Made by a program: the position numbers and the translations under genes. Positions 1-64,000 of a stretch of 64,000 bases of DNA are shown here, piece after piece. The stretch comes from Sandaracinaceae bacterium (GTDB taxonomy: Bacteria; Myxococcota_A; Polyangia; Polyangiales; Sandaracinaceae). How positions within the stretch are numbered: the stretch's first letter is position 1; each line of letters opens with the position of its first letter. Location: the NCBI GenBank assembly GCA_019637095.1, contig JAHBWG010000050.1:1-64000 (forward strand). The letters run 5' to 3'. The notes beneath the pieces were generated by a model. That model worked only from the letters and a program-made list of their open reading frames with translations, did no database searches and was not told the origin of the DNA.

Positions 1-1769
1 GGCGGCGCGGCGACGCCGACCGCGACGATCTTCGACGGCTCGGCCGCGCGCGGCGGGAGCGGCGGCGGCGGCGGCGGGATCGGCGGCGGCGGGATCGGCG
101 GCGGCGGCGCGCTCGCGATATCCGGCAGGTCGGGGACGGGGAGCCCACCCGCGCCGAAGCCGAGCGTCGAGCCGCCGATCGGGCCGCGTCGCTCGCGCGG
201 GCGCGCGCCCGACTGCGAGCGGTCGTCGACCGGCGCCGGCTCGGGCGGAGGGACCGACTCGCGCACGAGCTCGTCGTACCCGCGGCCCCGCGCCGCGGTC
301 GGCCCCGCGATCGGGTCGGCGAGCACGGGGCGCGTGCCCGAGGCGAGCTCGCGCGGCCGCTCGCTCGCCATCGTGGCGTCGTCGTCCTCGTCGAGCGCGT
401 CGATCGCGGAGGGGGCGACGCGCGTCGAGGGGTCCTCGTCCCACTTCGGCACCGGCGGCGGGCGCGGCACCTCGACGCGCGCGGGCTGGAAGGCCGGCTG
501 CTTGGGGCGCGCCGCCTGCACCTCCTCGGCGATCGCCTCGCGCCGCTGGCGCTGCGCGAGCGCGTCCTTGCTCACCTTCTTGAGCGCGACGCGGCCCAGC
601 CGCTTGGGGCCCGACGGATCCGCCTTGGGCGCGAGCGCCGCCGCCTGGAGCGCGGCGCCGCGCGCGACCACGAGGTCCGGATCGATCGTGTCGAGGGCGG
701 GCCGCCCGAAGTACTCCTCGACCATCGCGCGCACGAGCGGGATGCGCGTCGAGCCGCCGACGAGGATGACGTTGTCGAGCTGCGTCGGGCGCACCCCGGC
801 GACGCGCATCGCGTCCTCGCAGACGTCGAACGCGCGCGCGACGAGCGGCCGCGCGAGCCCCTCGAGCGCGGGGCGCGTGAGCCCGAACGACAGATCGAGC
901 GAGACGCCGCCCTCCCCGTAGGCGAGCTCCTCGACGCGGAGCTGCACCTCGTGCTCGCTCGAGAGCTGACACTTGGCCCACTCGGCCGCGGCGCGCAGCC
1001 GCTCGTAGGCCTGCGCGTCGGAGCGCGGGTCGAAGCGGTGATGCGACAGGAAGGCGTCGGCCATCTTGTCGGCGATGAGCACGTCGAGGTCGTCGCCGCC
1101 GAGGAACGTGTCGCCGGCGGTCGCGAGCACCTCGAACACGTCGCCCGCGAGCTCGAGGATCGTGATGTCGAACGTGCCGCCGCCGAGGTCGAACACCGCG
1201 ATGCGCTCGCGCGAGCGCTGGCCGTACCCGTAGGCGAGCGCGGCCGCGGTCGGCTCGTTCAGGATGCGCAGCACCTCGAGGCCGGCGACGCGGCCCGCCG
1301 CCTTCGTCGCGCTGCGCTGCAGCTCGTTGAAGTTCGCCGGGACGGTGATCACCGCCTGCGTACAGAACGCGCCGACGCGATCCTCGGCGATGCGCCGCAC
1401 CTCGCGCAGCACGAACGCGGAGATCTCGGGCAGCGTGTAGGTCTCGCCGCGCGCCTCGACGAGCACCCCCTGCGTCGGGCCCTCGCAGAGCCGGAACGGG
1501 AAGCGCTGCTGCGCGCGCTTGACCTCGGGGCTCAGGAACGGACGGCCGATGAGCCGCTTGATCGAGTAGATCGTGTTGCGGGCGTCGAGCAACCGGCGCT
1601 CGCGCGCGGCGTGACCGACCAGGATGTCGCCGCCCGGGTGGAAGCTGACCACCGACGGAATGAGCAGGCGCCCCTCCTCGTCCGGCAGGACGCGGAGCTC
1701 GCCGCCATCGGCGACGCACACGACGGAGTTCGTCGTGCCCAGATCGATGCCCAGCACCGGAGATGACAT
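1..1769 (-). CDS. Hsp70/DnaK-like ATPase, atypical, C-terminus beyond left edge
   Basis: About 589 residues are visible; the gene continues past base 1. It starts at the ATG ending at 1769 and opens with the Hsp70 phosphate-1 motif [23 protein letters not shown] (phosphate 2) and [12 protein letters not shown] (adenosine motif) follow, so an intact actin-fold nucleotide-binding domain spans about residues 1-370. Right after the usual domain end ([10 protein letters not shown]) the canonical substrate-binding beta-domain (DVTPLSLG-type) is missing. A Lys/Arg stretch and then a long Pro/acidic low-complexity tail with PPPIPPPP runs take its place. Myxobacteria carry many such atypical Hsp70 paralogues. 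It is last in a probable gyrA-HExxH-hsp70 run, 31 bp after its neighbour. Client and function are unknown; a distal domain beyond the window cannot be excluded. Confidence 0.88.
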
Positions 1770-1800
1770 CGGCGCGCCGATGGTAGTGGCCGCGCGGCCG

Positions 1801-2349
1801 TCACGACAGTGAGATTTCCCGTATCGCCCGATCTATCCACGACTGGATGACGCGCGGGAACGGCCACATCCAGCCGTAGGCGGGGCCGACGAACTGCTCG
1901 ACGAGGTGCGCGTGGAGCGCGGGGTCGCGCGCCGCCTCGAGCCCGTGGACCTCGGCGGTCGCGCGCAGCGTCTCGGCGTACGCCTCCCACTCGAGGCGCG
2001 CCCTCCCGTAGGCGAGGCCGAGCGGGAAGAACGGCACGAGGTACACGAGCGCGGTGAGCACGAGCCCGTAGCGCCGGAACTGGCGCAGGTGCACGGCCTC
2101 GTGGCGGAGCGTCACGTAGCGGCTCTCGGGCGAGCGCGCCTCCCAGCCCTCGGGGAAGTAGAGCGTGCGGCCGATCGTCGTGACGTAGCGCGTGAGGTAG
2201 TGGCGCTGGCCGCCGAGCGTGACGATCCGGAGGGCGCGATCGACGAGGCGCGAGAAGCGGTCGTCGCGCTTGTCGACGACGCGCAGCCCCGGGAGCTCCG
2301 CGCGGAGCGCGTCGAGGTAGGCCTCGTCGATCGGAGGACCTGCGCTCAC
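1801..2349 (-). CDS. conserved membrane-associated protein with HExxH zinc-peptidase-like motif
   Basis: 182 residues with a GTG start. Residues 82-90 read RHEAVHLRQ, so H83-E84-A-V-H87 is a gluzincin-type HExxH motif. Acidic residues in EWEAYAET (about 120-127) could give the third zinc ligand. A hydrophobic stretch at about 96-114 ([19 protein letters not shown]) suggests a membrane helix between motif and ligand. The protein is shorter than characterised M48 or SprT peptidases and matches no named family I can recall, so peptidase activity is inference from the motif. It lies 35 bp after gyrA and 31 bp before the Hsp70-like gene, probably co-transcribed. Confidence 0.72.
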
Positions 2350-2384
2350 TCGCCCCGGAGCCTACGACCTCGGCGCCGCCGCGC

Positions 2385-5066
<2,682 letters not shown>

Positions 5067-5081
5067 GGCGGCGGACCGTAT

Positions 5082-5111
5082 CACGCGCGCGTGTGCGCGC
5101 ACGCGTGCGCG
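5082..5111. repeat. 30-bp alternating pyrimidine-purine tract upstream of gyrA
   Basis: Every step from 5082 to 5111 alternates pyrimidine and purine, mostly CG and CA/TG. The last 16 bp (5096-5111) form a perfect palindrome, CGCGCACGCGTGCGCG. Such tracts are the classic Z-DNA-prone class and respond to negative supercoiling. The tract begins 16 bp upstream of the gyrA start codon. Confidence 0.85.
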
Positions 5112-5146
5112 GGGGACGCGTGCGCGGGGCGTGCGACTCGGCCGCG

Positions 5147-5163
5147 CGCCAACCTGGTTGGCG
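5147..5163. promoter_or_regulatory. 17-bp odd palindrome between gyrA and the divergent lipoprotein gene
   Basis: CGCCAACC-T-GGTTGGCG is a perfect dyad around one central base. A second dyad, ATCGACGG at 5166-5173 and CCGTCGAT at 5191-5198, follows. Their position between divergent starts (5066 and 5246) suits operators; the binding protein is unknown. Confidence 0.4.
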
Positions 5164-5245
5164 GAATCGACGGCCGACCCCCGATTTCGCCCGTCGATCC
5201 CGGCTAGTGGGAGCGAGGCACCTTCGTTGCTACGCTCCTCGCGAC

Positions 5246-5584
5246 GTGACGACTCGACGCATCCCCGCGCTGATCCTCGCGGCGGCGGCCGCTGCCTACG
5301 CGGCCGGCGCCGGGTGCGCCGCGCCGGTGCTCCCGCTGCCACCGCCGACCGCGCTGATCGAGGGGCCGCCCGACGCGGAGGGCGTGGTCACGATCCGCGG
5401 TGAAGCCCGCCCCGGCGCGCTCGTCTTCTGCTTCAACGAGGAGACCGAGCGGGGCGTGATCGAGACGGCCGGCGCGACGGGCGCGTACGTGGTCCGCATC
5501 GCCGCGTCGAGCGGCGACGTGCTGACGGTCTGGCAGCAGCAGGGCACGCAGAGCGGGATGCTGCGCAGCGTCACGGTGCCGTGA
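5246..5584 (+). CDS. small lipoprotein with Ig-like domain
   Basis: 112 residues. The GTG at 5246 is chosen because it starts directly at a signal peptide (positively charged TTRR, an Ala-rich core, then a GAGC lipobox). Longer in-frame extensions upstream are Arg-rich and implausible. After a short Pro-rich spacer, the rest ([20 protein letters not shown]) resembles a bacterial Ig-like beta-sandwich of the 'V-x-G-x-A-x-PGA-x-V' type. It is likely tethered to an envelope membrane. It lies 44 bp upstream of the ECF sigma gene and may share its transcript. Function is not recognised. Confidence 0.68.
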
Positions 5585-5628
5585 CGCCCCCCGCACCTTG
5601 AGCCGATCGGCGGCGGTGACGCATCTTG

Positions 5629-6237
5629 ATGGGCGTGCGCGCCAGCCCGATCCCCGAGGCCCCGACCGAGCGCGTCGTGGCGCTCGACAGCGGCCCCTCG
5701 GACGAGGAGCTCGTCGCGCGCGCGCTCGACGGAGACGCCTGGGCGGAGGAGGCGCTCTACCGCCGCCACGTGCGTCGCGTGACCGACGCGGCGATCCGCG
5801 TGCTGGGCCGCTCGGGGGAGGCCGAGGACGTCGTCCAGGAGACGTTCCTCACCGTCTTCTCTCGGCTCGACACGCTCCGCGACGCCGCGCTCTTCGATCG
5901 CTGGCTGCTCCGGATCGCGATGAACCGCGTCCGCGGCCGGCTGCGCAAGCGCAAGGTGCTGCGCGCGCTCGGGCTCGATCGCACGGTCGACGACGTGACC
6001 CTCGAGCGCTTCGCCGCGATCGCGACGCCGCCGGACGTGCGCGCCGAGCTCGCGCGGATCGACGCGGTGCTGTCGCGGCTCGCGCCGAGCCACCGCGTCG
6101 CGTGGGTGTTGCACGAGGTCGAGGGCTTCTCGCTGCCCGAGACCGCGAGCGCGTGCGACTGCTCGCTCGCGACCGTCAAGCGCTGGATCCAGAGAGCCAA
6201 GTCGCAGATCGACGAGCACCTCGGGGAGGCGCGATGA
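5629..6237 (+). CDS. ECF-family RNA polymerase sigma factor
   Basis: 202 residues from the ATG at 5629; a TTG directly before it is less likely. Sigma region 2 is clear: DEELVARALDGDAWAEEALYRRH, then VLGRSGEAEDVVQETFLTVF (2.2 core-binding) and the WLLRIAMNRVRGRLRK stretch (2.3/2.4). Region 4 has a helix-turn-helix, LPETASACDCSLATVKRWIQRAK. Sigma region 3 is absent, as in all ECF factors. The stop codon overlaps the start of the FecR-like gene (ATGA), which fits a sigma/anti-sigma pair. The set of promoters it reads is unknown. Confidence 0.93.
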   Translation: MGVRASPIPEAPTERVVALDSGPSDEELVARALDGDAWAEEALYRRHVRRVTDAAIRVLGRSGEAEDVVQETFLTVFSRLDTLRDAALFDRWLLRIAMNRVRGRLRKRKVLRALGLDRTVDDVTLERFAAIATPPDVRAELARIDAVLSRLAPSHRVAWVLHEVEGFSLPETASACDCSLATVKRWIQRAKSQIDEHLGEAR

Positions 6238-7208
6238 GCGCGCCGCGCCCGCTCCGCGAGCACCTCGCGTCGCCGACCGACGAGGCGCGGATCTCGCGCA
6301 TGTGGCGCGTGATCCGGGCGCGGCGCGCCGAGCGCGCGCGGAGCCCCGCGTGGATCGCGGTGCCCGCCGCGCTCGCCGCCGCCCTCGTCGCCGGCTGGCT
6401 CGCGTGGCCGGTGGCCGCGCCGGCGCCCGAGGTGGGCTGGGCGGTGCCGGATCGCTTCGAGGCCGCGGCGCCCCGGCGCTTCGAGCTGCCCGACGGATCG
6501 AGCGTGGAGCTCGACGCCGACGCGCGGCTCACGACGATCGAGAACGACCCCGCGCGCTTCGTCACCTTGCTCGAGCGCGGCGCGGCGAGCTTCGAAGTGC
6601 GCCCGGGGGGCCCGCGCCGGTGGGTGATCGAGTGCGGCCTCGCGACGGTCGAGGTCGTCGGCACGGCGCTTCGCATCGAGCGACGCTTGGACGAGGTCGC
6701 GGTGCACGTGACGCGCGGCGCGGTGCTCGTGCGCGGCGAGCGCGTGCCCGACCGGGTCGCCCGCCTCGGCGCCGGCGACTCGCTGCTCGTGCGGGCCGCG
6801 CCGCCCGCGCCGCTGCCGTCGCTGCCCGAGGCGCTGGATGAGGCGCTCGCGGCGCCGGAGCCGCCGGTGCGCAGCGCGCCGCACGCCAGGATCGCGGCGC
6901 GGCGCGCGACGGCTGGCGAGCGCCGGCGACGAGGCGAGCCCCGATCGTGGGTGCGCGCGCTCCTCGACCGGGCGAGCGAGGCGCAGCGCGCGGGCGAGTA
7001 CGAGCGCGCCGCCGCGTTGCTCGGTCGCGCGGCCGCGACCGACGACCCTCGCGCCGCCCTCGCGGCCTACACGCTGGGCCGGCTCGAGATGGACGAGCTC
7101 CGCCGGCCCGCGCGCGCGCGCAGCGCGCTCCGGCGCGCCCTCGCGCTCGGGCTCCCCGAGCGCATCGCCCAGCAAGCGCGCCAGCGACTCGCCGATCTCT
7201 CGCGCTGA
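6234..7208 (+). CDS. FecR-like membrane regulator (probable anti-sigma) with C-terminal TPR-like region
   Basis: 324 residues. A short cytoplasmic N-terminus with an Arg-rich stretch leads into one membrane helix (about 39-60, WIAVPAALAAALVAGWLAW). A FecR domain follows (about 80-190): LPDGSSVELDADARLTTIE, FVTLLERGAASFEV, VEVVGTALRI and VHVTRGAVLV match the family pattern. The last 80 residues, after a Pro/Arg linker, form TPR-like helices (ASEAQRAGEYERAAALLGRA). FecR proteins sense the periplasm and control an ECF sigma factor, here the coupled upstream gene. No TonB receptor gene is adjacent, so the signal is not the classic siderophore type. Confidence 0.88.
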   Translation: MSAPRPLREHLASPTDEARISRMWRVIRARRAERARSPAWIAVPAALAAALVAGWLAWPVAAPAPEVGWAVPDRFEAAAPRRFELPDGSSVELDADARLTTIENDPARFVTLLERGAASFEVRPGGPRRWVIECGLATVEVVGTALRIERRLDEVAVHVTRGAVLVRGERVPDRVARLGAGDSLLVRAAPPAPLPSLPEALDEALAAPEPPVRSAPHARIAARRATAGERRRRGEPRSWVRALLDRASEAQRAGEYERAAALLGRAAATDDPRAALAAYTLGRLEMDELRRPARARSALRRALALGLPERIAQQARQRLADLSR

Positions 7209-7222
7209 GCCTGCGGACCGGT

Positions 7223-7240
7223 CCGTGAGATATCTCACGG
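7223..7240. promoter_or_regulatory. perfect 18-bp palindrome, candidate operator
   Basis: CCGTGAGATATCTCACGG is fully self-complementary. It lies 14 bp after the FecR-like gene and 51 bp before the next start codon. The AT-rich core GATATC stands out in this GC-rich DNA. The symmetry fits a dimeric repressor site better than a hairpin terminator, because the loop would be tiny and no T-run follows. Confidence 0.5.
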
Positions 7241-7291
7241 TACGATCAGTCCACTTTTCCGCCGGCGACGTACGGGGACGCGGAGGTGAGC

Positions 7292-8737
7292 ATGGAGGGA
7301 GCTCGAGGACGCGCGCTCGGGGCGGCGGCCGTACTGATGTGGATGGCGGCCTGCGACGGCGGTGGGACCGTGCCGCCGACGGAGCCGAGCGTGCGACGGC
7401 TCGCCGCGGAGCGCGCCGCGATCGAGGTGGCGACGGTGCGCGCCCTCCATGCGCAGGAGGGGCTCGACCCGAGCCTCGTCCCGCTCGGCGACAGCACGGC
7501 GACGGTGTCGGTCACGGCGAGCGTGGACGCGAGCGTCGAGGCGATGGACCACGCGGAGGGCCGCTTCGAGCGGCGCGCGCTCACCGGCGCCGGCGCGCGT
7601 CAGGTCGGCGCGATCGCGGGGCCGACCTACGCGGAGACCGGCAGCACGTCGGAGCCACTGCGCGCGGGGCTCAGCGCGGGGACGCCGTGCCCTCGCTTCG
7701 TGGACGGCCGCTGGGTGCTCGAGGGCGCTCGCGTCACGGACACGACCGAGCCGCCCGGCCGGGAGGGCAGCGCGACGATCCGCATCGGCCCGGACGGAGT
7801 GACCGCGGAGATCCGGTGGGACGACGGCGAGGTGGAGACGCGCGACGTGAACGTCGATCCGAGCGCGTTCGACCCGGTCGACCTCGTCGAGCAGCTCTCC
7901 GACGCGCTCGCGGCGGAGGTCCCACCGGTGAGCGAGGCGGACATCCAGAGCGCCGAGGCGCGCGCCGACGTGAGCATCGGCAACTTCAACATCCGCGGCG
8001 TCACGACCCTGAGCTCGATGACGCGCGGCGGGATGACGCCGGGGCGCGACGCGGATCGGTTCGGGAGCGTGATCACCTCGAAGGGGCACGAGTACGTGAC
8101 CTCGCACTACTTCCGCGAGCGAGAGGACACGCTCACGCCGCGCGGCGCGCACTACGCGTTCAGCGTCCTGATCGACGAGGCGGAGATCCCGCACGACGAG
8201 GCGCGCCGAGGCCGCGGGCTCTCGTTCGTCTACCGCCGCACGGGCACCGCCGACGACTGCCCGCCGCGCGATCAACCGCCGCCGCCGCCCCCGCCGCCCC
8301 CGCCGCCGCCTCCCCCTCCCGAGCCGACGGTGCTGACCGGGTGCGTCGGTCAGACCGCGTCGTGGAACGAGACCCGCGCCGGCTATCTCGTGACGGTGCG
8401 TCCCGCCGACCTCGCCTGCGACCTCATGCGCAACGACGGGATGACCGTCGGCACGTTCATCGTCTCGGGCGGCGTCGGCCCGCGGGACAGCGAGATCTTC
8501 CTCACCGCGTTCGAGCCGCACACGGTCGGGGACTTCGCCGTCGACGGCGTGCCGCAGGCCGGGCAGAGCGTCCCCGTGCCCTTCAACGCGTTCGGTACGC
8601 ACGAGCTCAGGATCACGTTCACGCTCACCTCGCCGAGCGGCACCCTCGCGCTCGGCATCCACATCCACATCACCGAGGAGGCGGAGACCCTGAACACGGT
8701 GCGGATGACGATCGAGTCCGCCACGCACACGCCGTGA
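7292..8737 (+). CDS. secreted lipoprotein with polyproline linker
   Basis: 481 residues from the ATG at 7292; GGAGGT lies just upstream and a GTG at 7286 is possible. A signal peptide ends in a lipobox (MAACDG). The N-terminal half (about 30-320) is a secreted domain with no family I can name. A run of about 15 prolines (around residues 328-342) separates it from a C-terminal beta-rich domain beginning TVLTGCVGQTASWNETRAG. That domain may be a binding module. Position after the ECF/FecR pair, across an 18-bp palindrome, makes it a candidate target of that regulator; this is inference. Confidence 0.78.
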   Translation: MEGARGRALGAAAVLMWMAACDGGGTVPPTEPSVRRLAAERAAIEVATVRALHAQEGLDPSLVPLGDSTATVSVTASVDASVEAMDHAEGRFERRALTGAGARQVGAIAGPTYAETGSTSEPLRAGLSAGTPCPRFVDGRWVLEGARVTDTTEPPGREGSATIRIGPDGVTAEIRWDDGEVETRDVNVDPSAFDPVDLVEQLSDALAAEVPPVSEADIQSAEARADVSIGNFNIRGVTTLSSMTRGGMTPGRDADRFGSVITSKGHEYVTSHYFREREDTLTPRGAHYAFSVLIDEAEIPHDEARRGRGLSFVYRRTGTADDCPPRDQPPPPPPPPPPPPPPPEPTVLTGCVGQTASWNETRAGYLVTVRPADLACDLMRNDGMTVGTFIVSGGVGPRDSEIFLTAFEPHTVGDFAVDGVPQAGQSVPVPFNAFGTHELRITFTLTSPSGTLALGIHIHITEEAETLNTVRMTIESATHTP

Positions 8738-8806
8738 TGAGCCCGACCGATCGACGGCGAGCGGCGGAGGTTGAACCTGCCCCCAGCTGGTGATTGAATC
8801 GCCACG

Positions 8807-10174
8807 ATGGCGGCGGACCGGACCGAGCTCCCGGCGGTAGGCCGCGTGGTCGGCGAGAAGTACCGCCTCGATGCGAAGCTCGGCGCGGGCGGGATGGGGG
8901 CCGTCTACGCCGCGACGCACGTCGTCACGGGCAAGCGGGTCGCGCTGAAGTGGATGTTGCCCGCGCTGAGCGAGGACGCCGTCGCGGCGACCCGGTTCGT
9001 GCGCGAGGCGCGGATCGCGGGTCAGGTCGAGCACCCGAACATCGTCAACATCTTCGACGTCGGTCGCGACGCCGACGGCTCGCTCTACCTCGTGATGGAG
9101 CTGCTGCGCGGCCGCCCGCTCTCGCGCGAGATCGGGCCGCAGGGGATGGCCATCGCCGAGCTGGTCGACGCGATGCTGCTCGTGATGCGCGGGATCCACC
9201 ACGCGCACCAGGTCGGCGCGGTGCACCGCGACCTCAAGCCCGACAACCTCTTCATCACGGAGGGCGGAGACGCCAAGGTCGTGGACTTCGGCATCGGCTA
9301 CCTGCGCAAGGAGGAGACAGGCCTGGCCCTCACGCGCACCGGGGTGGCGCTGGGGACACCCCTCTACATGTCCCCCGAGCAGATCACCAACAGCAAGGAA
9401 GTCGACTTGCGCTCGGACATCTACTCGCTCGGCGTCGTCCTCTACGAGGGGCTGACCGGCACGGTCCCGTTCCAAGCCGACAACTACGCCGCGCTCGCCG
9501 TCCGCATCGCGACGCACACGCCGCTCGCGCCTCGCGCGCTCCGGCCCGACGTCCCGCCCGCGCTCGAGCAGATCGTCCTGCGCGCGCTCGCCCGGCGCCC
9601 CGAGGATCGCTTCTCGTCGGTGGAGGAGCTCGCGCGGGCGCTCGAGCCCTTCGGCAGCGGCGTGCGCTTCGAGGCGCCGTCGCCGCTCCGGCGGGCCACG
9701 CCCCTCGAGAGCCGCCACGAGCCGGAGCTCGCGCTGGCGGCGACGCACGTCTCCGCCGGTCCCTCGTCGCGCCGGCGGCCGCGTTGGCCCCTCGGCGTCG
9801 CGCTCGGCGCGCTCCTCCTCGGCGGCGTGGCGCTCGCGCTCGGCGCGGCGACGCGGGGCGCCGAGGTGGGCCCCGGGCCCGTGATCGCCGCGTCGCCGGC
9901 GCCGCCGCTCCTCGCGGCTCGACCGCCGAGCCTCGGAGCCGGCGCCGCGACCGCGCTCGCGCCGCCGCAGGACGAGGAGCCCCCGAGGGCCACCCCGCCG
10001 CCGGGCGTCGACGCGCCGGCCGAGCCGGCGCCCGCACCCCGCTCGGGTCGCGCGCGGCCGCGGCCGCCTGCCGCGTCGTCGCCGGAGACGGCGCGGGATC
10101 CGGCGCCGACCGGGGTGCCGCAGGCCCGACCGCGCGTGCCGCACCTGCCGCGCATCGACGAGGACGAGTTCTGA
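8807..10174 (+). CDS. serine/threonine protein kinase, membrane anchored
   Basis: 455 residues. The Hanks-type kinase domain covers about 17-285. It has the glycine loop GAGGMG (26-31), catalytic lysine K48 in VALKWM, HRDLKPDN (140-147), DFG (160-162) and GTPLYMSPEQ (activation segment). All catalytic residues are present. A single hydrophobic segment near residues 326-348 (WPLGVALGALLLGGVALALG) follows. After it comes a Pro/Ala-rich extracytoplasmic tail of about 105 residues with no recognisable sensor domain such as PASTA. The stop codon is 2 bp before the next gene, a TPR/PEGA membrane protein that may act with it. Confidence 0.95.
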   Translation: MAADRTELPAVGRVVGEKYRLDAKLGAGGMGAVYAATHVVTGKRVALKWMLPALSEDAVAATRFVREARIAGQVEHPNIVNIFDVGRDADGSLYLVMELLRGRPLSREIGPQGMAIAELVDAMLLVMRGIHHAHQVGAVHRDLKPDNLFITEGGDAKVVDFGIGYLRKEETGLALTRTGVALGTPLYMSPEQITNSKEVDLRSDIYSLGVVLYEGLTGTVPFQADNYAALAVRIATHTPLAPRALRPDVPPALEQIVLRALARRPEDRFSSVEELARALEPFGSGVRFEAPSPLRRATPLESRHEPELALAATHVSAGPSSRRRPRWPLGVALGALLLGGVALALGAATRGAEVGPGPVIAASPAPPLLAARPPSLGAGAATALAPPQDEEPPRATPPPGVDAPAEPAPAPRSGRARPRPPAASSPETARDPAPTGVPQARPRVPHLPRIDEDEF

Positions 10175-10176
10175 GG

Positions 10177-11154
10177 ATGCGCATGCGCCCCGGGCCGGGT
10201 CTGGCCGCCCCGCTCTTCGGCCTCGCGCTCGCGCTGTGGAGCGCGTCGCCGAGCGCCGCCCAAGAGGACTCGTCCGAGTACCGCGCGGTCGTGAGCCTCG
10301 CGGTCGGCGAGCTGAACGCGGGGCGCTACGACGAGGCGCTCGCTCAGTTCCTGCGGGCGCACGCGCTCCAGCCCAGCGCGCGCACGCGCCGCGGCATCGG
10401 GCTCGCCGCGTACGCGCTCGGCGACTACGTGCGCGCGTGCGACGCGCTCCAGGCTTCGCTCGCGGACTCGCGCAACCCCTTGACCGATGCGCAGCGCGCC
10501 GAGTCCGAGGCGCTGCTCCGCCAGGCCGAGCAGTACGTCGCGCGCCTGCGCGTCATCACGAGCCCGCCCGACGCGACGCTGACCCGCGAGGGCGAGCCGC
10601 TCGCGCGAGACGCCGAGGGGTGGACGCGCCTGAACCCCGGCACGCATCAGCTCGTGGCCTCGGCCCCCGGCTACCGCGACGAGGCGCGCTCGGTGACGTT
10701 GCGGGCCGCACAGGAGGAGTCGATCCACCTCACGCTCACCGCCTCGCAGGCCGAGCGACCCGAGGGCGTCGGACCCACGGTCACGCCTGCGACGAGCGCG
10801 CCCCCGAGCTCCGACGGCTTCCCGGTCACGCCGGCCGCGATCAGCTTCGCGATCGCCGGCGCCGCCGCGATCGCGCTCGCGGTGAGCGGCGCGATCGCCC
10901 TGGACCTCGACGCCTCCGTCGCGACCGACTGCGGGGACCAGGCGGGGAGCGTGTGTCTCGAGGAGGATCTCGCCGAGCTGCGCGCCGCCGTCCTCGCCGC
11001 GGACGTCAGCCTCGGCGTCATGGCGGCCACGCTCGCCCTCGGCGTCGCGTTCGTGGTCGCCTCGGCGGCGACGGCGCCGGGATCACGCGACGCCGCCGTG
11101 GCGCCGTGGGTGGCGCCCGACGGAGCGGGAGTGGTGGTCCATGGCAGGCTCTGA
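10177..11154 (+). CDS. TPR/PEGA-domain membrane protein
   Basis: 325 residues; ATG at 10177, 2 bp after the kinase stop. A signal peptide (LFGLALALWSASPSAAQ) leads to a tetratricopeptide-like region (about 30-125, AVGELNAGRYDEALAQFLRAHALQPS). A PEGA module follows (about 128-180, VITSPPDATLTREGEPL... LNPGTHQLVASAPGY). Two hydrophobic helices sit near the C-terminus (AAISFAIAGAAAIALAVSGAIAL and VSLGVMAATLALGVAFVVAS). This architecture is frequent beside myxobacterial Ser/Thr kinases. Its role, perhaps kinase scaffold or envelope sensor, is inference. Its end overlaps the next gene by 14 bp. Confidence 0.85.
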   Translation: MRMRPGPGLAAPLFGLALALWSASPSAAQEDSSEYRAVVSLAVGELNAGRYDEALAQFLRAHALQPSARTRRGIGLAAYALGDYVRACDALQASLADSRNPLTDAQRAESEALLRQAEQYVARLRVITSPPDATLTREGEPLARDAEGWTRLNPGTHQLVASAPGYRDEARSVTLRAAQEESIHLTLTASQAERPEGVGPTVTPATSAPPSSDGFPVTPAAISFAIAGAAAIALAVSGAIALDLDASVATDCGDQAGSVCLEEDLAELRAAVLAADVSLGVMAATLALGVAFVVASAATAPGSRDAAVAPWVAPDGAGVVVHGRL

Positions 11155-11875
11155 GCGCGGCGCGCTCGCCGCGATCCTGGGGATCGGGCTCGGGGCGTGC
11201 GCGCTGATCACGGACCCGGACGCGCACCTCGGGACCGAGTGCGGAGCGCTGGAGCTCAGCGGCGGCTCCGCCATCACCGAGCCGAGCGAGATGCACCGCC
11301 TCACGACGTTCACCCTCGAGGCGTGGATCAACCCCGCGGAGCGGAGCGACTCGCGGCCTTGGAACATCGCGGCGCTCTGGCGAGAGCTCGGCGTCGCCGG
11401 GAGCTATGGGCTCTTCATCGACGACGCGGGTCACCCCGCGCTCGCGGTCACGTGCGCGGCGACGGACCCGCCCACGGTCACGGCGCACGGCGGCGCGCCC
11501 ATCGGCGCGGGGGTCTGGAGGCACGTCGCCGCCACGTTCGAGCGCGGCACCACGAGGGTGTTCCTCGACGGAGAGCCGAGCGAGGTCATGCTCGCGTGCG
11601 CGTCGCCGCACCCGCTGAATCACGGGTTCCAGCTCGCGCACCACGACCCCGCCGGAGGGACCTCGTTCCGCGGGCTGCTCGACGAGGTGCGTCTCTCGCG
11701 CACCGTGCGCTACGCAGGCACGTTCACGCCGGCGCGCACGTTCGAGCCGGACGGCGACACCATGCTCCTGTTCCAGTTCGAGGAGGCGGATCGAGTCCGA
11801 GATGGGTCCGTCCATGCGCTCGACGCGACGCCGGTCGGGTCGGTCGCGCTCACCCGCGCATGCCGCCCGCGCTGA
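11141..11875 (+). CDS. LamG/concanavalin-like lipoprotein
   Basis: 244 residues. A lipoprotein signal (AAILGIGLGACAL) precedes one LamG-type jelly roll. The pattern FTLEAWINP, GVWRHVAATFERGTTRVFLDGEP, then FRGLLDEVRLSRTVRY is typical of the family. Such domains bind carbohydrates or proteins at the cell surface. The gene overlaps the upstream TPR/PEGA gene by 14 bp, suggesting coupled translation. The last codons (VGSVALTRACRPR) lie in a 39-bp segment repeated almost exactly at 14077-14115. Confidence 0.86.
   Translation: MAGSERGALAAILGIGLGACALITDPDAHLGTECGALELSGGSAITEPSEMHRLTTFTLEAWINPAERSDSRPWNIAALWRELGVAGSYGLFIDDAGHPALAVTCAATDPPTVTAHGGAPIGAGVWRHVAATFERGTTRVFLDGEPSEVMLACASPHPLNHGFQLAHHDPAGGTSFRGLLDEVRLSRTVRYAGTFTPARTFEPDGDTMLLFQFEEADRVRDGSVHALDATPVGSVALTRACRPR
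11833..11871. repeat. 39-bp direct repeat, copy 1
   Basis: 36 of 39 bases match 14077-14115 in the same orientation. This copy covers the end of the LamG lipoprotein gene. The two copies bracket the opposite-strand gene 12024-14033. Confidence 0.8.
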
Positions 11876-12023
11876 GCCTTCGACTCCACCCCCACCGCGG
11901 GGCTCCTCGACCGACGCCCATCGCTGCGCGACCGGCGGATCTCGATGTCTTCGGAGGGGCTGTTCCAGCGTCTCCCTCGATGGTGCGCTCCGCCGCGTGC
12001 GCGCTCGATCGATCGACGGAGAG
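11876..12023. other. 148-bp convergent intergenic region, nothing recognised
   Basis: It lies between the ends of the plus-strand LamG gene and the minus-strand discoidin lipoprotein gene. I see no convincing terminator hairpin with a T-run and no small ORF with a ribosome binding site. Confidence 0.4.
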
Positions 12024-14033
12024 TCAGGGGACCTCGATGTCGCCGAGGTCGAGCGCTTGGCGGGGGCGCATGCGCTCGCAGCAAGTCGGGCGCGAGGCGA
12101 CATACCAGCGGTCGCGCGCGCCGCGGGGCGCGGTGAGATAGAGGACGGCGTCCTCCGGCAGCCGCCACACGTCGAAGCGCCCGTCGGGGCCGGTGACGGC
12201 CCAGCCGCGCGCGCCCGCCGACAGCTCGCACGGGTTCGTCGCGCCGGTGCCGAGCGATCCGCGGATCGGGTCGGAGCAGAGGTAGATGCGCGCGCCGGCG
12301 ATGGGCTCGCCGCCGCGCACGAGCCGCCCGCGCAGGTGGCCGCTCGCCGGCGTCGCCTCCGGGAGCGTCGCGACGGTGCCCACCGCGGCCACTCGGCCGA
12401 CGGAGGCGCGCGCGAGCTCGCGGATCGATCCCGCCTCGTAGAAGCGCTCGACGCGGGCGAGGTCCGGCGCGAGCGCGGCGATGCCCGCCTCGTTCGTGAT
12501 CCACAGCCGCCCCGCTCCGTCCCACGCGAGCGCGCTCGAGGTGCGGGAGGGAACGCCCATGGCCGACAGCTCGATCGAGCGCGCCGCGCCGCCCGGGAGC
12601 CTGACGACGATCCGGCCGCCGTTCGGCCCGACCGCGAGCGTGCCGTCGCCGCGGTAGGCAGCGGTGAACCACACCCGACCGAATTCGGCGGGTGCGTCGA
12701 TCTCCGTCGCCGTCCACGTCTCGCCGCTGCGCTCGAGGACACCGCCCGCGTGCAGCACCGCCACGCCGCGCGGCGCGGGCACGACCGCGAACGGCCTCGA
12801 CGCTCCCGGCGGCGCCACCGGAGCGAACGCCGCGCCGGCGCGGCGCAGCACACGCCCGCTCACGACGACCCACGGCGCGCCGTCCGGATCGATCGCGAGT
12901 GATTCCAGCGCGCCGCCGCCGAGCTCCGCGAGCGTCGTGACCGACCACGCGGTGCCGTCCCAGACGCCGAGGCCGTGCACCGCGCGCACCCAGATCCGTC
13001 CGTCCGCGAGCGGCAGGATCTCGACCGGCTGTCGGAGCACGGGATCGAGCGCGATCGCCGCTCCGCCGCTCACGCGCTCGAGCGTCGGCCGCACCGGATC
13101 GCCGGCCGCCGCGTACACGGTGCCGTCGGGGCCGACGGCGAAGGACGAGCGCTCGAGGCCCATGCGCCGCCACCGCCCGTCGGCGTCGAGCCGCGCGAGA
13201 CCGTCGCTTCCGCCGTCCTCCGCCGTGAGCGCGACGTACACGGCGTCGCCCGCCACGCCCGGGGCGGCCGTGCTCGGAGTCGCCGCCGGCGCAGCGGGGG
13301 CGTCCGCGCCCGGCGGCAGCGCGCCCACCGCCGTGCGCGGCGACGTGCCGCCTGGCGTGGCGCCCGGCGCGCGGCCCATCAGGCGCAGCTCCGAGATGCA
13401 GGTCTCCCTCCAGTCCGCGCGCGCGCCGGCCACGACGGAGGCGATCTCGATGCGATACGTGCCTCCGGGCCCGCTGACGGGGATCGACTGCAGCTCGCGC
13501 GACTCGACGTCGAGATCGAAGGCGCCGAGCTCGACGCCGTCGCGCAGGACGCGTACGCGCGAGACGCGGTGGTTGCCCGCGAAGAGCTCGGCCGAGCGGG
13601 TGAAGCCCACCGTCATCTCGATCGACGTCACGCTCGCGCTCTGCGGCACGCGCACGTCGATCCACGCGCCGGCGAGATCCTCGCTGCGCGAGTTCCACGC
13701 CGTCGCCGGGTCGCCGTCGACGAGGCGCGCGACCTGCGCCTCCTCGTCGCGGTACGCCGACGAGACGGCCACCGACGAAACCACCGCGTGCAGGAGGTCG
13801 ATCCGTTCGCCGGGGTCCGCCGGCGCCGCCGCGAGAGGCGTGGCCGCCTCGCTCGGCGGCGCGGCGATCGACTCGGCCAGCCCCGGCTCGGGCGCCGGTC
13901 CGGGCTCGGGCGCGGGCCCGGACACCGGCCCTGGCTGCGGCAGCGGCCCCGGCGCCGGATCCTCACCGCCGCACGACGCCGCGACGATCGCCGACACCAG
14001 CACCCACCCCCGAGCGCGCGCGAGCCTGCCCAT
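12024..14033 (-). CDS. lipoprotein with discoidin-like and beta-propeller regions
   Basis: 669 residues. A signal peptide ends in a lipobox (SAIVAASCGG), followed by a Pro/Gly/Glu repeat linker (PEPGPAPEPG). Residues about 85-215 (AQVARLVDGDPATAWNSRSEDLAGAWIDVRVP) match the F5/8-C/NADase-type galactose-binding fold. Residues about 245-560 form repeated beta-blade segments of two-component-regulator or NHL propeller style (SFAVGPDGTVYAAAGD, ESLAIDPDGAPWVVVSG). The C-terminus (HLRGRLVRGGEPIAGARIYLC... GPDGRFDVWRLPE) resembles a carboxypeptidase-regulatory-like domain. Likely a surface-exposed binding protein; the ligand is unknown. It is a single gene flanked by 39-bp direct repeats, so it may have arrived as a unit. 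Confidence 0.85.
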   Translation of the reverse strand: MGRLARARGWVLVSAIVAASCGGEDPAPGPLPQPGPVSGPAPEPGPAPEPGLAESIAAPPSEAATPLAAAPADPGERIDLLHAVVSSVAVSSAYRDEEAQVARLVDGDPATAWNSRSEDLAGAWIDVRVPQSASVTSIEMTVGFTRSAELFAGNHRVSRVRVLRDGVELGAFDLDVESRELQSIPVSGPGGTYRIEIASVVAGARADWRETCISELRLMGRAPGATPGGTSPRTAVGALPPGADAPAAPAATPSTAAPGVAGDAVYVALTAEDGGSDGLARLDADGRWRRMGLERSSFAVGPDGTVYAAAGDPVRPTLERVSGGAAIALDPVLRQPVEILPLADGRIWVRAVHGLGVWDGTAWSVTTLAELGGGALESLAIDPDGAPWVVVSGRVLRRAGAAFAPVAPPGASRPFAVVPAPRGVAVLHAGGVLERSGETWTATEIDAPAEFGRVWFTAAYRGDGTLAVGPNGGRIVVRLPGGAARSIELSAMGVPSRTSSALAWDGAGRLWITNEAGIAALAPDLARVERFYEAGSIRELARASVGRVAAVGTVATLPEATPASGHLRGRLVRGGEPIAGARIYLCSDPIRGSLGTGATNPCELSAGARGWAVTGPDGRFDVWRLPEDAVLYLTAPRGARDRWYVASRPTCCERMRPRQALDLGDIEVP

Positions 14034-14076
14034 GCTCTGGACCTCCGCGCGCGATGATACTCGGTCCCGCGTCGGA

Positions 14077-14115
14077 GGTCGGGTCGGTCGCGTTCACCCG
14101 CGCACGGCGCCCGCG
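14077..14115. repeat. 39-bp direct repeat, copy 2
   Basis: 36 of 39 bases match 11833-11871. In the aligned frame it would encode VGSVAFTRARRPR, close to the LamG C-terminus VGSVALTRACRPR. It therefore looks like a leftover end of a LamG-type gene in the gap between two minus-strand genes. Confidence 0.75.
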
Positions 14116-14121
14116 CAGGCC

Positions 14122-14886
14122 TCAGGCGCCTGCTCCGACGATCACGGCGGCGTCGAGCGCCCGCACCGCGCCGCCGCGCCCGCGGCTGAGGTAGGGGGCG
14201 CGCGCGAGGCGCGTCACGACCAGGCCGGCCGGCTCGAAGAAGCCCTCGACGAGCTCGGCGAGCGACGCCTCGAAGTCCTCGCCGCGGCCGGGGAGCGGCT
14301 CGTCCGGATCGACGGTGCCGCCGCCGCGGTCGACGTGCGGGCGCGCGGGCAGCGGCACGCTCGCGACGAGCACGCCGCCGGGCTCGAGCAGACGCAGCGA
14401 AGCGCAGAGGAGCGAGCGCGGGCGCTCGCAGCGATCGAGCACGTTCGACAGCGCGATCGCGTCGAAGCGACCGAGCGCGGGCGGGACCTCGCGCGCGAGG
14501 TCGACGACGTGGCACGCGAAGCCGAGGCGACGCAGCCGCCTCGCGAGCGCGCGCGAGACCTCGGTCGTGACGATCTCGGAGACGACGGCGCGCGCGTGCA
14601 CCGTGACGTGGCCGGCGCCCGCCCCGACGTCGAGGAGGCGGCGGCGCGCTTCGCCCAGGAGATCGCGCCACGAGGCCTCGCCATAGAGCGCCATCGGGTG
14701 CGTGCCGAGCAGGCCGTCCGCGTCGAAGTCGCTGACCACGCGGCGGAGCGCGCCGTGGAGGGCGGCCCGCACGGCGCCGTGGCCGCGCCGCTCGCGCGCG
14801 AACGCCTCGACGTGAGCATCCTCGGGGAGCGGCCGGACGAGCCGCGCGAGCCGCGCAGGCAAGCGCTCTCGCCGCAGCTCTCTCAC
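14122..14886 (-). CDS. DREV/METTL9-family methyltransferase (putative protein-histidine methyltransferase)
   Basis: 254 residues. The GTG at 14886 is chosen because it overlaps the DUF99 stop codon (GTGA). The SAM site is LLDVGAGAG (84-92). Beyond a generic class I fold it carries the block pattern that, from memory, marks DREV/METTL9: DFDADGLLG (53-61), SNVLDRCERPRSLL (147-160), LEPGGVLVASVPLPARPHV (167-185), then PYLSRG (231-236) and LDAAVIV near the end. Animal METTL9 makes 1-methylhistidine in HxH motifs of zinc-related proteins. It is the last gene of a three-gene minus-strand run that diverges from an SmtB-like sensor and an HxH-rich protein. The family call is strong; histidine specificity and substrate are inference. 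Confidence 0.85.
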   Translation of the reverse strand: MRELRRERLPARLARLVRPLPEDAHVEAFARERRGHGAVRAALHGALRRVVSDFDADGLLGTHPMALYGEASWRDLLGEARRRLLDVGAGAGHVTVHARAVVSEIVTTEVSRALARRLRRLGFACHVVDLAREVPPALGRFDAIALSNVLDRCERPRSLLCASLRLLEPGGVLVASVPLPARPHVDRGGGTVDPDEPLPGRGEDFEASLAELVEGFFEPAGLVVTRLARAPYLSRGRGGAVRALDAAVIVGAGA

Positions 14887-15446
14887 GCGCCGCCGCGGCT
14901 CCGACCGCGCGCGAGCGCCCCCGCGATCAGGTGCGCGAGGCGGATCGGCTCGGGCAAGAGACCTTGCACCCTCGAGTCGCGGAGCAGGCGCGCCGCCGCC
15001 GCGGCGCTCAGGCCCGCGCGCTGGACCCACACGCCCTCGATCGGCTCCATCGGCCCGGCGCGCTCGATCAGCCGCCACTTGCGGGCGCCGCCCGGCACCC
15101 GCGTCGCGAGCGCGCGGCGGATCGCCGCGAGGTCGGGGGCCCTGCGGGTGACGACGAGGACCGGCCGCGCGAGCCGCTCGGCGAGCGCGTGCAGGTCGAT
15201 CACGTTGAACCCCGCGAGCGCGATCCCGTCGAGCAAGACGGCTTGCACATGCTCACGAAACGGCGAGCCCTCGAGCAGCGACGCGACGCGATCCGTCGCG
15301 TTCGCTCCGTCGCGGCGGGCCGCGCCGACGACGACTCCGTCGAGGCGGTGTCGCGTCAGCACGGTGCCCACGATCGGCACGTCGCCGCGGTGCCCCCGCG
15401 CGAACGGCGCGTCGTCGACGCCGAGGAGGTTCGAGAGCGCGCGCAC
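14883..15446 (-). CDS. DUF99 family protein (endonuclease V-like fold)
   Basis: 187 residues with a GTG start directly adjacent to the preceding stop codon. The family pattern is clear: LLGVDDAPF near the N-terminus, VPIVGTVLTRHRLDGVVVG, LLDGIALAGFNVIDL, and RPVLVVTRRAPDLAAIRRAL. DUF99 is found mainly in archaea, with scattered bacteria, and is structurally related to endonuclease V; its activity is not established. It overlaps the methyltransferase gene by 4 bp and abuts the oxidoreductase gene, so the three are almost surely co-transcribed. Confidence 0.88.
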   Translation of the reverse strand: MRALSNLLGVDDAPFARGHRGDVPIVGTVLTRHRLDGVVVGAARRDGANATDRVASLLEGSPFREHVQAVLLDGIALAGFNVIDLHALAERLARPVLVVTRRAPDLAAIRRALATRVPGGARKWRLIERAGPMEPIEGVWVQRAGLSAAAAARLLRDSRVQGLLPEPIRLAHLIAGALARGRSRGGA

Positions 15447-16547
15447 TCAGCCTCGCGGGTGCACCACGACGCCGCCGACCACGCGGCTCTCCCACTTCGC
15501 CTTCAGCGCGTCGAGCACCGAGTCGAACGGAAACGCCGCGCCGACGCGGGGCGTGATCTTGCCCGCCTCCGCCCACGCCATGACGCGGTCGCGACGATCC
15601 GCGCGCATGCGCGGGTCGCGGTGGGCCGAGATCGCGGCCGGGCACCCGCGCACGTCGACGCTCTTCATCAGGATGAGGTTCGTCGGCAGGACGTTGACCT
15701 CGGCGGCCCCGCGGCCTCCCTTGCCCTTCGCGACCGACGGCGTCGCCGCCCAGCCGACGACCAGGAAGCGCGCGCCGAACGCGACGCAGCGCAGGCTCTC
15801 GACGGAGAGCGGCCCGCCGACCGGATCGTAGACGACGTCGACGCCGCGCCCGCCGGTCAGCGCCTTGACGGCGGGGCGCAGCGCCGCGAGGTCGCTCGTG
15901 TCGAGGACGTGGTCGGCGCCCTCCTCGCGGACCGCCTCGAGCTTGTCGGCGGAGCGGCCGGTGGCGATCACGGTCGCGCCGGCGAGCTTCGCGAGGTGCA
16001 CGGCGGCGAGCCCCGTCGTGCCCGACGCGCCGTGCACGAGCACCACGTCGCCCGCGCGCACGTCGCCGCGGTGGAAGAGGCAGTGGTACGCCGTCTCGTA
16101 CGCGCCGAGCAGCACGCTCGCCTGATCGAACGAGAGCGGCGCGGGCTTGGGCAGCACCGCCTCGCGGGGCGCGACCGCGTACGTCGCGAGCCCGCCCCAG
16201 CGCCGATACGCGCCGAGCGAGCGCGGGCCGGTGAGGAGGCCGTCCACGATCACCGCGTCACCGACCTCGACGCCGCGCGCCGCCTCGCCGCGCCACGCGA
16301 TCGTGCCCGCGTACTCCATGCCCGGCGTGTACGGCGGCTCGGGGACGTGCTGGTACTGGCCGCTCGTCATCAAGAGATCGACCCAGCCCACGCCCGCCGA
16401 CTCGACGGCGACGATCACGTCGCCGGGCGCGAGCGAGGCCGGATCGGGCGGCTCCTGCGGCTCGAGCGCGAGGTGGTGCTCGATCGCGTCGAGCGGCGTC
16501 GGTGCGAGCTCGCGCAAGACCGCGCGGCGACCCATCGGGAGCGACAT
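15447..16547 (-). CDS. MDR-family NAD(P)-dependent oxidoreductase, quinone reductase-like
   Basis: 366 residues. It has a GroES-like N-terminal domain (PPYTPGMEYAGTI) and a Rossmann NAD(P) site (LVHGASGTTGLAAVHLAKLAGATVIATGRS). The catalytic-zinc cysteines of alcohol dehydrogenases are missing, so it groups with zinc-independent quinone oxidoreductases. Such enzymes reduce quinones or enones with NADPH; the substrate here is unknown. It is the first gene of the minus-strand run with DUF99 and the METTL9-like gene. Its start is 51 bp from the divergent SmtB-like gene, so the inverted repeat at 16580-16601 could influence both directions. Confidence 0.88.
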   Translation of the reverse strand: MSLPMGRRAVLRELAPTPLDAIEHHLALEPQEPPDPASLAPGDVIVAVESAGVGWVDLLMTSGQYQHVPEPPYTPGMEYAGTIAWRGEAARGVEVGDAVIVDGLLTGPRSLGAYRRWGGLATYAVAPREAVLPKPAPLSFDQASVLLGAYETAYHCLFHRGDVRAGDVVLVHGASGTTGLAAVHLAKLAGATVIATGRSADKLEAVREEGADHVLDTSDLAALRPAVKALTGGRGVDVVYDPVGGPLSVESLRCVAFGARFLVVGWAATPSVAKGKGGRGAAEVNVLPTNLILMKSVDVRGCPAAISAHRDPRMRADRRDRVMAWAEAGKITPRVGAAFPFDSVLDALKAKWESRVVGGVVVHPRG

Positions 16548-16562
16548 GGGCCAGAGCGTAGC

Positions 16563-16590
16563 TTGACTCTGGCAGAACTCAGTTCATGAT
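16563..16590 (+). promoter_or_regulatory. predicted sigma70-type promoter of the SmtB-like gene
   Basis: TTGACT (16563-16568, 5/6 to consensus) and CATGAT (16585-16590, 4/6) are 16 bp apart. A start site about 7 bp further on would be near 16597, only about 2 nt from the ATG at 16599, giving a nearly leaderless mRNA. No Shine-Dalgarno is seen, which agrees. A small dyad, CCAGAG/CTCTGG (16551-16556 and 16567-16572), overlaps the -35 box. Confidence 0.5.
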
Positions 16591-16601
16591 TCGATGAAAT
16601 G
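16580..16601. promoter_or_regulatory. inverted-repeat operator for the SmtB-like repressor
   Basis: The site is CAGTTCAT-N6-ATGAAATG; the arms match at 7 of 8 positions, with a perfect TTCAT/ATGAA core. It overlaps the predicted -10 box and the start codon. SmtB/ArsR operators are imperfect inverted repeats containing TGAA/TTCA with about 6 bp between half sites, so size and composition fit, though the half sites face the other way. Autorepression is the likely role. Confidence 0.55.
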
Positions 16602-16949
16602 ACGGACCGAGGAATCGACTGCGGCCACGACCACGCGCCCCGCGCGGTCGCGCTCTCGGACGACGCCACGCTCGAGCGGGCGGCGGCGATCCTCGGCGCG
16701 ATGGGCGACCCGGCGCGCCTGCGGCTGCTCGAGCGGCTCGCGAAGGGCGGCGAGCACTGCGTGAGCGAGCTCGCCGAGGCGGCGGGCGCGGGGATGTCCA
16801 CCGTGAGCCAGCGGCTGCGCGTGCTGCACGAGCGACACCTCGTCATCCGCCGCCGCGAAGGGAAGCACGTGCACTACGAGCTCGCCGACGATCACGTCGC
16901 CGAGCTGGTCCTGGCGGCGTTGGACCACGCCGCCGAACAGAGAGGATGA
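16599..16949 (+). CDS. ArsR/SmtB-family metal-responsive repressor, zinc-type site
   Basis: 116 residues. A winged helix-turn-helix includes CVSELAEAAGAGMSTVSQRLRVL and REGKHVHYEL. The C-terminal helix has D97-x-H99-x10-H110-x2-E113, the exact spacing of the SmtB/CzrA alpha5 zinc site (D104, H106, H117, E120 in SmtB). C54 sits at the SmtB C61 position, and the N-terminus offers C8, H10 and H12, so an alpha3N-like site is also possible. This makes it a probable zinc-responsive repressor. It overlaps the histidine-rich gene by 4 bp (ATGA) and most likely represses its own operon when metal-free. Confidence 0.93.
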   Translation: MTDRGIDCGHDHAPRAVALSDDATLERAAAILGAMGDPARLRLLERLAKGGEHCVSELAEAAGAGMSTVSQRLRVLHERHLVIRRREGKHVHYELADDHVAELVLAALDHAAEQRG

Positions 16950-17302
16950 GTACGATGAGCCACACCCCCCACGACGGCCCCCACGACCACACGCACGGCC
17001 CCGGCTGCGGGCACCCCGCGATCGAGCACGACGGCCACGTCGACTACTTGCACGACGGGCACCTGCACCACCCGCATGGCGACCACGTCGACGACCACCG
17101 CCTCGCGGTGAGCTCGGACAACCCCGCCGACTGCACGCCGAGCCACGACTGCGGCGCGCACGGCGACGAGCACGCGCACGGTCCCGGCTGCGGGCACCCG
17201 TCCGTCCCGCACGGCGACCACGTCGACTACCTCGTCGATGGCCACCTGCACCACCCGCACGGAGATCACTGCGACGATCACGGCGCGGTCAGCGCCGGGT
17301 GA
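16946..17302 (+). CDS. histidine-rich metal-binding protein with internal duplication
   Basis: 118 residues, 28 of them histidine (24%), with no signal peptide or membrane segment, so probably cytoplasmic. It consists of two copies of a roughly 40-residue unit (about 13-51 and 74-112). Each carries GPGCGHP, then GDHVDYL or DGHVDYL, then DGHLHHPHGDH. HxH motifs include H13-D-H15, H15-T-H17 and H76-A-H78. The gene overlaps the SmtB-like repressor gene, so it is presumably induced by the same metal. A role as zinc buffer, sponge or chaperone is inference. The small central residue in HTH and HAH suits METTL9-type methylation. The start could also be the ATG at 16955. Confidence 0.9.
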   Translation: MSTMSHTPHDGPHDHTHGPGCGHPAIEHDGHVDYLHDGHLHHPHGDHVDDHRLAVSSDNPADCTPSHDCGAHGDEHAHGPGCGHPSVPHGDHVDYLVDGHLHHPHGDHCDDHGAVSAG

Positions 17303-17390
17303 TCGAGCGCGCGCGCCGGCGGTCGGAGGTGGGCCGCGGGCGCCCGCGCGCCTCGCGTCGGTCCCGCGTTCGGCGCGGCGCGACACCCGA

Positions 17391-17459
17391 GATCCCGAAC
17401 AAGGACGGGAGGCGGGCAGACCCGGAGACGGAGGAGAGTGCGCCCGCGAAGCGGGCGCG
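17391..17459. terminator. bidirectional terminator region with repeated element
   Basis: It lies between converging genes. One hairpin is GATCCCG with CGGGA (17391-17410). A second is GCGCCCGC (17440-17447), loop GAA, GCGGGCGC (17451-17458), preceded by GGAGGAGAGTGC (17430-17441). The second part recurs at 49399-49454, also between converging genes, with a compensated base-pair change. The rest of 17303-17507 holds nothing I recognise. Confidence 0.6.
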
Positions 17460-17507
17460 GATCGCGGGCGCGCAGCTCGAGAGAGCGAGGCGGGCGCGGA
17501 TCTCGGC

Positions 17508-18071
17508 TCACAGCATCATGCCGTCGATCACGTCGACGTGCGGCGGATAGGCGGGCGCGCTCCGCGCGCGCTTGGCCTCGGTGAGCCGGCGCTGCTCCGC
17601 CGAAGGTCCGCCGTCCTGTGACGCCGCGAGCTCGGCGGCGGGGACGGCGCGCGACTCCGGCTGCGGCGGCGCGGGCGCGTCGAGCGCGACGGGGTCCATC
17701 GGCGGGCCCACGCTCGGGCCGGCCTCGAGCGCGATCTCCTCGGGGGCGCCGCCTCCGGAGGCGCTGCACCCGAGCGTGAGCGCGGCGGCGAGCACCACCG
17801 GGCCAGCCCAGCGGGGCGCGGCGGCGGTCTCGGGCACGAACCACGGCTCCCCCGTCTCGCGGTCGACGGCGAGCCGCCCGCACACCGGGCCGACGAGGCC
17901 GCGGCGCACCGCCTCGGCGCGCGCCCGCGTCATCGACGAGAAGTCGATCAGCGTCCGATCGCAGCGCGCGCAGTGCCGGCCCTCGGGGCGCGGCGCCATC
18001 TCTTCCCACGGCTCGGGGCACGGCGAGGGGATGCGGAAGTCCACGGCGACTCCGACCTCGCGCGAGGTCAC
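17508..18071 (-). CDS. membrane protein with N-terminal four-cysteine domain
   Basis: 187 residues. The N-terminal domain reads CPEPWEEMAPRPEGRHCARC, then LIDFS and VCGRL, with C18, C34, C37 and C64. The same 'C-x3-W-x-x-M ... GRHCxxC ... DFS ... VCGR' pattern occurs at the N-termini of some TonB-like proteins in Bacteroidetes and may bind metal. A hydrophobic segment at about 88-103 ends in a lipobox-like LTLGC, followed by a Pro/Ala-rich tail. Because the Cys domain precedes the helix it probably stays in the cytoplasm. The gene starts 10 bp after the stop of the XRE regulator, so the two are likely co-transcribed. Confidence 0.68.
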   Translation of the reverse strand: MTSREVGVAVDFRIPSPCPEPWEEMAPRPEGRHCARCDRTLIDFSSMTRARAEAVRRGLVGPVCGRLAVDRETGEPWFVPETAAAPRWAGPVVLAAALTLGCSASGGGAPEEIALEAGPSVGPPMDPVALDAPAPPQPESRAVPAAELAASQDGGPSAEQRRLTEAKRARSAPAYPPHVDVIDGMML

Positions 18072-18081
18072 GCGCCTTGGG

Positions 18082-19572
18082 TCACTCGCGCGGCCCGCTC
18101 GGATCGTCGACCGAGACGAGCGGCGAGAAGAAGTTGTCCTTCTTCACGTACTCGTCGACGCGGAACGCGAACTTGTAGCTCGGCGCCGCGCGCTGGTTGC
18201 AGTCCGTCCGCTCGCAGAAGCGGCACGTCGTCCCGACGGGGACGCTCATCTTCACCGGATCGACGAACGGCATGTCGTCGGCGTAGACGAGGTGCTTCGC
18301 GTCGTCCGCGTGGGTGCCCAGGCCGATCGCGTACACCGTGCCGTGGGTGAGCGAGCCGCGCGACGGCTCGCTCGAGACGCGCGCGAAGCAGAAGTAGCGC
18401 GAGCCGTCCGGGAAGACCGAGTACTGCCGGTGGATGGTGTGCGGCGTCATGAACGCGCCGTGCACCGCCCACTTCGGACACGAGCCCGTCCCGTGCGGAA
18501 ACTTGAGCCCCGTCGACGAGTAGCGCTTCGAGATGTTCCCGGCGAGGTCGACGCGCAGGAAGTGGAGCGGCACGCCCGGCCGCTCCGGATCGCCGAGGTT
18601 GCAGAGCCGGTGCGCCACCGTCTCGTAGCTCGAGCCGAAGATCGTCACGAGCCGCTCGACGTCGTAGCGCGTGCGGATCACCTGCTCGTAGAACGGCCGG
18701 TACGGCAGGAGCAGCGCGCCGGCGAGGTAGTTCGCGAGGTGGATCTTCAAGAGGCGCCCCGTCTCGGAGTGCCGCGCCGGGTGGTCGACCGCGATCGTCT
18801 CGTGCAGGCGCTCCTGGTCGAGCAGACGCAGGCCGATGGTGTGCGCGAGCTGGAACTTGCGGCGATAGGCGGGCACGTCGAAGGACATGCGCAGGCGCCC
18901 GCGATCGGGATCGAAGCGGCGGATCACGCTCGACGAGGCGTCGTCGTCGACGTCGACGAGCTCGACCTCGACGCCGAGGTGCGCGCGGAGCGTGCGCACG
19001 AGCTCGTCCGTCGTGACGCGGTCGCGCAGCCCGGTCTCGGCGCGGAACGCGTCGGCCCGCTCCTCGAGGATCGGGAAGTAGTTCCCGTGCGCCTCGAGGA
19101 AGTCGGTCACCTCGTCGAAGGGGCTGTAGTCGAAGTCGAGATCGCCGCCAGCGGGCTCGTCGCGCTCCCGCCGCGCGAGATCGCGCAGGAGGTGATCGAG
19201 CTGCCCGCGCGTGTTCTTGTAGAGGTTGAACAGCGCGGTGATCGTCGTGGCGACCTTGGGCTCGGCGCCCATCGACGCGAGGTCCTCGCGGCTCAGGCTG
19301 AGCGTGCGCAACAGCGGCTCGTCGAGCAGCCGCGCGAGGCCCTCCTCGACGCGCGGCTCGCCGAGGCTGACCATGAACTCCTCCATCCCGACGCCGTAGA
19401 TCTCCAGCGCCGAGAGCAGGAGCGGCAGCTGGACGGGCCGCTTCCCCTTCTCGATCAGGCTCAGATATGCGGCGGACACGCCGAGCTCGCGCGCGACCTC
19501 GCCCTGCGGCAGCGCGCGCTCGAGGCGCAGCTCGCGCAGGCGCCGGCCCATGTTGTCGTGGCGCCCCTTCAC
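18082..19572 (-). CDS. XRE-family regulator with ImmA/IrrE-like and acyl-CoA-type C-terminal domains
   Basis: 496 residues from the GTG at 19572; the ATG at 19551 is an alternative start. An N-terminal Cro/CI helix-turn-helix (MGRRLRELRLERALPQGEVARELGVSAAYLSLIEKGKRPV) is followed by a degenerate IrrE-like domain: AYRRKFQLAHTIGLRLL, without the HExxH zinc motif. The C-terminal half (SCPKWAVHGAF... CRFCERTDCNQRAAPSYKF) is the Cys-containing domain of the RamB/MccR/ShrR group, which senses short acyl-CoAs and controls glyoxylate or propionate pathways. No such metabolic genes are nearby, so its target is open. It diverges from sodB across 90 bp. Confidence 0.88.
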   Translation of the reverse strand: MKGRHDNMGRRLRELRLERALPQGEVARELGVSAAYLSLIEKGKRPVQLPLLLSALEIYGVGMEEFMVSLGEPRVEEGLARLLDEPLLRTLSLSREDLASMGAEPKVATTITALFNLYKNTRGQLDHLLRDLARRERDEPAGGDLDFDYSPFDEVTDFLEAHGNYFPILEERADAFRAETGLRDRVTTDELVRTLRAHLGVEVELVDVDDDASSSVIRRFDPDRGRLRMSFDVPAYRRKFQLAHTIGLRLLDQERLHETIAVDHPARHSETGRLLKIHLANYLAGALLLPYRPFYEQVIRTRYDVERLVTIFGSSYETVAHRLCNLGDPERPGVPLHFLRVDLAGNISKRYSSTGLKFPHGTGSCPKWAVHGAFMTPHTIHRQYSVFPDGSRYFCFARVSSEPSRGSLTHGTVYAIGLGTHADDAKHLVYADDMPFVDPVKMSVPVGTTCRFCERTDCNQRAAPSYKFAFRVDEYVKKDNFFSPLVSVDDPSGPRE

Positions 19573-19604
19573 TTCCGGCCGACTTTACGTCTAGAGTTCC
19601 GGCC
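19573..19604. promoter_or_regulatory. direct repeats TTCCGGCC between the regulator and sodB
   Basis: TTCCGGCC occurs at 19573-19580 and 19597-19604, 24 bp apart. A weak sigma70-like promoter for sodB, TTCACT (19568) and TAGAGT (19592) with an 18-bp spacer, overlaps them. They may bind the divergent XRE regulator. AGAGAGGAA upstream of 19663 is the sodB ribosome binding site. Confidence 0.35.
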
Positions 19605-19662
19605 CCGCACACGCTCCGTGGCGACAGCCGCGGAAACGAGAGAAGAGAAGAGAGAGGAAACG

Positions 19663-20241
19663 ATGGCCATCACCCTTCCCGAGCTTCCCTACGCCAAGGA
19701 CGCGCTCGCGCCCCACATCTCCGAGCGCACGCTCGAGTTCCACTACGGCAAGCACCACGCCGGATACGTCACGAAGCTCAACGCGGCGATCGACGAGGAC
19801 CCCTCGCTCGCCGGCAAGAGCCTCGACGAGCTCGTCCGCACGACCAAGGGCGGCGTCTACAACAACGCCGCGCAGATCTGGAACCACACGTTCTACTGGC
19901 AGAGCATGAGCCCCAAGGGCGGCGGCGCGCCGCGCGGCGCCATCGCCGACGCGATCGACGCCAGCTTCGGCAGCTTCGACAACTTCAAGGCCGCGTTCAC
20001 GAAGGCGGCCGGCGGCCACTTCGGCAGCGGCTGGGCCTGGGCGGTCAAGGACGGCGAGCGCGGAGTGAAGGTGATCGAGACCCACGACGCGATCTGCGCG
20101 ATGGGCATCGGCGAGTCGCCCCTGCTCGTCTGCGACGTCTGGGAGCACGCGTACTACATCGACTACCAGAACGCGCGCCCGAGCTACATCGAGGCGTGGT
20201 GGAACCTGGTCAACTGGGACCACGCGAACGCGCAGCTCTGA
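19663..20241 (+). CDS. sodB: iron superoxide dismutase
   Basis: 192 residues. It converts superoxide to oxygen and hydrogen peroxide in the cytoplasm. Metal ligands are H27, H75, D158 and H162 (in DVWEHAYYIDYQNARP). The NNAAQIWNHTFYW block, with Q71 in the N-terminal half, marks the iron type, since manganese enzymes place the active-site Gln later. A purine-rich ribosome binding site (AGAGAGGAA) precedes the ATG. Its TGA is followed at once, and in the same frame, by the TTG start of hutH. Pairing with histidine ammonia-lyase is unusual. Confidence 0.96.
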   Translation: MAITLPELPYAKDALAPHISERTLEFHYGKHHAGYVTKLNAAIDEDPSLAGKSLDELVRTTKGGVYNNAAQIWNHTFYWQSMSPKGGGAPRGAIADAIDASFGSFDNFKAAFTKAAGGHFGSGWAWAVKDGERGVKVIETHDAICAMGIGESPLLVCDVWEHAYYIDYQNARPSYIEAWWNLVNWDHANAQL

Positions 20242-21792
20242 TTGGCCACCCCCTCGACGACGGTCTCCCTCGGGGAGCCTTGGACGCTCGACGCGCTCGG
20301 CCGGATCGCCTCCGGCCGAGCGTCCGTCGTGTTCGGCGCCGAGGCGCGCGCGCGGGTCGCGCGGGCCCGCGCGGTCGTGGACCGGCTCGCGAACGCGGGC
20401 GACGAGGCCCCGAACGTCTACGGCGTGAACACCGGCTTCGGCGCGCTCGCCGAGACGCGCATCGCCGCCGATCAGGTGCGCACGCTCCAGCGCAACCTCG
20501 TGCGCAGCCACGCGTGCGGGGTCGGCGACGACCTCTCGACCGACGCGGTCCGCGCGATGATGGCGCTGCGTGCGCAGACGATCGCGATGGGCTGCTCGGG
20601 CGCGCGGCCCGAGCTCGTCGACCTGCTCGTCGCGATGCTGGAGCGCGGCGTGGTGCCGCGCATTCCGTCGCAGGGCTCGGTGGGCGCGAGCGGAGACCTC
20701 GCGCCGCTCGCGCACCTCGCGCTCGTGATGATCGGCGAGGGCGAGGCGGACGTCGGGGGCCGCAAGATGAGCGGGGCCGAGGCCCTGCGCGAGGTGGGGC
20801 TCGACCCGGTGACGCTCGAGGCCAAGGAGGGGCTCGCGCTGATCAACGGCACGCAGCTCATCGTCGCGGTGGGCGCGCTCGCCATCCTCGAGGGCGAGCG
20901 GCTCGCGACGCACGCGGACCTCGTCGGCGCGATGAGCCTCGAGGCGCTGCAGGGGAGCGCGCGCCCGTTCGACCCGCGCATCCAGGAGGTCCGGCCTCAC
21001 CCCGGCCAGGCGCTGACGGCGGCGAACCTCCGCGCGCTGCTCGCGGACAGCGAGATCATGGAGAGCCACCGGGACTGCAAGAAGGTGCAGGACCCCTACT
21101 CGCTGCGCTGCATGCCGCAGATCCACGGCGCGACGCGCGACGCTCTCGCCTACGCCCGCGCCGTGTTCGAGCGCGAGATCGTGGCGGCGACCGACAACCC
21201 GCTCGTGTTCGCGGAGACGGGCGAGATCGTGAGCGGCGGGAACTTCCACGGGCAGCCCCTGGCGATCGCCATCGACACGGCCGCGATCGCGATCGCCGAG
21301 CTCGCGAACGCGTCGGAGCGGCGGATCGAGCAGCTCGTGAACCCCGCCCTCTCGAGCGGCCTGCCCCCGTTCCTGGCGCCGCACACCGGGCTCGACTCGG
21401 GCTTCATGATGGCGCAGGTGACGGCCGCGGCGCTCGTGAGCGAGAACAAGGTGCTCTGTCATCCGTCGTCGGTGGACTCGATCCCGAGCTCGGCGGGCAA
21501 GGAGGACCACGTGTCGATGGGCAGCATCGGCGCGCGCAAGGCGCGGCAGGTCGCGACCCACGTCCGGCGGGTCCTCGCGATCGAGGCGCTCGTCGCCGCG
21601 CAGGGGCTCGATCTGCGCGCGCCGCTCCGGGCAGGCGTCGGGGTCCGCGCGGCGCAACGGGCGTTGCGCGCTTCGATCCCGACCCTCACCGAGGATCGCC
21701 CCCTCTACCGGGACATCGAGCTCGCGACCCAGATGCTCACCGAGGGGGCGCTCGTCGAGGCCGCCGAGGCCGCCACCGTGCCCCTGCATTGA
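20242..21792 (+). CDS. hutH: histidine ammonia-lyase
   Basis: 516 residues; it deaminates L-histidine to urocanate, the first step of histidine breakdown. The MIO cofactor forms from A149-S150-G151 in [15 protein letters not shown]60 in [10 protein letters not shown] is the conserved base. S89-H90 in VRSHACGVG is the pair that marks histidine rather than tyrosine or phenylalanine lyases. The start is TTG, directly after and in frame with the sodB TGA. N-terminal family similarity begins within about 7 residues of it, so no later start fits. No other hut genes are in the window. Shared transcription with sodB is likely. Confidence 0.94.
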
Positions 21793-21844
21793 GCGGATCT
21801 CGGTAGAATTCTGCGGTTGTCCCCGATATCGTACGCCTCACTCG

Positions 21845-24800
21845 ATGCCGACGACCGAAGAGCGGATCGATGCCCTCCGCGCGGAGCTCGACGCCACCGC
21901 GGACAGCGAGCGGCGAGCCGTGGTCCAATACGAGATCGGGCACCTGACCCAGCACGCGCTCGGCAACGAGGCGCAGGCCGTCCGGGAGTACCTCTCCGCG
22001 TACAACCACGACCCGCACTTCCGGCCGCCGCTCTTCGCGCTGTTGACCCTCTTCGAGCGCCGGCGCTCGATCAAGAACCTCCTGCGCCTCTACGACGCCG
22101 AGGCGCGCAGCGCGACCAACCCGCGCGAGGCCGCGTCGGCGCTCGCCAACCGCGCGGTGTTGATGAGCGACCAGCTCGGCGAGCCGGAGGAGGCGCAGAA
22201 GCTCCTCGCCACCGCGTTCGAGCAGGCGGCCGAGGCGCCCGATCTCGCGCTGCTCTACGAGCACGAGCTCCTCGCGGCGGGCCGCACCGACGTGGCCATC
22301 GCGGTGACCGAGGCGCGCGCGGACCTCGTGCGCGACCCGGTGCTCGCCACGCTGTTGCGGCTCGAGGTCGCCCGCGACCGAGAGGCCGCCGGCGACGTGG
22401 ACGGCGCGATCGCCGCCCTGCGCGAGGCGCTCTCTCGACCCGCCGCGCGCTGGCGCGTGCTCGGTGAGCTCGAGCGGATCGCGCGCCGCGCCGGGCGCCC
22501 GGTCGAGCTCGCGGCGGCGCTCGAGGCGCAGGCGCGGCTCGCCGTCGCCGCCGGCCGCGGCGAGGACCGCGGCCAACGCTCCGGCGCGTTCTCGGTCCAG
22601 CGCGTCTCGGACGAGCCCGCGGCCGGCGCGCGGGCCGCCGCGCTCTACCGAGACGCGGCGCGCCTGCGCAACACGGCGCTCGCGGACCCGGAGGGCGCGC
22701 GGCGCCTCTACGAGGAGGCGCTCGCGCTCCGCCCGGACGACGCGCTCTTGCGCTACGAGCGCATGCTCGCGTGCGAGCTCGCGGGGGACCTCGACGCGGC
22801 CGCGGAGGAGGCGACGCGCTTCCTCGACGCGGGGGCCGAGGGGCCGCTCGCCGCCTCGCTGCACTTCCGCCGCGCCGAGCAGGCGCAGGCGCGCGGAGAC
22901 GCCGAGCTCGCGCGCGAGTCGCTGAAGAAGGGGCTCGAGGCCGACCCGGGCTCGGTCGTGCTCGCGACCATGTTCGACGATCTCGCGCGCGCGACCGGCG
23001 CGCTGCCCGAAGCCCACGCCCGGCTCGTCGCGGCCGCGGAGGGCGCCGAGGGCGAGGCGCGCGCCCACCTCCTCTTCGAGGCGGGCGACGTCGCCGCCTA
23101 CGGCCTCGGGGACGCGGACGCGGCGCGCACCGCGTACCTCGGCGCCGCCGCGGCGTCCGGGGACCCGACGCCGATCCTGCGCGAGGGCCTCGTCGCCGCG
23201 CAGCGCCTCGGGGACGCGAACGGCGCCGCCGCGTTCTGCCGTGGCCTGCTCGCGCGCGAGCTCGACGACGAGGAGCGCAGCGCGCTGCTGCGGGACACGC
23301 TCGAGCTCGAGCGCCTCGTGCTCGAGGACCGCGAGGCCGCGGCCGCGACCGAGGAAGCCGCGCTCGGCGCGCCGGCCGCGCGCAAGTGGGCGCCGGACCT
23401 CGTGCGGGTCGACGCCGCGCTCGGCGGCGATCTCGCGTTGCTCGCGCGCGCCCACCGCGCCCTCGCCGAGCGCGCCGACGACGACGAGACGACCGCGGCC
23501 CACCTCTCGGCCGCCGGCCGCGCGCTCGCCCGCGCCGGGCAGGACGAGGGCGCGATCGAGGCCCTGCGCGCCGCGCTCGCGAAGTCGCCCGGGCACCCGT
23601 ACGCGATGGCGCTCCTCGAGGAGGTGCTGCGGGCGCGCGGGGACGCCGAAGAGGTCGTGCGCCTCCTGCGCGAGGCAGCCGAGCGCTCCGACGGGCCGCG
23701 CGCCGCCGAGACGCGGCTGCTCCTCGCCGGCGCCGCCGCCGAGGCGGCGGACGACGTCGAGCGGGCGATCAGCGCCTACGAGGAGGCGGCCGAGCGAAGC
23801 CCGGCCTCGCTCGCGCCCGTGCTCGCCCTGCGCCGCCTCGCCGAGTCGCGCAAGGACCCGCAGCTCCTCTTGCGGGCGCTCGAGGCGCTCAGCCAGCGCG
23901 AGCGGGCGGCGGGCGCGCCCGGTCGCCACACGCTCGCGCTCGCCGAGCACTACGACCTGATCAGCGGCAAGCCGGAGCTCGCCGAGGAGCCGCTCCGCGA
24001 GGCGCTGCGCGGCAAGCTCGCGCTCGCCGCCGCCGTCGACCTCGCGCTCGTCCCGATCCACGGCGGCGACGCGACGCGCCTGGCCGGGCTCGAGCGCCTG
24101 CTCGCCCAGGCGGGCCCCGAGGCGCGGCCCGGCATGCTGCGCGAGGCGGCGAGCGCCGCGCTCGCGGTCGGGGATCACCCGAAGGCGCGCGCGCTGATCG
24201 CGGAGCTGCGCGAGGTCGCGCCGCGCGATCGCTGGGCGGGCCTCGGGGCGCTCCGGCTCGCCGCGCGCGCGCCGGACGAGCGCGCGATGCGCGCCGAGGC
24301 GTGGACGAGCCTCGGCCGCGCGACGGACGATCCCGCGGCGGCGGCCGAGCTCGTCAACCACGGGCTCCGAGCCCAGGTGATGCGCGCAGGCTCCGAGGCG
24401 GTCGACGACGCGGTCATGGTCGCCTACGAGGTGCTCTCGCTCGCGCCCGAGTCGCTGCACGCGGCGGTCGCGCTCGACGAGGCGCTCTCGGCGGGCGACG
24501 ATCCGGAGGGCCGGGCCGAGGCGCTCGGCGCGTGGCGCGCCCACGCGGGCGAGGCCGGGCGCGCGGCGCTCGAGCTCGCGGAGGGCCGCGCGCTCGCCGC
24601 CGCCGGCCGCCCGCGCGAAGCGCTCGAGATCCTGCTGCGCGTCGCCGTCGCCGATCCCGACGACCTCGCGAGCTGGGAGGCGGTGCGCGTCTGCGCGCGC
24701 GAGGCCGGCGCGTGGGCACCGCTCGTCGAGGCCTGCGATCGCATGGCGCACCTGGTGGACGACGACGAGCTCAAGGTGCTGCTCTGGGAGGAGTCCGCGG

Positions 24801-26578
24801 CGGTCCTGATGGACGCGCTGAAGGAGGACGATCGCGCCGAGCGCCGGCTCCAGCGCGTGCTCGCGATCGACGCGCGGCGTCCGATCGCCTACGGCCGCAT
24901 GCACGACCTCTTGGCCGAGCGGGGCGACGACGAGGGGCTCCTCGCCCTCGTCAGCCACCGCATCGGGCTGCTCGATGATCCCGAGGAGCTCTGCAAGCTC
25001 TACTACGAGCAAGCTCGCTTGCTTCGCTCATTCGGGCGCCGCGAGGCCGCGCTGACCGCGCTCGACAACCTCCTGATGCTCGACGAGAGCCACGTCGGCG
25101 GGCTCGCGCTGATGGTCGAGGTCCAGGTGCAGGCGGAGAACTGGGCCGGCGCGGTCGACGCGCTGCAACACCTCGCCGCGGCGAACGACGTGCCGGGCGC
25201 GCAGCGTCGCATCGCGCGCCTCGGCGCGGCGGACTTCCTCGACAACCGGCTGGCCAACCCCGCGGGCGCCCTCGCCGAGCTCGACGCGCTCCACGCTGCG
25301 GGCCTCGCCGACATCGAGATCTACGAGCGGATGGCGACCATCGCCGAGCGCCTCGGCAAGTTCGACGCCGCGATCGAGGCGCTCGGGCACGGGGTCGAGA
25401 GCGCGCCGAGCGCGGGGATCGCCGCCCGGCTCGAGCGCCGCGCGGGCGCCCTGCACCTCGAGGAGCGCGGCGATCCGGCCGCCGCCGCCGACGCCTACCG
25501 GCGCGCGCTCGCGCTCGCGCCGACCGACGTGCGCGCGGGGGAGGCGCTCGCGCGCATCCTGCCCGAGAGCGAGCGGGTCGAGATGAGCCTCAACGTCGAG
25601 CGCAGCGTGCGCCAGGCGCTGATGCGCGACCCGTTCGACGCGAAGCTCCTGCGCTCGCTCGCCCGCACCGGCGCGTGGCGCGGAGACGAGGCCCTGCAAG
25701 ACGCCGTGCTCGGTGTGCTCGTCGCGATCGGGCTCGCGAACGAGCAGGAGGTCGAGGCCTGGACCGCGTCGCCGCCGCGCGCCGCGCCGCACGCCGCCCT
25801 CGACGACGCCGCGATCACGCGCCTGGCCGGCCCGCTGATCGCGAGCCCCGCGCACCGGCTCGCCGCCGCGCTCGCCGAGTGCACCGAGGAGATGGACGGG
25901 CTCGAGCCGAGCGGCTTCGGCCTCGGCCGCGGCGATCAGGTGAAGTCCGACACGCCGCTGCGCAACGAGCTGCGCCTGCTCGGCGGGATGTTCGGCCTGC
26001 CCGCGGCGGAGCTCTTCTCCGGTGGGCCCGAGCCCACGCGGCTCGACCTCGCGCCGCGCTTCAAGGGCGCGCCGACGTGGATCACCGGCGCGGCGGTCAG
26101 CGCGCCGCTCACCCGGGACCAGCGCTTCACGGTGGGCTGGCTCGCGTTCGGGGCGCGGCTCGGCGTCGCGCCGTTCGTGCGCCGCGGGCCGATCGGCGCC
26201 TCGCTCGCGATCTTCGCCGGCGCCGAGGCCGCCGAGGCGCCGCTGCCCGCCGGTCAGGGCCGGCCCGGGCTGGAGGACACGCGCAAGCGGATCTACAAGG
26301 CGATGCCGCGCCGCGTGCGCAAGGCGGTGCCCGAGCTCGTGCGCACGCTAGGGGACGACGGCCGCGGGATCGACGCGTGGGCCGCCGGCCTCGCGCGGCT
26401 CGCGCACCGCGCGGGCGCCCTCGCCGCGAACGATCCCGGGATCGCGCTCGCGCGCGTCCTGGGCGACATGCCGCGGGTGGAGACGGTGCGCGCCTCCGCC
26501 GACGCGATGGACATCATCTCGTTCTGGCTCTCGCCGGACTGTTGCGCGCTCCGGCGGCGCCTGGGGCTCGTGACGTGA
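21845..26578 (+). CDS. giant tetratricopeptide-repeat protein 1
   Basis: 1577 residues with no signal peptide or membrane segment. Almost the whole length is helical TPR-type repeats rich in Ala, Glu, Leu and Arg (for example ARRLYEEALALRPDDALLRYERMLACELAGDLDAAAEE). The last 230 residues form a different domain: LFGLPAAELFSGG, FKGAPTWITGAAV, FTVGWLAFGARLGVAPFV. This aligns with the C-terminus of the next protein, so the two are diverged paralogues. Likely a cytoplasmic scaffold; partners are unknown. Its TGA overlaps the GTG start of the next gene. Confidence 0.88.
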   Translation: MPTTEERIDALRAELDATADSERRAVVQYEIGHLTQHALGNEAQAVREYLSAYNHDPHFRPPLFALLTLFERRRSIKNLLRLYDAEARSATNPREAASALANRAVLMSDQLGEPEEAQKLLATAFEQAAEAPDLALLYEHELLAAGRTDVAIAVTEARADLVRDPVLATLLRLEVARDREAAGDVDGAIAALREALSRPAARWRVLGELERIARRAGRPVELAAALEAQARLAVAAGRGEDRGQRSGAFSVQRVSDEPAAGARAAALYRDAARLRNTALADPEGARRLYEEALALRPDDALLRYERMLACELAGDLDAAAEEATRFLDAGAEGPLAASLHFRRAEQAQARGDAELARESLKKGLEADPGSVVLATMFDDLARATGALPEAHARLVAAAEGAEGEARAHLLFEAGDVAAYGLGDADAARTAYLGAAAASGDPTPILREGLVAAQRLGDANGAAAFCRGLLARELDDEERSALLRDTLELERLVLEDREAAAATEEAALGAPAARKWAPDLVRVDAALGGDLALLARAHRALAERADDDETTAAHLSAAGRALARAGQDEGAIEALRAALAKSPGHPYAMALLEEVLRARGDAEEVVRLLREAAERSDGPRAAETRLLLAGAAAEAADDVERAISAYEEAAERSPASLAPVLALRRLAESRKDPQLLLRALEALSQRERAAGAPGRHTLALAEHYDLISGKPELAEEPLREALRGKLALAAAVDLALVPIHGGDATRLAGLERLLAQAGPEARPGMLREAASAALAVGDHPKARALIAELREVAPRDRWAGLGALRLAARAPDERAMRAEAWTSLGRATDDPAAAAELVNHGLRAQVMRAGSEAVDDAVMVAYEVLSLAPESLHAAVALDEALSAGDDPEGRAEALGAWRAHAGEAGRAALELAEGRALAAAGRPREALEILLRVAVADPDDLASWEAVRVCAREAGAWAPLVEACDRMAHLVDDDELKVLLWEESAAVLMDALKEDDRAERRLQRVLAIDARRPIAYGRMHDLLAERGDDEGLLALVSHRIGLLDDPEELCKLYYEQARLLRSFGRREAALTALDNLLMLDESHVGGLALMVEVQVQAENWAGAVDALQHLAAANDVPGAQRRIARLGAADFLDNRLANPAGALAELDALHAAGLADIEIYERMATIAERLGKFDAAIEALGHGVESAPSAGIAARLERRAGALHLEERGDPAAAADAYRRALALAPTDVRAGEALARILPESERVEMSLNVERSVRQALMRDPFDAKLLRSLARTGAWRGDEALQDAVLGVLVAIGLANEQEVEAWTASPPRAAPHAALDDAAITRLAGPLIASPAHRLAAALAECTEEMDGLEPSGFGLGRGDQVKSDTPLRNELRLLGGMFGLPAAELFSGGPEPTRLDLAPRFKGAPTWITGAAVSAPLTRDQRFTVGWLAFGARLGVAPFVRRGPIGASLAIFAGAEAAEAPLPAGQGRPGLEDTRKRIYKAMPRRVRKAVPELVRTLGDDGRGIDAWAAGLARLAHRAGALAANDPGIALARVLGDMPRVETVRASADAMDIISFWLSPDCCALRRRLGLVT

Positions 26579-29500
26579 GCGGCGACGACGACGGCTTCGA
26601 TCTCGACGATCTGAACCTCGACGACTGGGTCGAGGATCTCGACGCGCACGCGGAGGCCGAGAGCGCGCCGATGCCGCAGCGCACGGCCCCGCAGGCGCCG
26701 GCGCGCCCGCTCTACGAGCCCCCGCGGCCGGACGCGCCGATCCAGCGGCCGCCGCCTCGGCCGGCGCCGATCCAGGCGCTCGACGACGACGACGATGACG
26801 ACGACGACGACATCGAGTCGACGCGGATCGCCGCGATCCCGCAGGAGCTCATCAACTCGCTCGTGAGCCCCGAGCGGCAGCGGGAGACCGCACGCCCACC
26901 CGCGGGCGTGGCCGCGCCCGCGGCGCGAGCGCCGGCGGCGCCCGCGGCCATCGACATGGACCTCGACGGCCTCCTCGACTCCCTCGGGAGCTCGAGCTCG
27001 TCGACCGTGATCATCGACTCCTCGGACGAGCTCGATCCCTTCGCGGAGGACGACGAGGACGCCCGAGAGGACGACGATCTCGTCTCGAGCTTCGCGCCGC
27101 CGCGGCGCGCGAACCTCTCGAGCGACGCCGGGGTGCTCGGCCTCGACGAGAGCGAGCTGCGCGCCCTGGGCTCCCCCAAGGGAGACGACGTGCTCGGCCT
27201 GGACGCGCCGGACCGGCCGGACGCGGCGTCCGCGGCGCCCGCAGCGCCAGCGGAGCCCGCGCCTCCGAGCGGCGAGGGCCCCCTCCCGCGCCCCGGCGAG
27301 GAGGTGACCCGCCCGCGCCTGCCGGGCAAGCTCGGCGCGCTCTCCCAGCGCCTCAAGCCACGCACGTCCGGGGTGCCCGCCGTCCCCGGGCCCCCCAAGC
27401 CCGTGCCGAAGCCGGGCGCGAAGCTGCCCCCGCTCCCGCGCCCGGGCGCGCTCCCGCCGCGCCGCCCCGGCGCGCTCCCAGCGCTGCCGCGGCCGGGCGA
27501 CCTCGCGGTGGCGAAGGGCGCCCAGCCCGAGGCGCCGGAGACCGCCGACGCGCACGACCGCCCGACCCCGGTGCCGTCCGCCGAGCCGCCGACGGGGGCG
27601 CGCGCGCCCGGCGGCGACCTCGACGCCGATCTCGACCAGCTGCTCGACTCGAGCCCGCCCTCCGGCGCCGCGCCGGACTCGGATGAGCGCGAGAGCCGCG
27701 AGCTCATCGTCGACGGCTCCCCCGGCGCCGCGCCCGCCGCGGACGAGGGCGAGAGCGGCGTCATGCGCGTCCCCGAGGCCGAGGCGGACGACAGCGGCGT
27801 GATGCTCGTCGCCGGCCCGAGCGCGCCCGAGAGCGACGAGATGACCCTCGTCGCGGCGGACGAGGGGGAGAGCGGCGAGATGGTCGTCGCCGCAGCTGGC
27901 GACGACGGCGACTGGGACGAAGACGAGCTCGCCGCCATCGAGGCGGCGGAGCGCGAGGCCGAAGCGCAAGCCCGCGAGGCGCGCGATCGTGGCGCCGAGG
28001 CGGCGCGCCGCTCGGTGCGCAGCCGCAAGCCGCGCGACGAGCACTTCCCCATGGTCGGCGACGGTGGCGAGGCGCTGCGCCTGCGCCGCCGGCTGCTCGA
28101 GAAGATGGCCGAGGCGCGCGACGGTGAGCTCGCGGCGCGGCTCCACGTCGCGGCCGCCGAGATCGCCGAGCAGCTCGGCGAAGCCGACGACGCCCGGGCG
28201 CTCTACGAGGAGGCGCTCGAGGAAGCCCCGGACGACGTGGTCGCCCTGCGCGCGCTGCGGCGCGACGCGGCGCGGCGCGGCGCGTGGGATCGGCTCGCGG
28301 AGCTCTTCGAGGCCGAGGCGGAGCTCGAGCTCTCGGCGTGGGAGCGCGCGACGGCGCTGACCGGGCTGGCGGAGCTCCACCTCTCGCGCCGCGACGACGC
28401 CGCCGCCGCCGAGAAGGCCGCGCTCGCGGCGCTCGAGATCCAGCCGAGCTCGATCGTCGCCGCGCTCCTCGTCGCCGAGGCGCGCTGGCGCCAGGACAAG
28501 GCGGCCGAGGCGCTCGCCCCGCTCGCGGCGCTGCGCTCCGTGTGGGACGACCCCGACGCGCGCGCAGCCCTCGCGATCGAGGAGGCGCGCACGAAGGAGT
28601 CGGCGGGAGACCGCGAGGGCGCGCGCGAGCTCTTCACCTGGGCCAACGAGGTGGACCCGGAGGCCCTCGACGGTTGGTTCGGCCGCGCCCGGACGTCGAG
28701 CCGCAAGGACGCCGATCCGAAGGGCGCCGCGGAGGCGCTCGAGACGATCGCCGCCTACTGCGTGGGCACGCCGCTCGCCGAGGCCGTCGCCACGCGCGCG
28801 AGCCGCGTCGCGACCAGCCTGGTGGGCGACCCCGCGCTCGGCGTGCGCTTGCTCGAGGGCGCGATCGGCGTGGCGGGCTTGCAGGCGCGCGCGGAGGCGG
28901 CGCTCCAGACCGACGACCGCGCGCTCTGGATCCAGACCGTCGAGGCCTGGGCGAGCGCGGCCGGCGGCACCGACCGCGCGCTGGCCCTCGTGCGCCTCGC
29001 CGAGATCCGCGCCGGGCAAGGCGACCTCGACGGCGCCGAGGCCGCGCTGCGCGACGCCGCGCTCGCGGACGGGAGCCTCGGCACCATCCGCGTCGTGCGC
29101 GAGGTGATCGCGCGGCGGAGCGGGGACGTGGAGCGCCTCGTCGACGCGGCCGAGGGCGGCGGCGCGCTGGCGCGAGCGGCGCGCCTCGCGCGGGACCCGG
29201 ACGCGCTCACCCTCGAGCGCGAGCTGCTCGATCAGGCGGTCGCCGAGGGACAGGCCCTGGTCGCCGCCGACGTCCTCGAGCTCGACGTCGCCGCCGCGCA
29301 GGGAGACGAGACGGGCGTCGACGTGGCCCTGCGCCGGCAAGCGGATCGCGTGCCGCCCGAGCAGCGCATCGGCTCGCTCCTCGTGATGGCGGAGCGCGCG
29401 ATCGAGCGCGACCAGCTCGACGCGGCCGAGACGCTCCTCTCGGAGGCGCGCCAGATCCTGCCGGGCGATCCGCTGGTCTTGCGGCCGCTCGGGCGTCTCG

Positions 29501-32500
29501 CGACGCGCCGCGACGCGCGCGACGCCGCGGCCTTCTGGCTGGAGGAGGCGAGCGTCGCCGCCGGGCCGCGCGCCGCGCACGCGGCCACGCAGGCAGGCCG
29601 CATCCTCGCGGCCGCGGGGCACGACGCGATCGGCGCGCACCGCCGCGCGCTCGAGGCGGTGACCGGCTACCGCCCCGCCGCCTGGGCGCTGCGGCCGCTC
29701 GCGATGGAGGCGGGTGACGCGCTCACCCTCGGCGAGCTCTACGAGCAGCTCGCCGACACCGCGGCGAGCCCCGCCGAGGAGGCCGCCCACCTCGTCCGCG
29801 GGGCGCTGCTGCGCGCCGACGCGGATCCGGCGAGCGCGGGCGCCTTGCTCGAGCGCGCGCGCGCCAAGGCGCCGGAGGATGCCGTCCTCTCCAGCCTGAT
29901 CCTGCGGCTGGCCGGCACGACCTCGCCGTCGGAGCGCGCCAAGATGCTCGTCCGCGCGGGGGAGCACGCGCCCGCGGATCTGGCGCGGGTGTTCCGGCTG
30001 CAGGCCTCGGCCGCGTTCGAGGAGGCGGGTGAGGCGGCGACCGCGGCGGCGGAGCTGCGCCGGGTGGCCGAGGCGCACCCCGACGATCCCTACGTCCGCG
30101 CCGCGCTCGACCGCGTGGAGATCGCGGCGGGCGAGGTGGCACGCGTCGCGAGCCGCCGCTTCGACGAGCTGAAGGCGGCGACGACCGACGAGGCGAAGAC
30201 GGCCGCGCTCGAAGCGCTCGCCCGGCTCGACCTCGATCACCGCAACGACCCCGCGAGCGCCGCGCTCTCGCTCCAGGCGCTCCTCGAGATCTCGCCCGGG
30301 CACCTGCCGAGCCTCCGCACGCTCCAGCGCTACTTCGCCGGACAGCGGCGCACGGAGGACGCGGCGCAGGTGGTCGGCGGCCTCGCGCGGCACCTCGACG
30401 AGGGGCCCGACGTCACCTCGCACCTGCGGCTCGCCCATCGCCTCCTGCTCGCCGATCCCGAGGCGCCCGGGGAGGCGCCCGACGAGCTCGTGTTCGAGGT
30501 GAGCGAGCGCGCCGAGCTCGACCTCTGGCTCGCGCCCCGGCTCCTCGAGGTCGCCCGCGTGAAGGGAGACGTCGAGCGACAGCGCCGCGCGCTCTCGGCG
30601 CTCTCGACGCTGCTCGGCGCCGCGGACGAGCGCGCCGCCGCGCGCCTGCGGGCGGCCGAGCTCGAGGAGGGGGACGCCAAGCTGGCGCTCCTGCGCGACG
30701 CCGCGCACTCCTCGCCGACGCACCCGCTCACCGGCGAGCTGCTCGCGCTCGCGTGCGAAGAGGCGGGCGATCGCGCGGGCGCCGCGGCGGCCTGGGAGCT
30801 CGCCGGCGACGCCGCGGCGGTCGCGCGCCACGCGGCGCGCGCGTTCTACGCGGCGGGCGTGCACTGGCAGGAGATCGGCGAGCTCGAGAAGGCGCGCGCG
30901 GCGCTCGCGCGCGCGAGCGAGCGCGACGTCACCTACGAGGACGTGTTCGACCGCCTCCACGGCCTCCTGACGGACGCGGACGACAAGGCGGGGCTGGCCG
31001 ATCTCTACGCGGCGCGCCTCGCCGTGGGCGGCCCGGACGACGAGCTCTACGCGCTCTACATGAAGCAAGCCGATTTGCGCGTGCAGATCCAGGATCTCGC
31101 GGGCGCGAAGGCGGCGCTCCGCGCGGCGATCGCGCTGCGCGCCGAGGACGTGGACGCGCTGCGCAAGCTCGCGGACGTCAGCCTCGAGGACGAAGACTGG
31201 CGCGGCGCCGCCGAGGTCCTGATCCGCATCGCGCGGGTCCGCAAGGAGCGCGAGGAGCTGCGCTGGGTGTTCTTCACGCTCGGCGACATCTACGACCGCC
31301 ACATGCCCGACCCCTCGCGCGCGGAGGCCGCGTACAAGCGCGTGCTCAAGCTCTTCCCGCGCGACCTGCCGGCGATGGAGCGGCTCGCCGCCCTCTACGT
31401 CGGCCAGCGGGCGATCGCGCAGGCCGCGGAGGTGCTCGAGGAGCTCGCCAAGGTCGAGATCGACTCGGAGCGCAACCTCGCGCACCGGCTCCAGCTCGCG
31501 GGCCTCTACGAGGAGGCGGGCGACGCGCGCAAGACCGAAGCGACGCTCGAGGAGGCCCGCCGGCACGCCGCGACGGACCTCGTCGTGGTCCGCGCGCTCG
31601 CGGACTTCTACCACCGGCAGAAGGCGGACGCGGCGCTCGCGATGCACCTGCGCCGCGCGGTGAACGACTTCCGCCACGCGATCGAGTCGGACCTCGGCGA
31701 CGCCGCGGCGTGGCCGGGGCTCGTCGAGGTCCTGCGCTGGGGCAACCACCTCGACGCGGCGTCCTGCGCCGCCTCCGCGGCGTCGGCCGCGGGGACCTCC
31801 CTCGACCCCGAGGCGGCCAAGCTCGTCGACGCGCGCGGGAGCGCGGCCGGCGCGGGCGCTCGCGCGGCGGCCGGCGCCCTCGACGAGCTCTTGGCGCCGC
31901 CCGCCCTCAGCCCGGCCACCCGCGCGGTCTTCCGCCTCGCGGGCGAGGCGCTCGAGAAGTCGCTCCCGCTCGACCTCAACGCCTACCGCGCCGAGAAGAT
32001 CGACCGGCGCGACACGACGATCCGCCCGCTCGCAGCGGAGGTCGCCCGCTGGTTCGGGATCGGCGACGTCGAGCTCTACGTGACCGCCGCGGCGCCGCGC
32101 GTCTGCGTCCCGGTCTTCAGCAACCCGTGCACGATCCTGCTCGGCGCGGAGCTGCTCGCGATCACCGACGAGCGCGAGAAGCTGTTCGTGCTCGCGCGCG
32201 CGCTCAAGATCGCGAAGTCGCAGCTCTCGATCGCGGTGCGCGCACAGCCCCTCGAGGTCGTCACCCTCGTCGGCGGCCTCGTCCACTCCTTCGACCAGCA
32301 CCACATGCCCGCGGGCGTCGATCCGGCGCACGTCGCCGAGGCCGCGCGGCGCGTCGTGCGCAACCTCGTCCGGCGCGGCCCGGACGAGCTCGGCCCGCTG
32401 GTCTTCGAGATGGCGGGGCGGCCCGGCTACGATCCGGCGCAGCTCGCGATGGCCGCGTCGCAGTGGGGCAACCGCGTCGCGCTGCTCGCCGTCGGCTCGG

Positions 32501-32679
32501 TGCCCTCGGCGGTCAGCGCGCTCGCCAAGCTCAGCGGCGAGCGCGAGCTCCCGGCCGATCCCACCGCGCGCGTCGCCATGCTCCAACGCTTCACCGAGGC
32601 CGCGGATCTCCTGCGCTTCGCGATCTCGGACGTCTACTTCGACGCGCGGCAGCACGTCCGAGGCGGCGCCGGAGGCTGA
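26575..32679 (+). CDS. giant tetratricopeptide-repeat protein 2 with disordered acidic N-terminus
   Basis: 2034 residues. GTG at 26575 overlaps the previous stop; longer in-frame reading upstream is shadow sequence. Residues 1-480 are acidic and Pro-rich (LDDLNLDDWVEDLD, a nine-Asp run, PRPGALPP repeats). Near residues 370-440 there are five short motifs of the form (E/D)S-x-x-(M/L), such as ESGVMRV, DSGVMLV and ESGEMVV. Then come about 1300 residues of TPR-like helices. The C-terminal domain (WFGIGDVELYV, SNPCTILLGAELLA, REKLFVLARALKI) resembles that of the upstream paralogue. It ends 2 bp before the next gene. Probably a large assembly scaffold. Confidence 0.88.
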   Translation: MSGDDDGFDLDDLNLDDWVEDLDAHAEAESAPMPQRTAPQAPARPLYEPPRPDAPIQRPPPRPAPIQALDDDDDDDDDDIESTRIAAIPQELINSLVSPERQRETARPPAGVAAPAARAPAAPAAIDMDLDGLLDSLGSSSSSTVIIDSSDELDPFAEDDEDAREDDDLVSSFAPPRRANLSSDAGVLGLDESELRALGSPKGDDVLGLDAPDRPDAASAAPAAPAEPAPPSGEGPLPRPGEEVTRPRLPGKLGALSQRLKPRTSGVPAVPGPPKPVPKPGAKLPPLPRPGALPPRRPGALPALPRPGDLAVAKGAQPEAPETADAHDRPTPVPSAEPPTGARAPGGDLDADLDQLLDSSPPSGAAPDSDERESRELIVDGSPGAAPAADEGESGVMRVPEAEADDSGVMLVAGPSAPESDEMTLVAADEGESGEMVVAAAGDDGDWDEDELAAIEAAEREAEAQAREARDRGAEAARRSVRSRKPRDEHFPMVGDGGEALRLRRRLLEKMAEARDGELAARLHVAAAEIAEQLGEADDARALYEEALEEAPDDVVALRALRRDAARRGAWDRLAELFEAEAELELSAWERATALTGLAELHLSRRDDAAAAEKAALAALEIQPSSIVAALLVAEARWRQDKAAEALAPLAALRSVWDDPDARAALAIEEARTKESAGDREGARELFTWANEVDPEALDGWFGRARTSSRKDADPKGAAEALETIAAYCVGTPLAEAVATRASRVATSLVGDPALGVRLLEGAIGVAGLQARAEAALQTDDRALWIQTVEAWASAAGGTDRALALVRLAEIRAGQGDLDGAEAALRDAALADGSLGTIRVVREVIARRSGDVERLVDAAEGGGALARAARLARDPDALTLERELLDQAVAEGQALVAADVLELDVAAAQGDETGVDVALRRQADRVPPEQRIGSLLVMAERAIERDQLDAAETLLSEARQILPGDPLVLRPLGRLATRRDARDAAAFWLEEASVAAGPRAAHAATQAGRILAAAGHDAIGAHRRALEAVTGYRPAAWALRPLAMEAGDALTLGELYEQLADTAASPAEEAAHLVRGALLRADADPASAGALLERARAKAPEDAVLSSLILRLAGTTSPSERAKMLVRAGEHAPADLARVFRLQASAAFEEAGEAATAAAELRRVAEAHPDDPYVRAALDRVEIAAGEVARVASRRFDELKAATTDEAKTAALEALARLDLDHRNDPASAALSLQALLEISPGHLPSLRTLQRYFAGQRRTEDAAQVVGGLARHLDEGPDVTSHLRLAHRLLLADPEAPGEAPDELVFEVSERAELDLWLAPRLLEVARVKGDVERQRRALSALSTLLGAADERAAARLRAAELEEGDAKLALLRDAAHSSPTHPLTGELLALACEEAGDRAGAAAAWELAGDAAAVARHAARAFYAAGVHWQEIGELEKARAALARASERDVTYEDVFDRLHGLLTDADDKAGLADLYAARLAVGGPDDELYALYMKQADLRVQIQDLAGAKAALRAAIALRAEDVDALRKLADVSLEDEDWRGAAEVLIRIARVRKEREELRWVFFTLGDIYDRHMPDPSRAEAAYKRVLKLFPRDLPAMERLAALYVGQRAIAQAAEVLEELAKVEIDSERNLAHRLQLAGLYEEAGDARKTEATLEEARRHAATDLVVVRALADFYHRQKADAALAMHLRRAVNDFRHAIESDLGDAAAWPGLVEVLRWGNHLDAASCAASAASAAGTSLDPEAAKLVDARGSAAGAGARAAAGALDELLAPPALSPATRAVFRLAGEALEKSLPLDLNAYRAEKIDRRDTTIRPLAAEVARWFGIGDVELYVTAAAPRVCVPVFSNPCTILLGAELLAITDEREKLFVLARALKIAKSQLSIAVRAQPLEVVTLVGGLVHSFDQHHMPAGVDPAHVAEAARRVVRNLVRRGPDELGPLVFEMAGRPGYDPAQLAMAASQWGNRVALLAVGSVPSAVSALAKLSGERELPADPTARVAMLQRFTEAADLLRFAISDVYFDARQHVRGGAGG

Positions 32680-32681
32680 GC

Positions 32682-33290
32682 GTGCGGGTCGGACTGCTCG
32701 GCCCGGCGCGCGGCGACGCAGAGGCGGCGCGGGAAGCGATCGAGTTCCTCCTCGGCGACGCCGAGGTCGACCAGGCGATCTACCTCGGCGACGATCGCGA
32801 GGCGCTCGACGCGCTGCTCGAGCGCTGGGCGGCCGAGGTCTTCGGCGAGCGCTACTGCGACGACGCGTTCCTGCGCCGCGCGGCCGAGCTGGCCGAGCGC
32901 GGCGAGCCCGACGCGATCGAGGGGCTGCTGCGGCGCGAGGCGTGGGTCAAGAAGCTCGGGCGCATCCGCGAGCTGCCGGACCCCCCGGCGCGCGCGGTCG
33001 AGATGATCGCCGACCGCATCCTCCTGGCCGTCTACGACAAGTCCATCCTCGACGAGGAGGACATCGCGAACGCGCAGGTCATCGTGTACGGGCGCGCGGA
33101 GGAGGCGGAGCTGCGCCGCTTCGGCACCCGCTACTTCCTCACGCCGGGCCCGCTGAGCGCGGGCCGCGTCGCCGTGCTCGAGACGGAGGGCTCGGGCGAG
33201 GTCGCGGCGGCCCTCTTCGAGACGAGCGGCGTGCCCGTCTGGCGCCAGCCCCTCGCGCGCCGCAGCGGCAAGGTCAACGTGCTGAAGTGA
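32682..33290 (+). CDS. conserved hypothetical protein upstream of nadD
   Basis: 202 residues with a GTG start 2 bp after the giant TPR gene. The N-terminus (VRVGLLGPARGDAEAAREAIEFLL) and AIYLGDD recall the opening strand of calcineurin-like phosphoesterases. The metal-binding motifs (GDxHG, GNHD) are absent, so an enzyme role is not supported. A middle region (RAVEMIADRILLAVYDKSILDEEDIANAQVIVYG) looks like a conserved core. It overlaps nadD by 4 bp (GTGA). I do not recognise a named family. Confidence 0.72.
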   Translation: MRVGLLGPARGDAEAAREAIEFLLGDAEVDQAIYLGDDREALDALLERWAAEVFGERYCDDAFLRRAAELAERGEPDAIEGLLRREAWVKKLGRIRELPDPPARAVEMIADRILLAVYDKSILDEEDIANAQVIVYGRAEEAELRRFGTRYFLTPGPLSAGRVAVLETEGSGEVAAALFETSGVPVWRQPLARRSGKVNVLK

Positions 33291-33847
33291 CCGCGCCGGC
33301 GACGCCTTCGATCGCCCTCTTCGGGGGGAGCTTCGATCCGCCGCACGTCGGGCACGTGCTCGCGGCGACGTGGGCGCTCTCGACCGCGGCGATCGACGAG
33401 CTCGTCGTGATGCCGGCCTTCGATCACGCCTTCGACAAGCCGCTGACGCCGTTCGCGCACCGCCTGCGGATGGCCGAGCTCGCGTTCGCCCCGCTCCGCG
33501 CGGTCACGGTGAGCGACCTCGAGGCGCGCCTGGGCGGCGCGAGCTACACGGTGCGCACGCTCGAGCACCTGCGGCAGGAGCGCCCCGACGCGTCGTGGCG
33601 GCTGCTCGTCGGGACCGACCTCGTGACACAGATCCCGCGCTGGCACGAGGGCCACCGGATCCCGTCGCTCGCCGGCCTCGTCGTGGTCGGACGCGGCGGC
33701 TTCGAGCGCGGCGAAGAGGATCTCCACATGCCCGAGGTGAGCTCGAGCGAGGTGCGCCGGCGGCTGCGCGCGGGCGAGCCCGCCGAGGCGCTCGTCCCGC
33801 GCGAGGTCCTCGGGTACATCGCCGAGCACGGGCTCTACGCGCCATGA
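33287..33847 (+). CDS. nadD: nicotinate-nucleotide adenylyltransferase
   Basis: 186 residues. It transfers AMP from ATP to nicotinate mononucleotide in NAD synthesis. The nucleotidyltransferase motifs are complete: ALFGGSFDPPHVGHVL near the N-terminus and SSSEVRRRL near the C-terminus, with LVGTDLVTQIPRWHEG between them. It starts with a GTG overlapping the previous stop and ends in an ATGA overlap with the following gene. The usual rsfS neighbour is absent. Confidence 0.95.
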   Translation: MTAPATPSIALFGGSFDPPHVGHVLAATWALSTAAIDELVVMPAFDHAFDKPLTPFAHRLRMAELAFAPLRAVTVSDLEARLGGASYTVRTLEHLRQERPDASWRLLVGTDLVTQIPRWHEGHRIPSLAGLVVVGRGGFERGEEDLHMPEVSSSEVRRRLRAGEPAEALVPREVLGYIAEHGLYAP

Positions 33848-34647
33848 AGATCGCGATCATCGGGCGCGGGCGCGCCGGCGGCGGGCTCGCCGCGCGCCTC
33901 GCCGACACCCGCCACCCGGTGCGCCTCTACGGAGGGCGCGACACGACCGAGGTCCGCGAGAAGACGATCCTCCTCACGGTGCCCGACCCGGTGATCGGCG
34001 CGGTCGCCGGGCGGCTGACGCTCCGACCCTCGCAAGTGATCTTGCACTGCTCGGGGAGCCTCGGGCCCGAGGTGCTCCCCGCCGGCGCGCGCGGCGTGAT
34101 GCACCCGCTCGCGTCGTTCGCCGATCCGGCGCGGCCGCCCTCGCTCGAGGGCGTCACGTTCCTGATCGCGGGGGACGCGCCGGCGACGCAGCGCGCGCGG
34201 GCGATCGCGCGGGCGCTCGGGGCGCGGCCGCTCGTCGCACCGCTGCACGGCCCGGCCTATCACGCGGCCGCCGCGCTGAGCGCGAACGGGGCCGCCGCGC
34301 TCGCCGCGGTCGCCGTGCGGGCCCTGTGCGCGCTCGGGCTCGGCCCGAAGGACGCGCGCCGAGCGGTCGGGGCGCTCCTCTGCACGGTGGGGCAGAACGT
34401 GGAGCGCGTCGGCGTCCCGGGCGCCCTCAGCGGCCCCATCCTCCGCGGCGACGCCGCGACGGTGCGCCGGCACCGCGACGCGCTCGAGGCGCTCGATCCC
34501 GCGGCGCGCGCGGCCTACGACGCGATCGCCCCCGCGATCCTCGACCAAGCACGCCGCGCCGGCCTGCCGGCCGAGCACGCCGCGACGATCGAGGCAGCGC
34601 TCGCGAGGCCGCCCGCGCCCGGATCGCCCGAACGAGGCTCGCCCTGA
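33844..34647 (+). CDS. Rossmann-fold/DUF2520 protein
   Basis: 267 residues. An N-terminal NAD(P)-binding domain (IAIIGRGRAGGGLAARL) is followed by LLTVPDPVIGAVA and HCSGSLG. A helical C-terminal half (LHGPAYHAAAALSANGAAALAAVA) resembles the 6-phosphogluconate or ketopantoate reductase-like fold of DUF2520 proteins. These are often annotated as oxidoreductases of unknown substrate. It overlaps nadD by 4 bp and is the last gene of the plus-strand run that began at 21845. Confidence 0.84.
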   Translation: MKIAIIGRGRAGGGLAARLADTRHPVRLYGGRDTTEVREKTILLTVPDPVIGAVAGRLTLRPSQVILHCSGSLGPEVLPAGARGVMHPLASFADPARPPSLEGVTFLIAGDAPATQRARAIARALGARPLVAPLHGPAYHAAAALSANGAAALAAVAVRALCALGLGPKDARRAVGALLCTVGQNVERVGVPGALSGPILRGDAATVRRHRDALEALDPAARAAYDAIAPAILDQARRAGLPAEHAATIEAALARPPAPGSPERGSP

Positions 34648-34660
34648 GGAGGGCGCGAGC

Positions 34661-35929
34661 TCAGGACCACGCGAGCGCGAGGAGCGCGAGGGTCGCGAGG
34701 AGCGCGAGGGTCGCGAGCGCGAGCGCGGCGAGCGCGAGGAGGCGAGCGCGCCCGCGCGAGGCGGGCGGCGCGGTCACCGGCGGCGTCGCCCCCGGCGTCT
34801 CCATCACCGGCGGCGCCGTCTCGGGGAGCGTGTCGGGGACCTCGCGCGGGACGGGCTCCATCTCGACGGGCGGACCGGCGAGGAGCGCCTCCGCCGCGCG
34901 CTCGCGCGCCCGGCGCACCTCGACCACCTCGACCTCGAAGTGCTCGCTCAGGAACGACGCGAAGCGGAGCTGCGAGGCGAAGAGCTTCGCCTCCATCGCC
35001 CACGCGTCGAGCGCGCGCAGCATCGCCTCCGCGCTCGGGTAGCGCGCGTCCCGATCGACCGACAGCGCGCGGTCGAGCACCGCCTGCAGCGCCGCCGCGT
35101 GCGGGAGGCCGCGGTCGGGGAGCGGCGGGATCGCGCCCTCGCGCGCGAGCGCGAGCATCTGCTCCTCGGTGCCGCGGTAGAGCCGGCGCCCGGCGCACAG
35201 CTCCCACAGGATGATCCCCGCGGCGAACACGTCGCTGCGCGCGTCGATGTCCTCGCCGCGGGCCTGCTCGGGCGACATGTACGCGGCCTTGCCGGCCACC
35301 TTCGAGCGCTCGCCCGTCGACTCGTCGTCCGAGCCGCGCGTCGTCGCGCCGTGGTCGTCGACGCCGAGCGCCTTCGCGATGCCGAAGTCGCAGAGCTTCA
35401 CCTCGCCCTCGAAGCTGATGAGCACGTTCGAGGGCGACACGTCGCGGTGCACGATCCCGAGCGGCGAGCCGTCGGCGGCGCTCGCGCGGTGCGCGTAGTC
35501 GAGGCCGGCCAGCACCTCGCGCAGGACGAAGGCCACGAACTCCGCCGGCAGCCCGATGCGGCGCTCGCTCACCCGGCGCAGCAGCTGGTTCAGGTCGTAG
35601 CCCTCGACGTACTCCATCGCGATGAAGAGGCGATCCCCTTCGCGCCCGAGATCGAAGACCTGCACGACGTTCGCGTGCCGGAGCTGCGAGACGAGCTTCG
35701 CCTCGTCGACGAGGAGCTTCGCGAAGCGCGCGTCGGCGCTGAGGCCCGGGAGGATCTCCTTGACCACCACGCGGCGCGCGACGCCGAGCTCCGTCTTGGC
35801 GCTCGCGAGGTAGATGTCGGCCATACCGCCGCGACCGATGCGGTCGAAGAGGTGGTAGGCGCCGAAGCGGCGCGGCAGGGTGTCCCGCGGCGCCGGCTCG
35901 GTGGGCCGAGTGTGCTCGAGCGCCCCCAT
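34661..35929 (-). CDS. serine/threonine protein kinase with C-terminal membrane helix
   Basis: 422 residues from the ATG at 35929. The kinase domain spans about 22-295: GRGGMA loop (32-37), K57 in VVVKEIL, HRDVSPSN (161-168), DFG (181-183) and KAAYMSPEQARG. The catalytic loop has HRDVSPSN instead of HRDLKPxN, a variant common in myxobacterial kinases that keeps the catalytic Asp and Asn. A Pro-rich linker leads to a hydrophobic segment at the very C-terminus (ALAALALATLALLATLALLALAW), so there is no extracytoplasmic sensor. It lies 62 bp downstream of the Clp-like gene on the same strand and converges with the DUF2520 gene 13 bp away. Confidence 0.94.
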   Translation of the reverse strand: MGALEHTRPTEPAPRDTLPRRFGAYHLFDRIGRGGMADIYLASAKTELGVARRVVVKEILPGLSADARFAKLLVDEAKLVSQLRHANVVQVFDLGREGDRLFIAMEYVEGYDLNQLLRRVSERRIGLPAEFVAFVLREVLAGLDYAHRASAADGSPLGIVHRDVSPSNVLISFEGEVKLCDFGIAKALGVDDHGATTRGSDDESTGERSKVAGKAAYMSPEQARGEDIDARSDVFAAGIILWELCAGRRLYRGTEEQMLALAREGAIPPLPDRGLPHAAALQAVLDRALSVDRDARYPSAEAMLRALDAWAMEAKLFASQLRFASFLSEHFEVEVVEVRRARERAAEALLAGPPVEMEPVPREVPDTLPETAPPVMETPGATPPVTAPPASRGRARLLALAALALATLALLATLALLALAWS

Positions 35930-35991
35930 GTCCGGAGGGGGGTTGTGCCAGCGGATCTGGCTCCGAGCAAGCGAGCCGGGCCGCGCCCGCC

Positions 35992-38406
35992 CTACTCCGC
36001 GGCCTCGACGGCGGCGCGCGGCTCGAGCACCACCTCGTCGCCCTGTCCGCGCAACACCACGGTCGCGCCGCGGCCGACGCGGCCCGCGAGCACGGCGGAC
36101 GCGAGGGGCGCCTCGACGAGGCGCGACACGCACCGGCGCATCGGGCGCGCGCCGAGCTCGGCGTCGTAGCCGCCCGCGGCGATGAGCGCGTCGATGCAGC
36201 TCGGCTCGACCGCGATCGCGATCTGGTGCTCGCGCCGCATCACCTCGCCGACACCGTCGAGCAGCCGCGCGGCGATCGCGCGGATGTCCGCTTGGCCGAG
36301 GGGCGCGAACCAGAGCGGCTCGTCGATCCGGTTCCACAGCTCGGGCGGCAGCGCGCGCCGCGCGGCGGCGAGCGCTCGATCGCGGTCCGCGTCGCTCGCG
36401 CGCGGGTCGCGCTCCGCGCCGAAGCCGACGCGCCGCGCCGAGGGCGCGGACGCGCCGAGGTTCGAGGTCATCACGACGACCGTGTTCGTGAAGTCCACCG
36501 TGCGGCCGCGGCCGTCGGTGAGCCGCCCCTCGTCGAGCAGCGGCAAGAGCGCGAGCAGCACCTCGGGGTGCGCCTTCTCGATCTCGTCGAGCAAGACGAG
36601 CTGGTAGGGGCGGCGGCGCACCGCCTCGGTGAGCTGCCCGCCCTCCTCGTGCCCGACGTAGCCGGGCGGCGCGCCGAGCAGGCGCGCGACGCCGTGCGCC
36701 TCGCTGAGCTCGCTCATGTCGAAGCGGGTCACCCCGGCCGACGGAAACAACAGCTCCGCGATCGCCTTGGCCGTCTCCGTCTTGCCGACGCCGGTCGGCC
36801 CGAGGAGCAGGAAGGTGCCGAGCGGCCGCCGCCCGCGGAAGCCCACCGCGCCCTTGCGCAGCAGGTCGGAGATGCGCGCGAGCGGATCGCGCTGGCCCAC
36901 GACGCGCCGCGCGAGGTGCGCCTCGAGCTCGAGCAGCCGATCCGCGTCGCGCATCAGCAGGCGATCGACCGGGACGTGCGCCTGCTCAGCGACGACGCGC
37001 GCGACCGCGGCGTGATCGACGACGGAGCCGCCGCGCCGCCGCACCCTCGCCGCCGCCAGATCGAGCGCGGCGATCGCCTTGTCGGGGAGGAACCCCTCCG
37101 GGACGAAGCGGACGGTCAGCTCGACGGCGGATCGGATCGCCGCCGGCTCGTAGGCGACGGCGTGGTGCAGCTCGTACTTCGGCGCGAGGCCGCGCAGGAT
37201 CTCGATCGCGTCGGCCGGCGTCGGCTCGCCCACGTCGATGCGGGAGAAGCGGCGCACGAGCGCGGCGTCCTTCTCGAAGTGGCGGCGGTACTCGGCCTCC
37301 GTCGTCGCCCCGATGCACGGGAGCTCGCCGCGCGCGAGCGACGCCTTCAGCTCGCTCGCGAGATCGTCCGGGCCCTCGCCGCCGACGATCGCGTGGATCT
37401 CGTCGAGGAAGAGGAGCACCTTGCCGTCCGCGCGCGCGACCTCCTGGCGGAGCTGGCGGAGCTTGTCCGCGAGCGCGCCGCGCACGCCGGTGCCGCTGAC
37501 GAGCGCGCCGGCGGAGACTTCGATCAGCGTGACCTCGCCGAGCCGCGCGCGATCCTCGACGAGCCGCAGCGCGAGCCCCTCGACGATCGCGGTCTTGCCG
37601 ACCCCGGGGGGCCCGACGAGGATCGGGTTGTTCGCGCGGCGCCGCGCGAGCACGTCGAGCAGCCGATCGAGCTCGTGATCGCGCCCGACGACCGGGTCGA
37701 TGCGCCCCGCCGCGGCGGCGGCCGTGAGGTTGCGGCCGATGCGGAACAGGAGCGGGAAGCGCGCCGGGTCGAGCTCGCCGGGCCCGCGCGACGGCGGCGC
37801 GGGCTCCGCGGGCTCGATGGTGTCGGGCGCGTCGGGCGGCTCGGGAGCGCGCCCCGAGAACGGACCGCGCTTCGGATCGGGCGGCGGGGTGCCGCGCCGG
37901 GCCGAGGGCGGCCGCACGCGCCGGTTGCGCGGCGCGGCGAGCGAGCCCGCGGCGGGCGTCGTGCGCGCCTTGGCGCACGGCACCGGCGGCACCATCGGGC
38001 TCGCCTGCGCGACGCCGAGCGCCTCGAGCACGTCCTCGCGCACGCGCGTCGGGCTCGTGCCCACGTTCTCGAGGCAGCGATACCCCGCGGTGCGCGGCTC
38101 GCGCACGATCGCGGCGAGCAGGTGCAGCGGCCCCGCGTCGTCGTGGCCGGCGCGCTCGGCGAGGCGTACCGCGCGCTCGGCTGCGACCTCCATCGCGCTC
38201 GTCGGCTCGTCGCTCGTGATCTTCAGCGCGCTGATCAGGTCGATCTCGCGGATGCCGCGCGCGGAGAGCAGGCGCGAGGTCTCCGGATCGTGCTGGAGCA
38301 TCGCGAGCACGGCGTGCGCAGTCGTCGGACGCTGCTGGCGGCGTTGGGCGGCGCGCTTGGCGATCGCCATGAATCCAGTGAGGGTGGTGGTCCGCTTGAG
38401 CGTCAT
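35992..38406 (-). CDS. ClpA/ClpC-type AAA+ unfoldase
   Basis: 804 residues from the ATG at 38406, with GGAGG 5 bp before it. A Clp N-domain (about 15-145, TAHAVLAMLQHDPETSRLLSARG) joins two AAA+ modules through a Pro/Arg linker. D1 has GPPGVGKT and LLFLDEIHAIVGG; D2 has GPTGVGKT and LVLLDEIEKAHPEVL. There is no long coiled-coil middle domain, so it is not ClpB. RRVGFG sits where ClpA/ClpC carry the IGL/LGF loop that docks on ClpP, so it probably feeds a protease. No clpP or clpS gene is adjacent. Substrates are unknown. Confidence 0.92.
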   Translation of the reverse strand: MTLKRTTTLTGFMAIAKRAAQRRQQRPTTAHAVLAMLQHDPETSRLLSARGIREIDLISALKITSDEPTSAMEVAAERAVRLAERAGHDDAGPLHLLAAIVREPRTAGYRCLENVGTSPTRVREDVLEALGVAQASPMVPPVPCAKARTTPAAGSLAAPRNRRVRPPSARRGTPPPDPKRGPFSGRAPEPPDAPDTIEPAEPAPPSRGPGELDPARFPLLFRIGRNLTAAAAAGRIDPVVGRDHELDRLLDVLARRRANNPILVGPPGVGKTAIVEGLALRLVEDRARLGEVTLIEVSAGALVSGTGVRGALADKLRQLRQEVARADGKVLLFLDEIHAIVGGEGPDDLASELKASLARGELPCIGATTEAEYRRHFEKDAALVRRFSRIDVGEPTPADAIEILRGLAPKYELHHAVAYEPAAIRSAVELTVRFVPEGFLPDKAIAALDLAAARVRRRGGSVVDHAAVARVVAEQAHVPVDRLLMRDADRLLELEAHLARRVVGQRDPLARISDLLRKGAVGFRGRRPLGTFLLLGPTGVGKTETAKAIAELLFPSAGVTRFDMSELSEAHGVARLLGAPPGYVGHEEGGQLTEAVRRRPYQLVLLDEIEKAHPEVLLALLPLLDEGRLTDGRGRTVDFTNTVVVMTSNLGASAPSARRVGFGAERDPRASDADRDRALAAARRALPPELWNRIDEPLWFAPLGQADIRAIAARLLDGVGEVMRREHQIAIAVEPSCIDALIAAGGYDAELGARPMRRCVSRLVEAPLASAVLAGRVGRGATVVLRGQGDEVVLEPRAAVEAAE

Positions 38407-38426
38407 GCGCGCCTCCGGCTGAACAC

Positions 38427-38455
38427 GCGATACCGGGAGCGATCGCCGGAGCCAA
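38427..38455 (-). promoter_or_regulatory. possible promoter of the Clp-like gene
   Basis: On the minus strand TTGGCT (38455-38450) and TATCGC (38432-38427) are 17 bp apart, matching sigma70 boxes at 4 and 3 of 6 positions. They lie about 20 bp before the start codon. The rest of the divergent gap 38407-38671 holds GC-rich dyads but no gene I can support. Confidence 0.28.
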
Positions 38456-38671
38456 GTTTTCGACACGCCGCCGCGCCGAGCGCGGCGTCTCGCGCGTGAT
38501 CCGGAGCGGCGAACCCCGCAGAAATCGGGTGAACGGCGTCCGGACCGAGCGTCGCCCCGCCAGCCGACGAGGCGATCCGTCGGGGCCCGGGTTGAATGCC
38601 GGGCGCGCGGCCACCGTCGACCTGCCCGCGCTCGTTTGTTAGCCTCCCTCGGCTCGACAAGGAGACGACCC

Positions 38672-39226
38672 GTGTTGCCTCGAAGGCTGTCCATCCTCTT
38701 CGCCGCGTCCGTCGCCGGCGTCCTCGCGCTCGCCCTGCTCTGGCCGCATCACGGCGCAGAGGCGCAGGGGCGGCTGCGCTGTCAGATCCACGTCACGCAG
38801 GCGCAGGTCCCGCAGAGCCTCAACGAGCGCGGGCTGATCGCGTTCGCGAGACGGCACAACGCGCAGCGCCTCCGCGAGAGCACCGAGGCGACGCTGAACG
38901 AGCGGAGCTGGCGCGCGAACGCGGTGTTCGCGTTCAACGCGCCGCCCGGCGACCTCGAGTTCCACGCGCTCTTCTACGACATCACCGACGGCGCGCGGAA
39001 CTTCATCCGCGAGATGAGCGTGTTCGTCAGCGATCGCACCCAGCGCACCGTGGTGCACCGCATCTCGCTCCCGCGCCCGATGTTCCGCCCGAACCGCCGC
39101 ATCGAGATGGTCGTCACCGTCCAGCGCCAGGAGGTGGGCTCGACCCGCTTCATCATCGACGGCGAAGAGGTGCGCCACAGCGGCCAGGTCGACTTCTCCG
39201 ACGAGCAGGCGCGCGGCCGCGAGTAG
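38672..39226 (+). CDS. secreted hypothetical protein
   Basis: 184 residues. GTG at 38672 is chosen for the AAGGAG ribosome binding site 7 bp before it. A signal peptide (ILFAASVAGVLALALLWPHHGAEAQ) gives way to a beta-rich domain: CQIHVTQAQVPQSL, NAVFAFNAPPGDLEFHALFYDI, RRIEMVVTVQRQEVG. No lipobox and no family I recognise. It stands alone between the divergent Clp gene and the OmpA-like gene. Confidence 0.75.
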   Translation: MLPRRLSILFAASVAGVLALALLWPHHGAEAQGRLRCQIHVTQAQVPQSLNERGLIAFARRHNAQRLRESTEATLNERSWRANAVFAFNAPPGDLEFHALFYDITDGARNFIREMSVFVSDRTQRTVVHRISLPRPMFRPNRRIEMVVTVQRQEVGSTRFIIDGEEVRHSGQVDFSDEQARGRE

Positions 39227-39237
39227 AGCGGCGCGCG

Positions 39238-39290
39238 AGTCACCCGGGAGGACCGGCGAGATCTGGTACGAACCTCGGTGACGGGTGACT
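39238..39290. promoter_or_regulatory. inverted repeat AGTCACCCG/CGGGTGACT in an intergenic gap
   Basis: Perfect 9-bp arms at 39238-39246 and 39282-39290 are separated by 35 bp. GGTGAC also occurs just before the right arm, making a tandem half site. It lies between the secreted protein gene and the OmpA-like gene. It could be an operator pair or a long-range hairpin. Confidence 0.35.
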
Positions 39291-39328
39291 AGTACGGAAT
39301 TCCGCGGCGCGCCGAGCGACTCACCGGC

Positions 39329-40372
39329 GTGGGCACGCTCCGGCGCGGGATCTTGCTCGGGGGCCTCGCGCTCGGGCTGAGCGCGCTCGCGGCGAGCGCC
39401 GCCGCCGCCCAGGACGGCGACGCCCGCTCGGAGCTGCGCCTGCGCTACGGCTTCGCGGGCGGGCCGGTGGTGAGCGGCGACCAGCACGCGGTGTTCGCGC
39501 TCGATCTGCCGGTGCTCGCGACGGAGGCGCGCGTGGGCTGGGTCGCACACGAGGTGCTCGTCCTCGAGCTGCGCGGGAGCGCGGCGGCGTTCCTCTCGTC
39601 GAGCGAGCCGGCGGGCGGGCTGCTCGAGCTCGGCGCGGGCGCCGAGGTCGGCGGCGACGTCGAGGGCGCCCGGCTCTGGGCCGCGCTCCACTTCGGCGTC
39701 GGGATCACCGGGCCGCTCGCGCGCCCGGTCCTCTCGCTCGCCGCCGGCGTCGACCTCGGGCTCGGCGGCGGCGTGACGTTGGGGCCGTACCTCGCCTACG
39801 GGCACCTGTTCGAAGAGGACGGTCCCTCGTGGAGCGACGACGCCGCCTGGCTCACCTTCGGGCTGAGCGTGACGCACCGCCCGCCGCGCGCGAGCGCGCC
39901 GCCACCACCGCCACCGCCGCCGCCGCCACCGCCGAGACCTCCCGCGAGCGCGCCGCCGCCGCCCCCGCCGCCGATGGCGCCGGAGGAGCTCGAGCGCATG
40001 ATCGACGAGGCCGCGGGCCTGCGCCCGCGCGAGCTGCTCGTGCCGGTCCTCTTCCGGTTCGACTCGACGGCCCTGCTCGCGTGCAGCGAGGCGTCGCTGC
40101 GATCGCTGCGCGACCACCTGAACGAGCGCCCCTCGATCGAGCTGCTCGAGATCGAGGGTCACGCGGACGCGAGCGGGACCGACGCGTACAACCGCGATCT
40201 CTCGCGCCGCCGCGCGGAGGCGATCCGCGCCTGGCTGATCGCGCACGGCGTCGCGCCCGAGCGGCTGCGCGTGGCCGCGCGCGGCGAGAGCGCGCCCGTC
40301 GAGGCGAACGACGACGAGGTCGGCCGCCAGCAGAACCGGCAAGCGCGCTTCCTCGTGGTGCGCGAGCGATGA
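39329..40372 (+). CDS. OmpA-family outer membrane protein
   Basis: 347 residues with a GTG start. A signal peptide (LALGLSALAASAAAAQ) precedes a beta-strand-rich half (about 30-185), probably a small outer-membrane barrel or beta-sandwich. Proline runs (about 190-225) link it to an OmpA C-terminal peptidoglycan-binding domain: VLFRFDSTALLACSEASL, then EIEGHADASGTDAYNRDLSRRRAEAI. The TDxxGxxxxNxxLSxxRA signature is nearly complete. It likely ties the outer membrane to the cell wall. ATGA overlap joins it to the next gene. Confidence 0.9.
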   Translation: MGTLRRGILLGGLALGLSALAASAAAAQDGDARSELRLRYGFAGGPVVSGDQHAVFALDLPVLATEARVGWVAHEVLVLELRGSAAAFLSSSEPAGGLLELGAGAEVGGDVEGARLWAALHFGVGITGPLARPVLSLAAGVDLGLGGGVTLGPYLAYGHLFEEDGPSWSDDAAWLTFGLSVTHRPPRASAPPPPPPPPPPPPRPPASAPPPPPPPMAPEELERMIDEAAGLRPRELLVPVLFRFDSTALLACSEASLRSLRDHLNERPSIELLEIEGHADASGTDAYNRDLSRRRAEAIRAWLIAHGVAPERLRVAARGESAPVEANDDEVGRQQNRQARFLVVRER

Positions 40373-41667
40373 GGCGCGCCGCGCCCGCGCGGGTCCTCGT
40401 CGCGCTCGCGCTCGTCGCGTGCGACGGCATCGGCCGCCCGATCGTCGGGCCGGTCTCCGAGCCCGACGGAGGCAGCCCGCGGTGCGAGGCGAGCCCGCTC
40501 TGCGAGCCGCTCCCCACCTTCCCGCCCGAGCACTTCGCGGTGCCGCACGCGCCGCCACCGATCGGCGGCGACTGCGACGGGGACGAGGTCGACGACGCGC
40601 GCGACAATTGCCCCGGCGTGCCGAACGCCGACCAGGATCCGGCCGCGTGCGCGCGCGCCGCCGCCGACTGCGCGCGCCTGGTGGCCGGCGAGTCGGCCAT
40701 GCCGCAGACCGATCTGCGCGGCTGCGCGCCCGCGGCGCCCGTCACGCTCGGGGGGAGCGCGTCGCTGCGCGGCGCCGATCTGAGCTGCGCGCGGCTCACC
40801 CTGCACGCGCCCGCGAGCGCCACGGTGGATCTGCGCGAGATCGTCGCCGCCTCGGCGCGCGTGTCGCTCACGGTGGGCGCGGCGTCGACCGTGGAGCTCG
40901 GCCGCTCGACGTGGGCGGGCAGCGCGCTCGCGGTGCGCGGCCCGGCGAGGCTCGCCGCCGACGACGTCGTGTTCGATCGCGCGACGCTGATGCTCGAGCC
41001 GGGCGAGGCGAGCGACGCCGGCCCCGGCCTCGAGATCCGGCGCTCCGACCTCGGCGCCACCACGATCTGGGAGGCGCCGTCGCTGCGCCCGGGGCGCGTG
41101 CGCGTGGAGGCGTCGCGCCTCAACGGCACGCACGTCGACGTGCGCACGCTCGCGCTCTACGGCACCACGATCGTCGCGAGCCGCCTCGCCGCGGAGCAGC
41201 TCGACGCGCAGGAGGTGGACATCCGCGACGCCGCGATCCGCACGGATCGCGGAGCGTTCGCCGGCGTGACGCTCTGGGAGGTCGCCTTCGAGCGCTGCGT
41301 GGAGCTGCGCGTCACGCACTCGGAGCTCCACGGCGTCTCGGTCCCCGCCTGCCCGCCGGATCGGTTCCGCGTGTTCGAGAGCGAGCTCGACGGCTGCAAC
41401 CTCGCCGGCGGCGTCGAGCTCGATCACTCCCACTTCATCGCGGGCGTGCTCGGCGGCGGACCGGAGACGACGCTGACCTCTCGGCAGAGCGTGCTCGACG
41501 GAGTGCGCTTCTGCGCGCTCGGGAGCGCGCGCTTCCACGGCGGGGAGCTGCGCTGCACGCGGTGCGAGGTGCGGGACTTCGACGAGGGGAGGCGCGTCTG
41601 CCTCGCGGAGACGTCGATCTTCGAGCGCGGCTGCCCGCCGATCGAGCTCGCACCGACCTGCGGCTGA
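40369..41667 (+). CDS. lipoprotein with thrombospondin type-3-like motif and repetitive beta region
   Basis: 432 residues. A lipoprotein signal (VALALVACDG) is followed by a single calcium-binding type-3 motif, DCDGDEVDDARDNCPGVPNADQD. The remaining 330 residues have a short repetitive beta pattern (SLRGADLSCARLTL, ADDVVFDRATLML) reminiscent of pentapeptide or beta-helix folds. The C-terminus is Cys-rich (ELRCTRCEVRDF). It is coupled to the OmpA-like gene and probably sits in the outer membrane. Function is unknown. Confidence 0.8.
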   Translation: MRRAAPARVLVALALVACDGIGRPIVGPVSEPDGGSPRCEASPLCEPLPTFPPEHFAVPHAPPPIGGDCDGDEVDDARDNCPGVPNADQDPAACARAAADCARLVAGESAMPQTDLRGCAPAAPVTLGGSASLRGADLSCARLTLHAPASATVDLREIVAASARVSLTVGAASTVELGRSTWAGSALAVRGPARLAADDVVFDRATLMLEPGEASDAGPGLEIRRSDLGATTIWEAPSLRPGRVRVEASRLNGTHVDVRTLALYGTTIVASRLAAEQLDAQEVDIRDAAIRTDRGAFAGVTLWEVAFERCVELRVTHSELHGVSVPACPPDRFRVFESELDGCNLAGGVELDHSHFIAGVLGGGPETTLTSRQSVLDGVRFCALGSARFHGGELRCTRCEVRDFDEGRRVCLAETSIFERGCPPIELAPTCG

Positions 41668-41675
41668 GCGCTCCC

Positions 41676-42734
41676 TCAGCGGTAGGTACGCAAGGTTCGT
41701 TGCACCCGCTCGCGGGCGCGCGGGCGCGCCGCGCAGAGCGCGAGGACGGCCTCCTCGAGCACCAGCTCGCCCGGCCGCTTGCTCCCCTTGAGCGCGAGGT
41801 CCGCGTCGGCGAGGGTGTCGAAGGCGAAGGCGAGGTGCCAGGCCGTGAAGCGCCCGACCGCCTGCGTCAGCTCGCGCGCCTTGAACGGCGGCGCGCCGGC
41901 CTCGAGCGCGGCGTCGCGCCCTTGCCGGCCCGCGCGCAGCGCGTCGCGCATCCGCGCCACGATGCGGAGCTGCCGCGCGAGCATCGACAGGATCCGGAGC
42001 GGCTCCTCGCGCGCGTCGAGGAGCGATCCTGCGGCCGCGAGGGCGCGCTTCTCGTCGCGCATCGCGACGGCGTCGACGAGATCCCAGATCGAGTCGGCGG
42101 CCACGCGCGTCACGCAGGCCTCGACCGCGCCGACGTCGATCTTCGCGCCGGCCCCGACGTAGAGGCTCAGCCGCTCGAGCGCGTCGTCGACCGCGGCGAG
42201 ATCGTCGCCGACCGACTCGACGAGCGCCTCCGCGGCGCGTGGGGTGATCGCGTGCCCCCGCGCCGCCGACTCGTCCTTCGCGAAGCGGGTGAGCGCGGCG
42301 CCCTTGAGCGGCAACGCCTCGACGATCGCGCCGGCCTTCTTGGCCGCCTTCGCGAGCCGCGTCGCGCCGTTGAGCTTCTCGGCGACCAGGACGAGGCACG
42401 CCGAGTCCACCGGCGCCGCCACGTACTCGGCGAGGAGCTGCTGCTCGCTCGCGGGGAGCTTGTCGACGTCGCGGACCAGGACGAAGCGGGCGCGCGCCAT
42501 CATCGGCAAGGTCTTGGCGGCCGCGACGACCCGCTGGCCCGAGAGCGCCGCGCCGCCGTGGAACACGTCGTCGTTGAAGCCCGGCGGCCCGTCCCCGAGC
42601 GTGGCGGCGCGCAAGAGCCCGATCGCGCGCTCGACGAGGAAGCGCTCCGCGCCGAGCAGCACGTGGACCGGCTCGAAGCGCCCCGCGCGCGCGGCGGCGA
42701 TGACGGCGTCGAGATCGGCGGGCGGAGGGGGCAT
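41676..42734 (-). CDS. holA: DNA polymerase III delta subunit
   Basis: 352 residues. The clamp-loader delta subunit opens the beta sliding clamp. Family landmarks are the N-terminal VHVLLGAERFLVERAI, LVRDVDKLP, CLVLVAEKLNGATRLAKAAKKAG, and WDLVDAVAMRDEKRALAA in the third domain. The sensor and collar regions have the usual length. The gene lies just downstream of rpsT on the same strand, a neighbourhood seen in many bacteria. Confidence 0.92.
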   Translation of the reverse strand: MPPPPADLDAVIAAARAGRFEPVHVLLGAERFLVERAIGLLRAATLGDGPPGFNDDVFHGGAALSGQRVVAAAKTLPMMARARFVLVRDVDKLPASEQQLLAEYVAAPVDSACLVLVAEKLNGATRLAKAAKKAGAIVEALPLKGAALTRFAKDESAARGHAITPRAAEALVESVGDDLAAVDDALERLSLYVGAGAKIDVGAVEACVTRVAADSIWDLVDAVAMRDEKRALAAAGSLLDAREEPLRILSMLARQLRIVARMRDALRAGRQGRDAALEAGAPPFKARELTQAVGRFTAWHLAFAFDTLADADLALKGSKRPGELVLEEAVLALCAARPRARERVQRTLRTYR

Positions 42735-42961
42735 CGCGGCCGACCCTAGAACAGCGCCTGCCCCGAATCCAGCGCGACGCGGCCTGCACCCGATCGGCGA
42801 AGGCCCCGCACGCCCGCGGCTCGAGTGACGCGAGCGCCCCGCGCGCGAGGGACACCACAGCGGCGGGTCGGCTACGCGAGGGCGGGCGCCCGCGCGGTTC
42901 GAACGACACGAGCGCCGCCCCCTCCCGGAGACGGCGCTTCGGCGGACGCGGAGCCTGCGAC

Positions 42962-43225
42962 CTACGCGAGCGCGAGGACGCGCTGCGTGAGGCGGCTGAT
43001 GTACCGCGAGCCCGCGCGACGGTGGTAGATGCCCTTGGCGACGGCGCGGTCGATGAGGCTGACCGCCTTGCCGAGGGACTCCTGCGCCGTCGTCTTGTCG
43101 CCGGCGTCGATCGCGGCGCGGACGCGCTTGACGACGCTGCGCACGGTGGTGCGGATGTGCCGGTTGCGCGCGTTCCGCTTCGCCGTCTGGCGGATGCGCT
43201 TCTTTGCGGATGCGTGATTGGCCAC
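42962..43225 (-). CDS. rpsT: 30S ribosomal protein S20
   Basis: 87 residues. MANHASAKKRIRQTAKRNARNR and YISRLTQRVLALA are typical of S20, which binds 16S rRNA at the base of the small subunit. The start is GTG at 43225 with GGAG 10 bp upstream. In the leader a hairpin, CCCCG-TCTTT-CGGGG (43244-43258), could serve autogenous control. murJ diverges from it, an arrangement of neighbours known in other bacteria. The 227-bp gap to holA (42735-42961) has GC-rich dyads but no clear terminator. Confidence 0.97.
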   Translation of the reverse strand: MANHASAKKRIRQTAKRNARNRHIRTTVRSVVKRVRAAIDAGDKTTAQESLGKAVSLIDRAVAKGIYHRRAGSRYISRLTQRVLALA

Positions 43226-43405
43226 GTTCGATGAGCTCCAGAACCCCGTCTTTCGGGGAGCGGGTTAGTAGCCGGGGGCCCCGGCCGTGTCAAGGCGAGC
43301 CCGGCGTCGAGTGGGCGGGGATGCGCGAGGCGGCCGGCGCGCGTTGAACCGCCGGAAGGAGGCGCGTTTGTTGGACCGAGCCCACGCCGCGCGGATACTC
43401 GCCGC

Positions 43406-44998
43406 GTGAGCGCCGCGGACGAGGGCGGGGGCACGCTCGCCCGGCGGGCGGGCATCGTCGGCGCCGGCACGCTGACCTCGCGGATCCTCGGCTTCGCGCG
43501 CGACGCGGTCGTCGCCGCGGTCTTCCCGGCCGCCGCGACCGACCTCTTCTTCCTCGTCTTCACGATCCCGAACGCCCTGCGCATGCTCCTGGGCGAAGGG
43601 GCCGCCTCCGCCGCGGTCGTCCCGGTCTTCGCCGAGCTCCGCGCGACCGAGGGGGACGCCGCGGCGCGCGCGTACTTCCAGAAGATCAGCGGCGCGGCGC
43701 TGCTCGTGCTCTCGCTCGTCACGATCGCCGGCGTCGCCGCCGCGCCGCTCCTCGCGAGCCTCTACGCGACCGGCTACGTCGAGGACCCCGCGCGCTTCGA
43801 GCCCACCGTGACGCTGACGCGCGTCGTGTTCCCGTACATCTTCTTCATGGGGATGGCCGCGCTCGGCATGGGCGGCCTCAACGCGCTGCGCCACTTCGCC
43901 GTCCCCGCGTTCGCGCCGGCGCTGCTGAACGTCGCGCTCATCGCCGCCGCGTTCCTGCTCGTCGGCCCGGCCACCAGCCTGGGCCTGCCCGCGGTCGGCG
44001 CGCTCGCGCTCGGCGCGCTCGCCGGCGGCGTGCTCCAGTGGCTCGCGCAGTGGCCCGCGATGCGCCGCGCCGGCCTCTTGCGCGCGCCGTCGTTCGACCT
44101 CGCGCACCCGGGCGTGAAGAAGACCCTCACCCTGATGATCCCGATGCTCGCCGGCTTCGGCGTCTATCAGGTGAACACGATGATCGGGCGCAGCTTCCTG
44201 ACGTTCCTGCCGGAGGGGTCGCAGAGCTTCGTCTACTACGGGCAACGCCTCGTCGAGATCCCGCAAGGGATGTTCGCGCTCGCGATCGCGTCCGCCGCGC
44301 TGCCGACGCTCTCCGAGCTGCGCGCGGGCGGCGCGCTCGACCGCCTCCGCGCGCTCTTCGAGCGCGCGCTGCGGCTCAACCTGTTCCTCGCGATCCCGGC
44401 GACCGTCGCGCTCGTCGTGCTCGCCGAGCCGATCGTCGCGGTCGCGTTCGGCCGCGGCGAGTTCACGCGCGAGCAGGTGCTCGCGACGGCCGACTCGCTC
44501 CGCTGGCAAGCGGCGGGCGTGTGGGCGATCGCGTCGGTGCGCGCCGTGCTGCCGATGTTCCTCGCCTACCAGGACACCAAGAGCCCCGTCGTCGCGAGCG
44601 CCGCCAACCTGCTGATCTTCGCGCCCGCCGCCTGGCTGCTCATGGCGTCGTTCGATCACGTCGGCGTCGCGATGGCGCTGAGCGCCGCGGGGGTCGCGCA
44701 GCTCTTGACGCTCCTCGCGCTGCTGCGCCGCAAGGTCGGGCGCCTCGGGCTCACCGCCGTCGTCCACAGCGCCGCGCGCTCGTGCGCCGCCGCCGCCGCG
44801 ATGGGCGCCGCGGCGTGGGGGATCACGCGGCTCGGCGCGTGGGAGCGCGGCGGCAACGACGTCGTCAACGTCGCCGTCCTCGGCGCCGCCGCGCTCGCCG
44901 CGCTCGTCGTGTACGGCGGCGCCGCGCGCCTCCTGCGCTCGGCCGAGCTCGCCGACATCGCCGAGGGCCTGCGCCGCCGCGCCCGACGCCCGAAGTGA
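43406..44998 (+). CDS. murJ: lipid II flippase MurJ (MviN family)
   Basis: 530 residues with a GTG start. It moves lipid II across the inner membrane for peptidoglycan synthesis. Fourteen hydrophobic segments can be traced. Family motifs include TLTSRILGFARDAVVAAVFP, FTIPNALRMLLGEGAASAAVVPVF, YVEDPARFEPTVTLTRVVFPYIFF and RRLVEIPQGMFALAIASAALPTLSE-like text (QRLVEIPQGMF). Arginine in the first-helix region (SRILGF) fits the lipid-pyrophosphate site. It converges with engB. Confidence 0.95.
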   Translation: MSAADEGGGTLARRAGIVGAGTLTSRILGFARDAVVAAVFPAAATDLFFLVFTIPNALRMLLGEGAASAAVVPVFAELRATEGDAAARAYFQKISGAALLVLSLVTIAGVAAAPLLASLYATGYVEDPARFEPTVTLTRVVFPYIFFMGMAALGMGGLNALRHFAVPAFAPALLNVALIAAAFLLVGPATSLGLPAVGALALGALAGGVLQWLAQWPAMRRAGLLRAPSFDLAHPGVKKTLTLMIPMLAGFGVYQVNTMIGRSFLTFLPEGSQSFVYYGQRLVEIPQGMFALAIASAALPTLSELRAGGALDRLRALFERALRLNLFLAIPATVALVVLAEPIVAVAFGRGEFTREQVLATADSLRWQAAGVWAIASVRAVLPMFLAYQDTKSPVVASAANLLIFAPAAWLLMASFDHVGVAMALSAAGVAQLLTLLALLRRKVGRLGLTAVVHSAARSCAAAAAMGAAAWGITRLGAWERGGNDVVNVAVLGAAALAALVVYGGAARLLRSAELADIAEGLRRRARRPK

Positions 44999-45019
44999 GC
45001 GGTTCGAGCCCACGCCGAA

Positions 45020-45038
45020 GATCCCGAAGCACGGGAGG
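45020..45038. terminator. hairpin between converging murJ and engB
   Basis: GATCCCG-AAGCA-CGGGAGG forms a 5-bp stem (TCCCG/CGGGA) and shares its outer bases with the hairpin at 17391-17412. It is the only clear structure in the 80-bp gap between the converging genes. Confidence 0.4.
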
Positions 45039-45078
45039 GGAGCCGGAGCGCGACGATGCAGGGCGTGGCTCGCGGCGC

Positions 45079-45687
45079 TCAGGCGGGGCCGATCGCGGCG
45101 GCGCGCGCGATGCGGCGCCAGAGCGCGTCCACGCCCGCGCCCGTCGTCGCGGAGAACCCGATCGGGCGCCGCCCGAGCGGCGCCACGAGCCGCTCGAGCG
45201 CGGGCTTCTGCTGGTTCGGCGGGAGCTTGTCGAGCTTGGTCGCGACCGCGATCGCCTCGACGCCGTGGAGGTCGAGGAACTCGAGCAGCTCGAGGTCGTC
45301 GGGCTCGGGGCCGCGCCGCACGTCGACGATGGTGACCACCGCGCGCAGGCCGGGCCGCCCCGTCAAGAAGCCCTCCACCATCGGACCCCACGCCCGGCGC
45401 TCCGCCTTGCTGCGCTTGGCGTAGCCGAAGCCGGGCAGGTCGACGAGATCGAGGAAGCCTTCTTGCTCCTCGCCGACCCGGAGTCGGACGCGGAAGATCG
45501 ACAGGCCGCGCGTGCAGCCCGGCGTCGAGCTCGTCCGCACCAGCCGCTTGCGCCCGACGAGCCGGTTGATGAGGCTCGACTTGCCGACGTTGGACCGCCC
45601 GGCGAACGCCACCTCGGCGAACGCGGGCGCGGGGAGCGAGGCGTGGTTCGTGGCGGTGGCCACGAAGCTGGCGTCGAGGACCTGCAT
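45079..45687 (-). CDS. engB: ribosome-assembly GTPase EngB (YihA/YsxC)
   Basis: 202 residues. It supports large-subunit assembly. GTPase motifs are G1 GRSNVGKSS, the switch-I region SSTPGCTRGLS, G3 DLPGFGYA, G4 TKLDK and G5 SATTGAG. Length and the FAGRSNVGKSSLINRL block match the family. It starts 10 bp after the SRPBCC-like gene and may share its transcript. Confidence 0.96.
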   Translation of the reverse strand: MQVLDASFVATATNHASLPAPAFAEVAFAGRSNVGKSSLINRLVGRKRLVRTSSTPGCTRGLSIFRVRLRVGEEQEGFLDLVDLPGFGYAKRSKAERRAWGPMVEGFLTGRPGLRAVVTIVDVRRGPEPDDLELLEFLDLHGVEAIAVATKLDKLPPNQQKPALERLVAPLGRRPIGFSATTGAGVDALWRRIARAAAIGPA

Positions 45688-45697
45688 CGTCGGTTGC

Positions 45698-46339
45698 TCA
45701 GTATCGGCCGGCGCCGGCGCCGTGGAGGTAGCCGCGGATGGTGGACGGCACGCGCAGCAGCCAGTCGTGGAGCTGCCCGCGCAGCACGCCGCCGAGCACG
45801 CCGCCGCCGGGGTCGGCCATGACGCCGTAGCTCACGAGCGAGCGAGTGGGTGACTCCTCGTAGGGCGTCACGTGGAGGAACCCCCACGCCGCGCGCAGAT
45901 CGCTCGGGCGCTGCCGGTCGAGCCGGAACGCGAGATCGCGCCGCGCGGGATCGAGGGTCATGCGCAGGTGATAGCGCGCGCGCACGAGGCCCGCCGCATG
46001 CCGGATCGCGACGATGCGATCCTCGCCCTGGCGCCCGACGAGCCGCGCGTCCTGTGCGGCGGGGAGCATGTGGACGTACGCGGCGGTGTCCTCGAGCGCG
46101 CGCCACGTCACCTCCGCGGGCTGCTCGATCACCTGCCACGCGCTGCCGCCGATGAGGTGCATCCCGCCGCGCTGGCGCTCGACCGGCCGCGTCACGAGCT
46201 GCCCGCTCGAGAGGCGGCGCCGCTCCTCCGCGCTGAAGCCCTCGCTCGTCTCCGCGCCGGTCGGCTGCTGGGCGACGCCCGTCCCGACGAGCAGCGCCGA
46301 GGCGACGGCCGCGAGCGCGCGCGCGGTGCCCTTCCTCAC
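45698..46339 (-). CDS. secreted SRPBCC/START-like protein
   Basis: 213 residues with a GTG start. A signal peptide (ALAAVASALLVGTGVAQQ) precedes a domain with WQVIEQPAEVTWRALEDTAAYVHMLP and VRARYHLRMTLDPARRDLAFRLDRQRPSD. This is the usual pattern of polyketide-cyclase/START-like lipid-binding folds. Export is notable because most SRPBCC proteins are cytoplasmic. It lies between mepA and engB on the same strand, 36 bp after mepA. Ligand is unknown. Confidence 0.78.
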   Translation of the reverse strand: MRKGTARALAAVASALLVGTGVAQQPTGAETSEGFSAEERRRLSSGQLVTRPVERQRGGMHLIGGSAWQVIEQPAEVTWRALEDTAAYVHMLPAAQDARLVGRQGEDRIVAIRHAAGLVRARYHLRMTLDPARRDLAFRLDRQRPSDLRAAWGFLHVTPYEESPTRSLVSYGVMADPGGGVLGGVLRGQLHDWLLRVPSTIRGYLHGAGAGRY

Positions 46340-46375
46340 GGGCTCAGGATGCCACGAGCCCGCCCCCGGCGCATG

Positions 46376-47179
46376 TCAGGAGCCCTCGAGCGGCGGCCGC
46401 CCCGGATACCACTCGTGGAACGGCGCGCGATCCCGGCACGCCGGGCGCTCGTGCGGCGCGCAGTAGACCCGCACGTGGAAGTGGTTGCGGTGCGGGTGGT
46501 GGCGCGGCTGGCTCATCACGCGCGCCGCGCGATCGAGCACCGACGCGGGCGCGCGGCGCGCGCGCCCCTCGCGCAGGAGCCGAGCGCGGAGCGCGTTCGA
46601 GACGAAGACGTGCTGCACGCGCGCGTCGCCGTCGGCGACGAGCCTGGCCACGAGCTCCCAGTTGCGCGCGTCGTCGAAGCGCAGGCCGCGGTTGGGCCCG
46701 AGGCCGACTCCGTCCGCGCCGAACTCCGCGAACGCGAACGCGTCGTGCGGCCGCCCGCGCGCGTCGGTCATGTAGAAGCCGACGTCGACGTCGCGCCCGT
46801 TCTGGTGGCTGCGGTGGCCGTCGACGTGGCCGCCGCGCTCGCCCGAGAGCTCGCCGACGGAGAGCCGCGCGCCGGGCACGCGCTGGTGCACGCGCAGCGC
46901 CGCGCGCTCGAGGAGCTGCACGAGCTGCCAGGCGCCGAAGTGCCGCCCTCGCGCGGCGTACTCGGGCACGAGGCGCAGGTGCCGCGACTCCTCGAGCCGC
47001 ACGCCACGCTCGAGCCGCCCCGCCCACGGATAGCCGACGGATCGGCTGCGCGCGCGGCGCACGCGCGGTCGCGGCGGCGCCTCGGCCGCCTCCTCGCGCA
47101 GCGACGGCGACGCCGACGCCACGCTCGCGAGCGCGGCCGCGAGCGCGAGGAGCACGGCGAAGGTGGCGGCGCGGCGCAT
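46376..47179 (-). CDS. mepA: penicillin-insensitive murein endopeptidase
   Basis: 267 residues from the ATG at 47179. MepA cleaves D-alanyl-meso-diaminopimelate cross-links in the periplasm. A signal peptide (TFAVLLALAAALASVASA) is present. Zinc-site motifs are HRSHQNGRDVDVGFY and HHPHRNHFHVRVYC, the two signatures of the LAS metallopeptidase family. SVGYPWAGRLERGVRL and GPNRGLRFDDARNWEL also match MepA-like proteins. Probably exported for cell-wall remodelling. Confidence 0.9.
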   Translation of the reverse strand: MRRAATFAVLLALAAALASVASASPSLREEAAEAPPRPRVRRARSRSVGYPWAGRLERGVRLEESRHLRLVPEYAARGRHFGAWQLVQLLERAALRVHQRVPGARLSVGELSGERGGHVDGHRSHQNGRDVDVGFYMTDARGRPHDAFAFAEFGADGVGLGPNRGLRFDDARNWELVARLVADGDARVQHVFVSNALRARLLREGRARRAPASVLDRAARVMSQPRHHPHRNHFHVRVYCAPHERPACRDRAPFHEWYPGRPPLEGS

Positions 47180-47293
47180 GCCCCCTTGTCGCGGACGACG
47201 CGCCGCGAACGCAAGAAAGCGACAGATGCGCCGGGCCGGGGGCAGAGCGCCGGCCCGAGCCACCCCTGGTCGCCGTGGCGCGCGCGCCGTACC

Positions 47294-47992
47294 ATGCACC
47301 TGACCGCGCGGGGGGCGTCCATGACCAGCCATCGACACAGCGCTCTGTCGGTGTGCGCCTCGTCGTCCCCCTCGCTCGTCTTCGGCCACCGGCCCTGCGG
47401 CCCGAGCGGGTGCGCGCCGCGCGGGCTCGCGCGCGGGCAGGGCGTCGACGTGCCGGCCAACGAGCTCTTGACCGAAGCCGCGCGGCCGGGGCGCGTGCTC
47501 GCGGCGGCGATGCACGTGAGCCGGCTCGAGGCGCTGGTGCTCGCGGAGGTCGAGGAGCCGCCGCCGGGCCTCGCGGACCGCCTCGGCCGACCGCTGCCGC
47601 GGCCGCCGCGGGGCTGGCCGGTGTTCGCGCGCTTCCTCCACGTCGACCTCGCCGCCGGCACCTCGCGCGAGCTCGCGCGCTTCCCGCGCCTGGGCGCCTT
47701 CGACCAGCACGCGCTCGTCGGGACGGAGAACGGCGGCTACGCGCTCGCCGCGACGAACGAGCGCGCCGGCCACACGTGGGTGTTCGGCCTGGCGTCGGAC
47801 CCCGCCGGCCTTCACCTGCGGGGCGGGACGCGGCTCGACGGGCGGCTGCGCGGCGCGCCGATCGCGTCGGAGCGCGGGATCACGCTGCCGCTCGCGCGCG
47901 CGCGCGGCGCCGGCGTGCCGTGGGAGCCGGTGGGCGTCCGGCCGTCGGACCTCGGGACGCGGCCCTCGATCACGCTCGGGGCGGCGATGTGA
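47294..47992 (+). CDS. hypothetical protein, probably co-expressed with the downstream lipoprotein
   Basis: 232 residues from the ATG at 47294; the ATG at 47321 is an alternative. The first 50 residues are Cys/Ser/Pro-rich without a clear signal peptide. The rest looks like beta-blade sequence (FARFLHVDLAAGTSRELARFPRLG, NGGYALAATNERAGHTWVFGLASD). Codon bias and the 4-bp overlap with the following lipoprotein gene support a real gene. No family is recognised. Confidence 0.58.
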   Translation: MHLTARGASMTSHRHSALSVCASSSPSLVFGHRPCGPSGCAPRGLARGQGVDVPANELLTEAARPGRVLAAAMHVSRLEALVLAEVEEPPPGLADRLGRPLPRPPRGWPVFARFLHVDLAAGTSRELARFPRLGAFDQHALVGTENGGYALAATNERAGHTWVFGLASDPAGLHLRGGTRLDGRLRGAPIASERGITLPLARARGAGVPWEPVGVRPSDLGTRPSITLGAAM

Positions 47993-49323
47993 AGCTCCTT
48001 TGCGCACTCTTCTCGTCGGCGCTCGCGCTCGGCTGCGACGGCGCCGGGCCGCCGGACGCCGGCACGCGCGACGCGGGCCACGACGCCGGGCGCGACGCGG
48101 GCCACGACGCGGGCCACGACGCGGGGCCGGGCCGCGACGCGGGCCACGACGCCGGGCTCGACGCGGGCGAGGACGTCGCCTGGACCCGCGTGCCCGGCTT
48201 GCCGGAGGGATGCGTCGTCGACACCACCACCGACCCGGCCGCGCTCGAGCCCTTCGTCATCGAGCCGTGCCCCGACCGCGACGGGTGCACGCAGCTCGTC
48301 CCGAGCTGGGACACGTGGTTCATCCTCATGCGCGTCGACGGCGGCGTCGCGGTGGACGGCCAGGGTGCGTTCTGGTTCGTGCGCACCGCGCCGGTCACGT
48401 ACTGGGAGCGCTGGCTCGTGATGAGCGATGGCACGCCGATGTTCGGGATCCGAAGCCTCTTCGGCGAGGGAAGGTGCCGCCACTCTGCCTTCGACACGGA
48501 CGTCTCGCATCTCGGTTTCACCATAGATGTTCCCGTGGCCGGCGGAGACCTCCGAAGCCACTTCGTCGGCGGCCGATGGGCCAGAGGTTCCGCCAGCCTC
48601 GAGCTAGCGCGCTCTCTCGAAGGCATCATCCCGTCCGGGACATTCGTACAGCGCATGCGTGCGGGGGACGTTCGGTTCGCCCTCGAATCGGCCCCGCGCT
48701 TCAGCATCGTCGACGTGCCTTGGGACGGTGAGCCGACGATGATCGCCCAGAGCGCCACCAGCGGTGGACAGACGTACGTGGCCGCCTCGATCGGCGAGAC
48801 CGTCTTCTACACCGTCTACGGCGAACACCACCACGTGCGCGCGTCCAGCCGCGGCGAGCCAGGCCGGGTCTTCCTCGACCCGACCGACGCCGAGGCGGTG
48901 CGCTTCGTCACCGACGGCGTCGACATGGCGTGGGTGCAGGCGTACGGGCGGGATCGGCACTACCGCTTCGAGCGCATCGAGCTCTGGAGCGCGCCCTACA
49001 CCACCCGCCCCGAGGACGTGCGCCCACGGAGAATCACCGTACTCGGCGGGACGAACCCCTACCCCGAGATGGCGATCGGCGCCGGCTACGTCGCCGCCCG
49101 CGAGTGGATCCCCGACGAAGAGGTCACCGTCGTGCGCGTCTTCCGCCTCGCAGACGGCGCGCGCGCGACGATCTACCCCTACGAAGGGCGCTCGTTCCGG
49201 ATCGCCGCCGCGTACATCCTGCCCGACGAGATCGGCGTCCAGGTCAGCCGCGGCGGCACGCCCCCGCAGGACATCGCGTTCCTGCGCATCCGCCTCGACT
49301 CGCTCACCTTCGAGCCGCCCTGA
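47989..49323 (+). CDS. lipoprotein with Asp-Ala-Gly linker
   Basis: 444 residues; GTG at 47989 overlaps the previous stop. The signal peptide ends at LALGC. Residues about 23-60 are DAG tripeptides separated by His or Arg, a linker typical of Sandaracinus-like lipoproteins. The remaining 380 residues form a globular, probably beta-propeller domain (QGAFWFVRTAPVTYWERWLVM, RRITVLGGTNPYPEMAIGAGYVAAREW). Codons in 48430-48800 (ATA, AGA, CTA, GTT, TCT) are less GC-biased than in the rest of the gene. Function is unknown. Confidence 0.85.
   Translation: MKLLCALFSSALALGCDGAGPPDAGTRDAGHDAGRDAGHDAGHDAGPGRDAGHDAGLDAGEDVAWTRVPGLPEGCVVDTTTDPAALEPFVIEPCPDRDGCTQLVPSWDTWFILMRVDGGVAVDGQGAFWFVRTAPVTYWERWLVMSDGTPMFGIRSLFGEGRCRHSAFDTDVSHLGFTIDVPVAGGDLRSHFVGGRWARGSASLELARSLEGIIPSGTFVQRMRAGDVRFALESAPRFSIVDVPWDGEPTMIAQSATSGGQTYVAASIGETVFYTVYGEHHHVRASSRGEPGRVFLDPTDAEAVRFVTDGVDMAWVQAYGRDRHYRFERIELWSAPYTTRPEDVRPRRITVLGGTNPYPEMAIGAGYVAAREWIPDEEVTVVRVFRLADGARATIYPYEGRSFRIAAAYILPDEIGVQVSRGGTPPQDIAFLRIRLDSLTFEPP
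48055..48168 (+). repeat. tandem 12-bp-type repeat encoding the DAG linker
   Basis: Units of the form GACGCGGGCCAC recur with small changes and encode DAGH or DAGR. The repeat is in frame, so copy-number change would only lengthen or shorten the linker. Confidence 0.8.
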
Positions 49324-49398
49324 CCCCAACCATCTCTCCTCCTCTTTCGTCCTCGCCGTCTCCCACTGAATGGTCGCGTCGCGCCGGAGGGAACGATC

Positions 49399-49454
49399 GC
49401 CGGGAGACGAGGAGACCGGGAGTCGGAGGAGAGTGCTCCCGCTTGTGCGGGAGC
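49399..49454. terminator. terminator between converging genes, second copy of the repeated element
   Basis: GGAGGAGAGTGC (49425-49436) leads into GCTCCCGC (49435-49442), loop TTGT, GCGGGAGC (49447-49454), then CCCCTTTCG. A 44-bp stretch matches 17404-17447 at 37 positions. The third stem pair is T-A here and G-C there, which keeps the stem intact. The rest of the gap 49324-49463 holds nothing else recognised. Confidence 0.65.
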
Positions 49455-49463
49455 CCCTTTCGA

Positions 49464-50822
49464 TCAGGCGACCACGGGCGCCGCGGCCAGGCCGGCGCGC
49501 ATGCGCCGGGCCCAGCCGAGCCACCCGAGCCGCTCGAGCCGCCACCAGAAGAGCCCGGCGGCGAGCGCGATCTCCAGCGAGAGCCCGATCCAGCCCCCGC
49601 GCGCGCCCAGGCCGAGCTCGACGCCGAGCAGCCACGCGAGCGGCGGCGTGCAGAGCCACGCGCACGCGACGCCCGCGACCGCGGGGAAGCGCACGTCGCC
49701 CGTCCCGCGCAGCACGCCGCGCGCGACGACCGCCGCGCCGTCCGCGACCTGGAAGAGCATCGCGATCCCGAACAGCCCGACCACCGCGCGCGACAGCGCC
49801 GGGTCGTCGGTGAACGCGCGCGCGATCAGCTCGCCGCCGAAGAGCAGCACGGCGGTGCACAGGCCGGTGTAGGCCACCGCGCCGATCAGCGCGAGCCGCG
49901 CCACCCGGCGCACGAGGCGGATGCGCCCCGCGCCGACCGCCTGCCCGGCCATCACGGACGCCGCCTCGCCGAGCGCCGCCGTCGGCAAGAAGGAGAAGTG
50001 CATGACCTGCAGCGCGATCTGATGCGCCGCCATGTCGAGCTCGCCCATGCGCGCGATGAGCGCGGTGAGGATCGCGAACGAACCGACCTCCATCCAGAAC
50101 TGGAGGCCCGTCGGCACGCCCACGCTCCAGAGCTCCCGCAGGTGCGCGAGGCGGACGCGCGCAGGCCGGAGCTTCTCGCGACCGCGCCACGCGAGCACGA
50201 CGAGCTCGACGCCTTGGGCCACGACGCTCGACGCGGCCGCGCCGACGACGCCCCACTCGAGCACCAGGATGAACACGGTGTCGAGCGCGACGTTGACGAC
50301 GTTGGCCGCGACGGTGGCGACCATCGGGCTCTGCGAGTCGCCGAGCCCGTAGCGGTGCTCGCGCAGCACGACGAACGCCATGACGAGCGGCGTGCCGAGC
50401 ATCCGCACGGTGAGGTACGACGACGCGGCGTCGCCCGCCGCGTCGGTCGCGGCGAGGTGGCGCACGCCCTGCGCGAGCAGCTCGCCGGACGCGACCATCA
50501 CGACCGAGAGCACCGCCGCGAAGACGAGGCCGGCGCCGAGCCAGACCTGCGCCATCTCCGGTCGCCCGGCCCCGACCGCCTGGCTGACGAGGACCTTCAC
50601 GCCGCGGAGCAAGCCGAAGCCGAAGCAGAGCACGGTGAACGCCGCGACCCCGCCGAGGCCGACCCCGGCGAGCGCGAAAGCCCCGAGCCGGCCGACGAAC
50701 AGCGTGTCGACCAGCGTCATGATGCTGTAGCTCAGCATCGAGACGGCGATCGGCCACGCGAGGCGGACCAGCTCGGGGAAGGGTCTGTGCCGCCACTCGG
50801 GGCGGTCGAGGATCTTGGACAC
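49464..50822 (-). CDS. MATE-family efflux transporter
   Basis: 452 residues. GTG at 50822 follows a GGAG ribosome binding site by 6 bp; a longer reading from TTG at 50888 adds Arg-rich text and is rejected. Twelve hydrophobic segments can be traced, with the MATE pattern LAWPIAVSMLSYSIMTLVDTLFVGRLGAFALAGVGLGG and, in the second half, VGVPTGLQFWMEVGSFAILTALIARMGELDMAAHQIA. These proteins export cationic drugs or metabolites using sodium or proton gradients. A 41-codon leader ORF and a terminator-like hairpin lie upstream, so expression may be attenuated. Confidence 0.93.
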   Translation of the reverse strand: MSKILDRPEWRHRPFPELVRLAWPIAVSMLSYSIMTLVDTLFVGRLGAFALAGVGLGGVAAFTVLCFGFGLLRGVKVLVSQAVGAGRPEMAQVWLGAGLVFAAVLSVVMVASGELLAQGVRHLAATDAAGDAASSYLTVRMLGTPLVMAFVVLREHRYGLGDSQSPMVATVAANVVNVALDTVFILVLEWGVVGAAASSVVAQGVELVVLAWRGREKLRPARVRLAHLRELWSVGVPTGLQFWMEVGSFAILTALIARMGELDMAAHQIALQVMHFSFLPTAALGEAASVMAGQAVGAGRIRLVRRVARLALIGAVAYTGLCTAVLLFGGELIARAFTDDPALSRAVVGLFGIAMLFQVADGAAVVARGVLRGTGDVRFPAVAGVACAWLCTPPLAWLLGVELGLGARGGWIGLSLEIALAAGLFWWRLERLGWLGWARRMRAGLAAAPVVA

Positions 50823-50897
50823 GGGAATCTCCAGGTGGAAGGAGCGAGGGACGAAGCGAAGAGGGAGCGAGCGGAGCGAGCACGGCAAAACGCGAGA

Positions 50898-50924
50898 AGG
50901 CCGCGGGGTGGATTCCCGCGGCCT
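50898..50924 (-). terminator. terminator-like hairpin in the MATE leader
   Basis: On the minus strand a 10-bp perfect stem, AGGCCGCGGG/CCCGCGGCCT, with a 7-nt loop is followed by TTCTCGCGTTTT. It lies between the leader ORF and the MATE start, where an attenuator would be expected. Confidence 0.55.
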
Positions 50925-50932
50925 CCTCGGAG

Positions 50933-50984
50933 GGGTGGTGGATCGTGGGGGCTACGCGCCCGTCGCCGATCCGTGGCACCACCC
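50933..50984 (-). promoter_or_regulatory. bulged leader stem covering the end of the leader ORF
   Basis: GGGTGGTG (50933-50940) pairs with CACCACCC (50977-50984), and GATCG (50941-50945) with CGATC (50967-50971). An inner GGGC/GCCC (50949-50952 and 50958-50961) closes the tip. The leader ORF stop codon (50952-50954) lies at this tip, so a ribosome finishing the ORF would open the stem. Confidence 0.5.
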
Positions 50985-51077
50985 GTCTCGTGTGCCGCCG
51001 CGGGATGCCCGACCGAGGTCGCTCGTGATGAACGAGCGCGGTCGACGGGCATCGAGCTTGGGGTTGCGGCAGGCCAT
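50952..51077 (-). CDS. 41-codon leader ORF upstream of the MATE gene
   Basis: ATG at 51077 has AGGA 6 bp before it. The peptide starts MACRNPKLDARRPRSF and ends TRDGWCHGSATGA. Its last codons run into the bulged stem at 50933-50984, with the terminator-like hairpin just beyond. The geometry is that of a leader peptide used for attenuation, perhaps sensing ribosome-targeting drugs or an amino acid; one Trp and two Cys are present but no strong codon run. Whether it is translated is unknown. Confidence 0.42.
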   Translation of the reverse strand: MACRNPKLDARRPRSFITSDLGRASRGGTRDGWCHGSATGA

Positions 51078-51169
51078 GAGACGTCCTGGGTGGAAGATGG
51101 CTCTTGGCCTGCGCGCCTCACTCGGTCAAGTCGATTCGCGCGCGACTCGCGCCTGACGAGGAGGTGGGC

Positions 51170-51484
51170 TCACTCGATCCCGAAGTCACGCCGGAACTCG
51201 AGGCACTGCCGCGAGCCTCGTTCGAACTCGCGGCAGGTGGTGCCGCGCACGTCGTAGACCGCGCACGCGTTGGCGCTCTCGGGCGTGCCGAGGTGCACGC
51301 ACGAGCCGTCCTCGCGCGTGGCGAACGCCGCCTCGCCGAAGTGGCCGGGTTGGAGCTGCGCGATCAGATCCTCGCGGCCGAGGCGCCGCCAGCGCACGAG
51401 ATCCTCCGCGGGCACGAGGATGCGGCCGTCGTGGCCGGTGCGGCAGCACGCCCCACAGGCGAGGCAGTCGAGGTTCTCGGGCAT
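51170..51484 (-). CDS. YkgJ-family cysteine cluster protein
   Basis: 104 residues. The cluster CLACGACCRTG near the N-terminus and later Cys in GSCVHLG, ACAVYDVRGTTCREFERGSRQCLEF match the YkgJ zinc/iron-binding family (UPF0153). Its biochemical role is unsettled. It diverges from the zinc-ribbon TPR gene across 61 bp that hold a 10-bp inverted repeat. Confidence 0.92.
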   Translation of the reverse strand: MPENLDCLACGACCRTGHDGRILVPAEDLVRWRRLGREDLIAQLQPGHFGEAAFATREDGSCVHLGTPESANACAVYDVRGTTCREFERGSRQCLEFRRDFGIE

Positions 51485-51499
51485 GGCGCGGAGGGGTCG

Positions 51500-51540
51500 A
51501 GGGTTGCGCGGAGGCGAACCGTGCTTTACGGCGCAACCCT
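51500..51540. promoter_or_regulatory. inverted repeat AGGGTTGCGC/GCGCAACCCT
   Basis: Perfect 10-bp arms (51500-51509 and 51531-51540) are centred about 31 bp apart, close to three helical turns. They fill the divergent gap between the YkgJ gene and the TPR gene, so they could bind a dimer controlling both. Confidence 0.45.
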
Positions 51541-51545
51541 AGCTC

Positions 51546-53300
51546 ATGAGCACCAAGTACCTCTGCGTCCACTGCGACAAGACCTTCACGCACCAAGGCG
51601 AGAAGAAGCCGCGCTGCCCGGAGTGCATGCGGGTCAACGGCCTCGAGGAGGTCGTCGCGCCCAAGGCGCAGGACGCCGCCGCCGCGACGCGGCCCAAGTG
51701 GCTGCCGTGGGCGATCGGCGCCGGCGCGCTCGTCGCGGTCGGCGTCGGGTACGCGCTCTGGGCCGGGGAGTCCGCCGACACGGTGAGCGGCCCGCCGCCG
51801 CTCGCGCCGCTCGATCGCGCCGCGGTGCTCGGGCACCTGCGCAACCACCGCGTCGACGCGCGCGAGCTCGGGGAGCTGCTCGTCCCCTCGAGCGAGATCG
51901 AGAGCTGGGCGCGCAACGCGGCGGGGAGCGGCGGCGCGCGCGACAAGGCCGGGCGCCTGCTCGCCGCGATCCGCGCGCGCGCGAGCGCGGGCGCGTTCGT
52001 GCGGACCTCGCTCGGCATCCCGCGCGAGACGCCGATCCAGGGCCCCGGGCGCACGCTCGACGCGATCCGCGAGGACGGCGCGCGCAGCGCGCTCTACCCG
52101 CTCGAGCTCGCGGCGCTCATGACCGCCGGCCTGCGCGCGGTCGAGGTGCCGGCGATGGTCGCGGAGGCGATCCGCTACGAGGGCGATCGCAGCCCGCCCG
52201 ATCCGTCGGGGCAGTTCGGCTACTTCGTCGTCGCGGTGTACGACGGCGAGGCCGGCCAGGGCGAGCCGACCTACTACGACCCCTACCTCGGCCGCGAGGT
52301 GCCCCCCGCCGAGGCGCGCGTGCTGACGGACCTGCAGGCGATCGGCGCGGCGCTCTCGACGCGCGCGCTCTACCTGCTCTCGCGCGAGTCGGACCTCGAG
52401 CGCGCCGTCGAGACGAGCGAGTGGGCGCTGCGGCTCGACGGCAGCTCGCCGTCCGCGCGCGCGGTGCGCGGCGCGGTGCTGATCTCGGCGGGCCAGCCCG
52501 ATCAGGGCCTCGAGGAGCTGTCGTCGGCCAAGCAGCTGCGCACGGACGCGCCGCGCCGCAACCTCGTCGCGGGCGTCCACATGGCGCAGGGCGATCTCGA
52601 CGCAGCCTCCCGCGAGGTGTCGGCGGCGCTCGAGCAGTACCCGGAGTTCGCGCCCGGGCGCGCGACCCTCGCCGCGATCCACCTCGCGCGCGGCGAGCAC
52701 GACCTCGCGCGCGCCGAGCTCGCCGAGGCGGAGCGGATCGACCGCGACCTCCACCTGCTGCCGCAGCTCTGGGCGAGCTACTTCGCGACGACGGGCGACC
52801 TCGAGCGCGCCGTCGCGAGCGCGGAGGAGGCGGTGCGCCGCAACGGCGACATCCAGACCCGCCTGCTCGCCGCGCGCATCTACCGCCAGGCCTCGCAGTA
52901 CGACCGCATGCGCCGCGAGGCGCGCGCGGTGCTCGAGCGCATGCCCCCCTCGCGCCAGCAGGAGACGCGCGAGCTCATCCGGCGGATGCTCGGACCGACC
53001 GCGCTCGAGGCCGACGACGACGTCGAGGACGACGACGACGTCGTCGCGGACGATCTCGCCGACGACGACGCGCCCGGCAGCCTGCTCGACAGCGACGACT
53101 GGGACGACGAGGACGACGACGACGCGCCCGGTGGGCTCCGCCTCGATCGCCCGGGCAGCGGCGGGCTCCTCGGTCGCGACCGGCCGAGCCTGCTCGGCGG
53201 AGAGCAGCTCGGCGGTGGCGGCGGCGGGCGGCTCGGCGGCGGCCGGCCGTCGCTCGGCGGCGGCGGCGGCGGCGGCTTGCAGCTCGACCTGAACCGCTGA
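51546..53300 (+). CDS. zinc-ribbon, membrane-anchored TPR protein
   Basis: 584 residues. The N-terminus is a zinc ribbon (YLCVHCDKTFTHQGEKKPRCPEC; two CxxC pairs). A single membrane helix follows (about 52-70, WLPWAIGAGALVAVGVGYALW). Then comes a domain of unknown type (about 85-290) and TPR-like repeats (about 290-480). The tail is acidic (DDDVEDDDDVV) and then Gly-rich (GGEQLGGGGGG). The next gene has a similar Gly-rich start, suggesting a functional pair. Role is unknown. Confidence 0.82.
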   Translation: MSTKYLCVHCDKTFTHQGEKKPRCPECMRVNGLEEVVAPKAQDAAAATRPKWLPWAIGAGALVAVGVGYALWAGESADTVSGPPPLAPLDRAAVLGHLRNHRVDARELGELLVPSSEIESWARNAAGSGGARDKAGRLLAAIRARASAGAFVRTSLGIPRETPIQGPGRTLDAIREDGARSALYPLELAALMTAGLRAVEVPAMVAEAIRYEGDRSPPDPSGQFGYFVVAVYDGEAGQGEPTYYDPYLGREVPPAEARVLTDLQAIGAALSTRALYLLSRESDLERAVETSEWALRLDGSSPSARAVRGAVLISAGQPDQGLEELSSAKQLRTDAPRRNLVAGVHMAQGDLDAASREVSAALEQYPEFAPGRATLAAIHLARGEHDLARAELAEAERIDRDLHLLPQLWASYFATTGDLERAVASAEEAVRRNGDIQTRLLAARIYRQASQYDRMRREARAVLERMPPSRQQETRELIRRMLGPTALEADDDVEDDDDVVADDLADDDAPGSLLDSDDWDDEDDDDAPGGLRLDRPGSGGLLGRDRPSLLGGEQLGGGGGGRLGGGRPSLGGGGGGGLQLDLNR

Positions 53301-53334
53301 GCCCGTGGTAGGCTCCGGGCGCTCGGGAGGGACC

Positions 53335-53979
53335 ATGTCGGATCCGAACCTGAACCTCGGTGTGGGAGGCGGCTCACCGCCGCTCGGCGGCGGTCCGTCG
53401 CTCCAGGACGACGAAGCGGCGCTGCGCAAAGGCAGCGTCTTGCCGCTGATCGTCGGCATCGTGGCCGCCATCGGCCTCGTCGTCGGGCTCGGCGTCGTGC
53501 TCTTGTCGGGCGAGGACAACGAACAGTACGAGGTGCTCGGCCGCAACGTGAACGGCATGAAGGCGGAGCACTTCGATCAGTTCTGGGGCTGTGCCCTGCC
53601 GAACCAGCCGCTCGACCGCCTCCGCACGAACCAGGATCTCGGCGAGGCGATCCAGAAGCGCGCGTCGTCGAGCCCGCAGCGCTACGCCGCGCACGTGCGC
53701 TCGAAGTGCCTCGTGAAGCTCACCGAGCACGGACCGCGGCTGCGCCAGCTCATCCCGCCGGAGGATCTCGGCGCGCAGCTCGACGCGCTGCAGGCCGCGT
53801 TGACGCAGCTCACCGACGGCTGGAACGGCTACCTCGACGCGCTCGATCGCTCGTCCGAGGGCTACGACGAGGGCGCCGCCGCGCCGCACCTCAGCAAGAT
53901 CGCGAAGGGGTGGTACGACTACCGCACCGCCCACGGCCAGCTCAACGACACGGTCCGCGAGCGCCTCCACGGCGAGTGA
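53335..53979 (+). CDS. membrane-anchored hypothetical protein
   Basis: 214 residues; ATG at 53335 with GGGAGG 4 bp upstream. A Gly-rich N-terminus (LGVGGGSPPLGGG) resembles the tail of the previous protein. One membrane helix (about 45-67, VLPLIVGIVAAIGLVVGLGVVLL) is followed by a helical extracytoplasmic domain with two Cys (FWGCALP, SKCLVKL). The last 25 residues contain WYDYRTAHGQLND. It overlaps the DUF2071 gene by 4 bp. No family recognised. Confidence 0.8.
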   Translation: MSDPNLNLGVGGGSPPLGGGPSLQDDEAALRKGSVLPLIVGIVAAIGLVVGLGVVLLSGEDNEQYEVLGRNVNGMKAEHFDQFWGCALPNQPLDRLRTNQDLGEAIQKRASSSPQRYAAHVRSKCLVKLTEHGPRLRQLIPPEDLGAQLDALQAALTQLTDGWNGYLDALDRSSEGYDEGAAAPHLSKIAKGWYDYRTAHGQLNDTVRERLHGE

Positions 53980-54704
53980 GCGCGCTGGACCGCATCGCAC
54001 CGACGCGGCGGCCGGACGGCCCGAACGCGGGCACTCAGCGCTGGCGCGAGCTCGCGTTCATGCACTGGCCCGTGCCCGCGGAGGCGGTGCGCGCGCTGCT
54101 GCCCCCCGCGCTCTCGCTCGATCTGTGGGAGGGCGAGGCGTACGTCGGGATCGTCCCCTTCCTCATGCGCGACATCGCGCCCTCGTGGCTGCCGAGCGCG
54201 CTCGCGTTCGACTTCCTCGAGTGCAACCTGCGCACGTACGTGCACCTCGACGGCGACGCGCCGGGGGTGTGGTTCTTCTCGCTCGAGGCGAGCTCATGGC
54301 TCGCCGTCCAGGCCGCGCGCGCGGGCTGGGGCCTGCCCTACCACCACGCGCGCATGCAGTACGGCCGCGACGGCGACGAGGCGCGCTTCGAGACGGTGCG
54401 GCGAGGGAGCGGCGCGCGGCTCGCGGTGCGCTACCGGATCGGCGAGCCGCTCGGGCCCTCGACGCCGGGCAGCCTCGAGCACTTCTTCCTCGAGCGCTAC
54501 CTCCTCTACTCGATCCGACGCGGGCGCCTCGAGCGCGGCCAGGTGCACCACGCGCCCTACCCCGCGCGCCGCGCGGAGGTCCTCGAGGTCGACGATGAGC
54601 TCGTCGAGGTCGCCGGGATGCCGAAGGTCACCGGCCTGCCCGCGCTCGCGCACTTCTCCGACGGCGTCGACGTCGAGGTCTTCGCGCCCGAGCGGGTGCG
54701 ATGA
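53976..54704 (+). CDS. DUF2071 family protein (YqjF-like)
   Basis: 242 residues; GTG at 53976 overlaps the preceding stop. It has the DUF2071 pattern WRELAFMHWPVPAEAVRALLPPALSLDLWEGEAYVGIVPFLM, then NLRTYVHLDGDAPGVWFFSLEAS and the FFLERYLLYS segment. The fold is related to acetoacetate decarboxylase-like proteins, but activity is unproven. It is coupled to the DUF1295 gene by ATGA. Confidence 0.9.
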   Translation: MSALDRIAPTRRPDGPNAGTQRWRELAFMHWPVPAEAVRALLPPALSLDLWEGEAYVGIVPFLMRDIAPSWLPSALAFDFLECNLRTYVHLDGDAPGVWFFSLEASSWLAVQAARAGWGLPYHHARMQYGRDGDEARFETVRRGSGARLAVRYRIGEPLGPSTPGSLEHFFLERYLLYSIRRGRLERGQVHHAPYPARRAEVLEVDDELVEVAGMPKVTGLPALAHFSDGVDVEVFAPERVR

Positions 54705-55588
54705 GCCCGCGCGCGCGCGGCTACGCGCTGCTCGTCGTCGTGTACGCGGCCGCGCTCGCCGCCGCGTGGGCCACCGTCGCCTTCACGCCGCACGAGGCGC
54801 CGCTCGACGGCCCCGTCGCGCGCGGCGCGCTCGCCTACGCGGTCGCGACGCTCGTCGTGTTCGGCTTCAGCGTCGCGACGAGCAACTCGAGCATGTACGA
54901 CCCGTACTGGAGCGTCGCGCCGCCCGCGCTCTTCGCGTACTGGGCCGCGCTCGTCGAGGCGATCCCGCCGCGCGCCCTCGTCGCGTGCGCGCTCCTCCTC
55001 ATCTGGGCGGTGCGTCTCACGCACAACTTCTTGCGCGGCTTCGCGGACGCGCGGCACGAGGACTGGCGGTACGTCGAGCTGCGCGCCAAGCACGGCGCGC
55101 GCTACTGGCTGGTCAGCTTCGTCGGCATCCACGGTTTCCCGAGCGCGCTCACGTTCGGCGGCAGCGTCTCGCTGTTCGTCGTGCTCGAGGCGGGCGCGAC
55201 GCCGCTCGGTCCGCTCGACGCGCTCGCCGCGCTCGTCACGCTCGCGGGCATCGCCTACGAGGCGATCGCGGACGCGCAGCTGCGCGCGTTCAAGCGCAGC
55301 GACCCACCCGCCGGCGCGTGGATCCGCGCCGGCCTGTGGCGACACAGCCGCCACCCGAACTACTTCGGCGAGACCACCTTCTGGTGGGGCCTCTACCTCT
55401 TCGCCGCGGCGGCCGCGCCGGCCGCGTGGTGGGCGGCGATCGGGCCGGCGGCGATCACGCTCCTGTTCTTCTTCGTGAGCATCCCGCTGATGGACGCGCG
55501 CATGAGCGCGCGCCGCCCCGGCTACGCCGACTACGCGAAGCGCGTCTCGCGCCTCGTCCCTTGGCCGGTGCGCGACGACCCGCGCTAA
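54701..55588 (+). CDS. DUF1295 / steroid 5-alpha-reductase-like membrane protein
   Basis: 295 residues with seven or eight hydrophobic segments. Family features are MYDPYWSVAPP, RLTHNFLRGF, EDWRYVELR and the C-terminal GLWRHSRHPNYFGETTFWWGLYLF, the NADPH-binding region shared with 5-alpha-reductases and isoprenylcysteine methyltransferases. Substrate is unknown, perhaps a sterol or lipid. It ends the plus-strand run that starts at 51546, before the separate lipoprotein gene. Confidence 0.9.
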   Translation: MSPRARGYALLVVVYAAALAAAWATVAFTPHEAPLDGPVARGALAYAVATLVVFGFSVATSNSSMYDPYWSVAPPALFAYWAALVEAIPPRALVACALLLIWAVRLTHNFLRGFADARHEDWRYVELRAKHGARYWLVSFVGIHGFPSALTFGGSVSLFVVLEAGATPLGPLDALAALVTLAGIAYEAIADAQLRAFKRSDPPAGAWIRAGLWRHSRHPNYFGETTFWWGLYLFAAAAAPAAWWAAIGPAAITLLFFFVSIPLMDARMSARRPGYADYAKRVSRLVPWPVRDDPR

Positions 55589-55612
55589 GCTTGAGAGAGG
55601 CTGTTGTTCCCC

Positions 55613-56674
55613 ATGTCGGATCGATCGCTCGCACACCTCCGATGGGTGACGCTCTTCGCGCTCGCCGGCTGCGGCGCGGACACGCCCGCGGCGCCCGCGG
55701 GCGCGACGCCGGCAGCGCCTGCGGCGCCCGCCCCCGCCGCGCCGGCCGACGAGCCGGTGGCGCCCGTCGCGGTCGCCGAGCCCGCGCCGGCGGCGGCCGA
55801 GCCCGTCGCGCCGGATGAGCCCATCGCGCCGGACGAGCCGGTGGACACGACGCCGGGCCCCGAGCGCGAGAGCGCCGAGCTCGCCGCGTGGGCCGGCTGG
55901 ATCGACGAGGACGGCGACGAGCACGCCGACGTCTTGGGCAGCGTCACGTCGCGCGATCGGACCTTCGTCCTGGTCGCGCTCCCGACCCGCGACCCGCGCG
56001 CGTCCGAGCTCGGCGCGACCGAGCGCGTCGCGCTCCACCTCGCGCGCACGCGGCGCCTGCGCGGCGAGGAGGAGCGCCACGTCCGCGAAGCCAGCGTGCG
56101 CCTCTACGACCTCGCGATCGTCGGCGGCGAGTGCGAGGTCGAGGACGTCGCGACGCCGACCGAGCTGCGCGCCCGCGACCTCGACGCAGACGGCGAGGTC
56201 GAGGTGACCGTCATCGTCGCGGCCGCGGCGACGGCCCGGCAGGCGCGCAACGCGACGCCGCTCGGCGAGTGCGGCGCCGTCGCGTTCCTCGTCGGGGGCG
56301 ACGACCTCGGCGTGCAGGCGCGCTTCACCCGCGCGTACCGCGCGGAGCACATCGACGCGGGCGGCGAGGCCACCCTCGACGTCGAGACGACGTGGCGGCT
56401 GCTCGACACCAACGGCGACGGGCGCGCCGACCTGCGCGTGACCGAAGCGTACCGCTACCGCGACGAGTTCTCGGGCGACTGGGGCGGCGACGACGTCGGC
56501 ACGATCCCGGGTCACCGCGAGCGGCGCAGCGCGCGCCGCTCCGCCGACTGCCCCTACGACGTCGCCAGCGATCGGTGGATCTGCCCCGCGCCCGCGCTCG
56601 GGGCGCAGCTCCTGCGCCCGCGCGAGGTCCTGCTCCGACCCGAGGGCGCCTCCCTCGCGCCGCCCTTCGAGTGA
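55613..56674 (+). CDS. lipoprotein with Pro/Ala linker and Asp-rich calcium-like motifs
   Basis: 353 residues from the ATG at 55613. The lipobox is LFALAGCGA. A Pro/Ala/Glu repeat (about 25-80) precedes a domain with DEDGDEHADVLG and DTNGDGRADLRV. These look like the calcium loops of FG-GAP/VCBS or thrombospondin-like repeats. Other segments (RDLDADGEVEVTVIV) follow the same style. Probably a surface protein; no enzyme motif is seen. Confidence 0.8.
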   Translation: MSDRSLAHLRWVTLFALAGCGADTPAAPAGATPAAPAAPAPAAPADEPVAPVAVAEPAPAAAEPVAPDEPIAPDEPVDTTPGPERESAELAAWAGWIDEDGDEHADVLGSVTSRDRTFVLVALPTRDPRASELGATERVALHLARTRRLRGEEERHVREASVRLYDLAIVGGECEVEDVATPTELRARDLDADGEVEVTVIVAAAATARQARNATPLGECGAVAFLVGGDDLGVQARFTRAYRAEHIDAGGEATLDVETTWRLLDTNGDGRADLRVTEAYRYRDEFSGDWGGDDVGTIPGHRERRSARRSADCPYDVASDRWICPAPALGAQLLRPREVLLRPEGASLAPPFE

Positions 56675-56749
56675 CGAGCGCGCGGCGCGAGGCGGTGGCT
56701 TCGAGCGGGCCAGGGCCAAGAGGCAGGGTCGGGCGAACGGATCGGTGCT

Positions 56750-56914
56750 CTAGAGCACGACGATACGCAGCTCCGGGTCGAGCCGTCGAAGGTCGTCGGG
56801 GTCCGAGGTGGCGACGAGCGCGCCGAGCGATCGGCCCAGGATCGCGACGTGCGCATCGACGACGTCGGTCGTTCCGCTGGCGCCGAGCATTCCGTGTGCA
56901 TAACGGCCCGCCAA
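56750..56914 (-). pseudogene. C-terminal remnant of a VapC-type PIN-domain toxin
   Basis: The 54 codons before the TAG at 56750 read LAGRYAHGMLGASGTTDVVD, then AHVAILGRSLGALVATSDPDDLRRLDPELRIVVL. The third and fourth acidic positions of PIN nucleases (D in DVVDAHV, D in TSDPDDL) are recognisable. The N-terminal half with the first catalytic Asp is missing, and the fragment ends close to the stop of the TonB-like gene. No antitoxin gene is present. It is therefore a decayed toxin-antitoxin locus. Confidence 0.65.
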
Positions 56915-56946
56915 CCGGGGAGGGGATGCGGCGAAGTACCGCGGGC

Positions 56947-58062
56947 TCACTCGCAGAGCGCGCGCTGGCGCTGCGCGGTCAGGGGCGCGAGCACGAGCGG
57001 GAGCTCGACGTCGACGAAGCCGGGCGGGCTCGGGGCCTCGAACGCGATCGCGCGCGCGGCGCGCACGAGGCACGCGTGGAGCGCGGGATCGGGCGCGGCG
57101 CGCTCGCGCACGCACGCCTCCGCGACGCGCCCGTCGGGGGCGATGCGCATCGCGAGCGCGACGCGACCCCCGGCGGCGCCGGGCCCGCTCGCGCCGCCGA
57201 CGCAGCTCGCCGCGGCGTCGCGGAGCGGGCCGAGGCTCCGCACGATCCGGTCGGGGCGCAAGCTCCCTTGCGGGGCGTCCTCGTCGATCGGCGGCAGGCC
57301 ATCCTCGCACCACGACGGGTCCGGCTCGTCGGACGCGACGGGCGCCTCGGGCAGCCGCACGCCCTCGGCGAGCGGGACGGCGAGCGCGACACGACCGGCG
57401 AGCTCGGGCGGCACGAGCGCGAGCACCGACGCGAGCCGCGCGAGCGACACCTCGCCCGCCGCCGCGACGAAGAGCGCGCCGACGCGCGCGGGGAGCGCGG
57501 CGCGCGCGGCCTCGGCCGTCCCCGCCGCCGCGGCGCTCGGCGCCGCCGTCGAGCGCACGTAGACGCCGTCGGTCGTGATCACCCACACGATCGCCGGCTC
57601 CTCGCGCGGCGGCAGCGTGCTGGTGACCGCGTTGAGCACGAACGCGCCGTCGGCCCGCTCGCCGTAGCGGCCCCAGCGGCTGAGCACCACCACCGGCGCC
57701 CGCGCGGCCAGGCGCGCGTCGAGCCCGTCCGGGGCGTTCGCGAGCGGCCGCACCGCCACCGCGAGATCCGCCGCGAGCCGGAAGCCTCGACCGTCGCGGG
57801 CGAGGAGGCAGCCGGCGTCGGAGTCCTGGTCGCGCAGGTCGTCGAGGGCGCGCGCGGCGCGCAAGAGATCGGTGTACGTCGCGTCGGGGCCGAGCGCGCG
57901 CCGATCGCTCGCCGCCGGCGGCGCGCCGTCCTCGGGGGGCGGCTCGACGTGCTCGATCGGCGCGGGCGGCGCGCCGCACGCGAGCCCGAGCACCGCGGCC
58001 GCGAGCCAGCCCGACGCCGCCGTCGGGCGCTCTCTCTGTGCGTGCTCTCCCCCGAAGGCCAT
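56947..58062 (-). CDS. lipoprotein with AgmX/PglI-type TonB-like C-terminus
   Basis: 371 residues. A lipoprotein signal (AAAVLGLACGAPP) precedes a region of unknown type (about 55-255). The C-terminal 110 residues (RIVRSLGPLRDAAASCVG... RVALAMRIAPDGRVAEACVRE... LVRAARAIAFEAP) fit the AgmX/PglI C-terminal domain, which is TonB-related and common in myxobacteria. There is no N-terminal membrane helix for ExbB/ExbD coupling, so it is not a classic energy transducer. It lies 6 bp after the SNF2 gene, same strand. Confidence 0.82.
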   Translation of the reverse strand: MAFGGEHAQRERPTAASGWLAAAVLGLACGAPPAPIEHVEPPPEDGAPPAASDRRALGPDATYTDLLRAARALDDLRDQDSDAGCLLARDGRGFRLAADLAVAVRPLANAPDGLDARLAARAPVVVLSRWGRYGERADGAFVLNAVTSTLPPREEPAIVWVITTDGVYVRSTAAPSAAAAGTAEAARAALPARVGALFVAAAGEVSLARLASVLALVPPELAGRVALAVPLAEGVRLPEAPVASDEPDPSWCEDGLPPIDEDAPQGSLRPDRIVRSLGPLRDAAASCVGGASGPGAAGGRVALAMRIAPDGRVAEACVRERAAPDPALHACLVRAARAIAFEAPSPPGFVDVELPLVLAPLTAQRQRALCE

Positions 58063-58068
58063 CGGCGC

Positions 58069-61000
58069 TCAGGAGAAGAGGTCGTCGATGTCGGCCTTGG
58101 TGAGCCCCTTGAGCGGCGTGCTCTCCGTCGTCAGCACGTTGCTCACGAGCTCGCGCTTCTTCTCGCTCAGCTTGAGGATCTTCTCCTCGACCGTGTCGCG
58201 CGCGATCAGGCGGTACACCGTCACGACCTTGTCCTGGCCGATGCGGTGCGCGCGGTCGGTCGCCTGGTCCTCCACCGCCGGGTTCCACCATGGATCGAAG
58301 TGCACCACGGTGTCGGCGCCCGTCAGGTTGAGGCCGGTGCCCCCCGCCTTGAGCGAGATGAGGAACGCGTCGACCGACTCGTCGGTGTTGAAGCGGTGCA
58401 CGCGCTCTTGACGGTCCTTGGTCGAGCCGTCGAGGTACTCGTACGTCGCGCCGAGCTCCTCCATCGTCTTGCGGATGAGCGTGAGCATCGAGACGAACTG
58501 GCTGAAGATCAGCAGGCGGTGACCGCCCGCCATCGCCTCCTCGACGATCTCGCGCAGCGCCTGCAGCTTGCCGCTCGTCTCGTCGCTCCACTCGCCGTTG
58601 AGGTTCGTCAGGCGCGGGTCGCACGCGACCTGCCGCATCCGCGTGAGGGCCGCGAGGATCTGGATCTGCGCGCGCGCGACGCCCTTCGCCTCGACCTCGC
58701 TCATCAGGCTGTCGCGCACCTGCTTGAGCATCTGCTTGTAGAGCTTGGCCTGCTCGTCGGCCATCGGGACGACGATCTCCTGCTGGATCTTCTCCGGCAG
58801 CTCGGGCGCGACCTCGGCCTTGGTCCGCCGCATCACGAGCGGACGGATGATGGTGCGCAGCTTCTCCGACGCCTCCGGGTCGCCTCGATCGATCGGGCGC
58901 GAGTAGCGCTCTTCGAACGCCTTGAGCGTGCCGAGCAGGCCAGGCGAGACGAAGTCGAAGATCGACCAGATCTCGCTGAGTCGGTTCTCGATCGGCGTGC
59001 CGGTCAGCGCGAGCCGCCGCTCGGACGCGAGGCGCTTGGCCGCGCGCGCGGTCGCGCTCAGCGGGTTCTTGATGTGCTGCGCCTCGTCCAGGATGACGTA
59101 GCGCAGGTCGAGCGACTGCAGGAACTCCTCGTCGCGGCGGAGCAGCGCGTAGCTCGTGATGAGCACGTCCGCGTCCTCGAGCTCGGCGCGCCGATCCATG
59201 CGGTCGGGCCCCTGCCAGAGCACGGTGGACAGCTTGGGCGCGAACTTCTCGATCTCGAGCTGCCAGTTCGGCACGACCGACGTCGGCGCGACGACGAGGC
59301 TGAGCTTGCGCTTGTTCTTGTTCTTCGCCCAGAGCAGGAGCGCGATCGTCTGGAGCGTCTTGCCCAGGCCCATGTCGTCCGCCAGGATCCCGCCCGTCCC
59401 GCACTCGTGCAGGAACGCGAGCCACGAGAAGCCGCGCTTCTGGTAGTCCCGGAACGTGTCGACGCGGAGGTTGCGCGGCTTGGGGACCTGCGGGATCTCG
59501 GCGATGTTGCCGAGCTTGGAGAAGAGCTCCTTGGCGGACGGGCTCACGACCGCGTCGCCGACCAGGCGCACGAGGTCTTGCACGCGGCCGGCCTGGCTGA
59601 GCGGGAGCTTCTCGCGCGTGCCGCCCGCGTAGATCTCGGCCATGCGCTCGAGGATCTCCCCCACGTCCTCGCGGCGGACCGGGGCGTAGGTGCCGTCCGC
59701 GAGCTTCACGAGGTGGCGGCCGTGCTCGAGGCACATGCGCAGCTCCTGGGCGTCGACGGCGACGCCCTCGGTCGTGAAGCTCATGTCGAGGCTGAGCCAG
59801 TCGACGCCGCTCGAGACGCGCATCTGCGCGCCGACGGGCGTCGCGCGCACGCGCACGTCCGCGAGGTCGCTCGGGACGCGCTTGTCCCACGCGGCCGGGA
59901 GCTCGGCGATGCCATCCGTCCAGAACGCGACGGCCTTGTCGCCCTTGGCGACGAGCACGTCGGCCTCCTCGTCGGGGACGAAGCCCTGGTTCAAGAGGAG
60001 CTGGACCGCCGCCATCTCCGCGCCGACGTCGCGGCGCACGACGCGCGGGCGCGCGCCGTCGTGCTCGGGGGGCAAGAACTCGAGCGGCGAGGGGAACCCG
60101 ATCGAGGGCACCGGGAAGTCCGTGTCGCCGTAGATCACGTCGAGCCGGGCGCGCGCCTCGACGATGTCGCCGTCGAGGTCGAGCGCGAACTCCGGCGGCG
60201 CGTCGGCGAGGTCGGCGATCTGCGAGAGGTCCGGCAGGTCCGCGCCGAGCGACGCGGCCACCCTCGGGATGAACTCCGTGAGCAGGTACGGCAGGTCCGC
60301 CATGGGGTGGACGAGCGCGGGCGCACGATACAAGCGCTGCAACCACGCCGGCGTCACCGCGTCGGCGACGGGCCGCGCGACGCCCTCGGTGGTGTCGATG
60401 TGCCAGCCCGGCGTGCCCTCGAACCAGTGCCCGTTGGAGAGCGAGAAGCGCCGGCTCGCGCCCTCGAACACCACGCGGATGCGCACGGCCTTGGAGTTGG
60501 CGGAGTCGAGCTCGAGCTTCGGGCGCAGCGGCTCGTCGGCGAAGCGCAGCTCCATCGAGGCGGGCTCGAGGAGCACGCGGTGCCCCTTGAGCACGCGCAG
60601 GAGCTCGGCGGCGTCCTCACCACGGATCTCCGCCGTCGCGGGCGCGCCGCGCGTCGTGTGGCGCTCGAGCGCGCGCAGCAGGCGCCGCATGGAGGTCGGC
60701 ACCGCGTTGAACGCGGACAACAGATCCGCGATCGGCACGGCGGAGCGCGTCCCGGCGAGGACCGGGGTGATCGCGATCGAGGCCGACCGCACCTGCATGC
60801 GGAACTCGAGGTCGTGGTGCTTGTGCGGCTCCTCGCTCGGGATCCACGCGTCGAGGCTGCCGCGCGAGGGGGCCGCGGTGAGCCCGAGCTCGCGGACGCT
60901 CAGCACCTCGACCTCGCCGCCCGCGCCGCCGGCGCGGCGGCGGCGGCGGCGGCTGCGGCGCTTGCCGCCGACCGAGACGGTCTGCGGGCTGTGCGCCTTG

Positions 61001-61800
61001 ACCTCCTGCTTGCCGTTCGGCTTGTCGACGACCTTCTTCAGCGCGTCCGGGTGCTTGGGCTTGGGCGGCCGCTCGCGGTCGCGGAGCGCGACCATCAACG
61101 CGGCGACGTGCTTGCAGTGATGCGTGGGCCCGCGGAAGCCCGGGCAGGTGCAGTCGCTCACCCACTGCTCCTCGTCGGTGAGCGTGAGCTTGGGCTCGTA
61201 GGCGATCTCCTGCTTCACCGCGACGACGCACTTCGCGTTGCTCCCGTGCGTCCAGAGCTCGGCGACGTGCCCGCGGCGGGCGTAGCGGCGGCCCTGCAAG
61301 AACGCGTTGCCCCCGGTGACGCGCTGGATCGCGCGATCGCTGAAGCGCGCGAGGTGCTGCGAGATGCGCGCGGGGTCCGCCTTGCGCGCCTCGACGACGA
61401 GGGAGCGCCCGTCGTCGTCGTCCTCGCCTCCCCCGTCATCGTCGCGCTCTTCGTCGTCGCGCTCTTCGTCGTCGCGCTCTTCGTCGTCGCGCGCTCCTTC
61501 GTCGTCGCGCGCTCCTTCGTCGTCGCGCGCGTCGCGCGCCTCCCCCAGAACCACGCGCTCGTCCGCGTACTCGTCGTCGTCGGTCTCGCCGCGAGCGCTG
61601 CGATCCTCGCTCGCCCGCGCGATCGGCGCTTCGTCCATCCGGTCTCGCTCGACCCGGGGCGACGGCTCGGTCGGCACCTCGACGCGCGCCGCTTCGGGCT
61701 CGACGGAGGCGACGCGGCGGCGGCGGCGCGGCTTGGCAGGGGTCGGAGGGTCGGCGGCGAGCGCTTCGCTCGCGGCGTGGTCGATCGACGTCTCGGCCAT
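58069..61800 (-). CDS. SWIM-domain SNF2-family helicase
   Basis: 1243 residues from the ATG at 61800. A disordered N-terminus of about 150 residues contains tandem RDDE units. A SWIM zinc finger follows (CTCPGFRGPTHHCKH), then a basic stretch (RRSRRRRRR) and a bacterial SNF2-associated region. The SNF2 motor has DDMGLGKT (motif I), DEAQ (motif II), LTGTPIENRLSEIWS (III), and the C-terminal RecA lobe with LISLKAGGTGLNL and DRAHRIGQ (V, VI). It is a DNA-stimulated ATPase that remodels protein-DNA complexes; a role in repair or transcription is possible. The TonB-like gene follows. Confidence 0.93.
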   Translation of the reverse strand: MAETSIDHAASEALAADPPTPAKPRRRRRVASVEPEAARVEVPTEPSPRVERDRMDEAPIARASEDRSARGETDDDEYADERVVLGEARDARDDEGARDDEGARDDEERDDEERDDEERDDDGGGEDDDDGRSLVVEARKADPARISQHLARFSDRAIQRVTGGNAFLQGRRYARRGHVAELWTHGSNAKCVVAVKQEIAYEPKLTLTDEEQWVSDCTCPGFRGPTHHCKHVAALMVALRDRERPPKPKHPDALKKVVDKPNGKQEVKAHSPQTVSVGGKRRSRRRRRRAGGAGGEVEVLSVRELGLTAAPSRGSLDAWIPSEEPHKHHDLEFRMQVRSASIAITPVLAGTRSAVPIADLLSAFNAVPTSMRRLLRALERHTTRGAPATAEIRGEDAAELLRVLKGHRVLLEPASMELRFADEPLRPKLELDSANSKAVRIRVVFEGASRRFSLSNGHWFEGTPGWHIDTTEGVARPVADAVTPAWLQRLYRAPALVHPMADLPYLLTEFIPRVAASLGADLPDLSQIADLADAPPEFALDLDGDIVEARARLDVIYGDTDFPVPSIGFPSPLEFLPPEHDGARPRVVRRDVGAEMAAVQLLLNQGFVPDEEADVLVAKGDKAVAFWTDGIAELPAAWDKRVPSDLADVRVRATPVGAQMRVSSGVDWLSLDMSFTTEGVAVDAQELRMCLEHGRHLVKLADGTYAPVRREDVGEILERMAEIYAGGTREKLPLSQAGRVQDLVRLVGDAVVSPSAKELFSKLGNIAEIPQVPKPRNLRVDTFRDYQKRGFSWLAFLHECGTGGILADDMGLGKTLQTIALLLWAKNKNKRKLSLVVAPTSVVPNWQLEIEKFAPKLSTVLWQGPDRMDRRAELEDADVLITSYALLRRDEEFLQSLDLRYVILDEAQHIKNPLSATARAAKRLASERRLALTGTPIENRLSEIWSIFDFVSPGLLGTLKAFEERYSRPIDRGDPEASEKLRTIIRPLVMRRTKAEVAPELPEKIQQEIVVPMADEQAKLYKQMLKQVRDSLMSEVEAKGVARAQIQILAALTRMRQVACDPRLTNLNGEWSDETSGKLQALREIVEEAMAGGHRLLIFSQFVSMLTLIRKTMEELGATYEYLDGSTKDRQERVHRFNTDESVDAFLISLKAGGTGLNLTGADTVVHFDPWWNPAVEDQATDRAHRIGQDKVVTVYRLIARDTVEEKILKLSEKKRELVSNVLTTESTPLKGLTKADIDDLFS
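61438..61530 (-). repeat. tandem 15-bp and 18-bp repeats in the SNF2 gene
   Basis: Three 15-bp units (61438-61482) and two 18-bp units (61483-61518), plus a partial copy, encode ERDDE and GARDDE-like runs. All unit lengths are multiples of 3, so slippage would change length without frameshift. Confidence 0.85.
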
Positions 61801-62105
61801 GAACTCTCGGTGCTCCGGCGCGTGCGCCTGGTCGCAGGGCTGAGCTTCGTTGCTCGGTCCGCGCGGCGTCAGCCGGCGCCGCGGGCCCCCAGGGAAGCGA
61901 GGCGGGGGGTGAGCTCGGTCCTGTGAGCGAGAGCACCGGTGATGCCCCCGGTGCCTCGTCACCCTCCTCACGGCAGCGTCTGAACGCGCCCGACCGAGCG
62001 GGTGAACGGATCCAATCGCGAGCATACACGAGACGTCCCCATGTGCAAGCCGCTCGTTTCGCCGCCCCCGGCGGACGGGCGCGAGGCGCGCTATGGTGGC
62101 CTCCC

Positions 62106-63500
62106 ATGTCCCCCGAACGCTGGTCACCGACGTCGTGGCGCGCCCGAGAGGCCGCCCAGTCGGTCGGTTACGCCGACCCCGTCGCCCTCGAGGCGGCGCT
62201 CGAGAAGCTCGCGAGCCTCCCCCCCCTCGTCACGTCCTGGGAGGTCGAGCGCCTCAAGGCGCAGCTCGCCGAGGCCCAGGAGGGCAAGCGGTTCGTGCTG
62301 CAGGGCGGCGACTGCGCCGAGATGCTCTCGGACTGCCGCCCCGACCGCATCAGCAACAAGCTCAAGATCCTGCTGCAGATGTCGCTCGTGCTCGTGCACG
62401 GCACGATGAAGCCGGTCGTACGCCTCGGGCGCTTCGCGGGCCAGTACGCCAAGCCGCGCAGCACGCGGATGGAGACCCGCCGCACCCCGCTCGGTGAAGA
62501 GGTGAGCCTGCCGAGCTACTTCGGCGATCTGATCAACCGCGCGAGCTTCACGCCCGAGGCGCGCATCGCCGACCCGCGGCACCTCGTCGAGGCGTACGAG
62601 CACGCGGCGATGACGCTGAACTTCATCCGCTCGCTCAGCGGCGGCGGCTTCGCGGACCTGCACCACCCGGAGCAGTGGGATCTCTCGTTCATGGAGCACG
62701 CGAGCCTGAGCGCGGAGCTCCGCGAGGAGTACCAGCGCACCAGCGCGCGCCTCGCCGAGGCGCTGCGCTTCATGGAGGCGCTCGGCGAGACGAGCGTGGA
62801 CGAGCTCTCGCGCGTCACGTTCTACACCAGCCACGAGGGGCTCAACCTCCACTACGAGAGCGCGCAGACGCGCCGCGTGCCGCGCCGCGAGGGCTATTGG
62901 AACCTCACCGCGCACCTGTCGTGGATCGGCGAGCGCACGCGCCAGCTCGAGGGCGCGCACGTCGAGTTCTTCCGCGGAATCCAGAACCCGGTCGGCGTCA
63001 AGATCGGCCCGAGCTGCAGCCCCGACGAGATCCTCCGGCTGATCGAGGTCCTCAACCCGACCGACGAGCCGGGCAAGCTCGTGCTCATCTCGCGCCTCGG
63101 CGCGGGGAAGGTCGCCGACGCGCTGCCCGCCCTCGTCCGCGCGGTGCGGCGCGAGGGCCGGCGCGTCCTCTGGATCAGCGACCCGATGCACGGGAACACC
63201 AAGAGCACCGAGCGGGGGATCAAGACGCGCCGCTTCGAGGACATCCTCTCGGAGGTCGAGCAGGTCATGGACGTGCACGACGCGGAGGGGACGGTGTTCG
63301 GCGGCGTCCACTTCGAGCTGACCGGCGACGACGTCACCGAGTGCATCGGCGGCGCCGCCGGGGTCACCGAGGCGGACCTCGAGACCAACTACGCGACGGG
63401 GTGCGATCCGCGCCTGAACTACCGCCAGGCCCTGGAGATGGCGTTCCGGATCGCGCGCCGGTTCCGCGAGGGCAAGCGCGCCTCGGACACCCCGCCGTAA
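62106..63500 (+). CDS. class II 3-deoxy-7-phosphoheptulonate (DAHP) synthase
   Basis: 464 residues from the ATG at 62106. It condenses phosphoenolpyruvate and erythrose 4-phosphate, the first step of the shikimate pathway. Metal ligands of the class II (plant/Mycobacterium) type are visible: C70 in QGGDCAE, H in DPMHGNT, E in HFELTGDDVTEC and D in TGCDPRLN. VRLGRFAGQYAKPRS and EGYWNLTAHLSW are further signatures. The short N-terminus suggests simpler feedback control than the mycobacterial enzyme, which has an added segment. No other aro genes are adjacent. Confidence 0.95.
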   Translation: MSPERWSPTSWRAREAAQSVGYADPVALEAALEKLASLPPLVTSWEVERLKAQLAEAQEGKRFVLQGGDCAEMLSDCRPDRISNKLKILLQMSLVLVHGTMKPVVRLGRFAGQYAKPRSTRMETRRTPLGEEVSLPSYFGDLINRASFTPEARIADPRHLVEAYEHAAMTLNFIRSLSGGGFADLHHPEQWDLSFMEHASLSAELREEYQRTSARLAEALRFMEALGETSVDELSRVTFYTSHEGLNLHYESAQTRRVPRREGYWNLTAHLSWIGERTRQLEGAHVEFFRGIQNPVGVKIGPSCSPDEILRLIEVLNPTDEPGKLVLISRLGAGKVADALPALVRAVRREGRRVLWISDPMHGNTKSTERGIKTRRFEDILSEVEQVMDVHDAEGTVFGGVHFELTGDDVTECIGGAAGVTEADLETNYATGCDPRLNYRQALEMAFRIARRFREGKRASDTPP

Positions 63501-63541
63501 GCTGGCCCGTCCGTCAATCGGTGCTACGTCCACCCGTTGCG

Positions 63542-63985
63542 ATGCCGCGAGCGTTGACCGAAGCGCGAACGAGCGAGATCCGCCGGCTCTTCCAGGAGCG
63601 GATCCCCTTCAACCGCGTGCTCGGCATCGAGATCCTCGAGCTCGGGCCCGGGCGCGCGCTCTTCGCGGTGCCGTTCCGGCCGGAGCTCATCGGGGACCCG
63701 GAGCGTCCGGCGCTGCACGGCGGCGTGCTCAGCGCGGTGGCCGACACCTGCGGCGGCTGCGCGGTCTGGTGCGCGGTCGACGAGGACGACCGGGTGTCCA
63801 CGATCGACCTGCGCGTCGACTACCTGCGGCCCGGGCGCCCGGAGGACCTGCGCTGCGCCGGCCACGTCCTGCGCGTCGGCAACCGCGTCGGGGTCGCCCA
63901 CGTCACCCTGTTCCACGACTCGACGCCCGGCGAGGTCATCGCCGAGGCCAAGGGGGTCTACAGCGTGAAGCGAGCCACACGATGA
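63542..63985 (+). CDS. PaaI-like hotdog-fold thioesterase
   Basis: 147 residues from the ATG at 63542. The hotdog core HGGVLSAVADTCGGCAV with the upstream RVLGIEILELGPGRALFAVPF and STIDLRVDYLRPG match the PaaI/YbgC-type acyl-CoA thioesterases. HGG includes the usual active-site loop. Substrate is not predictable. An in-frame GTG at 63521 would add seven residues. It overlaps a following gene by 4 bp. Confidence 0.88.
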   Translation: MPRALTEARTSEIRRLFQERIPFNRVLGIEILELGPGRALFAVPFRPELIGDPERPALHGGVLSAVADTCGGCAVWCAVDEDDRVSTIDLRVDYLRPGRPEDLRCAGHVLRVGNRVGVAHVTLFHDSTPGEVIAEAKGVYSVKRATR

Positions 63986-64000
63986 CGGTCGCCAGCGAGA
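63982..64000 (+). CDS. start of another gene, truncated by the right edge
   Basis: ATG at 63982 overlaps the thioesterase TGA in the ATGA manner common in this window. Only MTVASE is visible, so no identity can be given. Confidence 0.4.

Follow-up and report, generated by a model that had tools for sequence, protein, structure and literature searches.

A METTL9/DREV-family methyltransferase from a Sandaracinaceae bacterium and the putative zinc-response operon beside it are probably accidental neighbours

METTL9, a protein-L-histidine N-pros-methyltransferase, has been described as a eukaryotic enzyme (PMC7873184, PMC12269839, PMC13027442), and crystal structures are available for the human protein (PDB 7YF3, 8GZE) and for that of Ostreococcus (8BVI). 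It disfavours HxH motifs with a bulky middle residue. The C-terminal N-methyltransferase domains of the ovothiol enzymes OvoM, OvsM and OvoA also methylate a histidine ring nitrogen, here on small-molecule substrates. Our search of the literature outside subscription papers found nothing relevant on METTL9 in prokaryotes or myxobacteria. The existence of bacterial DREV proteins is nevertheless unlikely to have gone unrecorded, since Pfam's own model detects them.

We analysed a stretch of 64,000 nucleotides from a Sandaracinaceae bacterium (the window), in which an earlier note had joined a METTL9-like gene and a neighbouring zinc-sensor operon into one possible histidine-methylation system. 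The gene order it described holds. A minus-strand run of oxidoreductase, endonuclease dU and methyltransferase genes, the first two abutting and the last two overlapping by 4 bp, ends with the DREV gene and diverges across 51 bp (16548-16598) from an SmtB-like sensor gene coupled to that of a protein with 24% histidine, which does carry H15-T-H17 and H76-A-H78. The features are as follows.

14122-14886, minus strand: METTL9/DREV-family SAM-dependent methyltransferase, 254 aa, GTG start
14883-15446, minus strand: endonuclease dU (PF01949/DUF99), 185.8 bits, 4-bp overlap with the methyltransferase gene
15447-16547, minus strand: quinone-oxidoreductase-like zinc-type dehydrogenase (MDR superfamily), abutting the endonuclease dU gene
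16563-16590, plus strand: sigma-70-like promoter ahead of the sensor operon, TTGACT-16-CATGAT, with 0.0 such sites expected in shuffles
16583-16598, no strand assigned: candidate operator TTCATGATTCGATGAA, an inverted repeat (TTCA-N8-TGAA) covering the -10 region
16599-16949, plus strand: ArsR/SmtB zinc-type sensor, alpha5 site DxHx10HxxE, NF033788
16946-17302, plus strand: histidine-rich protein, 118 aa, 24% His, two similar halves

The product of 14122-14886 is a genuine DREV/METTL9-family methyltransferase of a bacterial branch, as had been proposed. It matches the Pfam DREV model (PF05219) with 85.8 bits against a curated cut-off of 26 (E = 3.6e-24) and is the sole match at E <= 0.001 in its own genome. 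As a single-sequence query it retrieves the METTL9 proteins of human (E = 1.2e-18) and Ostreococcus (E = 9.3e-16), and a profile built from 14 bacterial relatives, the window protein among them, aligns with METTL9 across the entire length of the latter at E = 1.5e-59. The AlphaFold2 model (pLDDT 92.8) superposes on METTL9 crystal structures with Z 31.6 and 1.9 A over 250 residues, compared to Z 17.4 for the best chain outside METTL9; model residues 1-254 align on METTL9 56-318, the METTL9-type N-terminal helical segment included. Typical members of the branch are about as similar to human METTL9 as the algal enzyme is, one relative (G025) and Ostreococcus METTL9 both being 37% identical to it. 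Strong DREV matches came from 18 genomes in a phylum-wide sample of 284 and from 35 in a class-wide sample of 241, in every case within the order to which the window belongs. A scan of the collection with alignment A3, whose order-specific patterns say little on other phyla (alignment A1 was too diverse for such a scan), returned 13 loci; where the taxon is named it is myxobacterial or, in the wide sense, deltaproteobacterial (Myxococcales, Sandaracinaceae, Polyangiaceae and the like).

Residue roles reported for METTL9 (PMC13027442, section 4) could be transferred to the window protein, in which E174, N210, D213, R214, Y295 and L308 of METTL9 correspond to E109, N148, D151, R152, Y232 and L244. 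The SAM residue E174 and the target-histidine residues N210, D213, Y295 and L308 are identical, and M126 is likewise kept. From this conservation, E109 would probably hold SAM, and D151 would probably hold the far nitrogen of the target imidazole, with the near (pros) nitrogen then attacking the methyl group, making histidine-ring chemistry plausible for this enzyme. The residues that read the HxH peptide are changed, with N118 replaced by D, R123 by T, G124 by H, and both D300 and Y306 by R. R123 and G124 are replaced in all 24 bacterial sequences, whereas D300 and Y306 are retained in many relatives (D300 in G025, for example) and gone from the window protein and its three closest relatives (G002, G005 and G008). 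Mutation of D300 abolishes the activity of human METTL9 (PMC13027442). With its motif-reading residues changed, the window enzyme probably does not take a standard H[ANGST]H peptide as its substrate, and reading of that motif appears doubtful for the bacterial branch as a whole and most of all for this member.

The neighbourhood of the gene is partly conserved. DREV and endonuclease dU genes are adjacent in the window's own genome and in the three closest relatives (four genomes of three genera in all), and in these relatives a block running from DREV and endonuclease dU to an ScfR-type regulator and a superoxide dismutase (SodB) is kept at 61-79% identity. Other genes fill the interval that in the window holds the oxidoreductase, sensor and histidine-rich genes; the oxidoreductase has no counterpart in the DREV neighbourhoods of relatives. 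Endonuclease dU is best known from archaea, and PF01949 was present in 67 of the 241 genomes of the class sample. The slot held by endonuclease dU in the window, immediately upstream of DREV and in the same orientation, is taken in four further family genomes by the gene for a DUF2752 membrane protein (L057:7467-7979, L066:1702-2244, and also G006 and G007). In one genome (G046, L047:3532-4002), the only such case among 23, the gene immediately upstream of DREV encodes a different ArsR-family regulator, one that lacks the alpha5 zinc motif.

The divergent pair has its own conserved organisation. The sensor matches NF033788 (85 bits against a cut-off of 55) with DDHVAELVLAALDHAAE as its alpha5 zinc motif, and its ORF shares a 4-bp translational overlap with that of the histidine-rich protein, which matched no Pfam or NCBIfam family. 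All 23 relatives with a detected sensor have the DxHx10Hx2(E/H) site, and in each of them the sensor and histidine-rich genes share a strand. The region has no promoter-like site besides the TTGACT-16-CATGAT element, and the TTCA-N8-TGAA repeat recurs close to the start of the sensor in 10 of the 23 relatives, two further matches differing in spacing or form. The sensor ATG follows the candidate operator without a gap and comes 8 bases after the end of the -10 box (16583-16601), which suggests a leaderless sensor transcript. We interpret 16599-17302 as a putative self-contained zinc-response operon, in which the SmtB-type repressor would probably bind the repeat over its own promoter and release it at high zinc, allowing the histidine-rich protein, likely a zinc-responsive buffer or store, to be made. 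The histidine-rich family (window 16946-17302, orthologues in L069-L124) is conserved, with halves of the form HGPGCGH...HVDYL.DGHLHHPHGDH.DDHG, and has no Pfam or NCBIfam model. In this class it is coupled to the zinc-type SmtB sensor, and plasmids of Burkholderiales, Vibrio and Pantoea carry it as well; one relative, on a Paraburkholderia plasmid, adjoins a zinc ABC transporter. None of the plasmids searched carried a DREV relative.

The central proposal of the earlier note, that the METTL9-like enzyme methylates HTH and HAH of the neighbouring histidine-rich protein and thereby tunes its zinc binding, draws on the closeness of the genes, the small middle residue of both motifs and the weakened zinc binding of a peptide methylated by METTL9 (PMC7873184). 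Synteny, linkage, order-level co-occurrence, motif counts and active-site residues all speak against such an enzyme-substrate pair. The zinc pair is missing from the conserved DREV block of the three closest relatives, whose genomes contain no histidine-rich homologue; its insertion into, or repeated loss from, an older neighbourhood would be the simplest reading. Both genes occur together in 13 further genomes and are unlinked in all of them. Two of these genomes are near-complete and place the genes about 4 Mb from each other around the circle; in the rest they fall on different contigs, which is weak evidence for any one genome, the majority of relatives being drafts, although the two near-complete genomes agree. 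Enzymes can act on the product of an unlinked gene. Co-occurrence beyond chance, whose absence the earlier note had named in advance as counting against it, was not seen at the order level (7 against 5.3 expected among 56 relatives, p = 0.34). The class-wide sample did show an excess (13 genomes with both genes, our own included, against about 6 expected, p = 0.003), which is confounded by taxonomy because DREV was found in one order only. The histidine-rich protein has H[ANGST]H motifs at chance level (2 observed, shuffle mean 1.98, P(>=2) = 0.61), and such motifs are not commoner in orthologues from genomes with DREV (1.07 per orthologue with, 1.57 without, p = 0.21), while the best-kept HxH of the family is HLH, of the kind METTL9 disfavours. 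In the enzyme itself the equivalents of D300 and Y306 are both R, that of R123 is T and that of G124 is H. We consider methylation of HTH and HAH here very improbable. Both halves of the earlier reading stand, the DREV/METTL9 enzyme on one side and the zinc-type sensor with its histidine-rich partner on the other, and only their union into a joint system is not supported; on balance we favour, with reasonable confidence, two unrelated units that are neighbours by accident.

Two other functions were weighed for the enzyme. Methylation of a small-molecule imidazole in place of a protein, as by OvoM and OvsM, would fit the changed peptide-reading residues, and these enzymes are the nearest characterised histidine-ring structures outside METTL9 (Z 15.8-17.2); the NCBIfam model ovoA_Cterm (TIGR04345) also gives a local match at E = 8.6e-7, its 28.7 bits falling short of the cut-off of 170. 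METTL9 is however far closer (Z 31.6) and shares the N-terminal helical segment, and, in contrast to ovothiol systems, none of the 57 genomes of the order sample, our own among them, has a sulfoxide synthase over the curated cut-off. We regard a small-molecule substrate as unlikely. A role in nucleic-acid repair or modification together with endonuclease dU, which the direct adjacency of the two genes in four genomes of three genera might suggest, is very unlikely: endonuclease dU was not found in five other family members with DREV, four of which have DUF2752 in its slot, the two genes lie on different contigs in seven genomes of the order that have both, and the DNA activity claimed for worm METTL9 was not reproduced (PMC12269839).

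Our view remains that the enzyme would methylate a histidine ring nitrogen in some protein by the METTL9 mechanism under an altered recognition rule, the fold and catalytic residues being those of METTL9. No such substrate lies next door, as HxH occurs in 4 of 89 proteins encoded within two genes of DREV compared to 18 of 170 further away. HxHxH proteins were also sought across the window's own genome, where the corresponding DNA pattern was not enriched over a backward control. Three of the proteins found exceed the neighbouring histidine-rich protein in H[ANGST]H motifs, with 6-18 apiece: a DUF4920 lipoprotein with a HGHGHGHGHGHGH run (an HGH run; L157:1105-1650), a 92-aa lipoprotein with 24% His (L171:1435-1713) and an ArsP-type permease whose long tail is rich in histidine (L130:1138-3015). 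None is a supported substrate; the HGH run is not common to relatives with DREV, and no relative of the 92-aa protein turned up in the sample. More generally, the METTL9 branch of this order may make N-pros-methylhistidine in bacterial proteins by a rule other than HxH, a proposal we put forward tentatively and at somewhat less than even odds. If true, it would amount to a bacterial protein-histidine methylation activity absent from the METTL9 literature searched. A close bacterial METTL9 branch would allow new histidine-methylation substrates to be looked for in simple organisms, and it would also make one ask whether this order and eukaryotes have exchanged the gene, significance to which the claimed zinc link adds nothing.

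Compared to the described systems, the window protein has the whole fold of human and Ostreococcus METTL9, including the N-terminal helical segment, but is bacterial, is approximately 29% identical to the human enzyme and differs from it at METTL9 positions N118, R123, G124, D300 and Y306. With the OvoM, OvsM and OvoA C-terminal domains it has in common the class I fold and the Asn-x-x-Asp-Arg region at much lower similarity, those enzymes being without the METTL9 N-terminal segment. The window sensor resembles the SmtB/CzrA alpha5 zinc sensors in its ArsR/SmtB fold, DxHx10Hx2(E/H) site and inverted repeat over the promoter, but its target, judged by position, would be a histidine-rich protein and not a metallothionein or an efflux pump.
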